Assembly: GCF_037975245.1 (NCBI RefSeq)
Contig: NC_092576.1
Coordinates: forward strand, 3,851,001 to 3,915,000
Direction: 5' to 3'
Length of the DNA: 64,000 bases
From: Apostichopus japonicus
Lineage: Eukaryota > Echinodermata > Holothuroidea > Aspidochirotida > Stichopodidae
Shown: piece after piece, positions 1 through 64,000 of the stretch
Numbering within the stretch: position 1 is the stretch's first letter
Layout: each line of letters begins with the position of its first letter
Translations under genes and position numbers: made by a program
Notes under the pieces: generated by a model
Seen by the model: the letters and a program-made list of their open reading frames with translations, nothing else
Database searches by the model: none
Told to the model about the DNA's origin: nothing

Positions 1-718
1 TGTGATATATGTTGTTGCAGTCTTCCTTCTGATCATGTGATATATGTTGTTGCAGTCTTCCTTCTGATCATGTGATATATGTTGTTGCAGTCTTCCTTCT
101 GATCATGTGATATATGTTGTTGCAGTCTTCCTTCTGATCATGTGATATATGTTGTTGCAGTCTCCATTCTGATCATGTGATATATGTTGTTGCACTCTTC
201 CTTCTGATCATGAGATATATGTTGTTACAGTTTTCATTCTGCCCATATGATATATGTTGTTGCAGTCTTCTTTCTGATCATGTGATAAATGTTGTTGCAG
301 TCTTCCTTCTGATCATGTGATGTATGTTGTTGCAGTCTTCCTTCTGATCATATGATATATGTTGTTGCAGTGTTCCTTCTGATCATGTGATATATGTTGT
401 TGCAGTCTTCTTTCTGATCATGTGATAAATGTTGTTGCAGTCTTCCTTCTGATCATGTGATATATGTTGTTGCAGTCTTCTTTCTGATCATGTGATAAAT
501 GTTGTTGCAGTCTTCCTTCTGATCATGTGATATATGTTGTTGCAGTCTTCCTTCTGATCATGAGATATATGTTGTCGCAGTCATACTGATCATGTGATAT
601 ATATGTTGTTACAGTTTTCATTCTGCCCATATGATATATGTTGTTGCAGTCTTCTTTCTGATCATGTGATAAATGTTTTTTGCAGTCATCATTTTGATCA
701 ATTGAGATATGTTGTTAC
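1..718. repeat. 35-bp minisatellite, about 20 copies, open at the left edge
   Basis: Head-to-tail copies of a 35-bp unit whose core reads gttgttgcagtcttccttct followed by gatcatgtgatatat. The first copies are almost identical. Copies after about 180 carry substitutions, and those beyond 560 are degenerate and vary in length. There are no spacers, so this is not a CRISPR array. Open frames across it come only from the repeat. The array continues past the left edge, so its full size is unknown. Confidence 0.95.
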
Positions 719-1235
719 TAAAATGTCATGGAAAACGCTTTCCAAAAATGTCAAACATTTTAATATCAAAAACATGTTTGATCTAAAACCCATAACATAA
801 AGTATGCATTCAGAAACAAGTAACAAATGCTGTGGTGAGTGAAAGAGTAAAATACAAGAACACATCAAACAAAAAAGAACATTAACATAAACGAGATTTG
901 ACAGAATATTGCCGCTCAAACATGACTCTAACATATGTATACTAAACATACTGGTGTTAGTGATACATAATGGAGACCTGCTTATGACAACAAAGTGTCA
1001 GTCTTAAAGGGACACACTGCACGAAAGGATAGTGACGTCATAGGATGGATGCGGAAAACAAACTGAATGCATATATATATTGGCTTCATGGATATCGCAG
1101 AGATACAGAGGATGTAAGAAAGAGATATGGAATGATACAAAGGAAAATAAAGGAATAAATTATCGTTGCATTATAATGGGATACTACACATATATTAGCG
1201 CAATGAGCACATTCGGGCGGATACCGGCGTTTAAA
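719..1235. other. Non-coding interval
   Basis: No ORF with protein-like composition, no RNA gene and no obvious repeat. Short purine-rich runs such as ggatgtaagaaagagatatgg are present. Confidence 0.6.
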
Positions 1236-1612
1236 CAGGGGCGTCGGTAGCTATTTGGGATTGGTACGGCAGATCAGAGTGTGGCCATCTATCATAATTG
1301 TCTGGGGGACGTTTGGTAGGTCAAACTACGCTATGCGCCACCATGGTTGTCGCGTAGCGTAATGGAGAAAAATTTGAAAAAAAAATGCCTCCCAGATTGC
1401 AGGAAATGGCACTTCCGAATGCGATGCTGGTGTAGGCTTTTCATCTGTGCGTTCTCCCTTGTCTGTTTTTGTACCCGATTAATCTTCTGAAACACATTTT
1501 TGAAGTATGTTTCATTTTGGTTCTTTATTTTTTGCCAATTTTTTTTCTTAGTCCTACTATTTTTTATTTATTTTTTTGGCGCCGTGAATATTGGTCGGCT
1601 CCGACGCCCCTG
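1236..1612. mobile_element. hAT-like MITE (non-autonomous DNA transposon)
   Basis: The ends are inverted: the left reads caggggcgtcgg and the right ends ccgacgcccctg. The flanking 8-mers cgtttaaa and cgttatac match at only five positions, as expected for an old 8-bp target duplication. The interior holds gcgccaccatggttgtcgcg then tagcgta at 1335-1361. This is a diverged form of the core found in the better-preserved element at 14195-14589 and at the right edge of the window. There is no transposase ORF. The hAT assignment rests on the 8-bp duplication of the 14195 copy and on CAG-type termini. Confidence 0.7.
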
Positions 1613-4600
1613 CGTTATACAAAGTGTCCATTATTATTAAATGTATTAAGAGAACCTTCAAGGATATTTCTGAAACATTGACGAAAACACTCAGGAATAC
1701 ATTTTACAAAGAGCACCGTACGCTGGCAGATGAGGGAAAAAGACTTGAAGGATATGAGAGAAGATATTAAAGTGCAGGATCTATTGAAGGGATACTAAAT
1801 GGATATTGTTAGGATACACTATGATGTGGAGGAGCTATTGTAGGGATGGACCTATACTAAAAGGGTAAAGTTATACTCAAATTCTAGTAGATATCATACA
1901 TGCAGAGTAAACACCGGCTGAGAATTCCAGCTACGTAGCTCCCTTGGTTTGTTGATAAATAAAATCATGATAATTTTACTCATAATATATTTCATTATGC
2001 AATAAACGTTATGCTCACAGCAGGAGGTAGGCCTATACATTATTCATATCGAGATACAATCACTAATTATTCTACGTAGAGATGAGGTTGCAGCCAATTC
2101 ATGACCGAGGTAAAACATGATCATGCTATGCTACACTTGTGTAAGTTTTCAAGGTTATATAAGTATTTTGATTAAAGCAAATAACAACAGCAAAACACTT
2201 TGCGGTGGCGGTCCATATGCTGTTTTACCTCATACAAATTATGTACTTACAAATTCCAATATCAAATGGAAACAAAACTGTAATTTGTTGTCAGAAATGA
2301 ATATTGGCGGAACGAGTTGACGGATATTGGACTGAATAAATTGAAATAAATTGAGATTATTGCTATTTTTTTGTTTGATTTGAAGTTGAGTTTTTTTTTA
2401 AATCATGTGAAAAGAAAAGCCATTAATGGTTGTGCACTTGCAACCCACTTGGTTGACCCCTACCCCACCCATTTCACACCTCCGCTTCGGCAACCAAGTT
2501 ATGTTCTACAGAATACAAGTGGCTAAACTGTTAATGTGCTATAGTTTGCACGGGGGAGACCCCATAGGAAGATAGCCTTAAGCGCGGACCAGGGAACAAA
2601 GCCCTCCCCCAACCGACCCACCCACCCCATCCCCCACCCCCACCGAAAACTAAAGCAATTTCAGATTTGTTTCAATTATTATCCTTTCACAGTGATTTTT
2701 AGAACAGAAAATATATGCGTTAAAGTAATGTATTGAGTGGGTGAGTTTGGGAGGGAAGTGGGGCAGTGGGGTAGTAGGGGAGTGGGGGAGTGGGGGAGTA
2801 GGGGAGGTATACATCCGTCTAACTATCTATGCTCACATATCTTCAGAATCCATCCAACGCTATGACATACTGAATGAGAAGTAAACCAATGTCAGTCTGT
2901 ACGAAATAAACAAGCCAAATATATCTTACAAACAAGACTTAAACAACAGGATTAAAGCAAAAAATTGAAATTGATTTAGCCAGACTTGTAGCTTATAATA
3001 TATACGGTGTCACTTTCACTACAATAAAATTCTGTTTTCTTTTCAGATCAATTTGGACAGATTTACGTAAAATGTTCCATTGGGTTGTTATGCAAGAAAC
3101 GTGATTTCATAATGAAGAATTTTGATTCGATTCTATTTTGGTCGTTCTTTATTTGTTAATAACATTTATACACAAATAACTCGTAATTCAATGAGCCACC
3201 CAGTTTCGAATATTAGTTTGTTTTTATCATCACTGGACGTAGAAACTAATCAGGTGAATTAGTACAGGACAATGCGAGTAACCATAGCAACACTCTATAC
3301 GTAAAATATGGAATTCGACCCACTTTATCGTTTGTCTTGCATGCCGTTATCTATAATCATTAGGTAATAACATGTTTTGTATCAGAGAATTGCAATACCG
3401 TTCTATGTATAGGAATGGAGTGTCGTCATGGTCACATGACCACGATAGCAATAATTTGATTTGAAGAGCTCATTTTATTTGATATTCTGGATAAAATGGA
3501 GGTCTTTAGCTAAACAAAACAAAAGCATAATAAAAACAGAAAATCCACAGTTTTTTAATAACATTCTGTAAAACATTAAAGCTTTATCGATGTTTATAAC
3601 CTATATGCAATTATAGAATAAATTATATTTTCTTTCTTCAAACATTCCTTAAACACAAATATAGTCTACAGGGTAATATATACTCCTTTGTCTGTAGTTA
3701 CCCCTGATCCCCTTTATCCATCACTGCTCATGATGAATAACAAGTATACCATTCCATGACGCCGATGATGATGTAACCACATATAAACACATGTTGTCCC
3801 TTCCCTGTTAAACTCACATCTTCACATACTTCTCTTAATGTAAAAGAAAAGAATTTTGAAGGTTTCCCGGTCCCAGTCGGGTGGAGCCTAACGGTAAGGG
3901 AAGGGGGTGGGGGGGTGGTGAGTAATTACACACCAACAAGTTCACAAGTGATACTCATTTATTATTTTCTATTTTTCACATTGTTAAAAACATATCCCTT
4001 TTTGAATAAAAGTGCCGCCATCTTATATTGCTGCTTTCCAACATTGTTTATGTTAACACTTTACCGGAGTTATACAAGGCAGCAGATTCATATCAAAAGC
4101 ACGTGTTATGTAGTCATAGTTATGAGCTGTAAAGTTAATATCATTGTTATATATTTTTTTTTCTCTCTTCCTAAAATTTTGCCTTCTTCAAGGTTCTTTA
4201 GAAATAACTGCTGAGTTCACACATATTGTTTTCAACCTTGTTATTTCCTCGCAGGCTACATATTTTCAGTAATTAGTGGTAGATGAATTAATCGATTATC
4301 GTCATCATACTGGTAATTAATAATATTACCGCCGCGGCTGGAAATCAATGACAACCGCCAAGGGATATTGATAACAAGAGCGCCACCGATCGATTTAGTA
4401 CACAACCCTCGTCACACGCGGCATATAACCATGCATCATGCATCATATATACCCTCCTCACGATTCATCGAATCAGATCAATTCTGATACAAACCTTCTG
4501 AACGATCATAAATATTCCATTTCTAACCTTGCTTGTGACAAATAAACTTATATTTAGTTAACTATGGCTGATGTACAATTAACATTACGTATACAATAGC

Positions 4601-5675
4601 ACGCTGGATTATACGAAATGCTACCTAATTAAACCAACAACCGGAGACCTGCAACGGCGACTCAGCATGCTATCGAACTGTTTTATTCTCAAACTATCAA
4701 TCTTTGCATAATGTTGCTAGTGGTAAATCTCCCACACATGTGATCTGTGATAGATAGGAGACTTTACAGAATGTGCTGAAATATCCACATTAATAAGATC
4801 TGATATCACCCAAAAAGCACTAAGTGGTTTTAATTAAACTCACACAAACACGCCGACACACGGTCAGACCCACACCCACACTATGATAATGATCTAAGAT
4901 CTCTATCTATGTTTAAAGGTAAGGGACATTAAATTCATGTAAAAACACTCGATTATATCTAAGTCCTATAGCCGAAATGCCAGAATGTAGGCTTTATATA
5001 CTCTCCCAGAACCTCCCGTATACTGAAGCTCACCCCTAGTATCTCAACATTGGGATTACTCAGCATACTTTATTCTTCCTTAGGCGGAGTGTAGAGTCTT
5101 AGCTTAATTAAACCAAGAACACACACACGGCTTTGCTATTCTGTAGCCAACATAATTAGAAATGTTGCACTAACATATGTTAGAGTCCGCCGTCCGTATA
5201 ACACGCATTTCTAGTGTTTGTTTGTATTCCCCCGTCAGTAACATGCTGACAGCACAGGCTGTATTTATACAGTTAGTCTAAAGTAACTATAGACGCCTTG
5301 AGGGAATCATGGGTCATTGTCAACATAGAAAGAGAGTCATCAGCTATCGGGAATCGACAGCCTGGTATATATCATGTGTTGATTAGTCATATAGTCTGTC
5401 TGTATATTCTCGTTTGAATCCTATTGAATCCTATAGATCACCGCACTTTGCCTGTATTCAGTCGTTTTACTCTATAGGCAATCATTCCAACCAGCTGACT
5501 GTGGTGACAGAGGTTTCCTCTTCCGCCGAACAAGTTTGTAACGTGATGAAAGTCAGGCAAGATGAGTAATATATATATATATATATGTTTTTATCAGAAC
5601 GTATTTCCGCAGTCGCAGCTAGTTATAACAGAACCTATATAGATAGACGCATTTCTACTGTAGGTTGATTATGCT
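1613..5675. other. Long non-coding interval
   Basis: About 4 kb of AT-rich sequence with no convincing coding region. It contains C-rich runs at 2450-2480 and 2600-2645, a G-rich run of aggggagtggggg type at 2755-2810, another at 3897-3920 (gggaagggggtggggggg), and a short (TA)n at 5570-5586. The TAGGCCTA palindrome occurs at 2028-2035. The short ORFs here have no recognisable composition. Confidence 0.6.
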
Positions 5676-5985
5676 GTGGCCGAATGGATAAAGTCGGTGA
5701 CATTTGAAGTAACGAGGCTTTAGCAATCAGGAGGTTCCGGGTTTGATACCCGGCCGGGGTCATGGTAAAGTGGGTTATTCATCCAAGAGCAATCTACGGT
5801 TTTCCCATCTTAAAGTACTTTCTAAATTCTAAATTTAAAAAATTTCGAATTTGAGTTAAAATGTTGCCTTGAGCTGAAAAAGTTGTAATTCATAAGCTAT
5901 TGCGGAGCTCCTCTCGCATTCGTTGTTGCTTAAGCATCGTAAAAACAACTGATTATTATTATGATGATGATTATTATGTAAACCC
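5676..5985 (+). mobile_element. tRNA-derived SINE
   Basis: The head looks like a tRNA with an internal pol III promoter: an A-box-like ggccgaatggataaagtcgg near 5678 and a B-box in gggtttgatacccgg near 5739-5753, about 60 bp apart. A tRNA-unrelated body of about 190 bp follows. The 3' end is a simple (ATT/ATG)n tail at 5955-5985. Head, body and tail are the classic SINE order. It is not a functional tRNA because the acceptor stem does not close. Clean target duplications were not found. Confidence 0.8.
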
Positions 5986-7902
5986 AGGGATATATTAGTG
6001 AGACACATGCCGGTTTAGCCTTGGAGAGGAAGTTAGTATATGCGATGTTATTTCATGCTAGAGTGACTTCACAGTGACCGGGGGAACATTTATTAGTTTT
6101 GGCTGACGAAAGAGAAATATAATTCTATCGAGGATCATGAGGATATTATTATTATTCAATTCTTATTTAACATAGACAACATTTAAAACGTTTCGTACAA
6201 GAAGTGAACTTGGAGCGAACAGTTGTTATATCGCATAGAACTAGCACACAGTCTGGCCAGTGTAGTTTATGCCTGTCTTCTAAATTTAGATCCAGTTTTC
6301 TACAGTCCCAAATTTCTGATTCATTTCAGTATGAAATTATTAATACACTTCAGTCACATCCATACACATAATCAGTACATTCAAAACTCATGTTGCTTTC
6401 ATGATAAACTTCATCTTCGGTATTGCGTCATAGTGTTAACAAAAATTAAGAGCAAGCAGAAAACTTAACTAAAATTGACTTTACTTTACTTATTTGAAAG
6501 AAATACTGACATGTCCACCCATAACTGGATCGACGAAGACTAAAATAGTTCAGAATCGTATACAACAGGACACATGATACCAATGGTATAGTTTGTTGGG
6601 TTTAAATACTTTAGAATGATAAACAACAGGGCACATTAAATCAATGTATAGTTTGTTGTGTTTAAATAATGGGAGTGGAGGGGGGGGGGGGTAAATAATG
6701 AAGATAGTTGTTGACTTTCGCGGAACAGATAGCTTAAGCGGAAGTAGAGATGGATATATATACACCTACATATGGTTTCTTTCCAGTGTCAGTAAGCACT
6801 AGAGAAATTACAAGTGCGTGTTTCTGTATATGCAAACTGCTACAAACCGGTTAAAATCAGAACTTTCAGTAGATTCGTTCGCTTCTACATCTCGAGGTTT
6901 CTGAGATAGATCACTGCCATAACCATACTAAACGTTCAGCGCTTATTAGCTCTCAGGCTGAGATAAATCACGACCATAGCCATGCTGAACGATCAGAGCT
7001 TATTAGCTCTCAAGCTGAGATACCTTATAGGATGATAAATGTACCACACGGGAAGATTTAAGAAGATCAAGGCCAATATGGAAGGCCAACTAGAAACTGA
7101 GTTCTCTATAGAGAATGAACTATATTTGAAAATATCACATTATCAATTCCATGTTGAGGATACTGCACATGAGCGTACTCAAGTAATGGTATATATGTGA
7201 ATTAAAAATGAACAAAATAAAGAAGAAAAATAATAAAAAGGAAAATTGACTAATACTATAAAGACCACATTATGGTGTGCCAACACCCCAACCCCCTCTT
7301 ACCACAAAATAATAATAACCATAAAAACAAGAAAAACTAAGAAAACAAGCTCTACTTTTCATCTGTTTTTATGGATGTACATGGGGGTAAACATTATTCT
7401 CGTGAACTTTGCGGGGGACTCATATTAACCCTGTTAAATATGTACACATATTATGTTGATCTCTAGGTGTGAGGTATATGAGCCATCATATTAAACAATA
7501 TCCCTAACCACCCTCCTCCCTATAAGCGAGTTTAACTTGGTTCTGTCTAGAATCGTGAGCTTGACTATAACACTTGGCAACCTTCATGCATGCTTTAACG
7601 GATTGACTGGATTAAGTTGTTGACAGCCTATAAAATGAAAACTTGAAAGCGATATTTTGGTTGATTGATCATACTTGATGGGATCAGGGATCTGTTATCA
7701 ACAACCACCCCACCCCCACCTTCCCTGCTGTCTTCTCCACCAACATTCCCCACCCCAACCAAACATCTCCTTCAAAGGAAACAAAATTAGTTCAGCAATT
7801 ATTATAGCTTTTACTTGTATTGTTGCCAGCAATTTAACTGAAGGTCGACGCAACTTACCACTTTTAACTGTCTGAAGAGACAAACTGTTTTCTAACTTCC
7901 TT
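5986..7902. other. Non-coding interval with two short direct duplications
   Basis: About 1.9 kb without a credible gene. A ~62-bp direct duplication lies at 6546-6669 (shared tatagtttgttg then gtttaaata). A 57-bp duplication lies at 6901-7022, with the unit starting ctgagata at 6901, 6958 and 7015. Homopolymer G runs occur at 6675-6691. The 7675-7875 stretch is C-rich and open in both strands, which suggests base composition and not a gene. Confidence 0.6.
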
Positions 7903-8184
7903 GGATTCGTTCTATACGTATGGTTTCATTATTTGATTCGTTTTATACGTATGGTTTCATTATTTTATTTGTTTTATATACGTATGGTTTCATTATTTGA
8001 TTCGTTTTATACGTATGGTTTCATTATTTGATTCGTTTTATACGTATGATATCATTATTTTATTCGTTCTAAACGTATGGTTTCAGTGTTTGATTCGTTT
8101 TATACATATGGTTTCATTATTTGATTCGTTTTATACATATGGTTTCATTATTTATTCGCTTTTTACGTATATGTTTTCATGATT
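7903..8184. repeat. 31-bp minisatellite, about 9 copies
   Basis: Tandem units built on attcgttttatacgtatgg followed by tttcattatttg. The unit is 31 bp with small length changes. The open frame running through 7997-8182 is a by-product of the repeat. Confidence 0.9.
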
Positions 8185-8612
8185 CTTTTTGCTCTGATGT
8201 CTTGTTTGCATTTCTCTTTGCAAATTCTCTTGTATTGTCTTTGTTACTTGTTTAAAAGGGGAGTGCTTGTCAAAGCACCATTGTTTCTTTAGTCCACATC
8301 CTATACTGTTGAGGTGCGGATCAATATGGGGTTAGATGGGAGGAGGGGTGGATGTTGACCTTATTATTAACCTAATTTATCGCCTAAAGATATGCCTCAG
8401 AATTCACTATTTCACGTCTGAAGTTATCAGTTTGTTTTCCATGGGAGGAACCCCAAGGCCCTTCTTTCATTTAGTCAACTTTTCACGACCCAAGGGGTCA
8501 CACCCCTTTATAAAATCCTTACGCGCATTATGTACCTATCTGTCTACGTTTGAGTGAATAAACACAGACCTACTCTACTATATTCATGCATTCTCATTAT
8601 TTGTAGAAATAA
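8185..8612. other. Non-coding interval with old repeat module
   Basis: No gene seen. The part at 8390-8540 (tatgcctcagaattcac ... gaccc aaggggtcacacccc) resembles the degenerate modules at 9480-10150 and is probably an old dispersed repeat. Confidence 0.5.
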
Positions 8613-8765
8613 CTACCCATGGTGGGAATCGAACCTTCGTTATCCTAAAAGGACAGGATTGCGTCAGAGGGTATTGAGCGGCCCGATCCTGGGAACAGCT
8701 TGTAGGAGCTGCTTTGTGTGTCAACGAAGAACCCACTCGACTATCGCCTGTCCTAAACTAATCCA
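8613..8765 (-). mobile_element. tRNA-derived SINE head, minus strand
   Basis: Read on the minus strand, an A-box-like gcgatagtcgagtggg (complement near 8731-8748) lies upstream of a strong B box, ggttcgattcccacc (complement at 8621-8635). The spacing is about 95 bp, longer than in a tRNA gene, so this is a SINE or degenerate tRNA relic and not a tRNA. The interval gatcctgggaacagcttgta resembles the family at 11296 and 13564, which suggests related SINE subfamilies. Confidence 0.6.
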
Positions 8766-9479
8766 TGAGTATAAAATATTACTTTATAATACCTGTGTAG
8801 TAGGAGCCGGTGCTAGCTTGACATTTGTTTTCGCATTGTAGTAGAGGTACACACGTACGCTCTTTCACTATATAGTCCACTATTGTTGCAGCTTGCCTAC
8901 GGCAATATGCCTGGTATTTTTTACCTCCCATCATCTCTAAATGGTTATTATCAATTCACCTATATTTTAAGAAAATAATTAAAGCCTCATCTCCGGGAGG
9001 TATAATTTCAAGACAGGTTTATGGTAAATTGTAAACATTCTGTTTCATTTCAAAGTTTCATATTAAAATCCGTTCAAACTGTTTAAGAAGGGTCCATAAT
9101 TGCATTGTGATTAATAAAAGTACAAGCACACGAACTTGACTATTGCAATTGATGTTGCAACAACTGTGTACTAAATCGGCATATATGATTCGATGCCTGT
9201 ACGTTGTACAAACCTAGTGTATGTACGGAAGCTCTTAAAGGACGACTAAAAGGCTAAACAGATAGTTTGTAAATCATGTCACTTCAAAGTAATTTTATAA
9301 TGCTAAATGGCGTCGAGAAACGAAGGGGGAGGGGAACAATGGCGTGCGCAATGAGGACATGCCCCACCTTTGATCGTCGGTCGGGGGAAAGTGGTTCAGT
9401 AGGGTGATTTTAGCATTCTAGCGGGAAAGAATAGGATCTCTACTACGGGGGCATCTTCCCATCCGCATGTTCACATCAC
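8766..9479. other. Non-coding interval
   Basis: No coding signal. A purine-rich stretch near 9320-9340 and a G-rich stretch near 9355-9400 are the only notable composition changes. Confidence 0.55.
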
Positions 9480-10150
9480 ACACAAGATTAATTAGCAAAA
9501 CCTTGCGTTTAGGGCTACTTCAATAAACCTAACTTATAATATGAATATGCCTCAGAATACACCGTCTGACATCTAAGGTTCTTCAGGGGAGATCCCCCAA
9601 ACCCCTACATAGGAGGCGGCTTCAATGGCAACACCACCACTATTAAAAAATCCTTCCTTCGCCTTTGGCCGTCCCATAAAGGTTGGCAATTTGAATTTCT
9701 AATTATTTATAAGCACAACCTTCCGTTAAGAGCTGCTTATACATGGAAGCTGACTTCAATGACCCCACGGCAGCACCCCCTCCTATATTAAATACTCAAT
9801 GACCCCACGGTAGCACGTCCCCCCTCCTAAATAAAATACTTCATTCATATCTGGCCTTTCAATAAAGATTCAGATCCCTTCCTAAATCTTGTCGGGGAAT
9901 TTTGGAGTTTATTATTATTTATTTGAACAATCTTGCGTTTAGAGCTATTTATGTAGACCTAAACTTATGGCCAGAACACACCATTCTTCTGAGGGTGGAC
10001 CCCCACCCCCCCCATATAAGGGTCCGGATGCAGCCCCTTGTTTATAATATACATAATTCGCCTATACACCATCTACAAAAGTTAAGCTGATATCTTATTC
10101 AGCCGGGGTGAGATTTGAATTTGGACCCCACTTTTGAAATCCTGTACACC
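9480..10150. repeat. Degenerate tandem modules (about three copies of a ~200-bp unit)
   Basis: Three diverged copies of a module start near 9490, 9695 and 9905. Each has a ccttgcgtttagrgcta-like segment (aaaccttgcgtttagggcta, caaccttccgttaagagctg, aatcttgcgtttagagctat) followed by C-rich text such as gatcccccaaacccct or ggacccccacccccccc. Within it, caatgaccccacgg recurs at about 9758 and 9803. This is probably a decayed transposon or tandem repeat. No TIRs could be defined. Confidence 0.55.
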
Positions 10151-11295
10151 CCACTAGTGGGGATGGGGAGGGGCTGGGGGTATTGATATGAGAAGAAGTG
10201 AGGGAGATAAGGGGGATTCCTCTGTACCATGATTCTTCCTCAGTATACCTCATCTCCAATCTTTAAATTAAATATGTTAGTGTACTTCCTACGTAATCTT
10301 TCACAGTGAAGTACAACGGTAGTTATCCTCTTGGACAAAAATATTTAAACAAAAAAACTGAAACATCATTCCTTTTGCTTTGAGAGGGGTCAACCCCACC
10401 CAATGATTTTCTTAGCAATGATTTTCATGAGATGGTGCCACTGAACATTAATTTGACTATTCACCCGCTCCCCCCCCCCCCCACCCCTATACCTCTCTAC
10501 TTACCCTACCCCAAGCTTAAACCAGTGTTGGGCTTTTATTCAACACCTGTATCAACTCACGTGTGCGTGTACGTGCGTGTGTGTGTTGTATTTAGTAGAA
10601 CGATATAACGTTACTTGTTTAGAGGGATTTTCCCTTTGAAGACCTGAAGGAAGCGAATGCCAGCACATGACAAAGAAGTTCCGTGAGTTGAATTAGCCTT
10701 TAATAATAGACTCACGGTAATATCAAATTGACTTCTCTATAGATTTGATCAAAAATAAATACAGTTATGTTACCTTGGAATTGCATGTGACAGTGTAGGC
10801 CTAACCAGTCATCTGGCCTAACGAGTAATATATACCTTTGCTTTGCCCACGGATTACCCATACCAAGACTATATTCAACAGCAGACACTCCTTAACCTCT
10901 CAAAAGCCACCACCTTATTACATAAATTAGGGTTAACTTTGGAAGAGGGGAAATCAAAGGACTAATTATATTATTGGGAGTGTTATAATAAGAAGGAGTT
11001 TGCATACATCTGTCGGGAGGAGGGCTTCTTAAGTTTGGGATAGAGTTATAAAGATAAAGTTATAATACCAAAAACTTGATCTATCACTTCGCAGGGTTAA
11101 GGCCTTCATCATTAGAATGAAGAGAGTGGAGGGAAGGGGAGGTGGGGAGGGGGAAGGGAGGAGAGCTGAGGGGTGGTCCGATGGGAGGTTTGGTGGTAAG
11201 GACAAACTGTAAGACCGTTTCTTACCAAGTTCCAAGTTAGAAAGACGGAAGCATATATGGTTAACTTAAGGCACATAAAAGAAAAGACTTTAGAA
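10151..11295. other. Non-coding interval with homopolymer and GT-rich tracts
   Basis: No gene recognised. It contains a C run at 10470-10483, a gtgcgtgtacgtgcgtgtgtgtg tract near 10562-10586, a purine-rich tract at 11120-11175 and TAGGCCTA at 10796-10803. The minus-strand ORF over the purine tract is low-complexity. Confidence 0.55.
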
Positions 11296-11464
11296 AATCA
11301 AAAGGGTTAGGACTGCGCCGGGAGTTTCTGCACTCTAGACCCGATCTGGGATACAGAAGATTAGCTGTATAAGTGGTAACGGAGTAACTCCCTGAGCTAT
11401 TGCCTACCCCGACAATACCTCCCACAAATAAACTACTTATTAACACCTACCTCGATTGCAACAC
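11296..11464 (-). mobile_element. SINE-like repeat, family A copy 1
   Basis: Nearly the same sequence recurs at 13564-13734, from aatcaaaagggt to gattgcaaca, with few differences. On the minus strand it begins like a tRNA, with an A-box-like caatagctcagggagttact and a weak B-box-like gatcgggtctagagtg, so pol III SINE origin is likely. Open frames through both copies are shared because the DNA is duplicated, not because they are coding. Confidence 0.65.
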
Positions 11465-11835
11465 GATCAGTCATCCCACAGGGATCTCCTCCTTCAATAG
11501 AAAAAGGTCAATATTATGATCACGTGGGAGTTCTATGACAGAGGTGGTATCCTTAAAATACTTTGTTGCTTATTAAACTTTGTGCTTTGAAGTTTGGACA
11601 GGGTCGGGTATACGTATTGCTATTCTTATTCTGTTGACAAAAACTGTTTTTTATCGAGTCTATTGATAAACACAAACATTGTGTGAATACAGAGTGAATA
11701 CAGTGTAACACCCAATGTAACACAATGTAACACCCACACAGTAGGCCTATAACTATACCAAAACGCACCCGTGCTTATATAGGCTACACTGAAACTACTG
11801 TTAAAACGAGCAGATTATAAGTAATCTTAAAGAAA
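11465..11835. other. Non-coding interval upstream of the U2-like locus
   Basis: No gene seen. TAGGCCTA lies at 11742-11749 and a short duplicated tgtaacaccca tract at 11702-11735. An AT-rich gattataagtaat at 11815-11827 sits just upstream of the U2-like start. I could not identify a proximal sequence element. Confidence 0.5.
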
Positions 11836-12018
11836 GTTACTTCTCGGCCTTTTGGCTAAGACCATGTGTATAGTATCTGTTCCTCTTTCGAGGGGAATGG
11901 TGATGCACACCCGACGATGATCACACAGTCACAGTCTCGATGCAAGGGGACTGGGGTTGAGAGCGGATCAGTCGTTCGGTAGTTTGCTTTTCGTGCCCAG
12001 GTTCTTTCCTGGGTGACT
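11836..12018 (+). ncRNA. U2 snRNA-like locus (5' domain conserved, rest divergent)
   Basis: From gttac ttctcggccttttggctaag at 11836 to tagtatctgttcc at 11883 the sequence follows the highly conserved 5' end of U2 snRNA, including stem-loop I. The branch-site pairing segment, gtgtagta in U2, reads gtgtatagta here, an apparent 2-base insertion. After 11883 the usual U2 stem II, Sm site and stems III/IV are not recognisable. A cctctttcgagg hairpin follows at once, and a strong hairpin (cccagg/cctggg) lies at 11996-12013. The distance from the 5' end to just past that hairpin is about 183 nt, close to the ~188 nt of human U2. It could be a U2 pseudogene, a U2-derived SINE or a variant snRNA. It is unlikely to be a normal U2. 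Confidence 0.6.
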
Positions 12019-12921
12019 TTTCTTAAAAAGGTATACCTTTTCTTACTAAATTAATGCCGCAAAGTTGCATACTATTTTATCAGTCTCTCTGCAGGCTTGA
12101 CATATAGTTCTGAAGGTTTGTATGAGTTTTGAGATCAACGTATATATATGCTGAATGTTGATTTTAGTAATTACAATCAGCAATCAATGTGTTTTCAATC
12201 ACTGGCTACACTCAACCAGTAGGACAGTTGTGCATTGCTTATAGTGCCAGGAGTGGCTAGCCACACATCACTGCATTTGTATTGTCAATACGAAGAACAA
12301 TACATATGGAACCTTTATCTATAACAAAAACGCGGTATGCTCAGTAATCGTATTGTCAATATACCTACAAATTCTTTCAACGGTGATCTGGAAGTTTGCT
12401 TAACATGCATGCATAGACAAAACAGACAATTAACTTATCAACCTAATGCTGTCCTGGACAGAAAGATGAATATGCATTGGGAAAATGCAAATGTACACAA
12501 ATTCAGTTATAAATACCTTCGCTCGCAAAAAAAATTCTTAAACTTAGGAAACGTTTCCTGCTTGTGAATCGAAGGGATATTCGAATGAATACATTAGTTT
12601 ATTATTGCATACTGTAGCACTGTTCATCACGGGCATATACCTGAGATAAGTACGTTTAATACCTGCGTAGACTGTTTGTTTATAGTCTCATTCATATACA
12701 CAGGCCTGAACACGATATAAACCTATATACACGCAAGGGTTAAAGTTAACAAACGTCGGATCTCGGAAGAAATAATGTAAATACAATCCTGAAAAGTGCA
12801 ACGGGATATTAAAAACGACCAGTTGCAATGAAAAACTCTGTAAGAGTGAAACTCTTCCAACCCCCTCTAGAATTCGAACCCAGGTCTTCCGAACCTCTGT
12901 CTCAGAATAGATACTCGGCGA
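12019..12921. other. Non-coding interval with a minus-strand B-box relic
   Basis: No credible coding region. At 12880-12905 the minus strand reads cctgggttcgaattctag, a B-box-like tRNA/SINE relic without a clear A box. Confidence 0.5.
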
Positions 12922-13405
12922 AGCCGGGCTGCGAATTTTTTCCCAAACAGGTTTGCAATTACGGAGTTTTCAGCCAATCAGATTGCTCGTGACGTCAGCA
13001 TCAATAATGACCATCGCTTGGAAGTTCGAAGACATATACTGAGTTACACACTGACACTTGATTGAGTCTAGTTAAGGGGTTTCCCTTAAAACGCCCTAAC
13101 TTTACTCTTAATGCTTGGATTACATGTTGACCTCACTTATGATACATACGCTACATTCTATTTGGATCAAAGTAGATCATACAATGCTAGTGTGCTAAAT
13201 ATGTCTAAACCAATTCCAAACATATCTAAAAATATGTACGAAAAGCTACGGGTAATTTTGAACGGTATATCTTCGTTGCAACAAATGGATGCAGAACCTC
13301 GAAGTGAAGGTTTCTATGGTGATGACGTAATATTTCCGACCAATCATGAACGACTATTTACGCACACTTGCAAACCTGTTTGGGAAAAAAAATCGCAGCC
13401 GGGCT
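12922..13405. mobile_element. Non-autonomous DNA transposon with 37-38 bp TIRs
   Basis: The left arm (12922-12958) and the inverted right arm (13368-13405) share agcc[g/c]ggctgcga, a T run, then cccaaacaggtttgcaa, with few mismatches. The 484-bp element has no transposase. A 98-codon ORF at 13111-13407 runs into the right TIR and has no recognisable features. CCAAT and TGACGTCA-like motifs occur inside both ends (ccaatcag and gtgacgtcag at 12974-13000; gatgacgtaa and ccaatcat at 13321-13348). No clean target duplication was found, so the superfamily is unassigned. Confidence 0.75.
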
Positions 13406-13563
13406 AGAATTCTTCATTTAAATTTAATGTACAAAATAACGAATCCGGCAAAAGAGTCATTTAAACGATAATGAATTGTAGTGACTGCACTGTGTTGTAA
13501 GTTGTTGATGTGTAAAATAACCTCAATCTCTCCAACATTGAGGCAACAATCGACAACCTTGGT

Positions 13564-13734
13564 AATCAAAAGGGTAAGGACTGCGCCGGGAGAATTTCTT
13601 CACTCTAGACCCGATCCTGGGATACAGAAGATTAGCTGTATAAGTGGTAACGGAGTAACTCCCTGAGCTATTGCCTACCCCGACATTATCTCCCACAGAT
13701 AAACTACTTATTAACACCTACCTCGATTGCAACA
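13564..13734 (-). mobile_element. SINE-like repeat, family A copy 2
   Basis: Near-identical partner of 11296-11464, differing by a few substitutions and small indels (for example gagaatttcttcac against gagtttctgcac). The flanking DNA differs, so this is a dispersed copy and not part of a larger duplication. The tRNA-like head lies on the minus strand. Confidence 0.65.
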
Positions 13735-14194
13735 TCGTTAGTCACTCACAAACGTTGAGATTGTTATCACGTAGGTATAACTGCGTCACAAAGGTCACGT
13801 ACAAAGTCATTCATTTACTCAATGCATGGAGAATTTAAAGGGGTAGAGTGAAGTATCGAATTGATTTACTGATAGTAGCCTACTTTCTCTATTTAAAGAA
13901 GGGAAATAAAAACCTTAAAAAAAGTGATCTTTATAAAAAAACATTGTTCAGAGCATTTTAACACACCTCTCCATTAGTCTGTCAGGAACGTTGGCTTTTT
14001 GTACATTTATGCTACAAACAGTTAGTAATTAGATATATGTGACTGCAGTATACATAATACATACAGTATACATAAATAAGCCAGTCTATATAATCAATGG
14101 ATTTAATATTCAACGTCATGGAGAAGACCGAGTTGAACGGAGAATTGGTACATTCAACAATTCTTTTATTAAAGGAGTGGCTTGGGAAGGGATG
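13735..14194. other. Non-coding interval
   Basis: No gene seen. The interval ends with the 8-bp target duplication (14187-14194) of the following MITE. Confidence 0.55.
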
Positions 14195-14589
14195 CAGTGG
14201 CGGAGCTAGGGGTATTGGTCAGGGGGCGAGAATGGTCTGTAGGGGCGCTTTCGACACTATCTAAGCGGAGCGCCACCACAGGTTGGCGCGGAGCGTACAG
14301 AATTTTTTTGAGTAAAGATACTCCCTAGATCCCCGGAAATGACCCTATTCGGGCCATGCTAATTTGCAGATAAACGAAGAATAAATAGGTGTCATCGCCA
14401 TTTTGTCAGAAAATTACACCAACAAAATGTGACAAATGTCAATAGGTATTTGAGAGCGCAATAAAAAAGTCAATAATCGCGAATAAGTAAAAAGTGGTAA
14501 AAAGCTGAAAAGGGCGCCAGCAGTCCATTTGAGTCCGTCAGGGGGGGGGGGCATCCGCCCCCTCTGACTGTATGGACGCTCCGCCACTG
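14195..14589. mobile_element. hAT MITE with perfect 8-bp target site duplication
   Basis: The termini are cagtggcggagc and gctccgccactg, and both sides are flanked by aagggatg (14187-14194 and 14590-14597). An 8-bp duplication with CAG-type TIRs is the hallmark of the hAT superfamily. The 395-bp element has no transposase. Its interior carries agcgccaccacaggttggcg then cggagcgta at 14269-14297, shared in diverged form with 1335-1361 and 63909-63940. A G run lies at 14541-14551. Open frames across it on both strands are not coding. Confidence 0.9.
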
Positions 14590-14597
14590 AAGGGATG

Positions 14598-15308
14598 GGG
14601 GGGGGCACGTGCCCTCCCCCAAACCCCAGATGCGATTTGTAGCGTTAAAAAAATACGCAAACAAAAACTGTTTTGCAAAGGACGAAACGTATTATGTTCA
14701 TCAGTAAAACTTCTTTCCACTGACCATCACAATAACCAGTTGTTTTCTCACTAAGAAGGTCACAGAGGCCCCGGCGTGAATCGCTAGTGCTTAAACTTCA
14801 CTACTACCCTGCATGAAATTATATTCAATTTCAACACTCTTATTCAAACACATTATCAAAGCAAAAGGGTTAATTTCCATTTTTTGTATAACTTTTTTAT
14901 CCGCCTCAATTAATAACATAAATATCGGACAGACTAAGCCCGAATGTTTTTTAACATAAAGTTACTTCAAGTTGCAAACTATAGCACCAGATTGCATCTA
15001 AGGACCCTTAATAGATCAACTTTTTCCCCCTCTCCTTAGACCCCTCTCCCAGGACGGAATTCACAAATAAACATTATGCCTCCCACCCCCTAATTAAGTG
15101 TTGTGCCCTCCCTGTCCCCCCCCCCCAAGGTCGAAATGTCTGGCGACGCCACTAATTTCATCAAAAAGTATTAAGGGAATGCACTTAATTATTTCTATTA
15201 AAAGACATTGTTTTGTTTTAAAATGTAATGTTTCTGTACCATAGCCTATGCTATCTTTCAGTGCAGAGTATAGGCAATCAGCAAGCAGTTAACATTTAGC
15301 AGTAAACA
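14598..15308. other. Non-coding interval with C-rich relics
   Basis: No gene seen. The stretch from 15020 to 15155, with ccctctccttagacccctctc and ctggcgacgccact, looks like the decayed right end of another hAT-like element whose left partner was not located. Confidence 0.5.
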
Positions 15309-15955
15309 CATGGATCATTCTATAGTGAATTATACAGGATGTTTTGATCTCTATGTAACGTCACATAGTTACATGGATCATTCTATAGGGAATTCTACAG
15401 GATGGTTTTATCTATGTAACGTCACATAGTTACATGCATTATTCTATAGTGAATTTTACATGTAACGTCACATAGTTACATGGATCATTCAGTGAATTCT
15501 GCATGATGTGTTTTATCTATGTAACGTCACATAGTTACATGCATTATTCTATCGTGAATTTTGCATGATGTTTTATCTATGTAACGCCACATATAGTTAC
15601 ATGGATCATTCTTTAGTGAATTATACATGATGTTTTTCAGCTCTATGTGACGTCACATAGTTACATGGCATCGTTCTATAGTGAATTCTACATGATGGTT
15701 TTTTTTTCTCTATGTGACGTCACATAGTTACATGGATCATTCTATAGTGAATTCTACATTACGTTTTTGATCTCAATGTAACGTCACATAGTTACATGCA
15801 TCATTTAATAGTGTGAATTTCTACATGATGTTTTTATCTATGTAACGTCACATAGTTACATGCACCATTCTCAGTGAATTCTACATAATGTTTTTGTTCT
15901 ATATAACGTCACATAGTTACATGCATCATTCTATAGTGTGAATTCTACATGAGAT
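15309..15955. repeat. ~60-bp minisatellite with a palindromic CRE-like core
   Basis: About 11 tandem copies. Each has a cattctatagtgaatt segment, a t-rich link and the palindrome atgtaacgtcacatagttacat. Some copies carry a full TGACGTCA (about 15649 and 15717), the canonical CREB/ATF site. Unit length varies from about 50 to 65 bp. Whether the core binds any factor is unknown. Confidence 0.9.
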
Positions 15956-17340
15956 TCTAGCAGCTCTCACATTTCTTTGATGCTCCATGCTCCAGTTACG
16001 CAGCCATTTCTGCTCCAAATTATTTTCCCAGATCTCCTCCACTCCGTTGCTACTCGAGTATTTTAGCAATTCCCATGCAAGTTATCTAGCCGTTTTTTCA
16101 TACGGAGACTTTGAAACCAAACGACTGGTTTATTGACTTCACATTTTCGCCCTTTTCGTTTATTTATATTTATTTTGTCTTCACCTTCAAGTACCGCACA
16201 TCTTTATTGACATCTCATCATATACTCAGCTGTATATACTCTCTGGAGTAGCAATAACTGTGTGCAGTTGTATTTAACGATTGGTAAAGGGAATTGATTA
16301 TTTGAGATAACACAATATCTTTTCGGTATGAATTCTAGCACAATTTCATTACTCGACCAACTGTCCACGTGCATAGATTCAGTACGTAACGAACATCAAT
16401 TAAGCCAATGCAATGACTATACGATACAATCTAATTTGAGATTAAGCCTGACGAGGAAGGGTAGGGGGAAGGTTCAGAGGTGGATACAGTCCCGGAGCCG
16501 GGGCCAATTAGGGATTCCAGAAATATGAATGCGGCTAGTAAAATCATGGGATGAAGAATAAACAAACATTCATTTTCGTAATACAGTAAAGGAAAAATAA
16601 CATTGCAAAAAGGAAGTTAAATAATTTCACTCCTTCTCAAAGTCCAGGGTTTATTTTATTAACTACCTTGGACATGGGGATGCAGCCATGTACAACACAA
16701 TTGCCCTGGAATAATATAGAGGGCGAAAATGGAATGGCAAATGTGGTAACCTGAGTTATTTATTTTATATCATGTATGTAAATTGGAGGAAGGGGTGGGG
16801 TGATGTGGGGGGGGGCGGACAGTTATGACAAAGGTATTCTCAATCATGTGACGCCAAAGGCTTCTTCAGGGCAATACTGCAATTCGGTATCTGTAAATTG
16901 TACTGAGAAATCATATTTATTGTTTGGCAGCCTATCTTATATTATATGTACAGGTCGGGGCGTTTCCATTCACTACATGTAATGCAATTAACAGCAATGC
17001 AGTCTCTTAATATCTCTTCTGTATTCGTTACATTAAGTCTGAATTGTAACCATGCCACAGTTCGGAGGCGGCTCTTCTTGCCTCATAATGATAAGAGATA
17101 TATGGAACTGACAGTGAAATAGAACACGTTATAGATACAGGGAGTTGCTACATTATTACCCAGTTTACACCTTGGTAACACCGATCAAATCTTAATGACG
17201 TCACTGCTGCAGAGATTCCGTTGAAGCTAGAGTGTTTACACATGATCACGTGCCACGTAGAGTTCAATCTATCTAGGTCTGTGTTCATATAATCTTATCT
17301 GAATTCCATCAGTATTTATAACTTGTACCATAAAATCGTA
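15956..17340. other. Non-coding interval
   Basis: No convincing coding region or RNA gene. A G-rich tract (gaaggggtggggtgatgtgggggggggcgg) spans about 16789-16818. Confidence 0.55.
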
Positions 17341-18335
17341 ATTCGGAGCTTCCTGTTCATAACGGAGCTGCATGTTCTCATAGGCACAGCTCCGTGTTTA
17401 TAGCGCAGCGGAGGGTATAGCCTAGTGGTTAACGCCGGCGTCTCCCAGTCATGAGATCCCCGGTTCGATTACCCGCCGACAGCAATGTGTGTCGTCTGGC
17501 AAGGGTGTTGTTCAATAACAACTTCCTGACATGGACGTTAAATGGATGTGTTCCGAGAGATTGGCTTCGGTCAGCTTGCGAGTCTACAAGCCTCCATGGC
17601 TTCTTTCGCGAGTCCCTGCTTGCGGGAAGATCACATATACATACATACATTATGGGCCTTATCTCAGAGGCGCATGCTCCGTGTTTATTCAGGGCCGTAC
17701 CTCAGAGGCGCAGCCTCGTGTTTATTCAGGGACATACCTCGGAGGAAAAGCTCCATGTTTATTCAGGGCCTTACCTCGCAGGCGCAGCTCCGTGTTTATT
17801 CAGGGCCTTATCTCAGAGGCGCATGCTCCGTGGTTATTCAGGGCCGTACCTCAGAGGCGCAGCCTCGTGCTTATTCAGGGACATACCTCGGAGGCACAGG
17901 CACAGCCCCGTGTTAATACAGGGCCTTGCCTCGGAGGCGCAGCTTCGTGTTTATTCTGGGCCGTACCTCAGAGGCGCAGCTCCGTGTTTATTCAGGGCCT
18001 TACCTCGGAGGCGCAGCTCCGTGTTTATTCTGGGCCTTACCATGAAGGCGCAGCCCCGTGTATATTATGGGCCTTACCCCGGAGGCGCAGCTCCGTGTTT
18101 ATTATGGGCCTTATACCTCAGAGGCAAAGCTCCGTGTTTATTATAGGCCTTACCTCGGAGGCACAACCCCGTGTTAATACAGGGCCTTACCTCAGAGGCG
18201 CAGCTCCGTGTTTATTATGGGCCTTACCTCAGAGGCGCAGCTCCGTGTTTATTCAGGGCCGTACCTCAGAGGCAAAGCTCCGTGTTTATTATGGGCCTTA
18301 CCTCGGAGGGGCAGCCCCGTGTTAATACAGGGCCG
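17341..18335. repeat. ~38-bp minisatellite interrupted by a SINE
   Basis: Tandem units of the type gggcc[t/g]tacctcagaggcg, cagctccgtgtttatt, ca/at. About 16-18 imperfect copies lie at 17653-18335, and one or two diverged units lie before the SINE at 17341-17408. Two overlapping open frames of 231 and 264 codons run through the array because the unit lacks stops in those frames. They have repeat composition and no protein-like features. Confidence 0.9.
17409..17652 (+). mobile_element. tRNA-derived SINE inserted in the minisatellite
   Basis: The A box is tagcctagtggttaacg (from 17418) and the B box is ggttcgattacc (17462-17473), at normal tRNA spacing. A body of about 160 bp follows, and the 3' tail is (CATA)n, catatacatacatacatt. 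Minisatellite-like sequence lies on both sides, so the SINE inserted into the array or the array grew around it. A relic with the same A-box wording lies near 55840. Confidence 0.8.
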
Positions 18336-18369
18336 TAATGCATTCAACCAAAAGGCAATTGTTCTAACG

Positions 18370-18480
18370 AAACGGCTATAATGGTAAGAGGCTGCCGTAC
18401 TGTCATACAGCGAGAGATGGTATGCGTGGTCAGAGTGAAAGTCCTGTTCGAGCCGGACTTTCACTCTGACACCATGGTAG
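18370..18480 (+). mobile_element. tRNA-like SINE head with a 16-bp perfect hairpin
   Basis: An A-box-like taatggtaagaggctgcc (about 18380) is followed by a B-box-like tgttcgagcc (18445-18454). The B box sits in the loop of a perfect inverted repeat, gtcagagtgaaagtcc (18429-18444) and ggactttcactctgac (18455-18470). In a real tRNA the T stem is 5 bp. Here it is extended to 16 bp, so this is not a standard tRNA. It is probably a SINE relic. Confidence 0.55.
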
Positions 18481-19383
18481 ATCAAACATCTGCTACATAA
18501 TATACGCTAGTCTTGCAGAAAAAAACAAAGGACCAAAAACTAAGAATAAAGAGAAAAAGACGTAGAAAAGGCAAGATGTAGACTTGTTATACAGGGTGCA
18601 CGGTAGACGTTAAAACACTTGAATTATTCTTTTACTTCAGAGACGTCAAAACCATTACATTTACGGTCAATTAAATAAATCAGTTTAGATTCATTTGGTT
18701 TTACGCCAGCACTTTTGGCGCCAAAGTAATCATTCGTGTTGTTTATAAAATTTGATTAAATCGCTCTTGTTCGGGGAAAAGAGAAAATTTCTGCTGGAGA
18801 AAAAGGATTTAATTGAGCTTCCTCTTTCACCTTTTGCAATGTTTCTAGTTGTATATAAGTCCCTTTTCTTCTTACGTCCCTTCTGCATGTGTATATATAT
18901 ATATAAGTGACTGTTAATTTGGATGGTTTATTGTGTTACAGTTGAGTTTAACTCGTTAAGTTTTTTCTTGCGTGGATTTAATTGCATGGTGACTGACTGT
19001 AATGACAATATACGCACCTTAAAGCAGAACAATTGTTGATTTAATTAGGCCCGATGGCGACAATCTACGAAATTTACAACTGTTCGTGTTTCTTCGCTAC
19101 TTTGCGGCGATTGTCTGAAAACTATTTTGAAATGTTGTGAATATGGTTACCTGTCCATGCCAATTTCAAATATATTCCATACTTTCATCTCTTTGTTTAA
19201 AACACTGTCGACTATAGTAAATTCAAGGAACTACAATATTACGTAATTTTAGTAGTTTAGTTTTGAATATTAAAAAAGTTATTAAGATAACAATTAAGAC
19301 AACATAAAGAGTTGCTGTTTCAATAGTAAAACTCACACCCACGTCTGCCATCAACTTCAGTTATTCATTTCCTTTGATAATTA
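18481..19383. other. Non-coding interval
   Basis: AT-rich sequence with a short (TA)n at 18894-18904. No gene recognised. Confidence 0.55.
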
Positions 19384-19870
19384 TTATCTACACTATCTAT
19401 CTATTATAATCTACACTATCTATCTATTATAATCTACACTATCTATCTATTATTATCTACACTATCTATCTATTATTATCTACACTATCTATCTATCTGT
19501 TATTATCTACACTATCTATCTATCTGTTATAATCTACACTATCTATCTATTATTATCTACACTATCTATCTATTATTATCTACACTATCTATCTATTATT
19601 ATCTACACTATCTATCTATCTGTTATTATCTACACTATCTATCTATCTGTTATAATCTACACTATCTATCTATTATAATCTACACTATCTATCTATTATT
19701 ATCTACACTATCTATCTATTATTATCTACACTATCTATCTATTATTATCTACACTATCTATCTATTATTATCTACACTATCTATCTATTATTATCTACAC
19801 TATCTATCTATTATTATCTACACTATCTATCTATTATTATCTACACTATCTATCTATGATAATCTACACT
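19384..19870. repeat. ~23-bp minisatellite of tatctacactatctatctat type
   Basis: About 21 copies of a unit near 23 bp, itself built from TATC-like tetranucleotides (ctatctatctatta followed by ttatctacacta). Some units carry one extra tatc. Units with attatta and attataa variants occur in blocks, suggesting that multi-unit segments were duplicated. Confidence 0.9.
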
Positions 19871-20229
19871 TTCCGAAATATTCAATCTCACGCTGACCTC
19901 TACATAGCACGACTGCTCAATGCCGACGTAATTAGTTGCTTAAATATTGTTCCTTTGTCAATCTTTATTCCAGTACTGTCAGTACCTCAGTACCTCTTGA
20001 AATCCTAGCACAAACACGATATACCATAATTATAATAACTGTCGAAGATGAGAATTCGCTGAAATAATTTCGACCTTGAAGAGTTATCTAATCTTCAACT
20101 CTCAAGTTTTCAAGAAGCCGAGAGCAGATGTTTGTGTGATTAAAGTAATGGTTAGGTCCAATTCATATATACTACATGAACACACTACGCCTGTTAGGGG
20201 AGGTTTTTGATGTTTCTATGATAGCTTAC
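19871..20229. other. Non-coding interval
   Basis: No gene seen. It ends in tagcttac (20222-20229), the left target duplication of the next element. Confidence 0.5.
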
Positions 20230-20580
20230 CAGTGGCGTAGGAAGGTACTTTTGAGTGGGGGGGGGGGCTGAAGACTGATGGCCGGCCTGGGGGACATGTC
20301 TAAGGGGAGGGGGTGTCCCCCTCCCCTTTGGAATTTTTTTTTGCATTTCCAGGTGGCCTCAGATGCAATTTGGTGCAATATAGCACACTTCAACACCCAC
20401 TCCATTTTGTAAATAATTTTGCATTTTCACCTGGCCTTGGATGCAATTCGATGTTCCAAATGAAATTTTTTTCTCATTTGGAAATGAAAAAGGGGTTTTC
20501 TGACTTGCGAAGCGGGGGGGGGGGGCGGAATGATACTTCCGCGCCCCCATATTTTTGCCCCCCCGGTTCCTACGCCCTTG
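20230..20580. mobile_element. hAT-like MITE, second family
   Basis: The ends are cagtggcgtaggaa on the left and ttcctacgcccttg on the right, an inverted pair with two mismatches. The flanks are tagcttac and tagctaac, an 8-bp target duplication with one difference. The element is 351 bp, has no transposase and has G runs near both ends. It lacks the gcgccaccacagg core, so it is a different family from the 14195 element. Confidence 0.8.
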
Positions 20581-20588
20581 TAGCTAAC

Positions 20589-25523
<4,935 letters not shown>

Positions 25524-26280
25524 CGAAAAGAAAAGAAAAGAAAAGAAAAGATTACGAAAAGAAAAGAAAAGATTACGAAAAGAAAAGAAAAGAAAAGAAA
25601 AGAAAAGGAAAGAAAAGGAAAGGAAAGGAAAGGAAAGGAAAGGAAAGGAAAGGAAAGGAAAGGAAAGGAAAGGAAAGGAAAGGAAAGGAAAGGAAAGGAA
25701 AGGAAAGGAAAGGAAAGGAAAGGAAAGGAAAGGAAAGGAAAGGAAAGGAAAGGAAAGGAAAGGAAAGGAAAGGAAAGGAAAGGAAAGGAAAGGAAAGGAA
25801 AGGAAAGGAAAGGAAAGGAAAGGAAAGGAAAGGAAAGGAAAGGAAAGGAAAGGAAAGGAAAGGAAAGGAAAGGAAAGGAAAGGAAAGGAAAGGAAAGGAA
25901 AGGAAAGGAAAGGAAAGGAAAGGAAAGGAAAGGAAAGGAAAGGAAAGGAAAGGAAAGGAAAGGAAAGGAAAGGAAAGGAAAGGAAAGGAAAGGAAAGGAA
26001 AAGGAAAGGAAAGGAAAGGAAAGGAAAGGAAAGGAAAGGAAAGGAAAGGAAAGGAAAGGAAAGGAAAGGAAAGGAAAGGAAAGGAAAGGAAAGGAAAGGA
26101 AAGGAAAGGAAAGGAAAGGAAAGGAAAGGAAAGGAAAGGAAAGGAAAGGAAAGGAAAGGAAAGGAAAGGAAAAGGAAAGGAAAGGAAGGAAAGGAAAGGA
26201 AAGGAAAGGAAAGGAAAGGAAAGGAAAGGAAAGGAAAGGAAAGGAAAGGAAAGGAAAGGAAAAGGAAAGGAAAGGAAAGG
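25524..26280. repeat. (AAAAG)n to (AAAGG)n pentanucleotide tract, 757 bp
   Basis: The tract starts as (AAAAG)n, interrupted twice by attacg, then passes into about 660 bp of (AAAGG)n. A few phase slips occur near 26000, 26170, 26186 and 26260, where one A is gained or lost. One strand is entirely purine, which permits triplex DNA. Open frames of 255 to 377 codons through it (Lys-Glu-Arg-Gly or Phe-Leu-Ser repeats) are artefacts. Confidence 0.97.
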
Positions 26281-29200
26281 ACAGACACGTCGTGTCAGAT
26301 ATTGTGTAACCAGGGGTCAGGTTTGGTCTTTAATTTATAATCCAAGTCAATTTGGTTTAAAATTGTTGCCGATTTACAATTTGTCATATGTTAATGCTCG
26401 CTCTGTTAAATTAATGTAATTTATCGAGGTAAAATACAGGAGAACATATCAAGCCCTTTGCCTGTAAAACATGTCACTAATTGGGTATTTAATTTCACCT
26501 GTGGCAATGCCATCCTCGTGAAATGATATTAATACGAGTACAGACCGCATTCATAAAATACTTACCCTCTAACACGTAAAAGTGAGAAAGAAAATGTGTA
26601 TGAAAATTTAATCAATTTTACACTCCGAGCTAGAAAGAAAAAGAAGAAGAATAAAAAGAGAAATAGGTGCGCATGAGAGACTTACAGAGACTTAGAAATC
26701 TGTTTTGATGCTCTTTCGTGGTCGTTGACCTATCGGAATCATGTCAGTTAATTAAGTGAGGCCAAGTAGGTTCTTGGTGGTGTGTGTGACTCAGGCACTC
26801 CAAACATGGATTCCTCTTTTCCACTCAACAACGAGTTTATCTGCCGAAGATGAAACGTTTTCCAAGCCTACGTAAGGCTAAATTTGAAACTGTCAAACCT
26901 CGCACGAGAGCCGGAAATAGAGGTTATCACTTGCTTGATAATATTGTTTTTAAGGGGGAAGGGAGGTGGGGGGGCATATGTTATTTTAAATTAATTTTTC
27001 AACTGATACATCATGTTATCTTATTTGTTTATACCTATAGCTTAGAGAAAGACACGCCACATTCGATTGCCAATGTGAGCGCTTATATAACACGATCACA
27101 TTCAGTAACTTGGAACTCTATGTGACATTTTATCCTTTTATCAAAATTATTTATTTTTATTACAATACAGAATTTTCGGACGTGCGGACTAGAGAGGCAT
27201 GTTAAGATATACATCATAAATTTATAAGGGAGTCTAATCTAAACAAACTATTAGAACAAACGATTTTTTTGGATATTGGATGTTTGTAGATCTATTTAAG
27301 AATAGTGACAAATTTGAAACGATAATAACCATTAGTTCATTTTCTTCAATAAGCCTTACTGCAATTTAGAGCAGTTTGCTCAAATCCTGACATAATTTGC
27401 AGGTACGATTTCAGGAAATGATTCTTCATAATCTTTTGGAAGAAAAGCAATAAAGTCAATCACGTCATAAGGTATGTATCAGGATCCCGTTGTTATGACA
27501 TAGACATCTAAACAATTTCATACTTCATTTGCACAAAAATATATTTCTTGACAAAAATAAATGATATTTTATTTCCAGTTCATAGCTGGTAGCTTCTAAT
27601 TTGTCTCTACCCAGCTAGGATTATGCAAAATTGACTTGTTTTTCCGTCTCTACATAAGTCAAACTTTATACCGAAATGAGATTGCTTGCGTCAATAACCA
27701 CCAGTGAAATTCGATAGCGAGGTATTCCCTTGTTGGAAGTCAAATCGTTAAACTGCTGAATAAAATATAATAAAATATTTCTGAAGGAGAAGGTTTTATC
27801 TATCGATCGTCCCTTTATAACTTCCTGTTCATCTAGATTAGATGAGCTCGCTTTATACATTGGCTTTGCGGTTTTTATATAGGAATGGTGCTGGGGTATT
27901 TTAAAAGTATGGTTGCGCATGCCTTTGCGTATATCTGTGAGCGATATTGTCAGCAATACGTAACCATGGTTATTGGTATGATAACCATTTACCAGCGGTA
28001 CTCAAAAAACATAACATCACGTCTTTTATACTAAAATAATCATAGAGATAATATTAGTAAATACCAACAACCTACACACTAACATACATTTTAAAGGAGC
28101 CATCAAATTAACGAGCGGGGGAGGGGAGGGGAGGGGGGGTGTTACCCTTTTCATGGTCCTACGTTGTTCTTGAACTTCACAGTAGCCAGACATTGCATTC
28201 GGTACTGCCAGAATTTGTTTTATTAGAATCGCGGATTTTTACTGGCATTTCATTGCAAATGTGCTTATTAGTAACAAACCATGGTATTTTACATGTTGCT
28301 ACTTAGTGCTGAGTTGGTAGCAGTTCACGTTATAATGCTGTGTAAAATCCATGCCGAAGTAAATAATATGCTGAACCTATGCATGAACCTATGAATTCAT
28401 CATGCATGGTATAAACAACGTCTCCTCAACAGCCCGAAGAATTGTTTGAGATCATTTCAAATTTGAAGTCACGGATATTAGTGAATGTAGTTTGCAATGG
28501 ACACTAGGAAATGTAACCATACATCATCGATCTGTACAGTTAGTTCTTAGATTGACATAGAATGAGGTACAAACGTAGCATGGTGGACACCGTGAACAGA
28601 GTATAGATTGATTTTGCATTACAGGCCGTGATACAAGAATATGACTTAAAAGATTACAAGAAATAATAGAATAGTTCAGCTAATAAAAGTGGGATATGTT
28701 CTTTCATTTATGAATCAGAATGCGAATCCACACAGGTTCTCAAAAATCACTGAGATTAACAATAATTCTAAAGGGAAGAATATTCTGGATAATCTATCCC
28801 AATCACCAAGGAGACTAAAACGCGCTCGGACGTATATGGACATTATTCTCCATGACAAATATAAACTCTTATACAAATTGAAAATTTGAACGTGTGTAAT
28901 TAAAAGTCAGATAAAGGCCTATCTTGGGGCTGATACACTAACATGGAACGGAACTCATTTTATATAGGCCATCAAGAACCTAAAAGCTAGGCCCAAAGGA
29001 CTACATACACTGTGTACAGTATATAAACTACTATCCTAATAAGCACATGCACTCGTTGTTCTTGCGTACGCATGAATTATATCAGTTGCATATATATGCA
29101 GAGTTAAATCTGACAACGTACTAGTTACGCGATATAGTCGTCATAGTAACCATAACTGATTATATCAGTTGTCTCTGTAACATTTTTGACCAAATACAAA

Positions 29201-29359
29201 GTTTCTCATGTTTCATTCCTGCTAACAAAACTTTCACTTGTTATTTCATAAATATATATTCTTGGCTAAATTTGATCGTCATATGTATACATGCAATGAT
29301 GAATCGAACAAAATAAATCAAGTTTAATATTTCAACGATTTATTGTTACTTTCTTTCTC
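26281..29359. other. Long non-coding interval
   Basis: About 3 kb without a credible gene. G-rich runs occur at 26954-26975 and 28117-28139 (ggggaggggaggggaggggg type). Short ORFs at 26850-27125, 27666-27956 and 28689-28889 have no recognisable motifs. Confidence 0.55.
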
Positions 29360-30370
29360 TTTAATAATTTGTTATATACTCTTATGCATGACGTTTCATG
29401 CAACACTAAGAAAAAATATTTTCAAATTTTCGTGTTTTTTTTTTTTTAAATGATCTATCCCAGGTGATATATATATATATATATAAAACGTAAGTATGGA
29501 CAATAAAGTGACTTCATTAAAACATGAACTATATTTAATACGCTGACTTAAAACGCTTGTCAAGTCCTTTACCTTGAACGTAGTAAGTGTGGACAATAAA
29601 GTGATTTTCTTAAAACATGAACTATAATTGGTACGTTGAATTAAAATGCTTGTCAAGTCGTTTACCTATTAACGTAGTAAGTATGAACAATAAAGTGACT
29701 TACCCAAAACATGAACTATATTTGGTACGTTGACTTAAAACGCTTGTCAAGTCGTTTACCTTGAACGTAGTAAGTGTGGACAATAAAGTGACTTTCTTAA
29801 AACATTGACTTAAAACGCTTGTAATGTCGTTTACCTTTAACGTAGTAAGTTTGGACAATAAGGTGACTTTCTTAAAAAATGAACTATATTTGGTACGTTG
29901 ACTTACAACACTTGTCAAGTCGGTTACCTTTTAAAAATTTGTTATATATTCTTATGCATGACATTACATGCAACACAGAAAAAAATAGTTTCAAATGGTC
30001 ATAGTTATCTATCACAGGTGGTATATATATAAAACGTAAGTATGGACAATAAAGTGACTTCATTAAAACATGAACTATATTTTATACGTTGACTTAAAAC
30101 GCTTGTGAAGTCGTTTACCTTTAACGTAGTAAGTGTGGACAATAAGGTGACTTCCTTAAACACATGCACTATATTTGGTACGTTGACTTAAAACGTGACT
30201 TTCTTAAAACATGAACTATATTTGGTACGTTGACTTAAAACGCTTGTCAAGTCGTTTACCTTTAACGTAATAAGTATGGACAATAAAGTGACTTTCTCAA
30301 AATATGAATTATATTTGGTACGTTGACATAAAACGCATGTCAAGACGTTTACCTTTAACGTAGTAAATTA
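29360..30370. repeat. Complex satellite: ~95-bp units inside a ~560-bp duplicated block
   Basis: Units of gacaataaagtgacttyctt, aaaacatgaactatatttgg, tacgttgacttaaaacgctt and gtcaagtcgtttacctttaa repeat through the region. The lead-in sequence, ttgttatata[c/t]tcttatgcatgac followed by a (TA)n and aaaacgtaagtatgg, occurs twice, near 29370-29505 and 29938-30045. So a block holding several units was itself duplicated. Some units are internally deleted, for example near 30190. Confidence 0.85.
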
Positions 30371-32980
30371 TTAACAACGTCTTTTGAAGGATGCGTCTTC
30401 TCAAGTTGTTTTTTTAACGGTATCACAATCCTTAATATGCTACGCTAAACGTTTTAATACGAATAACATTGTGGACGGTTCAGAATCCTGTTTCGTCATG
30501 GCACGCGTTTATACGCTGATGATACTGGTATAACGTTACTGTACTTTTATCAATATATAATGTTATAGTTTTCAATGGTATTTGTGCTAACGATTAAAAG
30601 TAAAACAAGTCCTACCATACCCTCGGATAGTCATGAACACAACAACGGTAAATCATTTTTCGTGGGATCATTGAAAGGATCAAAAACACAACTACAAATA
30701 CAGATATTGAAATTCACATCACAAATTCTCTTTTTTTACAAACATCTGTAAAGAGAAACCCTTCGACTTGGGAAATCAAGAAATTTGTTAAAAGAAATAC
30801 ACCACATTTTACCAAAAAATATTCAGATCGTAATTTCAAAGTATAGTTGTCTAAATCATCGGAAACCAATTATAACATAAAGTTTACTTTCATCCAGATA
30901 ATTTGATACGAACGGATGTAAATTATCATAAAAAACAATTACTTATTTTTGTCGGTTGTTTTTTGACACTAAAACTGTCGCATGCGTGAGGTTGCAACGC
31001 ACTTGACATACACCATAAGTATTCTAACTTGAACGTTACATTATTTAAATGAATTATTTTTCATTAAAGTTGTCATTTAATACATACAAAATAGTATCAT
31101 TATATTATCAATTGTATTTAAATAATGCGAGTCATTAAATTTGCATCGAGTTATGTAAATCTATTATATGATGAAAATCATCATCATAAGCGTGATGTTA
31201 TACTCCATACAGTGTCATGACGTGTGACATTTAACAATACTGTTGCGTTATAACGCTAACTAAACCTAATATATGTCACGGTCTCAGTGCACAACTGCAC
31301 GCATACCTGTTCAGGGTACGTATTTTCTATGTGATATATACACTATACATATAAGATTCCATACCTCGTTGTGGTTAATCAAGCGAGTTCATAACAGAAA
31401 TCAACCAGCAAGTGGTATTTAAATTATCATAATAAATCGTAATGTAAATTGTAAAACCTATATTTTTTTTCTATACTTTTACTTTTTCGTGAAAAACGAC
31501 TTTTCCCTGTGGAATTAAACCATTTCGAAATTTTTTACGCTCAAAGTCATTCCAGACATTTCAATGTAGTATGTTGTCTGTGGGTAATAAGAACATTAAT
31601 CAACATTGACAAAACAGGCAGAAGTCACATTAAGAGTGCTGAATGTCTTGTGCAGTGATTATTTACGAGTTTAATTATGCTTGTGGATAATGATCTATTC
31701 GCAAATGCGTGTATGAAATATTTCAAGGTGGTGTCGTAAAAGTAAAAACACTTGATAAAACCAGTCATCTTTTTCCGGTGAACTATGGTATAGCATATGA
31801 AAAGTATATAAACGTTATTACAAAACACTTTAGACAGAAATATGGGATAAAACATTTTGATTATTCTCCCAGCGATATTGTTTCGAGGACAAGTTTCAAA
31901 CCGACAGTTACAAATTTGGTATTTATAATAGTTCCTTCCTTGACGTTTTTAAATTTGTGATTGTCAGTGAACGTTTCTTTCATCTAACCAGTCACGCACC
32001 AATCTTGAACATGCTTGCTTATCTTATATTACTCCAGTGACCCTACAGACGGGATTAAATGGGTTGGCATATCTAGAACAACATCGAATACTGAAATAAT
32101 GTTATGTCTTGTAAATAAATGTAGAATCCCTTAGCCTGCATGCAAGGAAAAAAACTATAAGAACTATAATAAACGCAAAACATTAACAGAGTTCCATAAC
32201 ACTCCGATTTTATAGCTATAGTTTGATTAAAATGTACTTGATTTATTTATCATTTCGTTTATATTAAATCGGTAAGAAACTTGTTTTTTTTGTTAGAGAC
32301 TGAGCGTTTAAACAATACGTTGTTTGTTTCTGGATGATATTTAATTAAATAAATGAATAACAACTTTGGAAGGAATAAATAAATAAATACTTTGGAAGGA
32401 TACCTTTAGGGCAAACATCACTTGAGAAGTACTTTGATCTGGGATGTTAAGTCAAGATTGCCGAACATATCAAGTTAAATCTCTTCGGGTTTTTTTCGGA
32501 ATGTATCCATATTGAATGAGAAACGTGATTGCCATACTTATCGAAAACAGATTACAACGATTTCCAGCTATATTTAAAGGTTAGATAAAGTCAGTGTTTG
32601 AATATCTATACTTTATTTACTACTCGCTACACGCTATAGGCATATCATGAAAAGACATTTGTCAGTGTGAATACGAAACAAACTCAATTAGCTTTTGATT
32701 TTCAGACCTCACCTGACGTTATTACTTATGTCGATTAATTAATTGATAGATTGAGTAAAGAGATACATCAAGGGAATTAAACCTTGCTTGGATGTAACGT
32801 AAAGCAATGTCGAAATATTTTAGAAATTCACGTACACATTATACTTAAGCGACCTTGGTCTGTCATTAGTCTTTCATGACTAATATATTACAACATGTTG
32901 AGAATATGAACATTAAACAATTCACAGGGAGTTTGACATGGATGGTACCTCTATCAATCTTGAAATCTAACACCTAATGA
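30371..32980. other. Long non-coding interval
   Basis: About 2.6 kb of AT-rich DNA. ORFs of 76 and 83 codons overlap on opposite strands at 31625-31960. Neither has a recognisable domain, so they are not called as genes. Confidence 0.55.
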
Positions 32981-33712
32981 ACATGGCTTGATCAGTTAGT
33001 ACTGCAAAGACAACCGTTAATCAGTATAAACTGAAGTGTGTTATAAAACCGTAACATATGTTAGACATGTCAGAAGATGCTACTGTGCACCCAATGTACA
33101 TGGCTTGATCAGTTTGTATACTGTGAATGAGAGACAACCGTTAATCAGTATGAATTGAAGTATGTTATAACACCGTAACATATGTTGGACATGTCAGCAG
33201 ATGCTATTGTGTACCCAATGTACATGGCTTGATCAGTTTGTACTGTGAATAAGAGACAACCGTTAATCAGTATAAACTGAAGTGTGTTATAAAGCCGTAA
33301 CATATGTTAGACATGTCAGAAGATGCTACTGTGCACCCAATGTACATGGCTTGATCAGTTTGTATACTGTGAATGAGAGACAACCGTTAATCAGTATGAA
33401 TTGAAGTATGTTATAACACCGTAACATATGTTGGACATGTCAGCAGATGCTATTGTGTACCCAATGTACATGGCTTGATCAGTTTGTACTGTGAATAAGA
33501 GACAACCGTTAATCAGTATAAACTGAAGTATGTTATAACACCGTAACATATGTTAGACATGTCTGTAGATGCTACTGTGCACCCAATGTACATGGCTTGA
33601 TCAGTTTATACTGTGAATGAGAGACAACCGAGTAAGTATATAAACTAAAGTGTGTTATAACACCGTAACATAATGTTAGACCTGTCAGCAGATGTTACTG
33701 TGCAAAAATTAC
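32981..33712. repeat. ~122-bp satellite, six copies, ABAB higher-order order
   Basis: Each unit begins with acatggcttgatcagtt and ends with gtgcacccaatgt or gtgtacccaatgt. Copies 2 and 4 are the same B type (atgaattgaagtatg, gttggacatgtcagcag). Copies 1 and 3 are A type (ataaactgaagtgtg, gttagacatgtcagaag). Copy 5 is a hybrid of the two types and copy 6 is diverged. This pattern indicates duplication of a two-unit block. Confidence 0.9.
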
Positions 33713-36700
33713 TGACGAATTCATTACCCAAAGGCTGTTTTCAGCAAATAACTGGTTAGGAGTCTAAACAACTGACAACTGGTTTTAATGAATACTTTAC
33801 TGGGTTAATCTCGAGAGTTATATAATTATTCGAGAAGCTTCGGTCATATTACCACGCACCATCTGTCTCCAATTATGTACTGTTGTATGACTTTGTATGT
33901 TTTTAATGAGAGAGACAACTAATAACTAGAATCACTTTACGACTCTTGTTTTCCCAAAAAATTATTATATTTATTAGTTTTCATGTCTCGTCATATTTGA
34001 GTTGATGTATCGACATTTTGACCTTTGTAAGTGACTTTCTACTGTAGGTTTATTATATATAAAAGAAATATGAAGGGATTTTATAAGCATCATAAGTTTG
34101 AAAAGATATAGGACTGGTTTAACCTCCTTGTCTCAACTACGGCTTAACTTGACGCATGCGTAGATGGCAATACAAAACGTTTATTAAGCACTCACGACAA
34201 ATCTCACGGCCTGAATCAGATTATAATTTACATACGTCGGAAGAACGGTGAAAACGATCAGTCAATTCAAGCTATTCAGAAAGATTAACTATAATGAAGT
34301 TAAAACGTTCGATGCATTTACTTACGGAATCTTATATATACACACGGAAATGAATGCAGGACATGTATGTCCAACCGTTTAGACAAACAACCCCTTTAAG
34401 TATAACTGCATTCCTAATCCCTACAGATTTAAATAATTACACACTAAGTGATTCTCATTACTTGTAATTTAACGCGTCGATTAAACCGCTGTTGTTCAAT
34501 CACATCTTCTTTACACTTGATAAATTCCAACATTAATTCAGCTGCGAGATTGCCATTAACAGACTCATTACCCTCACTCGCTTGCATCAGAGTATTTGCA
34601 ATATAACTGCCAGCGTGGTCTTATGTTGGATTAACAAATACGGTAATTTATACAGTGTTTCCAACGGAAATGATTAAGCTTGGTCAGCAATATATGGTGA
34701 CGTCAAAAAGGAACCAGCATCGTTCAAAGGGAGTGTGATATAAGAAAATCCATTCTTCAAAATATCACCAAATATATACTAAACATAATACAATATATAC
34801 TGTAACACAATTACCATTCTGTAAAATGGCTATAACTTCAATTCTCCCATAACCAAATAAGATAAAATTATATTGTAATAATTTTGGAAAAAACAAATAA
34901 GTTATTAAAAATAACAGGTTGACGTCTCTGATAAAATAATATTTCAAATATATAAAGATATTTTCAAACAGCTAATTGTGTTTCCAAGGTAAAATCCCCC
35001 AGCCACGTGATCATATCAGCGCAGCAATATAACTATATAATTTGTTTTGCTGCAATTCTATTTCGTAATTAGGTTTATAACCGGCTTGAGAAATCTTACT
35101 AAAGTCCAACATCAGATTCAGGCTTAAAATTCTCCCTAATATATAGATCTGGTTATAAAGTTCTTTGTAGACAAGTATTGGTCGTGAAGTGTCATTGCAC
35201 CTGGTTGAAGTAACACTATACGACAGAATCATTAATATGAAGTTCAACAGTTACGTATATGCTATGATTTATATCTTTTCAATGGAATACACTTTATAAT
35301 GTAAATATAATATTGTAAATCATCTGTATTACAGACTCTGTGATATACATAATGAAAAATTATGTTTTTTCACACGTTGTGTTATACATAGCACAAGGTT
35401 ATAACGATAATGTTATGCTATTGTTGATAATTGTGTGTACTATGCCACAATAGCACTGTGTCATACACTATGCATTGGCTGGCTGGTTTGTCATGACAGC
35501 GTCAGGCATATTACAAGCTATTAGGTGACTTACAATTGAAAGATTTTACGAAGCTATAGGCAGAATGTCTTTACGTTCTCTTCGGAAATTAGATACATAA
35601 TGGGTGGACATGATGGAACGAATATGGTTACGTAATTTAAGTAGCGAAACTCACACAGGCGTGAGTAAGGTTAAAGGTTAAATTGCATGTAAAGTTAATT
35701 TGAACATTAAAGGTATGTATACCGTCCAAATTCACAACAATATTGTATCATCACTGCAATATCCTCGACTATTAATAGACAACCGTTTAAATCAATATTT
35801 CTTGAAATTTTTAATCATTGTGCATACAAGGGTCTTCGTCATTGTGGTCACATTGAAAATGCATAATTTAAATTGATAAACAGAACATCCTAAACGTGAA
35901 CACTTTGAATCAGAAAAACAAGCGCAGTGAGTACAATGCATACGACGACAACAATAATAGTAGCACTAATTGTAGCTGTATATTATATCTGGTTTCAATG
36001 TATTACTAGACACGTAAACCCAATCCTAACCATTTAAAGGGTTGATTTATGGTCAATTCCAGGGTCTACGTTATGCTTCTTTCCTCTCCGATTATCCGTG
36101 TCGCCCCGGTAGGATCAATGTCTCAAATGCAGGCTACTAATACATTTTCTTCGATGGAGCAGTTCTCTTGTTTCCGAGTTTATGAATCATACGTCACCAA
36201 GATACTTCTGAGATCGACCATAAATCAAAGCTGCGCATACTAATTTACTGAAGAAAGATAACATTCACTTGATAAACACACGTACCTCAAGTATTCTCCA
36301 GTAGATTACAGGTTGTATTCACCGAGTTAGATCACGAAACCCGATCTTTAAAATGTTAGAGTTAATTTAGTTTAGTGTGAAAGTTTGTCCGGTATTACAC
36401 ATTTCCAATAAATTCCAAGTAATATTAATCCCGAGAGTTGAATTCTCTCAAATAATCACAAGACCTCGAATGATGAGAACATTGTATTGGAAGGTATCAA
36501 GATAGAGGTCAACATTGTAGGTACCGAGTAAAAATAACAAGGAGCAGTTGTCTTCTATGGATGCTTTCAGATCGAACATTCTATATAGAAGAGAGCTAGT
36601 TATGACACTTTAAATAATTTAAACTGCTGATTAAGGTAAGTGTCCAACACGTCAAATAAACGAATATCAAGATGAAAATTCTCTAAATGTCCAACTTAGT

Positions 36701-36741
36701 CGAATCCTCAAAGACATTTCCTAAGTCGATTACAAATGATT
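33713..36741. other. Long non-coding interval
   Basis: About 3 kb, AT-rich, with no recognisable gene. It lies downstream of the minus-strand ORF and may contain its 3' UTR or further exons, but no exon could be supported. Confidence 0.5.
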
Positions 36742-37875
36742 TTATCTTGGTTGAGGCTTTGTCCTTTGCTTCAACGACCCAGAATTTTGTCTATGATAGC
36801 CAAACATCTCTTGTCTCGCGAGCCATTGTTGGACAAGTGCGGTGGAGGACAACTGAGGACATCCGACCTCGGGATATAGCGGAGGAGAGTCCGCGTGTCG
36901 TGGGTAGTGATGGGCCCTCTCATAAATCTCTAGATCAGATAGCAAACTTATTCTAGACTCAGATGGGCTGGAGACACGTATAGACTGTAGGGATACGTGA
37001 CTAGGGCAGCGTAGCTCTTGAATGGTAGGATGCAGAGGGGAGCCACCGTCCCTTAGATCACTACAGCTACGGCTAAGCTGGAAAGCGGGTGTCTTCTCCG
37101 CGAACGGAGAGAGGTTACTTTGTCCGCGGGCACCTTTCGATGTTGGACTACGTTGCCGATGGTCCCTATCGTTTAATGATGTTCTAAGGTTACAACAAGA
37201 ACTACCTAAGTTAGATATTCCATCAGCCGGCTGTGGTTTACCGCCCTCTCTGTACCTCCTACGGCTGTCTATTCCAACTAGAGAGAGCGGCCGTTTCTTG
37301 CGTATATTTTCTTGGTATGATCTTTTAGATAGTTCGCTTCTCGCCGACGACCCGTTACTATCGGTCGGAGAGTCGTCCATAGCGTTGTCAAACTTCTGCA
37401 CAGCTTCCTCGTATGAATCATTACCTCCTGCAGATAAAGCATAGTTCTTCTTACGATAAAATCTCGGCGAGCAGTAGACACCTAACCTCGCGTCGTTTTC
37501 TCTCATTTGTTTCTCCCTCGAACGGTAGTCTAAGATTGCATCCGTCGACGTTTCCATTTTGTTTCTACTACTACTACTACCTCCTTCCTCGCCCATAATC
37601 TCAGAGGCTACTAACGGAGCACTGGGAAATTTCACAGACTCGTTTATGAGCGGTACTTTTAAGACTCTCGTCATATCAGAGGAGCTTCTTTCCCTAATTC
37701 CTCCCCTTGATCTTCCGTCACCGCCGCTGCTACTACCGCCGACGCCGTAACCGAGCCTGTCGTCGTCGTCAAAGTCGAAGTCGTCATCATTACCAACCTC
37801 ATTAAACGAGACAGAGTCTGTTTGTTTTCTAACTTCCTGTGTACCGCTCGTTCTACTGTATGGCCGATTAGACAT
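36742..37875 (-). CDS. Hypothetical disordered Ser/Arg/Asp-rich protein
   Basis: Unbroken 377-codon ORF from ATG to stop on the minus strand, in a region where long frames are otherwise only repeat-derived. GC content and codon variety are higher than in the neighbouring DNA, so it is probably coding. I do not recognise the family. Visible features: an acidic stretch at residues 29-39 (NDDDFDFDDDD), Gly/Ser-rich runs at 46-60, SSSS at 100-103, a basic KKRP at 193-196 that could be a nuclear signal, Ser-rich patches with two related segments (SSCCNLRTS near 225 and SRSCSDLRD near 268), a PPLY motif at 331-334 that matches the WW-domain ligand PPxY, and a final helical-looking LVQQWLARQEMFG (348-359 region). 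There is no signal peptide or membrane segment. It could be a single-exon gene or one large exon of a longer gene. The start has a G at -3. Confidence 0.6.
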   Translation of the reverse strand: MSNRPYSRTSGTQEVRKQTDSVSFNEVGNDDDFDFDDDDRLGYGVGGSSSGGDGRSRGGIRERSSSDMTRVLKVPLINESVKFPSAPLVASEIMGEEGGSSSSRNKMETSTDAILDYRSREKQMRENDARLGVYCSPRFYRKKNYALSAGGNDSYEEAVQKFDNAMDDSPTDSNGSSARSELSKRSYQENIRKKRPLSLVGIDSRRRYREGGKPQPADGISNLGSSCCNLRTSLNDRDHRQRSPTSKGARGQSNLSPFAEKTPAFQLSRSCSDLRDGGSPLHPTIQELRCPSHVSLQSIRVSSPSESRISLLSDLEIYERAHHYPRHADSPPLYPEVGCPQLSSTALVQQWLARQEMFGYHRQNSGSLKQRTKPQPR

Positions 37876-38946
37876 ATCTCTCGATTATAACAAGTCAAAT
37901 CCCATTAGAGCATACTTTAATCGGACATAAAACTATTACCATTTCCAACTGAAACTTCCTTTACGAATAAACATGTGTATAAGAAACAACGATAAAGATG
38001 TTATGTGTGTGTGTATGTCGTTGAGGGAGAACCAGCTAATCTCGCATGTAAAATCCTTACACTATATAAGGTATAGATGATTTCGCTACCGAGCTAAGAA
38101 CAAACCACCAACAGGATATTCAAAATAGCATTAACATTCAGCGCAACAACGTATAGGGAAAGGGTGAAAAAGTCAGTTTTAGAGGCGGAAGCTTTACGAT
38201 CTAGTTAGATATGAGTGACCTGTGGAATCAATGGTAAAACTCCAGAGGGAATAATCTAGAAGATATATCAATAGCAAGACTAACTGTCTTCATTATGTTA
38301 AGTTGTGTCGTTTGTTTTAGCACTAATTGTAATAAGCAAGATAGACGAGGATGCAAAATTTGACACTATCGACGCAGGAGTGACCTTCACTCTGTAGTTA
38401 TTAGTAAACTTTAGCTGTTAAGTACCTCAGGTTTGCTTTTCTTATTATTAATACCTGACCAAATATGACTGTTAAAATGAAAAGGTTTTAAATTGCGTTT
38501 ATCAAAATACTAAAGTAAATTCCAGTCATTCCCATTACGAGTTAGGTGAAAAAGAAGGCGAGGAAAGGATAAGATTAAAAAGATAGTAAACATACAGAGA
38601 GAGGTAGGGGTGGAGAGAGGGAGAGGGAGAAAGAGAAGTACCCTAGTTATTATGAATGGTAGAATGAAACAGCGAAATTAAATATGGGATTGTTTATGCT
38701 GCTTGTAAAGTACGCGGCGTGTTGTACTTCACAGTTTAGGAGAAATTAATTTCAAACTGTTTGACCCTTGAATAAAACAGGAACTAATAATTAATGAATG
38801 TGATCTTTGGGATCATCCAAAATAGGTCAAAGGTGTCTAACAAATAGGGTTAAATAGTCTCGGAGTTTATTAAGGGTGAGAATGCAGAGTGGACGGGCGG
38901 GGATGGGGTGAGTTGGGTGTGTGGTCAGCGTGGACGGACGTGAAAA
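37876..38946. other. Non-coding interval upstream of the 377-codon ORF
   Basis: No gene seen. It is the likely 5' flank of the minus-strand ORF. A purine-rich gagagaggtaggggtggagag tract lies at 38598-38635. Confidence 0.5.
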
Positions 38947-39155
38947 GGTGTGCAGGCCTAGCTACCTGCATATATCTTCTATGTGACAAGGTGTACAGGC
39001 CTACCTGCATATCTTCTATGTGACAAGGTGTGCAGGCCTATACCTGCATATCTTCTATGTGACAAGGTGTGCAGGCCTACCTGCATATCTTCTATGTAAC
39101 AAGGTGTGCAGGCCAATACCTGCATATCTTCTATGTGACAATGTATGCAGGCCAA
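38947..39155. repeat. ~39-bp minisatellite, about six copies
   Basis: Tandem units of gtgacaaggtgtgcaggcct followed by a[t]acctgcatatcttctat. The first copy has an insertion (agctacctgcatatat) and the last is truncated into unique sequence. An open frame through the array is repeat-derived. Confidence 0.9.
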
Positions 39156-40524
39156 TATACCATAACTTTCCCAATAGTGGTAACTGTGTCATAATACATC
39201 ATCCACAAATATTGCCATTGACGATGAAAAGTTTGAATAATACGAAACTATGATGTGATACTTCCTTGTGACGATACACACATCTCGAAAGCATGAGAAT
39301 CTTTAAAGAAACTTCCACGCTCGACAATTGTCGTAGAAGAATTGAGAACATACAGTATAGTATGATATATGCTAAGTTATCCTTATTAGTGATTTAACGG
39401 ATACTAGAAATTATTTCTAACCCCATATATATAACTGTGACAAGTGCATCTGTCTGGAGCATTCACCTACACACAGAGGGTGTGACTCGTTTAGTTATTG
39501 TATAAATAATATTGTGCTATTGACCATGAGAAGCTATTACGTGATAACTCAATGTACAGACAAACATGTCATGGTGAGAAACAACTCTAATAGTTTATCA
39601 GCGGGAGAAGCATTATTAGTAGGTTCAATGTTATTGCCATGCACCCAATAAACATCATTGTTAGTATACAGTATAATTGTAATTATTATATGAATGAGGA
39701 ATCAATGATATTAGCATATGATACAAATCAATATGATATTACAATAACACAGTTACTAGTTCATTCAACGGCTGATGGTATAAATAGATTGATAACATCA
39801 GTGTAATATAATATACATAATATCGATGAAATTAATGTTATCTTATTGTTGATTTCTTACTTATTATGATGAGATAACATTAAATGATGAGTCGTGACAC
39901 ATCGGGTGTGGCAATGCGCTCTTCTGAAAATTAGAGGGAGACATTTCAATTTTCTTGCTACGAACTCTCGTTGTCTCTAACCAAATTCATTTCCAGTTCT
40001 TGTTTTCGGTCTAATAGCGTGCACCAAACTAGTTGATCGTCCAAACGTGACGTGTCCAACACCAAAGCATATACGATTCCATGAATTAATCAGTTTATCT
40101 ACAATTTCCTTGTACCAGTGACGTCACGTATTGTCTTATCATGAGCCATGTGAGCTTATTGTGAGCAGTGGAATTATCAGTTTACTTTCAGCAGTGACGT
40201 CACGTATTGTGTTATTGTGAGCCATGTGAACTTATTGTGAGCAGTGGGATTAGGAATTTACTTCCGCCACTGTCATTATGTAATATATATTATAATCCCA
40301 TGCGACTACAATTATTTCTCAAAGCGGTCTGGGGGTGGTAGGGGGTGGATGAGGGTGTTGGGGAGGTAAATATACATGAAAGGAATTTCTATGGATCCCA
40401 ACAGTTTGGGCCTACTTCAGATGGGCAAAATGCGGCTGGGCAGTTCTTCTACTCCTTACCAGAAAGCCGTGGCATATTCTCTTTAAAAAAATGCTCAGAG
40501 CGGGGTAAACAATTATAACTGTCT
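39156..40524. other. Non-coding interval with a 76-bp direct duplication
   Basis: No gene. A 76-bp unit starting cagtgacgtcacgtattgt at 40116 is repeated at 40192 and includes tgagccatgtga and attgtgagcagtgg. Each copy has a TGACGTCA site. Confidence 0.55.
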
Positions 40525-40537
40525 GTTGGGGATACAA

Positions 40538-40770
40538 CTGAATGCCAAAAAAGAGGCATAAGATGGACCCTCTTTTCTACACTTGAGGACCTCGACTTTG
40601 CAGATGATCTTGCTCTACTTTCACACACCCATCAGCATATGCAAGAAAAAACATCCAGACTCAGTGTTTTTGCCCAGCAAATTGGCTTGAACATCAGCCA
40701 AAAGAAAACAGAGGTGATGACCCTGAACATCTCAGACCCTTTACCAATACAAGCAAACGGGGAAGACCTA
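40538..40770 (+). pseudogene. LINE reverse transcriptase fragment (FADD catalytic box)
   Basis: In the frame containing TECQKRGIRWTLF the segment continues with LEDLDFADDLALLSHTHQ, the conserved FADD/YADD catalytic block of non-LTR reverse transcriptases, then GLNISQKKTEVMTL. It ends in GEDL at the TA where the 7.1-kb transposon is inserted. The frame resumes with PITEEFTYLGS at 47871. It is a fragment with no start codon and no N-terminal endonuclease, so it is not functional. Confidence 0.9.
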
Positions 40771-41279
40771 CACTGTAAATTTTAATTAGTCATATACACA
40801 TGCCAAAATGGTCAAATGACTAATTTTGCATTAGTCAGAATGTTTGACTAATTTCATCAGTCATATGACTAATTAAAATGGCTAAAGACCAATGAAAGTT
40901 AGTCATTGTCCAAAATAGTGACGAAGCATAATTAGTCAATTGGGAATCACGAAATTTGATTTCAAAGCTTTATTTGTTATTTTTGGTCTTCAAGGTTTTT
41001 TGTTATTTACTTACAAACAACTTCCGCGCCACAATTTGGATGAATATTAAAAAATTGTTTATAAAATCACCAATAATTAAAAACCCAAGGAATAATGGAT
41101 ATGCTATATAACAATTTTCGGTTAAGTGTAAACTCTAAGACGTCATAAGAAAAATTTCCACAAATTTTTTTGGGAAATTGATAATTACTTATAGCAAAAA
41201 CTTAATTAGGTTAAGGCGATATTCCAGCACCTGTACTAAAACGTCTTAGTCATTTGACTAATTTAGAATTCACAAATGA

Positions 41280-41410
41280 CGTCAGATATACGTAGCCGCG
41301 AGTGCGCACTCTGCAGGCGCCAGGCCTCTAGCTCTCGATGATTCCGACGCCATATTTGATACTGCAGTAAGAAATTCTGGAGCCGAGAAATGTCTGCAAT
41401 CGCAAGGTGG
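41280..41410 (+). promoter_or_regulatory. CpG-rich segment, candidate promoter of the transposon's gene
   Basis: In an AT-rich element, 41280-41400 is rich in CpG (cgtagccgcgagtgcgcac, gattccgacgccat). It leads to a short ATG-containing stretch ending caatcgcaag before gtgggtg, which could be a first exon with its donor. It lies upstream of the coding-like exons at 42762-46574. Promoter function is inferred from composition and position only. Confidence 0.35.
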
Positions 41411-42761
41411 GTGTATCTTATAACTTTACTAAATTGTGATTTAATTGCAAGTTATTCTTTATTTAGTATTTTTAGAATAGATAGTTAAATTGATGACAAG
41501 TAAATTACCAGTTTTAGTTCTGCTTAGCAACAACGAACGTTCGTCGTTCTAGCCTAACGTTATGCCATATGCATGATATGTGCAGGATACCTCATACTCA
41601 TAGGCCTAACGTGATTCAATAGGCTATGATGTGCACAAAAATTTATCTTTGTTTATTTTTGTAAAGTTCATTCTCAGAACCATTAAATGTTAACCTGAGT
41701 AGGGCTTAGCTTATTTACTGTTCAAATCGATGAAATTGTCAGGCTGAAAGTAACGGTGAACAGCGTTATAACTACGGTGGTCGGCACTGGGCGGGCCCGA
41801 TTTTCGCCCACCACTCCGGATGAAAAACACTGCTTCCGACCGGCACTAATTTCACATAAAAAAACATGCTTAAAACGTAACTATTTGTGAATAAAAGTGT
41901 TACTTGCATTAATATATCCGTCCTTAATCGTGTTTTATTTGCAATTGTACAAGAATCGTGTTTTGCAAGGACAATTTTCCTGAATGTTTGAGATTTAAAA
42001 ATCTAAAAAAACTGAAACCAAATCACAATCTAACTTGTGTATACGTGCACATTAGCGTGAACCAGAGCCTAAACATACATGAAGGCTATAATCCTACTTA
42101 TGGAGAACAGGACCTACACTCTCTAGCTAGGTGGAAAAAAATCGGTTTGCTGTAGGGCAATTTTCGCACTCCGGCGGATCTGTACATTTTTTTAGCCAGC
42201 TAGATAGTAAACATCCCTTTTCATATCATGTATCACTGGATTGGGGGTTTACAGCATTTGGTCAAGTTTTCTCGAAAGGGTGTATGACAATAACGTTTCT
42301 GGAAAAGTTTGTCCAGTACACGTGTCATGATCATACCGGGGCTGAGCTATACAGCAGCTTGAAGGTCCTCTGCTTCATACACTGCAATACGATGTGGTGA
42401 ATTGAACTGAAACTGTTTCGCAAATAAGCTTGCATAAAATTTTCACCGAATAGTCACTTATATCTCTAACCCTATGGCAGCCTAACAACACACTAAGTCA
42501 ATGGGGGAAATCAAGCCTAACCATATGTTTATTCGCTGAACCTGTGACGCAGTAGGCTGGCACTAAAATTATCCATGGTTTAGAGGGCTGTACTACTATT
42601 ATGCAGATATTAACGTTACGGCCAATGGTCTTTGTAGTTAGCATATATGTGTGGCGTAGCTTAATTGTTTAGTTTGACTTTTGGTATGTCAACATGGGTT
42701 TTCTGTAGTTTTTGGAGGCATATTTTTAATGCAAATGGCTAATTCCCATTTTCAATTGTAG

Positions 42762-45700
42762 TTGCGTACCACTCGTTGAACAAGGCTAACAATGTACAAG
42801 GCGCAGGTAAAGGCTATACTTATGTGCTGTTTTTATCAGACTTTCGAGTAGCCCATTGTCACAATCATTGATAAGTGACTAAGAAATTTTACTTATGAGG
42901 TTTGATAACGAGGAAGATTTGCAAGAATTATATATAGTATTGACTCTCGGACATTTGGTAGTGGCGGATTTTAGAGTATAAGGCAATTGTATTAATGTTT
43001 AGAGGGAGATAAAATTGGACTATATTTCATTAAAAAATGCCAGATTTCTAGTTTCGAGTGAAATTCAATTAACCTATGCGAATTGTATCCATCGATATTT
43101 GGATTAGTCTCATTCTGTTGGTGTATGTAAGAAACAAAAAGTGAATTCATCAATCCCATTAACACATTTGAAAATCAAGGGCACTACGGTCAATGGCAGG
43201 TTGTTCCTACTAGGCAGAAACCGTACTGAGCCCTATATTTGTTATCCAAAATTTAAATTCTTTTAAAGTATTATACTTTTTTGGGTCAACTATGCTCTTT
43301 ATTCTTTTTTTGGCAATTGCACTTTTTATGCCAATTAAGATCTCTAGTGATGTCAAGAGTGAAGAATTCCTAAACACTTCCTGATAAATTTGAATTTGTT
43401 AGTGATTTTTCAGAATGCTGTTGGGTGTGATCATGTTGAGTGCCAAATCATGCCACAGTAATGACTGTTTCTGCCTTCATGATATTGTGGGGAAATGTCA
43501 ATGATGTAATGGCTTCAAATAAGAAGAAATTACATGACTGAACAGCATTGGCAATTTAGCACTCAGCCTGTGACACCCCAGAAATATTGAAATTTTAGCT
43601 GCTCCTGCACTAACACCCACTAGAAGTAACCTTTATATTCAACTGGATTTTTTCCCTCACAACCAATAATGTAAATATCAGTGAATGGTGTGCAAGTAGG
43701 TTTATTTGTCAAACCCTGAAATTGATATTTCTGTATATTTATTTCCAACAGGTAAGCAAAGAAGAGGGCATCCATGATTTGTTTATAGCTCCATGGTTGT
43801 AGGAAGGTCTTATGAAGTATGGAAAATCTGTACTACTTAAGGTGTGCCAGTCGATGAAGAGAAAGGATGAGGTCTTTTCCTGGGCAGTTGATGAGATGCA
43901 AGGGCAACGAGATGAGCAGAGTAAGAAGGGTACATTCCATTATTTGGTTATTTATTAATATTCAGTGAGGAAGTGTTGAATGACTTATCTCTTTGATTTA
44001 ATAGAGCCCAAGTCGGGAATGGTTTAAAGATTCAGGTAACATGGAATTAGAGGAGGGACTTAACCTTAGATGTAATGTTGCACAGTAAACCAGTATTTGA
44101 AAAAATATTGGTAATTACCAGTTCAAGCAAGGTACGATACCACAAAAATGAAAGGACCGAAGTACCATCAGTGGCTATACTTATGAAATAGTGTAACTGG
44201 TGATAGCATGTATTACACATACACTATATCACATAGTTCTGAAGACAAAGTAAAGTATGTTGCTTATTTATCTTTTTTTGGGAACCCAAGTATTTCTGTG
44301 AAAACACTGTATTATCGGGTACCATTTTTGTCAGTACAACTAGTACTTGTTTTCAACAGTACCATGCAATTTCACTCAGATGGGTTCATCAGCACGAAAG
44401 CAAGCATCAAATAGTGGATCCTAAATAATTGAAGCAGACATTTTGCCTGTCATGTTTATGACACACATGTTTATGATTGCTTGTGTGGTGCTTCCCGGGT
44501 CAGTACTAAAAAGGAATCCTGATCAATGAAGGGAGATTATTTTGCTGTCATTTTGTACAGGTTATATCAGCAGAGCTCTGACAAGGTTTATAATAGTTAC
44601 ATTGTTATGAATTGCAATAAAGTCCTGGTGAGAAGGAGCCATGTTATGAATTCGTATGAAGTCCACGAAGCGGCTATCCTGAGGTTTGTCCGATTTAACA
44701 AGAACACAAGGTGCTGCAGAACAATAAAGACGAAGCGTTATTCAGAAACATTAAAATTTCAATGTATAAGAGAAGTAACCGACTTTATGTGGGTATCATT
44801 GTCATTGTACACATCTAATTATAATTCTTATTTATTTTGTCAACAGATGCCACTGCTGTTGCTGCTGTGCTTGGTATTCCATTGCTGTTGAAGGAGAAAA
44901 TAAAAAGCTTCCTGATATTTGCTGATGAAAGTGTAAGGACATATTAACCCTTCAAGTCCCATGGGATCTTGTCATAATTGATTTGCAAGTGCACTTTTCA
45001 AAAAATTAAAACTAGACTTTACCAGTTCGCTACGTTACAGGACTGTTGGTGTCATTCGAAAGAGCTAATCTTTTTTCAGAAAATGACACTTTTTTATTGG
45101 GGGGGGGGATATTGAATACTGCCCTCCACCACACAAGGGCAGTCCGGACAAAGGGGGAAAAGTTCCCCTTTACAGTGTTGGATATATATATATATATATA
45201 TATATTTCACTTGGGAACAATGGCAGTTTTTTGACAAAATATGAATGAAAATTAGACAAAATTGGCATAAAATCCAACAAAGTTTGCTTGAAATTCTGAT
45301 GTAACCTCAAAAGCCAAAAAAGGGTCAAGTACCAAAAAATCGAAATTTTGAAAAACAAGTCTCTAGGATCAAGGGCATGTAGTGTGGGGGAAACTTCTGC
45401 CAGCCATGTTAAGTCCGCCATTCAGTGGGGTGGGGTGCTGGGGAACTGCATGAGGTTCTTGTTGTATTCGCCATTGTGTGCCCTTTTTCAACACAAAGTG
45501 CCCCTTTTGTGGGGATTTGTCCCCTGCCCTATTCCCATGTAGGCGTCCCTCTTTGTACATTCTTTTACCAAAAGAATATATGTGGATGCCTTTATGATCT
45601 GTAGATAGCTCCTAATGTTTTTATTAGTGATATATATGGTCAATTCCATTTAAACTTAGCATGGTGGCATTGGTATAAACATTTGCCATTTTAATTTGTT

Positions 45701-46955
45701 CAGATTAATTTTCATGAGTGGACAGGGACAGCAATGAATTTCCTACAAAACGCTTGTAAATCTCATGAGAAGTAATGTGATGGGTGTTAAACCAAAATTA
45801 ATAGCCAGTTTGAATTTCATCTTGAAAGCAAATGTTTTTTCATGGTATTTGGAAACAACAGTTGGCACTAACTGAAGGTGAAGAGTTGGTCTCTGAAAAT
45901 GTAGGCCATGTGATCATACCTTTGACGCATAAGGAACAGTTGTGCAAAAAATATGACCTGTAAAACTGTTCATAATCTAAGCACATTAGTATTATAATTC
46001 TCTTATCAATATATGTGTGGAGTGTATGGTTTTGGCAGATTGTTTTGTGATTTTATTGTTACTTTTGAATTGTCCAGGGTTAGTGTTAGAACTAATTTTT
46101 AACAGAGAAAACAAATTTTCCAAACTTAAATGCAGCTTGATTGGTTGGGATTTATTTTACTTGTCGTGAAACTGCATGCAGCTAGACAACAGCCATTTTG
46201 CTTAAAATCACACTTGAATGGGAATTTAAAAAAGTGGTGTAGAAAGCCAAATTATTTCAGGTTCAAGTAGGGTGACTAAAAGCCACATTGATACCAATAA
46301 TCACCTGTACCATACCATACCATGTAAAATATTATGGTGTATTTTCTTGCTTATAGAATGAAGACCCCAAGCCTCTACATCAGGGGAAATGGTGCCACTT
46401 ATGGAGAATCAACCTGCTTTACAATATTTGTTGATGGGGAAGAAGTTGGATCTTGCAGTCTGCTGATTTCGGATTTGTCTTCATACATTGCATCGTTTTA
46501 CGTTTTCGACTTAGCTTACCCCACTATTTGAAAGAAGACCATGGTATTCATTCAGAAAATCATCTTAAGCATTAATGACAATTTTAAGTTAGACCTTTCC
46601 ATTCTAAGTGTGTTGGAGAGGGTTAATCAAAACCTCTAGGTGTAAAAACAAGAATAGACCTCTGACTGTTGTCGTTTGTCTGCTGTTAAAACGAAATTAT
46701 CATACTTTTTAACTAGTTGATACTTAAAATGAAATTCATAATAAGATTTAAATATTTAGCCCTCTACATCAAGGGAAATGGTCCCACTTGTGCAGAATAA
46801 ACCCACTTTACAATATTTGATGGGGAAGAAGTTGGCTCTAGCAGTTGGTTGATTTCAGCTCTGTCAGCATACATAGCATCATACTATGTTTTCAACTTGG
46901 CTTATCCCACTGTTTGTAAGAAGACCATGGTCTTCATCCAGAAAATCATACAGTA
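42762..46955 (+). pseudogene. Decayed multi-exon gene carried by the transposon
   Basis: Four exon-like blocks with AG and GT borders and matching phases can be read: 42762-42806 (coding from ATG 42792), 43752-43920, 44847-44932 and 46357-about 46574. Joined in frame they give MYKAQ, VSKEEGIHDLFIAPWL, a TAG stop, EGLMKYGKSVLLKVCQ, then ATAVAAVLGIPLLLKEK and FLIFADES. The last block reads LYIRGNGATYGESTCF then a hydrophobic SSYIASFYVFDLAYP and, past a TGA, KKTMVFIQK. It needs a one-base shift from the previous exon. A second, diverged copy of the last exon lies at about 46760-46955 and has TGT where the first has TGA. From memory, the YVF-x-L-x-YP...FIQ ending resembles high-copy uncharacterised proteins in fish and invertebrate genomes. 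That link is unverified, and the function is unknown. Confidence 0.55.
46760..46955 (+). repeat. Tandem second copy of the transposon gene's last exon
   Basis: Closely matches 46366-46570 (ctctacatcaaggg, gatggggaagaagttgg, cagcatacatagcatcatac, aagaagaccatggtcttcat). It has its own TAA stop early and a 1-codon deletion (ttgatggggaa against tttgttgatggggaa). It keeps a Cys codon at the position where the upstream copy has a stop. Confidence 0.75.
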
Positions 46956-47870
46956 TTTTCTGGTCAACTTCACACTTGTTGTGTAGCAGTACATTTTAAA
47001 GCAAGGATTTGAGTCATGACATGACATGTTTTTAATAGAACTTTGACTTTTCAGTTCTTATTAAAATGTATTTGTCCATTATCTATGAGTGGACATACTG
47101 CTGTATAATTTTTATATCAATATATATATTGTATTTTCAATCCTCTGACACAATTTGGTGATTGGGACAGCCATTTGGGTGGGACCAACTTGTTTAAAAT
47201 ATATGCATCCCTTGAAACAGTTCTCTGAAAATATTGGCTTAATCTGACAAAGTTTTTTTTAATGATTGAACCATGGGAGAAATATCACCCCATTCTAGCT
47301 GTAACACTCCTATTGAGGCTTTTCATGTATGCTTTTCAAGATATGTTATAGCAATAAATGAGTCTGGTAAAATAAAGCCATGATTTCTGTATTTCTTATT
47401 CAAACATACCTTTTCAACCTTGCAATAGGATTTCCTTCATTTACCCCACAAGATTGCCCAATTTGTTTTTTTTTTTCTGGGAGGGGGGGGGGGAGGGGGT
47501 CGGATTGTATTAGCAACAGCCAGCAGGAACCCTGAGTGAAACTTACAGATTTTATGCACACGAAGATCTCCACACAAACTGGAGGCCAAAAACATCCGCT
47601 AAAGTGAAATCAAAATCGTGATGGATGGCGCATTAGTCTAATGACTAATGAATAACAGGTCAAGTGCTGTGCAGGACTAATTTTGGAAGTCACCAGACTA
47701 AATGAATGGTCATATGACTACGATATATTAGTCACTTGACTAGTTTAGCTAATTAGTCATACGACTAATCTTTGCTGGTTAGTCATTTGACTAATTTTAA
47801 TTAGGCGTACGAAGCACTGTGCAGGACTAATTTTAATTAGTCAATTTGACTAACTTAGATTAACAGTGTA

Positions 47871-48481
47871 CCTATTACTGAGGAGTTCACTTACCTGGGC
47901 AGCACTGTCAGACACGATGGAGGTGCAGGCAAAGACATTAAGAACCGTCTTAATAAAGCCAGAAATGCATTCAGAATGCTCAATAATATATGGAGATCAC
48001 AGCAGTACAGCACCAAGGCCAAGCTAAAATTGTACCAGAGCTGCGTCCTTTCCACTCTTCTGTACGGCTCGGAATGCTGGAGAATGACGAAAGTCGACCT
48101 CAATAAGCTGTCAGTCTTCCACTCAAAGAGTCTAAGAAGAATATGTCGCATTTTCTGGCCAAACACCATTTCAAACGAAGCACTATATATGCCCAATGCC
48201 ATCAAGACAGCATGGAGAACATCATCATGAGAAGAAGGTGGAGATGGATCGGACATGTAATGAGAAAGAGCATGGATGACATCACACGAACAGCCCTCCA
48301 CTGGACACCAGAAGGCAAAAGAAAGAGGGGACGTCCTAAAAACACTTGGCGAAGAACTGTGCAAGGGGAGATTAAAGACCTGAACCACACATGGGGTTCC
48401 ATACAAAAATTAGCCCAGGATCGGAAGGAGTGGAAGACTTTTGTTGCTGCCCTATGTGCCAAGAGGCATAATGGGCAGTAA
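47871..48481 (+). pseudogene. LINE reverse transcriptase C-terminal fragment, frameshifted
   Basis: Starts PITEEFTYLGS, the conserved F-T-Y-L-G-S block after the RT palm. It continues through RLNKARNAFRMLNNIWRS, VLSTLLYGSECWRMTK and LRRICRIFWPNTISNEALY. A frameshift between about 48190 and 48225 then moves to the next frame, which carries RRRWRWIGHVMRKSM, GKRKRGRPKNTWRR and the stop after AKRHNGQ. These are the usual C-terminal blocks of invertebrate endonuclease-reverse transcriptases. The shift and the 5' truncation make it non-functional. ORFs on the minus strand here are shadows. Confidence 0.9.
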
Positions 48482-48507
48482 GTAGTAGTAGTAAGTTGGG
48501 GATACAA

Positions 48508-49940
48508 AGATGAAATCGCTTACAAGAGAGGGGAGGACGGTTTCTTAATGATCAGCCATTAAGAGCTCCGGATTGCAAATGGTACGGCGTCTCAGCAGGA
48601 GGGGGGGGGGGTGGTAAGGCCTTACTGTCACATTTATGAAAAGGCGGGGAGTCACGTGTTCTCTTTCCTGATTTAAAGCCCATTTATGATGATGTGTAAT
48701 TATGCCATTTTACTTCCCGAGAATCATATTGTAATACATTTATGTAATCCATATGGCTATGTTAGTTAGTTTATACAGCGACATCATGCGATAAACTAAT
48801 CCAGTTTGCCCAGTGAGATATGGACGCCAAATTACACTGGCCTCAGTTCTCGATCTGAAAGAATTAATTAAATTTGAATTAGAAATGAAAAATAGGATAT
48901 CCTGCAGGGATCGAAAATTAACATGAAACACAAGAATGGCTGTTGACCGAGGAAAATGAGGAAACAAGAGCAAGAGAGTAATATGGAAGGATGAGTTACT
49001 TGATGTAAGCCTAGGATTGGTTCGAGCAAAATGTTATGCTTCACATATTTCATTCTCGCCAAAAAATGAAAAAAAGCTACCAGGTCATGACAGTAACGAC
49101 CATCTACATGTTAGTGGATATACCATGAAAGTATGAGGCCTTAAGTTACGATATTTAATAATGTAAGCTATGTGACAATTTTACACAATTATATATTTTA
49201 ATAATCTTGTTTATTTGTGTAACGACAAACTCTATACACTGTGAACGCAACCAGCTCTGACACAGTGCTTATACAATGACAGTATACGTAAAGGCAAATC
49301 ACAATAGGGTATTGGTCCATTATCACAGACGTGGAAGTTTCCCACACCTCTCTTCAAACCTGTATGCAGGAATGCAACAACGCAATACTTCTTTGGTTTA
49401 AGCCCCTAGGATAAAGTCAATGGACGACTCAGATAGTATATTACAAAAAAAGTGCTAATTTAGCTTACATAAATACCTTACATGTATGTCTATGTGTTTG
49501 CCGCATATCTACACTAACCAAACTTAGTTTGAAGAACAGAAACGGTAAAATCTATAACCATTTTGCATCTAAGCACCCTCCATTTATCAAAAGTTCACCT
49601 CTTCTAGGTAAGACCCCTTTTCTGTATAGCTTGTTGTAACGTGTGTAATGGCATTGTCTCGATGCACTAACTGATCATGAGTTAAGAGCGTGATATGTTT
49701 AAAGTATCACGGTATTTACATATAATAGGTTCACTTAGCTAATGTAGGTACGGTTTATCTGATTATAAATTAACGGTGTATTGTATGTTGATTTTACTTA
49801 TCTGGTGGCCGACTGGTGGTGGACTTTGACCAAAAGCTACACCCATTGTTCACATGACAGAATTATCTGAGTCAACTCGTCGACGCTAGGAGATATTGCA
49901 CACAGCACTACAGTGTGTTTCATCAGCACAGCACTACAAA
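48508..49940. other. Non-coding interval, 5' flank of the zinc transporter gene
   Basis: No gene seen. A G run lies at 48601-48612. The part next to 49941 is presumed promoter and 5' UTR, but I see no clear TATA box or initiator. An in-frame TTG at 49896 extends the open frame upstream of the chosen ATG without adding a meaningful domain. Confidence 0.5.
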
Positions 49941-52900
49941 ATGAGGGCCGTGTGCAGCTTTGCGACGATTGTTCTTGTCTTAATAGAATTATCGACAAAA
50001 GGGTTAACTTTACAAAATATCAACAATGATAGAGATTTACGGGAATTTCAAAGCAGTCATGAACATGAACATCCGTTTGTAGATGTTAACATCTGCATTC
50101 TCAATACAGAACAGGAGGCGTGGCAAAATGGCGGCTACGTGGCAGATATGACGCACAGTGATGTGGAACTTACAGTCAAAATTCTTCTCAAACAGTTCGG
50201 CTGCTCGGATGGAATTGGTGAAAATTTGAGTGAATTTTGTAATCAGGTATGTTGTTTTTGAAATGTAACATTTTCACAATGCTCTTGAAATGAAATGTCT
50301 CTTTTTCTCTGTTTTGCTATCGGTATATTCGACGAATTATGAGAAACTTGATTGTTAGTAAGTAAATTCATTTCATGAAACTGCAAGACTAATAACTCTT
50401 CCTTTATTTAAAACAAGATATTATAAAACTTACTCTAAGAAAAATAGGCTAATCAAGATAAACGATGTTATGAAATAGAATCATCGACGAAAAATAAATC
50501 TGTGATTTGCCATCTGTTTCGTTAAACACATTTGTATAATGTTTTCTTTACTGGTCTATCTATCTTTTTTTTTGGCAGTGTGCCATGAACATCACTGATC
50601 ACGTGTTTGCGCTGGTTAGCCATGACAATGATCTCATAACAGAATCGGAATTTGAAGATGCTACCATGACCTTGTTTTACCTGTTTTCCTTGAATAACAT
50701 CCAATCAACGTGCAATATGAGTCTATGGTTGACCTCTTTGGAGAACTACCAAACCGCTTTACTTAAAACTGACGGGACGGAAAATGTCTTGACAGAGGAA
50801 GAATTGGATATTATTTTAGAGCAGATGAATCAGAACTACTCCCCCGAAACATTATCAAAGGTAAGATTGAAACACTACAGCAAGAGACTAATATCAAGAT
50901 AAGCTGCTGCTTAGATTATATTATTCCGGAATCATGTTCATTATTTATATATCTGCCGACTATGCTGTGTTACTCGCTTGTATATATATTTATACCATTG
51001 TTTGACATGTCCAAGTATTAAAGTAAAGTGTTCTCCTGTCTACGGACGTTCCTGTATATTCCATTCAGTCGAAGGCACCCGTGATCAAATATTCTATTTT
51101 GAGAGTCGTTAAAACTATTTTTTTTTGGTAAGAACTGACTTTAATTGAGATATAGAAATGTCCATAAAGTCAGAAATAAGCATGTCAAAATAATAATTTA
51201 AAAATGGGAGAAATTATACGACTTAATCTTAATACACGGAACTCTAACTGCATGCCTGCTTCAAGCACGTGGCCGATACACTGAATGTATAAAGTACGTA
51301 CAGCTCATATATGCAATGTTAAGGGCACGTGTCGTAAAATGTTACATTCTTTTAATCATTCTCATTTCAGTGTTTCGATGTCGAATCATTATTTAGCCTC
51401 ACTGTAGATGACCACGAAGCAGGAGCAACCAGAGATGAGATGAATAAATTATCCTCCTTCTGCATATCATATCTGGTCCAGGGATTCTGTATAGGATCAC
51501 CGACGCTAGTTGATCCCTATGCGTTTGTGGAAGACGTCTTTGACCAGTATGGATCCCAAGGGATCGTCAGTGAAGAAGGTATGGTTCAATGTACTAATGA
51601 AAATGATGAACATAAATGAATATAATGAACATAAATACATAAACTGAATCGGTTAATTGTGGAAGATAGTATGGATCCCAAGGGATCGTCAGTGAAGACG
51701 GTATGGTTCAATGTACTAAATGAAAATGATGAACATAAATGAACATAATGACCATAAATACATACACTGAATCGGTTGATTGTGGAAGATAGTATGGATC
51801 CAAAAGGATCATCATTGAAGAAGGTATGTGTAAATGTACAAATGAGAATGAAAAAATGTCAGCAAATCCGCCCTTTAGTAAGACTGCCGTTCATTTCTCG
51901 TCACTGCCCACGTCTTCCCCTTTCAAGGTCATGATTCTGGAACATTAGCCTGTGTGTTACGTAATCAACTCGTCAAGCCAAAGGAGACAAGCGTGGATAA
52001 GTCACTGGCACAGCTAAACATTTCCCCGCGATATACAGCGAGAGCCTATTAAAATTCCCGAGGCAGGTACACTGTTGTGGCAGTGGTATAACAGGGCGTG
52101 GGTTGCAAAATCTCGCATTATTAGCACAATGAGGAATTCCTTCTTGGTAGTATGACGTAATTAGACAACCACTTTAGTATTTTGAACATATCTGTCATTA
52201 GAAACAACTATCTACTATGACGTCATCAATATCGAGCTGATAAATTCACTCACAGGAAGAGATAAAATTAGTGCTATAATACAGGAGAGGCAATTAGCGA
52301 GTAATAACTGGTTTTGAATTTCAATAAAGATTAAAGAATACAAGAACATAATAACGATGAGATATGTGTTCGGTTAAGCTTAGAATACAGAGATTTAGTG
52401 ATATGAATGTCACATGTTAAGCGATAGCAAAATGTATACCACACACGATACTCAATAAGGAAATGATTTCTTTTCAAATAGACTTTGAAGAAATGCTGAC
52501 AGCACTGGGTGTCGGTGGCCCACCGCATGAACATGAACATGTTCATACCAAGCGCAGTGCTCAGTACGAAGGTAAAACAGGACGATTTGTGAGGGCGGCA
52601 GACCATCAACATCCAAACATATCAGAAATTGAGAATGTGACAATAACGGTTGGTTGCGATCTTATAAGTTCACGTAATTGTGAATTCATTAACCACTTTT
52701 TCTATTAATACGCAGAGTTTGATGTCAAGCTTAGCTGAAAGGCTGTTCGCCTATATGAACATGTTTAATATGTAGAACATTTCGATAGTGTCTGTTGACA
52801 AATAACATGTTTCATAACAAAATTTATATAGAATACGTAAAAACAAACTTATTTTATGAATAGTTAGGTTTCGTTCCATTAATAGTGATAATTAACATTT

Positions 52901-53806
52901 ACTTTAATACTCAATTTAGTATTTTAAGAAAATCTGAAGAAATATATTTGATCTGATTTTTTTTCTTCCAGTGTTTCAATAGTGAGGAGCTTTGGGATAT
53001 TTACGGCATCGAACATGAAATTGGAATGACTGAAAACGAATTCCAAGACCTGTGTCCATCTTTAATTCAGCAATTATTACGTCAACCATGTAACACAGAA
53101 GCTACAACTGACAGCCAGGATTTATCTGCTAAAGGTAATGATCATTTATGTACAATACAGCACACAGAGATGTTAACTTTACTATTGGAGTTTACAGACA
53201 AATGCTGCAAAGTTGTCATTTCTTTCTGTTTTTGTCTCGTTCATATTTTTAATATTCTATTTTAAATCATTGGCTGCTACATAGATCGAGCGCACATGTT
53301 ACGAACATATACAGCGCTGTGGAAGTATCTATCTATACCTCTTTAATAAATGTTTGGTCATAGGTCAACATATTCTTGACCACAACGCTTTGTTTTAGCT
53401 AAATTTTGATGATGCTGTTGTAACACGCATTGTGTTTGGAAATCTGTTGCTTACAGTTTACGTCTATATAACCGATCTCTCAAAAATTCTTTATCAGCAT
53501 AAATTTAATATCTACTCGTCAACATTACTTTTCACTTTCAATGCGCTAACTCACTTGTAATAATCTTCATTATTGAAACGACAGATAGAAGGTTGCATGA
53601 GTGAAATGTATTTTGTTTTCTTGCAGTTTGGATATATAGTTCCTTGTCGGTATTCATCATCAGCCTTGCCTCTATTTTAGGCGGTCTTCTGTTTCCGTGT
53701 CTTCCGTCAAAGTTTTACGAGAAATTTCTAAACTCTCTCATCTCGCTAGCCGTAGCGGTACTCGTAGGCGACGCTATTATTCATCTTCTGCCGTTGGTAA
53801 GCACAA

Positions 53807-53869
<63 letters not shown>

Positions 53870-54016
53870 ATATATCTATCTATATATCTATATATATATG
53901 TTTATCTAAACATAGATATATATCTATATATATATATCTAAATAAATATATATATGTATATATTTATATATATACATTAAATATACATACATAACTATAC
54001 TATATATATATATACA

Positions 54017-54095
<79 letters not shown>

Positions 54096-55314
54096 TTGAG
54101 GTCATTACCATTGACATATCTCCCTCTATTTCCATTCTTCACTGAAGGCCACCGGTTTGCATGGTCATGAAGAGGGCGTTGTTCACTCCCCACTAGACCC
54201 AGAATTAGCCTACCTTTGGAAGTCACTGGTCGCTGTCATAGCTGTTTACTTCTTCTACGTCTTTGAGACGTTGATTGGATCTTTTTCGGTGAGTTATTGT
54301 TCTTATGATTTAAATTGACGAAAATAATCGCTACGAACATATGATATTCATGCCAAGCTCGGTTCACAAAATTTAATATGCTCTCAATTCCACTGTTTTA
54401 TTTTCTACATTGTGTTTCGTTATCAGACAATGGCAGTAAATAATATGATTATTTTGTAAAGTTTAAGTATTTGACCATTATTAAACTCTTATCAACAGGG
54501 ACACGACCATTCACATAGCAGCAGTGATCATATAACGATGACCAGGAAAGCTGACCAGGAGAATGGTGTCATCCCTAAATCCTTTTCACAAACAGCGCTT
54601 GTAAGTTATTTATATCGTTTTCAAATAATGATACGTGTGGTTAATGTGCTTACAGAAGTTTGGTTTGTTTAAACCAAATTTCGCAAGTGTTACTTGCTTT
54701 ATGAACCTAGTAAATTGACTTTCTCGAGTGAACGACATAGTTTGTCACATCTACCTAACAAAGGAAGCATTTAATATGTTAAATATTAAATTCATATAAA
54801 TAATAAAATAAAAAATATAAATATAACGATACAAACGACTCACATACAGATTAATGTTAGAGCCTCCTATCGTGGTCAGCAGCTGTTAATTTCGAGAGTG
54901 ACAAATGCACAGGATTGGACAACCCATGTTAATCGTTTATTATCACACCTTATCCGAGGACGCCGTACGTGACTCACTCAGTGTCAGAAATGACCATGAG
55001 TTGCCCGTTTTGTTAAATTGTTTTACATTTTTTTTTTACATTTCTGGACAAGCAATTCCGCAAAAGTCCCGTTTGTATATATAGTATTTTAACTTTTTAT
55101 AAGTGGAACGAGTGCTCAGTTTGGTACATTATGTTATGTAATAACCATTATGCTTTCCCTACAGACGGATTACGTTGATTCATCCCCAGAAATTGTCACA
55201 GTGAAGAAACAGAACTTTCTTACAAGTAATGTACTGGTTTTACCCATTACATACATGACTGCCATGGTTTCATGTCAGAAATGAAAGTTGAACACAATAT
55301 ATAAATATATTTAT

Positions 55315-55364
<50 letters not shown>

Positions 55365-55579
55365 CTGAATGCTGACGTCATACCTTTGAGAACGTCACGT
55401 GATACAGGATAGCTGATATATATATATATATATATATATCCCGTATCACGTGACGTTCTCAAAGGAATGACGTTAGCACTCAGCTTATTTTCGTTTTGTA
55501 TGCATAAATCGTATCGGAGTCATTTATTAGCTCCGTTCTCATTAAGATCTATATGCACAATTGCATTACTAATGCAATA

Positions 55580-55640
<61 letters not shown>

Positions 55641-57715
55641 ACATTAATTGAACAGAGCTCTGTTTCATAAGTATCTTTGTCGAGATACGGTGGTTAGCAT
55701 CCTTATTGATCTCTATAGACTAAGGCTAAATGTGTCACGAATACAGGAATATCATTGGTCGATGAAGGTGGCAAAGCCTTTAGGGGAATAAAGACCTTCC
55801 TTGCTGGTTTCAAACCGCTGTGCAGACACTCAATTACCATAGCCTAGTGGTTAGAGTGTCCGCCTATAAGGCGGAAAGCCACGGCTTTATTTCCCGGTGG
55901 AGGGAGATATATGTATAGACAAGACGAAATATATAGGAATTACGAAGTCGTGTTTGCCCAGTGTCTTACATAATTTAGAACAAAGAAGCGGCTTGTTGTC
56001 CGCAGTAACTATTCAGTTCATCTATATATACAGATAGTAGGTTTGTTGGTACAAATCATTTATGTTGGTAAGACGACCTTATATATCACTAGTATGACAA
56101 CTCCTGGTGGAACTTGACATAAGTTATGATATGGTATCTGAAATTATAATGCAAACCTTACATATCGTATCATATTACATCATATCTGCATATTACATCA
56201 TATCTGAATCATATATAGTTCACAAAGTAAATATCTTATATATATAATAAATACCTTATATATTTGCTTCATTGAAGGGTACGGTCCTGTTCCAGTGATG
56301 ATTATTATGGGTGATCTCCTACACAACATGGGGGATGGTTTAGCCATCGGTGCTGCATTCACCGCTGGTCTAGGGCCTGGTATCTCAACATCTCTAGCAG
56401 TACTATGTCATGAGATCCCACACGAGTTAGGTAAGTGATCAAGCAATTAATTCCCCAATGTGACAATGATCTTGGCAGAGCCGATCCCATCTTGTATAAC
56501 GCCCCCACACCCCCCTTCCACCTCCTTTTAGTAACAAGTTATGGCTTGATCTGATGGGGGTTGCGTTGCCCACACTCATATCCCACAGCCAAGGGCTATT
56601 CTGCTACGGTCATAAGTCATAACGTTTGTTATAAGGTTCCATTGAGTCGAATTAATCCATTCATAGGTTGGACCTGATCTGAAAAGGAGCGTAAACTTAT
56701 TGTGTTTGACCACATGCGATAATGTTTGCAGGGTTTGGTGACGGTTGGTCCCTTCTGCCCCGATGTGTTTTATAATCTAATGTAGTTTTAGAATTGGTCA
56801 CGGATGTTTGTCGACTTTTTGGTATGACTGGTAAACTTGTAATAAACAATTGTAACTAGTGGATGATGGATCTTCATGGATCGTTCATCTATTAAAAACT
56901 GTTTGACGTTGCTAACAATAATTAACTATATTGACGGTTTCTCTTTAACAAAAGAAAATGATAAACTTGATTCTAATGTGAAATCAATAGTCTTGAATGA
57001 ACTGTTCGATGTTACAGGTTGAAAGCTGGTTCAATATTCTTCTTTTTTTTTCTGTTTTTATCATATTTATCTTTCAGGCGATCTAGGTCTTCTCCTGAAA
57101 TTAGGTATAAAGTTGAAATGGGCGCTACTTTTAAACTACTTGTCATCTATTTCCGCTTTTGTTGGTCTTTATATCGGTATCCTGCTGGGTCAGACTGAAG
57201 CGGCTAGGCAATGGATTTTTGCCATTACTGCTGGGATGTTCCTTTACGTAGCCCTGGCTGACATGGTAAGGATTTATCCATGTTTTTTTCCCCATCACTG
57301 ACGTCATGATATGATGTCATTTTGTGATAGGACGTTATGTTGTGAAATAGCACGGAAGTGTGGCACACACACTCACCCAGTATAACAATCTCGAGTACAT
57401 GTTACTGTTTATCTATTGCTCTATTTGCCGTAATTTATAAAAAAAAAAATTATACTATTGCAATATTACTGTAAATTATTTCAGGGAGTCCCAGGGTTGC
57501 TAATAGATAAAGAATCTGATAAAGAAAGAAGAAAGAAAGAAAGAAAGAAATATGTGTATTTTTTTCTTCTCACTTAGGTACCACAGATATCAAACATCAA
57601 AGAAGTGAAAGATCCATGGCTGACGTTTCTGCTTCAAAATGTATTTTTCTTATTCGGTCTTGCTTTTATCTTTGCGATGGCCCTGTATGAAGATGCAATT
57701 ACCGTATCTCTATAA
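49941..57715 (+). CDS. SLC39A12-like: ZIP family zinc transporter, LIV-1 subfamily (ZIP4/ZIP12-like), 12 exons
   Basis: Imports zinc into the cytosol across the plasma membrane. Exons: 49941-50246, 50579-50860, 51371-51578, 52482-52648, 52972-53134, 53627-53796, 54148-54288, 54499-54600, 55165-55225, 56278-56430, 57078-57265, 57578-57715. All borders are AG/GT and phases agree, giving 692 aa, close to human ZIP12 (about 690). The start is the ATG of [17 protein letters not shown], a signal peptide. The ectodomain has HEHEH (40-44), HEHEHVH (281-287) and Cys at the first codon of exons 2, 3 and 5. CPSLIQQ (349-355) stands where LIV-1 proteins have a PAL motif. Membrane segments begin near 377, 409 and 452. 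A His-rich loop [11 protein letters not shown] starts at 480. The metal site is [10 protein letters not shown] (from 549) and [12 protein letters not shown] (from 577). HEIPHE points to the ZIP4/12 group. The choice between ZIP4 and ZIP12 rests mainly on length. Confidence 0.92.
51546..51830 (+). repeat. 122-bp tandem triplication of the exon 3 end and splice donor
   Basis: Three copies start agtatggatc at 51546, 51668 and 51791. Each carries the end of exon 3 (ggatcgtcagtgaagaa), a gtatg donor and the following intron sequence. The exon model uses the first donor. Copies two and three lie in intron 3 and are slightly diverged. Confidence 0.9.
53811..54088. repeat. (TA)n tracts in intron 6 of the zinc transporter gene
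   Basis: Two TA tracts, about 53811-53867 and 54019-54087, with variant tatc/taaa/taca text between them. Both lie in the intron between exons 6 and 7. The open frames through them are artefacts. Confidence 0.95.
55324..55362. repeat. (TA)n microsatellite in intron 9
   Basis: Pure TA next to the left arm of the inverted repeat described at 55363-55485. Confidence 0.95.
55363..55485. repeat. 49-bp inverted repeat around a (TA)n loop, intron 9
   Basis: The left arm, 55363-55411 (agctgaatgctgacgtcata, cctttgagaacgtcacgtga, tacaggata), is matched by the right arm, 55437-55485, in reverse complement with only four mismatches. About 25 bp of agctga plus TA separates the arms. It could extrude a cruciform, or form a hairpin in the pre-mRNA. 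It may be a fold-back MITE. Confidence 0.9.
55580..55641. repeat. (TA)n microsatellite in intron 9
   Basis: TA run with one taca interruption, in the same intron as the inverted repeat. Confidence 0.95.
55840..55910 (+). mobile_element. Degenerate tRNA-like SINE head, intron 9
   Basis: A-box tagcctagtggttagag at 55840, a well-paired anticodon-like arm (tccgcctataaggcgga) and a damaged B box (ggctttatttccc where ggttcgattccc is expected). The A-box wording matches the SINE at 17409. It is unlikely to be a functional tRNA. Confidence 0.6.
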
Positions 57716-57726
57716 TTAAAAATAAA

Positions 57727-57728
<2 letters not shown>
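57716..57728 (+). promoter_or_regulatory. Possible poly(A) signal of the zinc transporter gene
   Basis: AATAAA at 57721-57726 lies six bases after the stop codon. That is very close for a poly(A) signal, and a more distal one may be used. Confidence 0.3.

Positions 57729-57776
<48 letters not shown>
57729..57776. repeat. (TA)n microsatellite just 3' of the zinc transporter gene
   Basis: Pure TA for about 45 bp, probably within the 3' UTR or immediate flank. Confidence 0.95.
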
Positions 57777-59995
<2,219 letters not shown>

Positions 59996-60620
59996 AACAT
60001 CTATTCGAAACCTTAGTTAGTCATGTCGTGGTAAAGGTAGCCAAGTGATATCTCTAGTAGATACTAAAATACGCCGCCGAGTGCTACCTAGTTCATTGAA
60101 CAGCTATTTGAAACCTTAGTTAGTCATGTCGTGGTAAAGGTAGCCAAGTGATATCTCTAGTAGATACTAAAATACGCCGCCGAGTGCTACCTAGTTTATT
60201 GAACAGCTATTTGAAAACTTAGTTAGTCATGCCGTGGTAAAGATAGCCAAGTGATATCTCTAGTAATAGACAGTAAAAGTACGCCGCCGAGTGCTTCCTG
60301 GTTTATTGAACAGCTATTTGAAAACTTAGTTAGTCATGCCGTGGTAAAGATAGCCAAGTGATATCTCTATTAAACAGTAAAGTACGTCACTGAGTGCTAC
60401 CTGGTTCATTGAACAGCTATTTGAAATCTTAGTTAGTCATGCCGTGGTAAAGGTAGCCAATTGATATCTCAAGTAGACAGTAAAGTACGCCACCGAGTGC
60501 TACCTAGTTTATTGAACAGCTATTTGAAAACTTAGTTAGTCATGCCGTGGTAAAGGTAGCCAAGTGATATCTCTAGTAGACAGTAAAGTACACTGCGGGT
60601 GCTATAACTAGTTCCTTGTA
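59996..60620. repeat. ~107-120 bp satellite, about six copies
   Basis: Units carry gaacagctatttgaaa, cttagttagtcatg[c/t]cgtgg, taaaggtagccaagtgatat and acgccgccgagtgctacct. Copies 1 and 2 are nearly identical; later ones differ by small indels. There is no coding potential. Confidence 0.9.
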
Positions 60621-61139
60621 ATTCTCGTGGTATGTAAGTTTGGCCAGATGATAGCTTACTTGCTAGTGCAGAGTTATCAGTAGAGGACAGCTCTTGATGA
60701 CAACTGTAATCATTTCGACGTCATCCTGGTTACTGACTTGCAAGTATGCTGAATATTTACCCTAAGAGAGATAAATGCAGACAAAAGAGTGGACATCAGA
60801 AAGAAAATCATTAACAACAAAACGGTCCTACAAAAAAAAAGAGAACGTTATGGCATGTAGCAAGGGACGAGACTGAGCAAAAATTAAAAACATTAACTAA
60901 TTCACTTTGTCCAACTTCCTGTTTTCTGTACTAATGATGGCTGTAAATGTGTTGTGCAGTTTGAAGGCAATTTTTGACTGAAATGGACCAAGATTATAAT
61001 AATAACATAATGGAGGTAAAACAATTAATATTCACAGGCTGATAAATCTTGTGGCTAATATGCAGTAACATATCTTTACAAAAAATTACAGAAATACATT
61101 CAATATCAAATACGTTGTATTTACTATCCAACTAATATT
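60621..61139. other. Non-coding interval
   Basis: No gene recognised. Confidence 0.5.
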
Positions 61140-61565
61140 AAAACAATATTTAAACATTTACTAGATTGAGATTAATAAACTGAATTAAGACCATAGTTTC
61201 AATATTAAATGATCAATTTGAGATTACTTATCTAAGTTAAGATTGTGGTTTCAAAAACATTAATAGATTGGGATACTAAACTGAGTTAAGAACAAAGTGT
61301 CAATATTAAAACATTATTAAACGGAGATTAATCAACTAAATTAAGATCATGATTGCAATATTAAAACATTGTTAGGTTGAGATTACTAAAATTAAGTTAA
61401 GACCATGGTTTCAATACTAAAACATTATTAGGTCACGATGACGTAACTGAGTTAAGACCATGGTTTCAAAATTAAATCATCATTTGGTTACGATAACTGA
61501 ACTGAATGGTTTCAATATTAAAATATTATTAGATTGAGATTACTAAACAGAATTGAGACCATGGA
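61140..61565. repeat. Degenerate ~60-bp tandem repeat
   Basis: Seven to eight diverged copies of a unit with ttgagattactaaactgagt, taagaccatggtttcaatat and taaaacattatta. Spacing varies from about 50 to 65 bp. Confidence 0.8.
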
Positions 61566-61664
61566 TTATTTCCATTTGTTCGTACATTACCTTCTGCATA
61601 TAACCTATATTCATCTCCATTTCGCAGTGTCGAACTTCTGAATTAAATAAAGAAAAGGAAATGT

Positions 61665-62207
<543 letters not shown>

Positions 62208-62298
62208 AACATATTTAGTATATTTTTTGGTTGGTCTAAATACCTCCTTTCTTCGCAGGGCAAAGACATTTTTTGATCACTGGGTCACAGACTGTGTT

Positions 62299-62635
62299 TT
62301 ATCAAGTTTATAAGTGATGTTACTTCCTTCAAGGACAGCATGTCCTTTGAACTTTAAAGAGAAGACGTCTTCTTCTGAAGAAAAATAAAAATGAAATAAA
62401 AATATAATTAATTTAGTTGATGAGTACTCTTAATGAAGTGGTAATCATCGTGTCTTTTGTTCAAGTTTTGTTCAAGTTTATAATTGATGTTACTTCCTTC
62501 AAGGAAAGCATTTACTTTGAGTCTGAAGGAAAGGATGTCTTCTTCGGTAATTAAACAGAGATAAATAAAATTAGAAATAATTTAGTTAATGAAAACTCTT
62601 GAAAAAATGGTTATCGTGGTGTCTTTTGTTTTTAT
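62299..62635. repeat. ~171-bp direct duplication
   Basis: Two copies start at caagtttata (62302 and 62473). They share gtgatgttacttccttcaag, gatgtcttcttc and tggt..tcgtg, then tgtcttttgtt, with moderate divergence. Confidence 0.8.
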
Positions 62636-63332
62636 AGCTGTATAGATGAGGACGACCGACCTCAAACCTTGCTTCACTTATGTATACTCTGAAACAATCA
62701 AATGTGTTTTCAATCAATCAATGCTTCATGCGCCTCTCTTCAATACGAATATTGGTTAGTATTCTTCCGCTGCTTCATATTGGTACCAGAACCACTTTCT
62801 CGACGACAAATTCATGTTGCTTCCGCCAACGAGTTTTTTTTAAATTTTAGTTCGGTGGTTTCTTACCTTTCCAAGCTTTATATTGGTGTTATTTATTCAC
62901 AAGGTCGTTAGGAATCTAGAACTAGCAATCACAATCTTCACCAAGTCCTCAGAATACTTTGAAGAAACGTAAATTTTTACAAAGATGGTTTACATACTGA
63001 AGGAAATTTCACTGGTTACTGTGAACAAACTATCCAGTCTGGGTGGATTCGGTGTCATAGTCACGTTCATGACGTCAGTCCAAGCACCTGTAAATATAAG
63101 ATAATTGTCGTTTAATTTGATAATATGTTATTTCTCCGTAAGATTTGAAGAATCTACCTTATAGTTGTTTAGCCTTTCAAGACATTTTGATACTCCTTGA
63201 GACCGTAACTACAGTTGCATTGTTTATCATTGGTTTTTGTTCACCAACTTGGGTGATTTCTTAAACCAGCTGACATTAATCTGCTCTTAGGATTGAAGTT
63301 TGATTGAAACTAAGCAACGCACAACCAAAAAA
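62636..63332. other. Non-coding interval
   Basis: No gene recognised. A 69-codon ORF at 62702-62911 shows no motif. Confidence 0.5.
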
Positions 63333-63334
63333 TA

Positions 63335-63834
63335 CGGAAGCGTAGAAGGGTCATTACATTGACGAGTTACCAACTTGACAAAACGACAATTATCTGCAAA
63401 TTGACGAGTTGACGAGATGGTAACGTGACAAAATTCAGAAAATTGACGTTTTGACGAGATAACGGATCTCGTCAATGCAGCAATTTTCTGCAAATTGACG
63501 AGTTGCACAGCTACTACCATCTCGACAAGTTGACAAAATTCAGAAAATTGTCGTTCTGACGAGATAACGGATCTCGTCAATGCAGCAATTTTCTGCAAAC
63601 TGACGAGTTGCACACTTACTACCATCTCGACAAGTTGACAAAATTCAGAAAATTGACGTTTTGACGAGATAACGGATCTCGTCAATGCAGCAATTTTCTG
63701 CAAATTGACGAGTTGCACAGTTACTACCATCTCGACAAGATGACAAAATTCAGAAATTGTCGTTTTGACGAGATAACGGATCTCGTCAATGCATCAATTT
63801 TTCTCGTCAATGCAATGTCCCTTCTACGCTTCCG
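63335..63834. mobile_element. TA-flanked MITE filled with a 105-bp tandem repeat
   Basis: The left end cggaagcgtagaaggg followed by tcattacattgacgag is matched inverted at the right end (ctcgtcaatgcaatgtccct then tctacgcttccg), about 32 bp with two mismatches. TA lies at both borders (63333-63334 and 63835-63836). The interior has about four copies of a 105-bp unit. Each unit contains ctcgtcaatgcag and ctgcaaattgacgag, which are partly inverted copies of the terminal motif. A 147-codon minus-strand frame reflects the repeat. TA borders fit Tc1/mariner-type or similar elements. Confidence 0.8.
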
Positions 63835-63859
63835 TACAAAAATGATACCAGGTGCGAAG

Positions 63860-64000
63860 CGAGGAATTTGCCAAGGGAGGGGCAAAGCTTGTAGGCAAGC
63901 TATTTAAGCGTAGCGCCACCACAGGTTGGCGCGAAGCGTATCAGAAAATTGAAATGGCAATCCCAAGCCTTGTAATTGCATCTAAGCATTTTCTATTTTG
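63860..64000. mobile_element. Partial hAT-like MITE at the right edge
   Basis: Contains gcgccaccacaggttggcgc then gaagcgta at 63913-63940, almost the same as the core at 14269-14297. The flanking text gggaggggcaaagcttgt and aagctatttaagcgtag also fits that family (ctatctaagcggag there). The left terminus is unclear and the right end is beyond the window. Confidence 0.65.

Follow-up and report, generated by a model that had tools for sequence, protein, structure and literature searches.

We have found that the window, a stretch of 64,000 nucleotides of Apostichopus japonicus DNA analysed here as a whole, contains a CACTA-like DNA transposon with the remnant of a multi-exon gene aboard, and that the five best-scoring diverged relatives of this gene elsewhere in the genome lie beside transposon ends of the same kind. 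We consider it likely that part of the gene family is transposon-borne and has become multicopy by way of CACTA-like elements, in at least two element families of this genome. Annotations of many animal genomes contain numerous, almost identical "uncharacterized" genes whose origin is unknown. In the present genome, some members of one such family sit inside DNA transposons belonging to two element families, one of them with a gene end that is still open; the transposon-borne copies offer a concrete and testable reason for copy number, and imply that some gene models can be mobile-element cargo. What appears to be new is the presence of this particular gene family on CACTA-like elements, host-type genes in such elements being already known from fungi.

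The element lies on the forward strand within the reverse transcriptase reading frame of a LINE, and its parts and immediate surroundings are the following.

40519-40770, + strand: 5' part of the reverse transcriptase frame of the host LINE (match to Pfam RVT_1 at E 6.5e-6, short of the curated threshold)
40769-40770, no strand: target site duplication TA, left copy
40771-47868, + strand: CACTA-like DNA transposon copy, CACTG...CAGTG, 7,098 bp, recognised by the frame of the empty site, the ends and the target site duplication
40771-41280, + strand: left terminal region with TTAGTCA subterminal repeats, nine of the element's 18
47601-47868, + strand: right terminal region with seven of the 18 TTAGTCA repeats, an imperfect inverted repeat of the left end
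47869-47870, no strand: target site duplication TA, right copy
47871-48481, + strand: 3' part of the host LINE ORF (Pfam DUF6451, E 8.5e-8; also read from the joined frame)

The TTAGTCA motif is concentrated in the two terminal regions, which hold 16 of its 18 occurrences (nine in the first 510 bp and seven in the last 268 bp). Once the element and one TA are removed, the reverse transcriptase frame of the LINE reads through the empty site without a shift (GEDL-PITEEFTYLGS) as far as a stop at about position 48228, beyond which reading continues in another frame. A preliminary description of this DNA had placed a gene remnant inside a transposon, and the terminal sequences, the target site duplication, the in-frame empty site and the subterminal repeats establish that the ends of this transposon are real.

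When the genome (671.6 Mb) was searched with the region of the last exon as query, matches at 93-100% were found at 26 places, the window included. Comparison of the 25 other places together with their flanks, in which the stretches span 45-100% of the element in the element copies, resolves the 26 into 22 element copies (again counting the window) and four fragments. Both ends are present in 15 copies, in every case as CACTG...CAGTG, and 14 of these 15 are bordered by equal 2-bp duplications (TA in 11, CA in two and TG in one); the copy that differs is L014, and one of the 11 TA duplications (at L030) sits inside a TA repeat. The window element is mobile as one piece, its ends being precise and its duplications 2 bp long. 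The four fragments (L012, L013, L017 and L018) all lie on C16 at 36.2-37.1 Mb and each amount to about 20% of the element, holding element positions 5424 to about 6817-6831 and stopping near the start of the right terminal region. They are segmental duplicates of one another, because they have long flanks in common. We considered these fragments as the source gene and rejected them in that role, as they have dead stops in common with the element copies and fall among those copies in a tree (25 of the 26 rows, with midpoint rooting only). At C7:911634-912153 there is a further left end (97%) belonging to the element family of the window; it has no last-exon match nearby and is possibly a deletion derivative. 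Two near-identical truncated copies (L031 and L032, about 16 kb apart on C8) lack the TGA found in one of the window's last exons.

The gene remnant inside the window element comprises the following blocks.

42762-42806, + strand: first exon-like block of the preliminary description, unsupported and rejected as an exon (wrong phase to the next block; no homologue found in the related loci L034 to L037, taken up below)
43752-43920, + strand: predicted second exon of the remnant (exon 2), interrupted in frame by a TAG (43800-43802) and with a provisional 5' border
44847-44932, + strand: exon 3, 86 nt, phase 2 in and 0 out, with a homologue of equal length and phases in L034
46357-46574, + strand: exon 4a (last exon), with a TGA at 46529-46531 and a one-base offset near its start
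46761-46952, + strand: exon 4b, a second, diverged copy of the last exon, with a TAA in 26 of 26 places

Four blocks had been described as splicing together in matching phases. The last three of them are present as claimed, as are the two stop codons (TAG and TGA) and the offset of one base, and the phases are consistent from block 2 to block 3 but one base off from block 3 to block 4 in the window. The splice chain is in any case a weak argument without a homologue, because a chain like blocks 2 and 3 arises in 60 of 300 dinucleotide shuffles. A duplication absent from the preliminary description provides a different kind of evidence: the last exon occurs twice in the window (46372-46566 and 46761-46952), and its two copies differ in 32 of 192 columns, with a likeness that ends sharply on both sides. 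In the predicted frame, 14.5 of the changes between them are synonymous versus 8.2 expected (P 0.0055), whereas none of the other five frames has a synonymous excess (P 0.27-0.86); dN/dS is 0.28 and dS is 0.42. This synonymous count replaced a count by codon position (10/9/13 between the exon copies) that was too weak alone. The frame-specific excess indicates that selection acted on the protein encoded by the last exon once its two copies had begun to diverge, and to judge from this pattern of substitution the last exon is genuinely coding and more than a product of chance. A 179-codon stretch of the host LINE, picked for being open, would have remained so with P <0.1 after at least 0.1 substitutions per site, a weak indication that exons 4a and 4b diverged before the element inserted at the window locus.

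More distant relatives were sought by a protein search of the genome with an unchanged piece (46801-46983) as query, in which 150 of 222 candidates were scored and 149 were matches. Among the scored matches, 93 diverged places lie outside element copies (a hand count), of which 13 have E <=1e-3; the others are weaker, though a good number form sets of equal score spread over several contigs, among them 16 at E 0.298, 12 at E 0.00282 and 8 at E 0.453. Identity to the query is 48-50% in the top five diverged homologues, in all of which the last exon is open, and 40% in the matches ranked sixth and seventh. Two homologous loci, L034 (on C12) and L035 (on C22), are 99% identical over 7.9 kb, and their likeness stops one base past ACAGTG, with TTAGTCA repeats ahead of it; the 2-bp right flank is TG on C12 and TA on C22. 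The right ends of the window and L034 families match at 35 of the last 44 bases, and the window and L034 elements have no DNA match at E 1e-10 over the part compared. The L034 element would span C12:2002968-2016460 (13.5 kb) if its two ends are paired as we infer, and the part of it that was read, L034:1-7964, lies beyond its first 5.5 kb. Exon 3 of L034 likewise measures 86 nt and has the phases of its window counterpart (tblastn E 1.2e-5, with this single 9.5-kb locus as the target), and the last exon of L034 matches window exon 4a with E 5e-15 and starts in phase 0. The candidate for L034 exon 2 is a weak match (score 36, reached by nine of 5000 shuffles and third of 230 ORFs) that ends with one base over, the same as window exon 2. 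Disagreement over exon borders had been named as grounds for abandoning the proposed gene structure; in the one homologue read for this comparison (L034), the borders agree for exon 3 and for the facing borders of both neighbours. A further pair of loci (L036 and L037, from a 12-copy set) have 3.4 kb in common, both starting exactly at CACTGTAAAAAATG, and no right end was recognised in the stretches of this pair that were compared.

The right end of L034 was found at 40 scored places among 65 candidates, at 96-100% identity, and its distribution links the best diverged gene matches to transposons. The four best diverged gene matches have an L034-family end 1.97 kb downstream and the fifth (C17:19318284) has an end 1.93 kb downstream, such that five out of five lie within 1.9-2.0 kb of ends of this kind on the same strand. 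A pattern describing these ends occurs at 125 places in the genome versus none for a backward control. That the five best homologues lie beside the same kind of end, in a second element family, puts this gene family on transposons of two families at the least. Proximity to ends was scored against the 40 scored ends and 100 of the 125 pattern places, reaching into C18; five of the 93 diverged gene places are within 15 kb of one of these ends, and the remaining 88, mostly weak matches that include ranks six and seven, have none of the listed ends within that distance. Because 100 of the 125 places are covered and the pattern is specific to two families, ends may still be present near some of these 88. 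The proposal that transposons explain the copy number of this gene thus finds support in this genome for two sets, the 22 copies of the window element and the five best homologues; for the 88 other matches, the ends listed give it none.

The gene had also been portrayed as either captured cargo or a long-term passenger, and it does ride in a DNA transposon, with one kept capture and two separate captures both still in play. According to the second of these, two related transposon families each picked up, independently, a host gene from one large family; the association is not a lasting one, and the other members of the gene family owe their numbers to other causes. Such a pair of accidents rivals a single kept capture and not the transposon-borne part of our interpretation, and we give it a little less than an even chance. 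It accords with the finding that only four of the 40 scored L034-family ends have a diverged gene match within 15 kb and the other 36 have none, from which it follows that the gene is not a fixed part of the L034 family; it accords equally with the 88 of 93 diverged matches that are free of listed ends within 15 kb, and with the lack of a DNA match between the window and L034 elements. Two independent captures would not, however, lead one to expect that the gene points the same way with respect to the ends in the two families, that the distance from the last exon to the right end is about 1-2 kb in each, or that the right ends are of one kind, although the sample here is two families only.

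In the interpretation that we prefer, the element in the window belongs to a CACTA-like (CMC-type) family that has no recognisable transposase and bears the 3' exons of a multi-exon gene, which would have been captured as genomic DNA, introns included. A CACTA-type transposase supplied from another locus would mobilise the elements in trans, and the gene would gain copies through transposition, dying in some element lineages, such as that of the window, and staying open, at least at its end, in others (L034 and L035). Decay in the window's family can be followed among its copies. The TAA of exon 4b is present in 26 of 26 places and the TGA of exon 4a in 24 of 26, the exceptions being L031 and L032, which have a sense codon in its place; the TAG of exon 2 occurs wherever its site is retained (21 places), in one of them with two extra bases. 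Copies also differ in how long the beginning of exon 4a is, and L031 and L032 have a version that is in phase with exon 3. Exon changes among copies (omitting L032 as a near duplicate) comprise 84 nonsynonymous, 33 synonymous and 12 stop changes versus 99, 36 and 8 expected. Stops common to nearly all copies, together with this near-neutral variation, show that the cargo was largely dead before the family spread; the gene piece of the window's family was largely broken by then and has drifted near-neutrally since. The drift is not perfectly neutral, because changes in exon 3 (five nonsynonymous versus a neutral count of 11.9) and exon 4b (23 nonsynonymous versus 32 expected) fall below the neutral count.

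These observations bear on another possibility, that the gene serves the transposon as one of its working parts, encoding an accessory protein that aids movement or helps the element to escape silencing. The last exon is open in five dispersed copies, and there is precedent in the TET/JBP genes that passages of one report place in fungal DNA transposons, EnSpm included (PMC12730594). A working part is nonetheless hard to square with a window family that reached 22 copies with a largely dead gene, and with the 36 of 40 scored L034-family ends that have no gene match nearby, and we think it unlikely. It is far less probable still that host segmental duplications or chance reading frames, instead of transposition, account for the data. 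The four C16 fragments are indeed segmental duplicates and blocks 2 and 3 alone are not beyond chance, but equal 2-bp duplications at 14 of 15 copies, an in-frame empty site and a frame-specific synonymous excess all speak against it.

Subterminal repeats are typical of CACTA/EnSpm elements. The CAC..GTG-type ends, found as CACTG...CAGTG in all 15 two-ended copies, fit the CACTA/EnSpm (CMC) class, as do the 2-bp target site duplications of 14 of these 15, the criterion for the class being 2-3 bp; duplications of CACTA-like elements are given as 2 bp in passages of one source (PMC1636069) and as 3 bp in passages of another (PMC12730594). No transposase was detected in the window element by Pfam at E up to 1 in six frames, or by Pfam in L034:1-7964. 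Because it has no transposase inside, we call the window element CACTA-like and non-autonomous, a designation under which EnSpm, Mirage and ESTA cannot be told apart. The genome has 20 places with a match to Transposase_21 (PF02992), 15 of them over the cut-off, versus none in 14 control genomes, and several of these places have open frames of 800-880 aa; none of the 20 is within 15 kb of the listed ends, and none lies in C12:2002968-2016460. A CACTA-type transposase thus appears, from these domain matches, to be available in the genome, and movement in trans is the likely mechanism.

Pfam and PDB searches with the gene pieces gave no match, and among viral contigs and separate genome contigs there were pattern matches to possible relatives, of which zero were confirmed. 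The passenger gene belongs to an uncharacterised family that may resemble SAMD3-like proteins. The joined exons score 63 against an approximate SAMD3 tail sequence, the best of 5000 shuffles scoring 57, and in the same comparison the two copies of the last exon rank first and second of 1153 window ORFs; identity to this approximate sequence is low, and exon 3 aligns only with long gaps. No SAM domain was matched by Pfam in the window element or in L034:1-7964, where a domain split by introns could escape. We treat the SAMD3-like resemblance as a lead and not as a test. It is tempting to extend our interpretation to the large family (the 93 diverged places), and perhaps to SAMD3-like families elsewhere, as owing their copy number to CACTA-like transposons, with a gene that may serve the transposon; we offer this extension tentatively and do not lean towards it.

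Our search of the literature found no report linking the SAMD3-like family to CACTA elements, and several known systems are similar in part. Passages on animal relatives of CACTA (Spongebob and the TRC elements) describe 2-bp duplications (PMC4298943, PMC1636069), and animal CACTA/EnSpm (CMC) elements have inverted ends and 2-bp duplications as in the window element; TRC elements are there given CCC ends, whereas the window element has CACTG ends, no transposase that we could find and a gene piece aboard. The fungal DNA transposons that carry TET/JBP genes, EnSpm included, are, as far as those passages go (PMC12730594), like the present case in that a host-type gene resides in CACTA-like elements and is passed among element families; they differ in the gene family involved, and here one element family has only a largely dead copy. 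The fish texim gene, which encodes an SGNH hydrolase and according to PMC4021074 is mobilised by Helitrons, is likewise a multicopy gene spread by a DNA transposon, but the carrier is a Helitron rather than a CACTA-like element and the gene is a different one.

Other features of the window lie outside the element. Seven TTAGTCA motifs at 59845-60536 (+ strand), mostly at a spacing of about 103 bases, are likely a tandem array and apparently not a transposon end. A long minisatellite-like stretch at 17433-18325 consists of a GLTSEAQLRVYSGPYLRG-type repeat and has several frames open. An open frame of 380 codons at 36742-37884 (- strand) has no Pfam match at E 0.01 and is perhaps a host exon. 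Lastly, exons of a ZIP zinc transporter gene (Pfam Zip and EF-hand_Zip) lie at 52957-57301 on the + strand, downstream of the LINE and the transposon.
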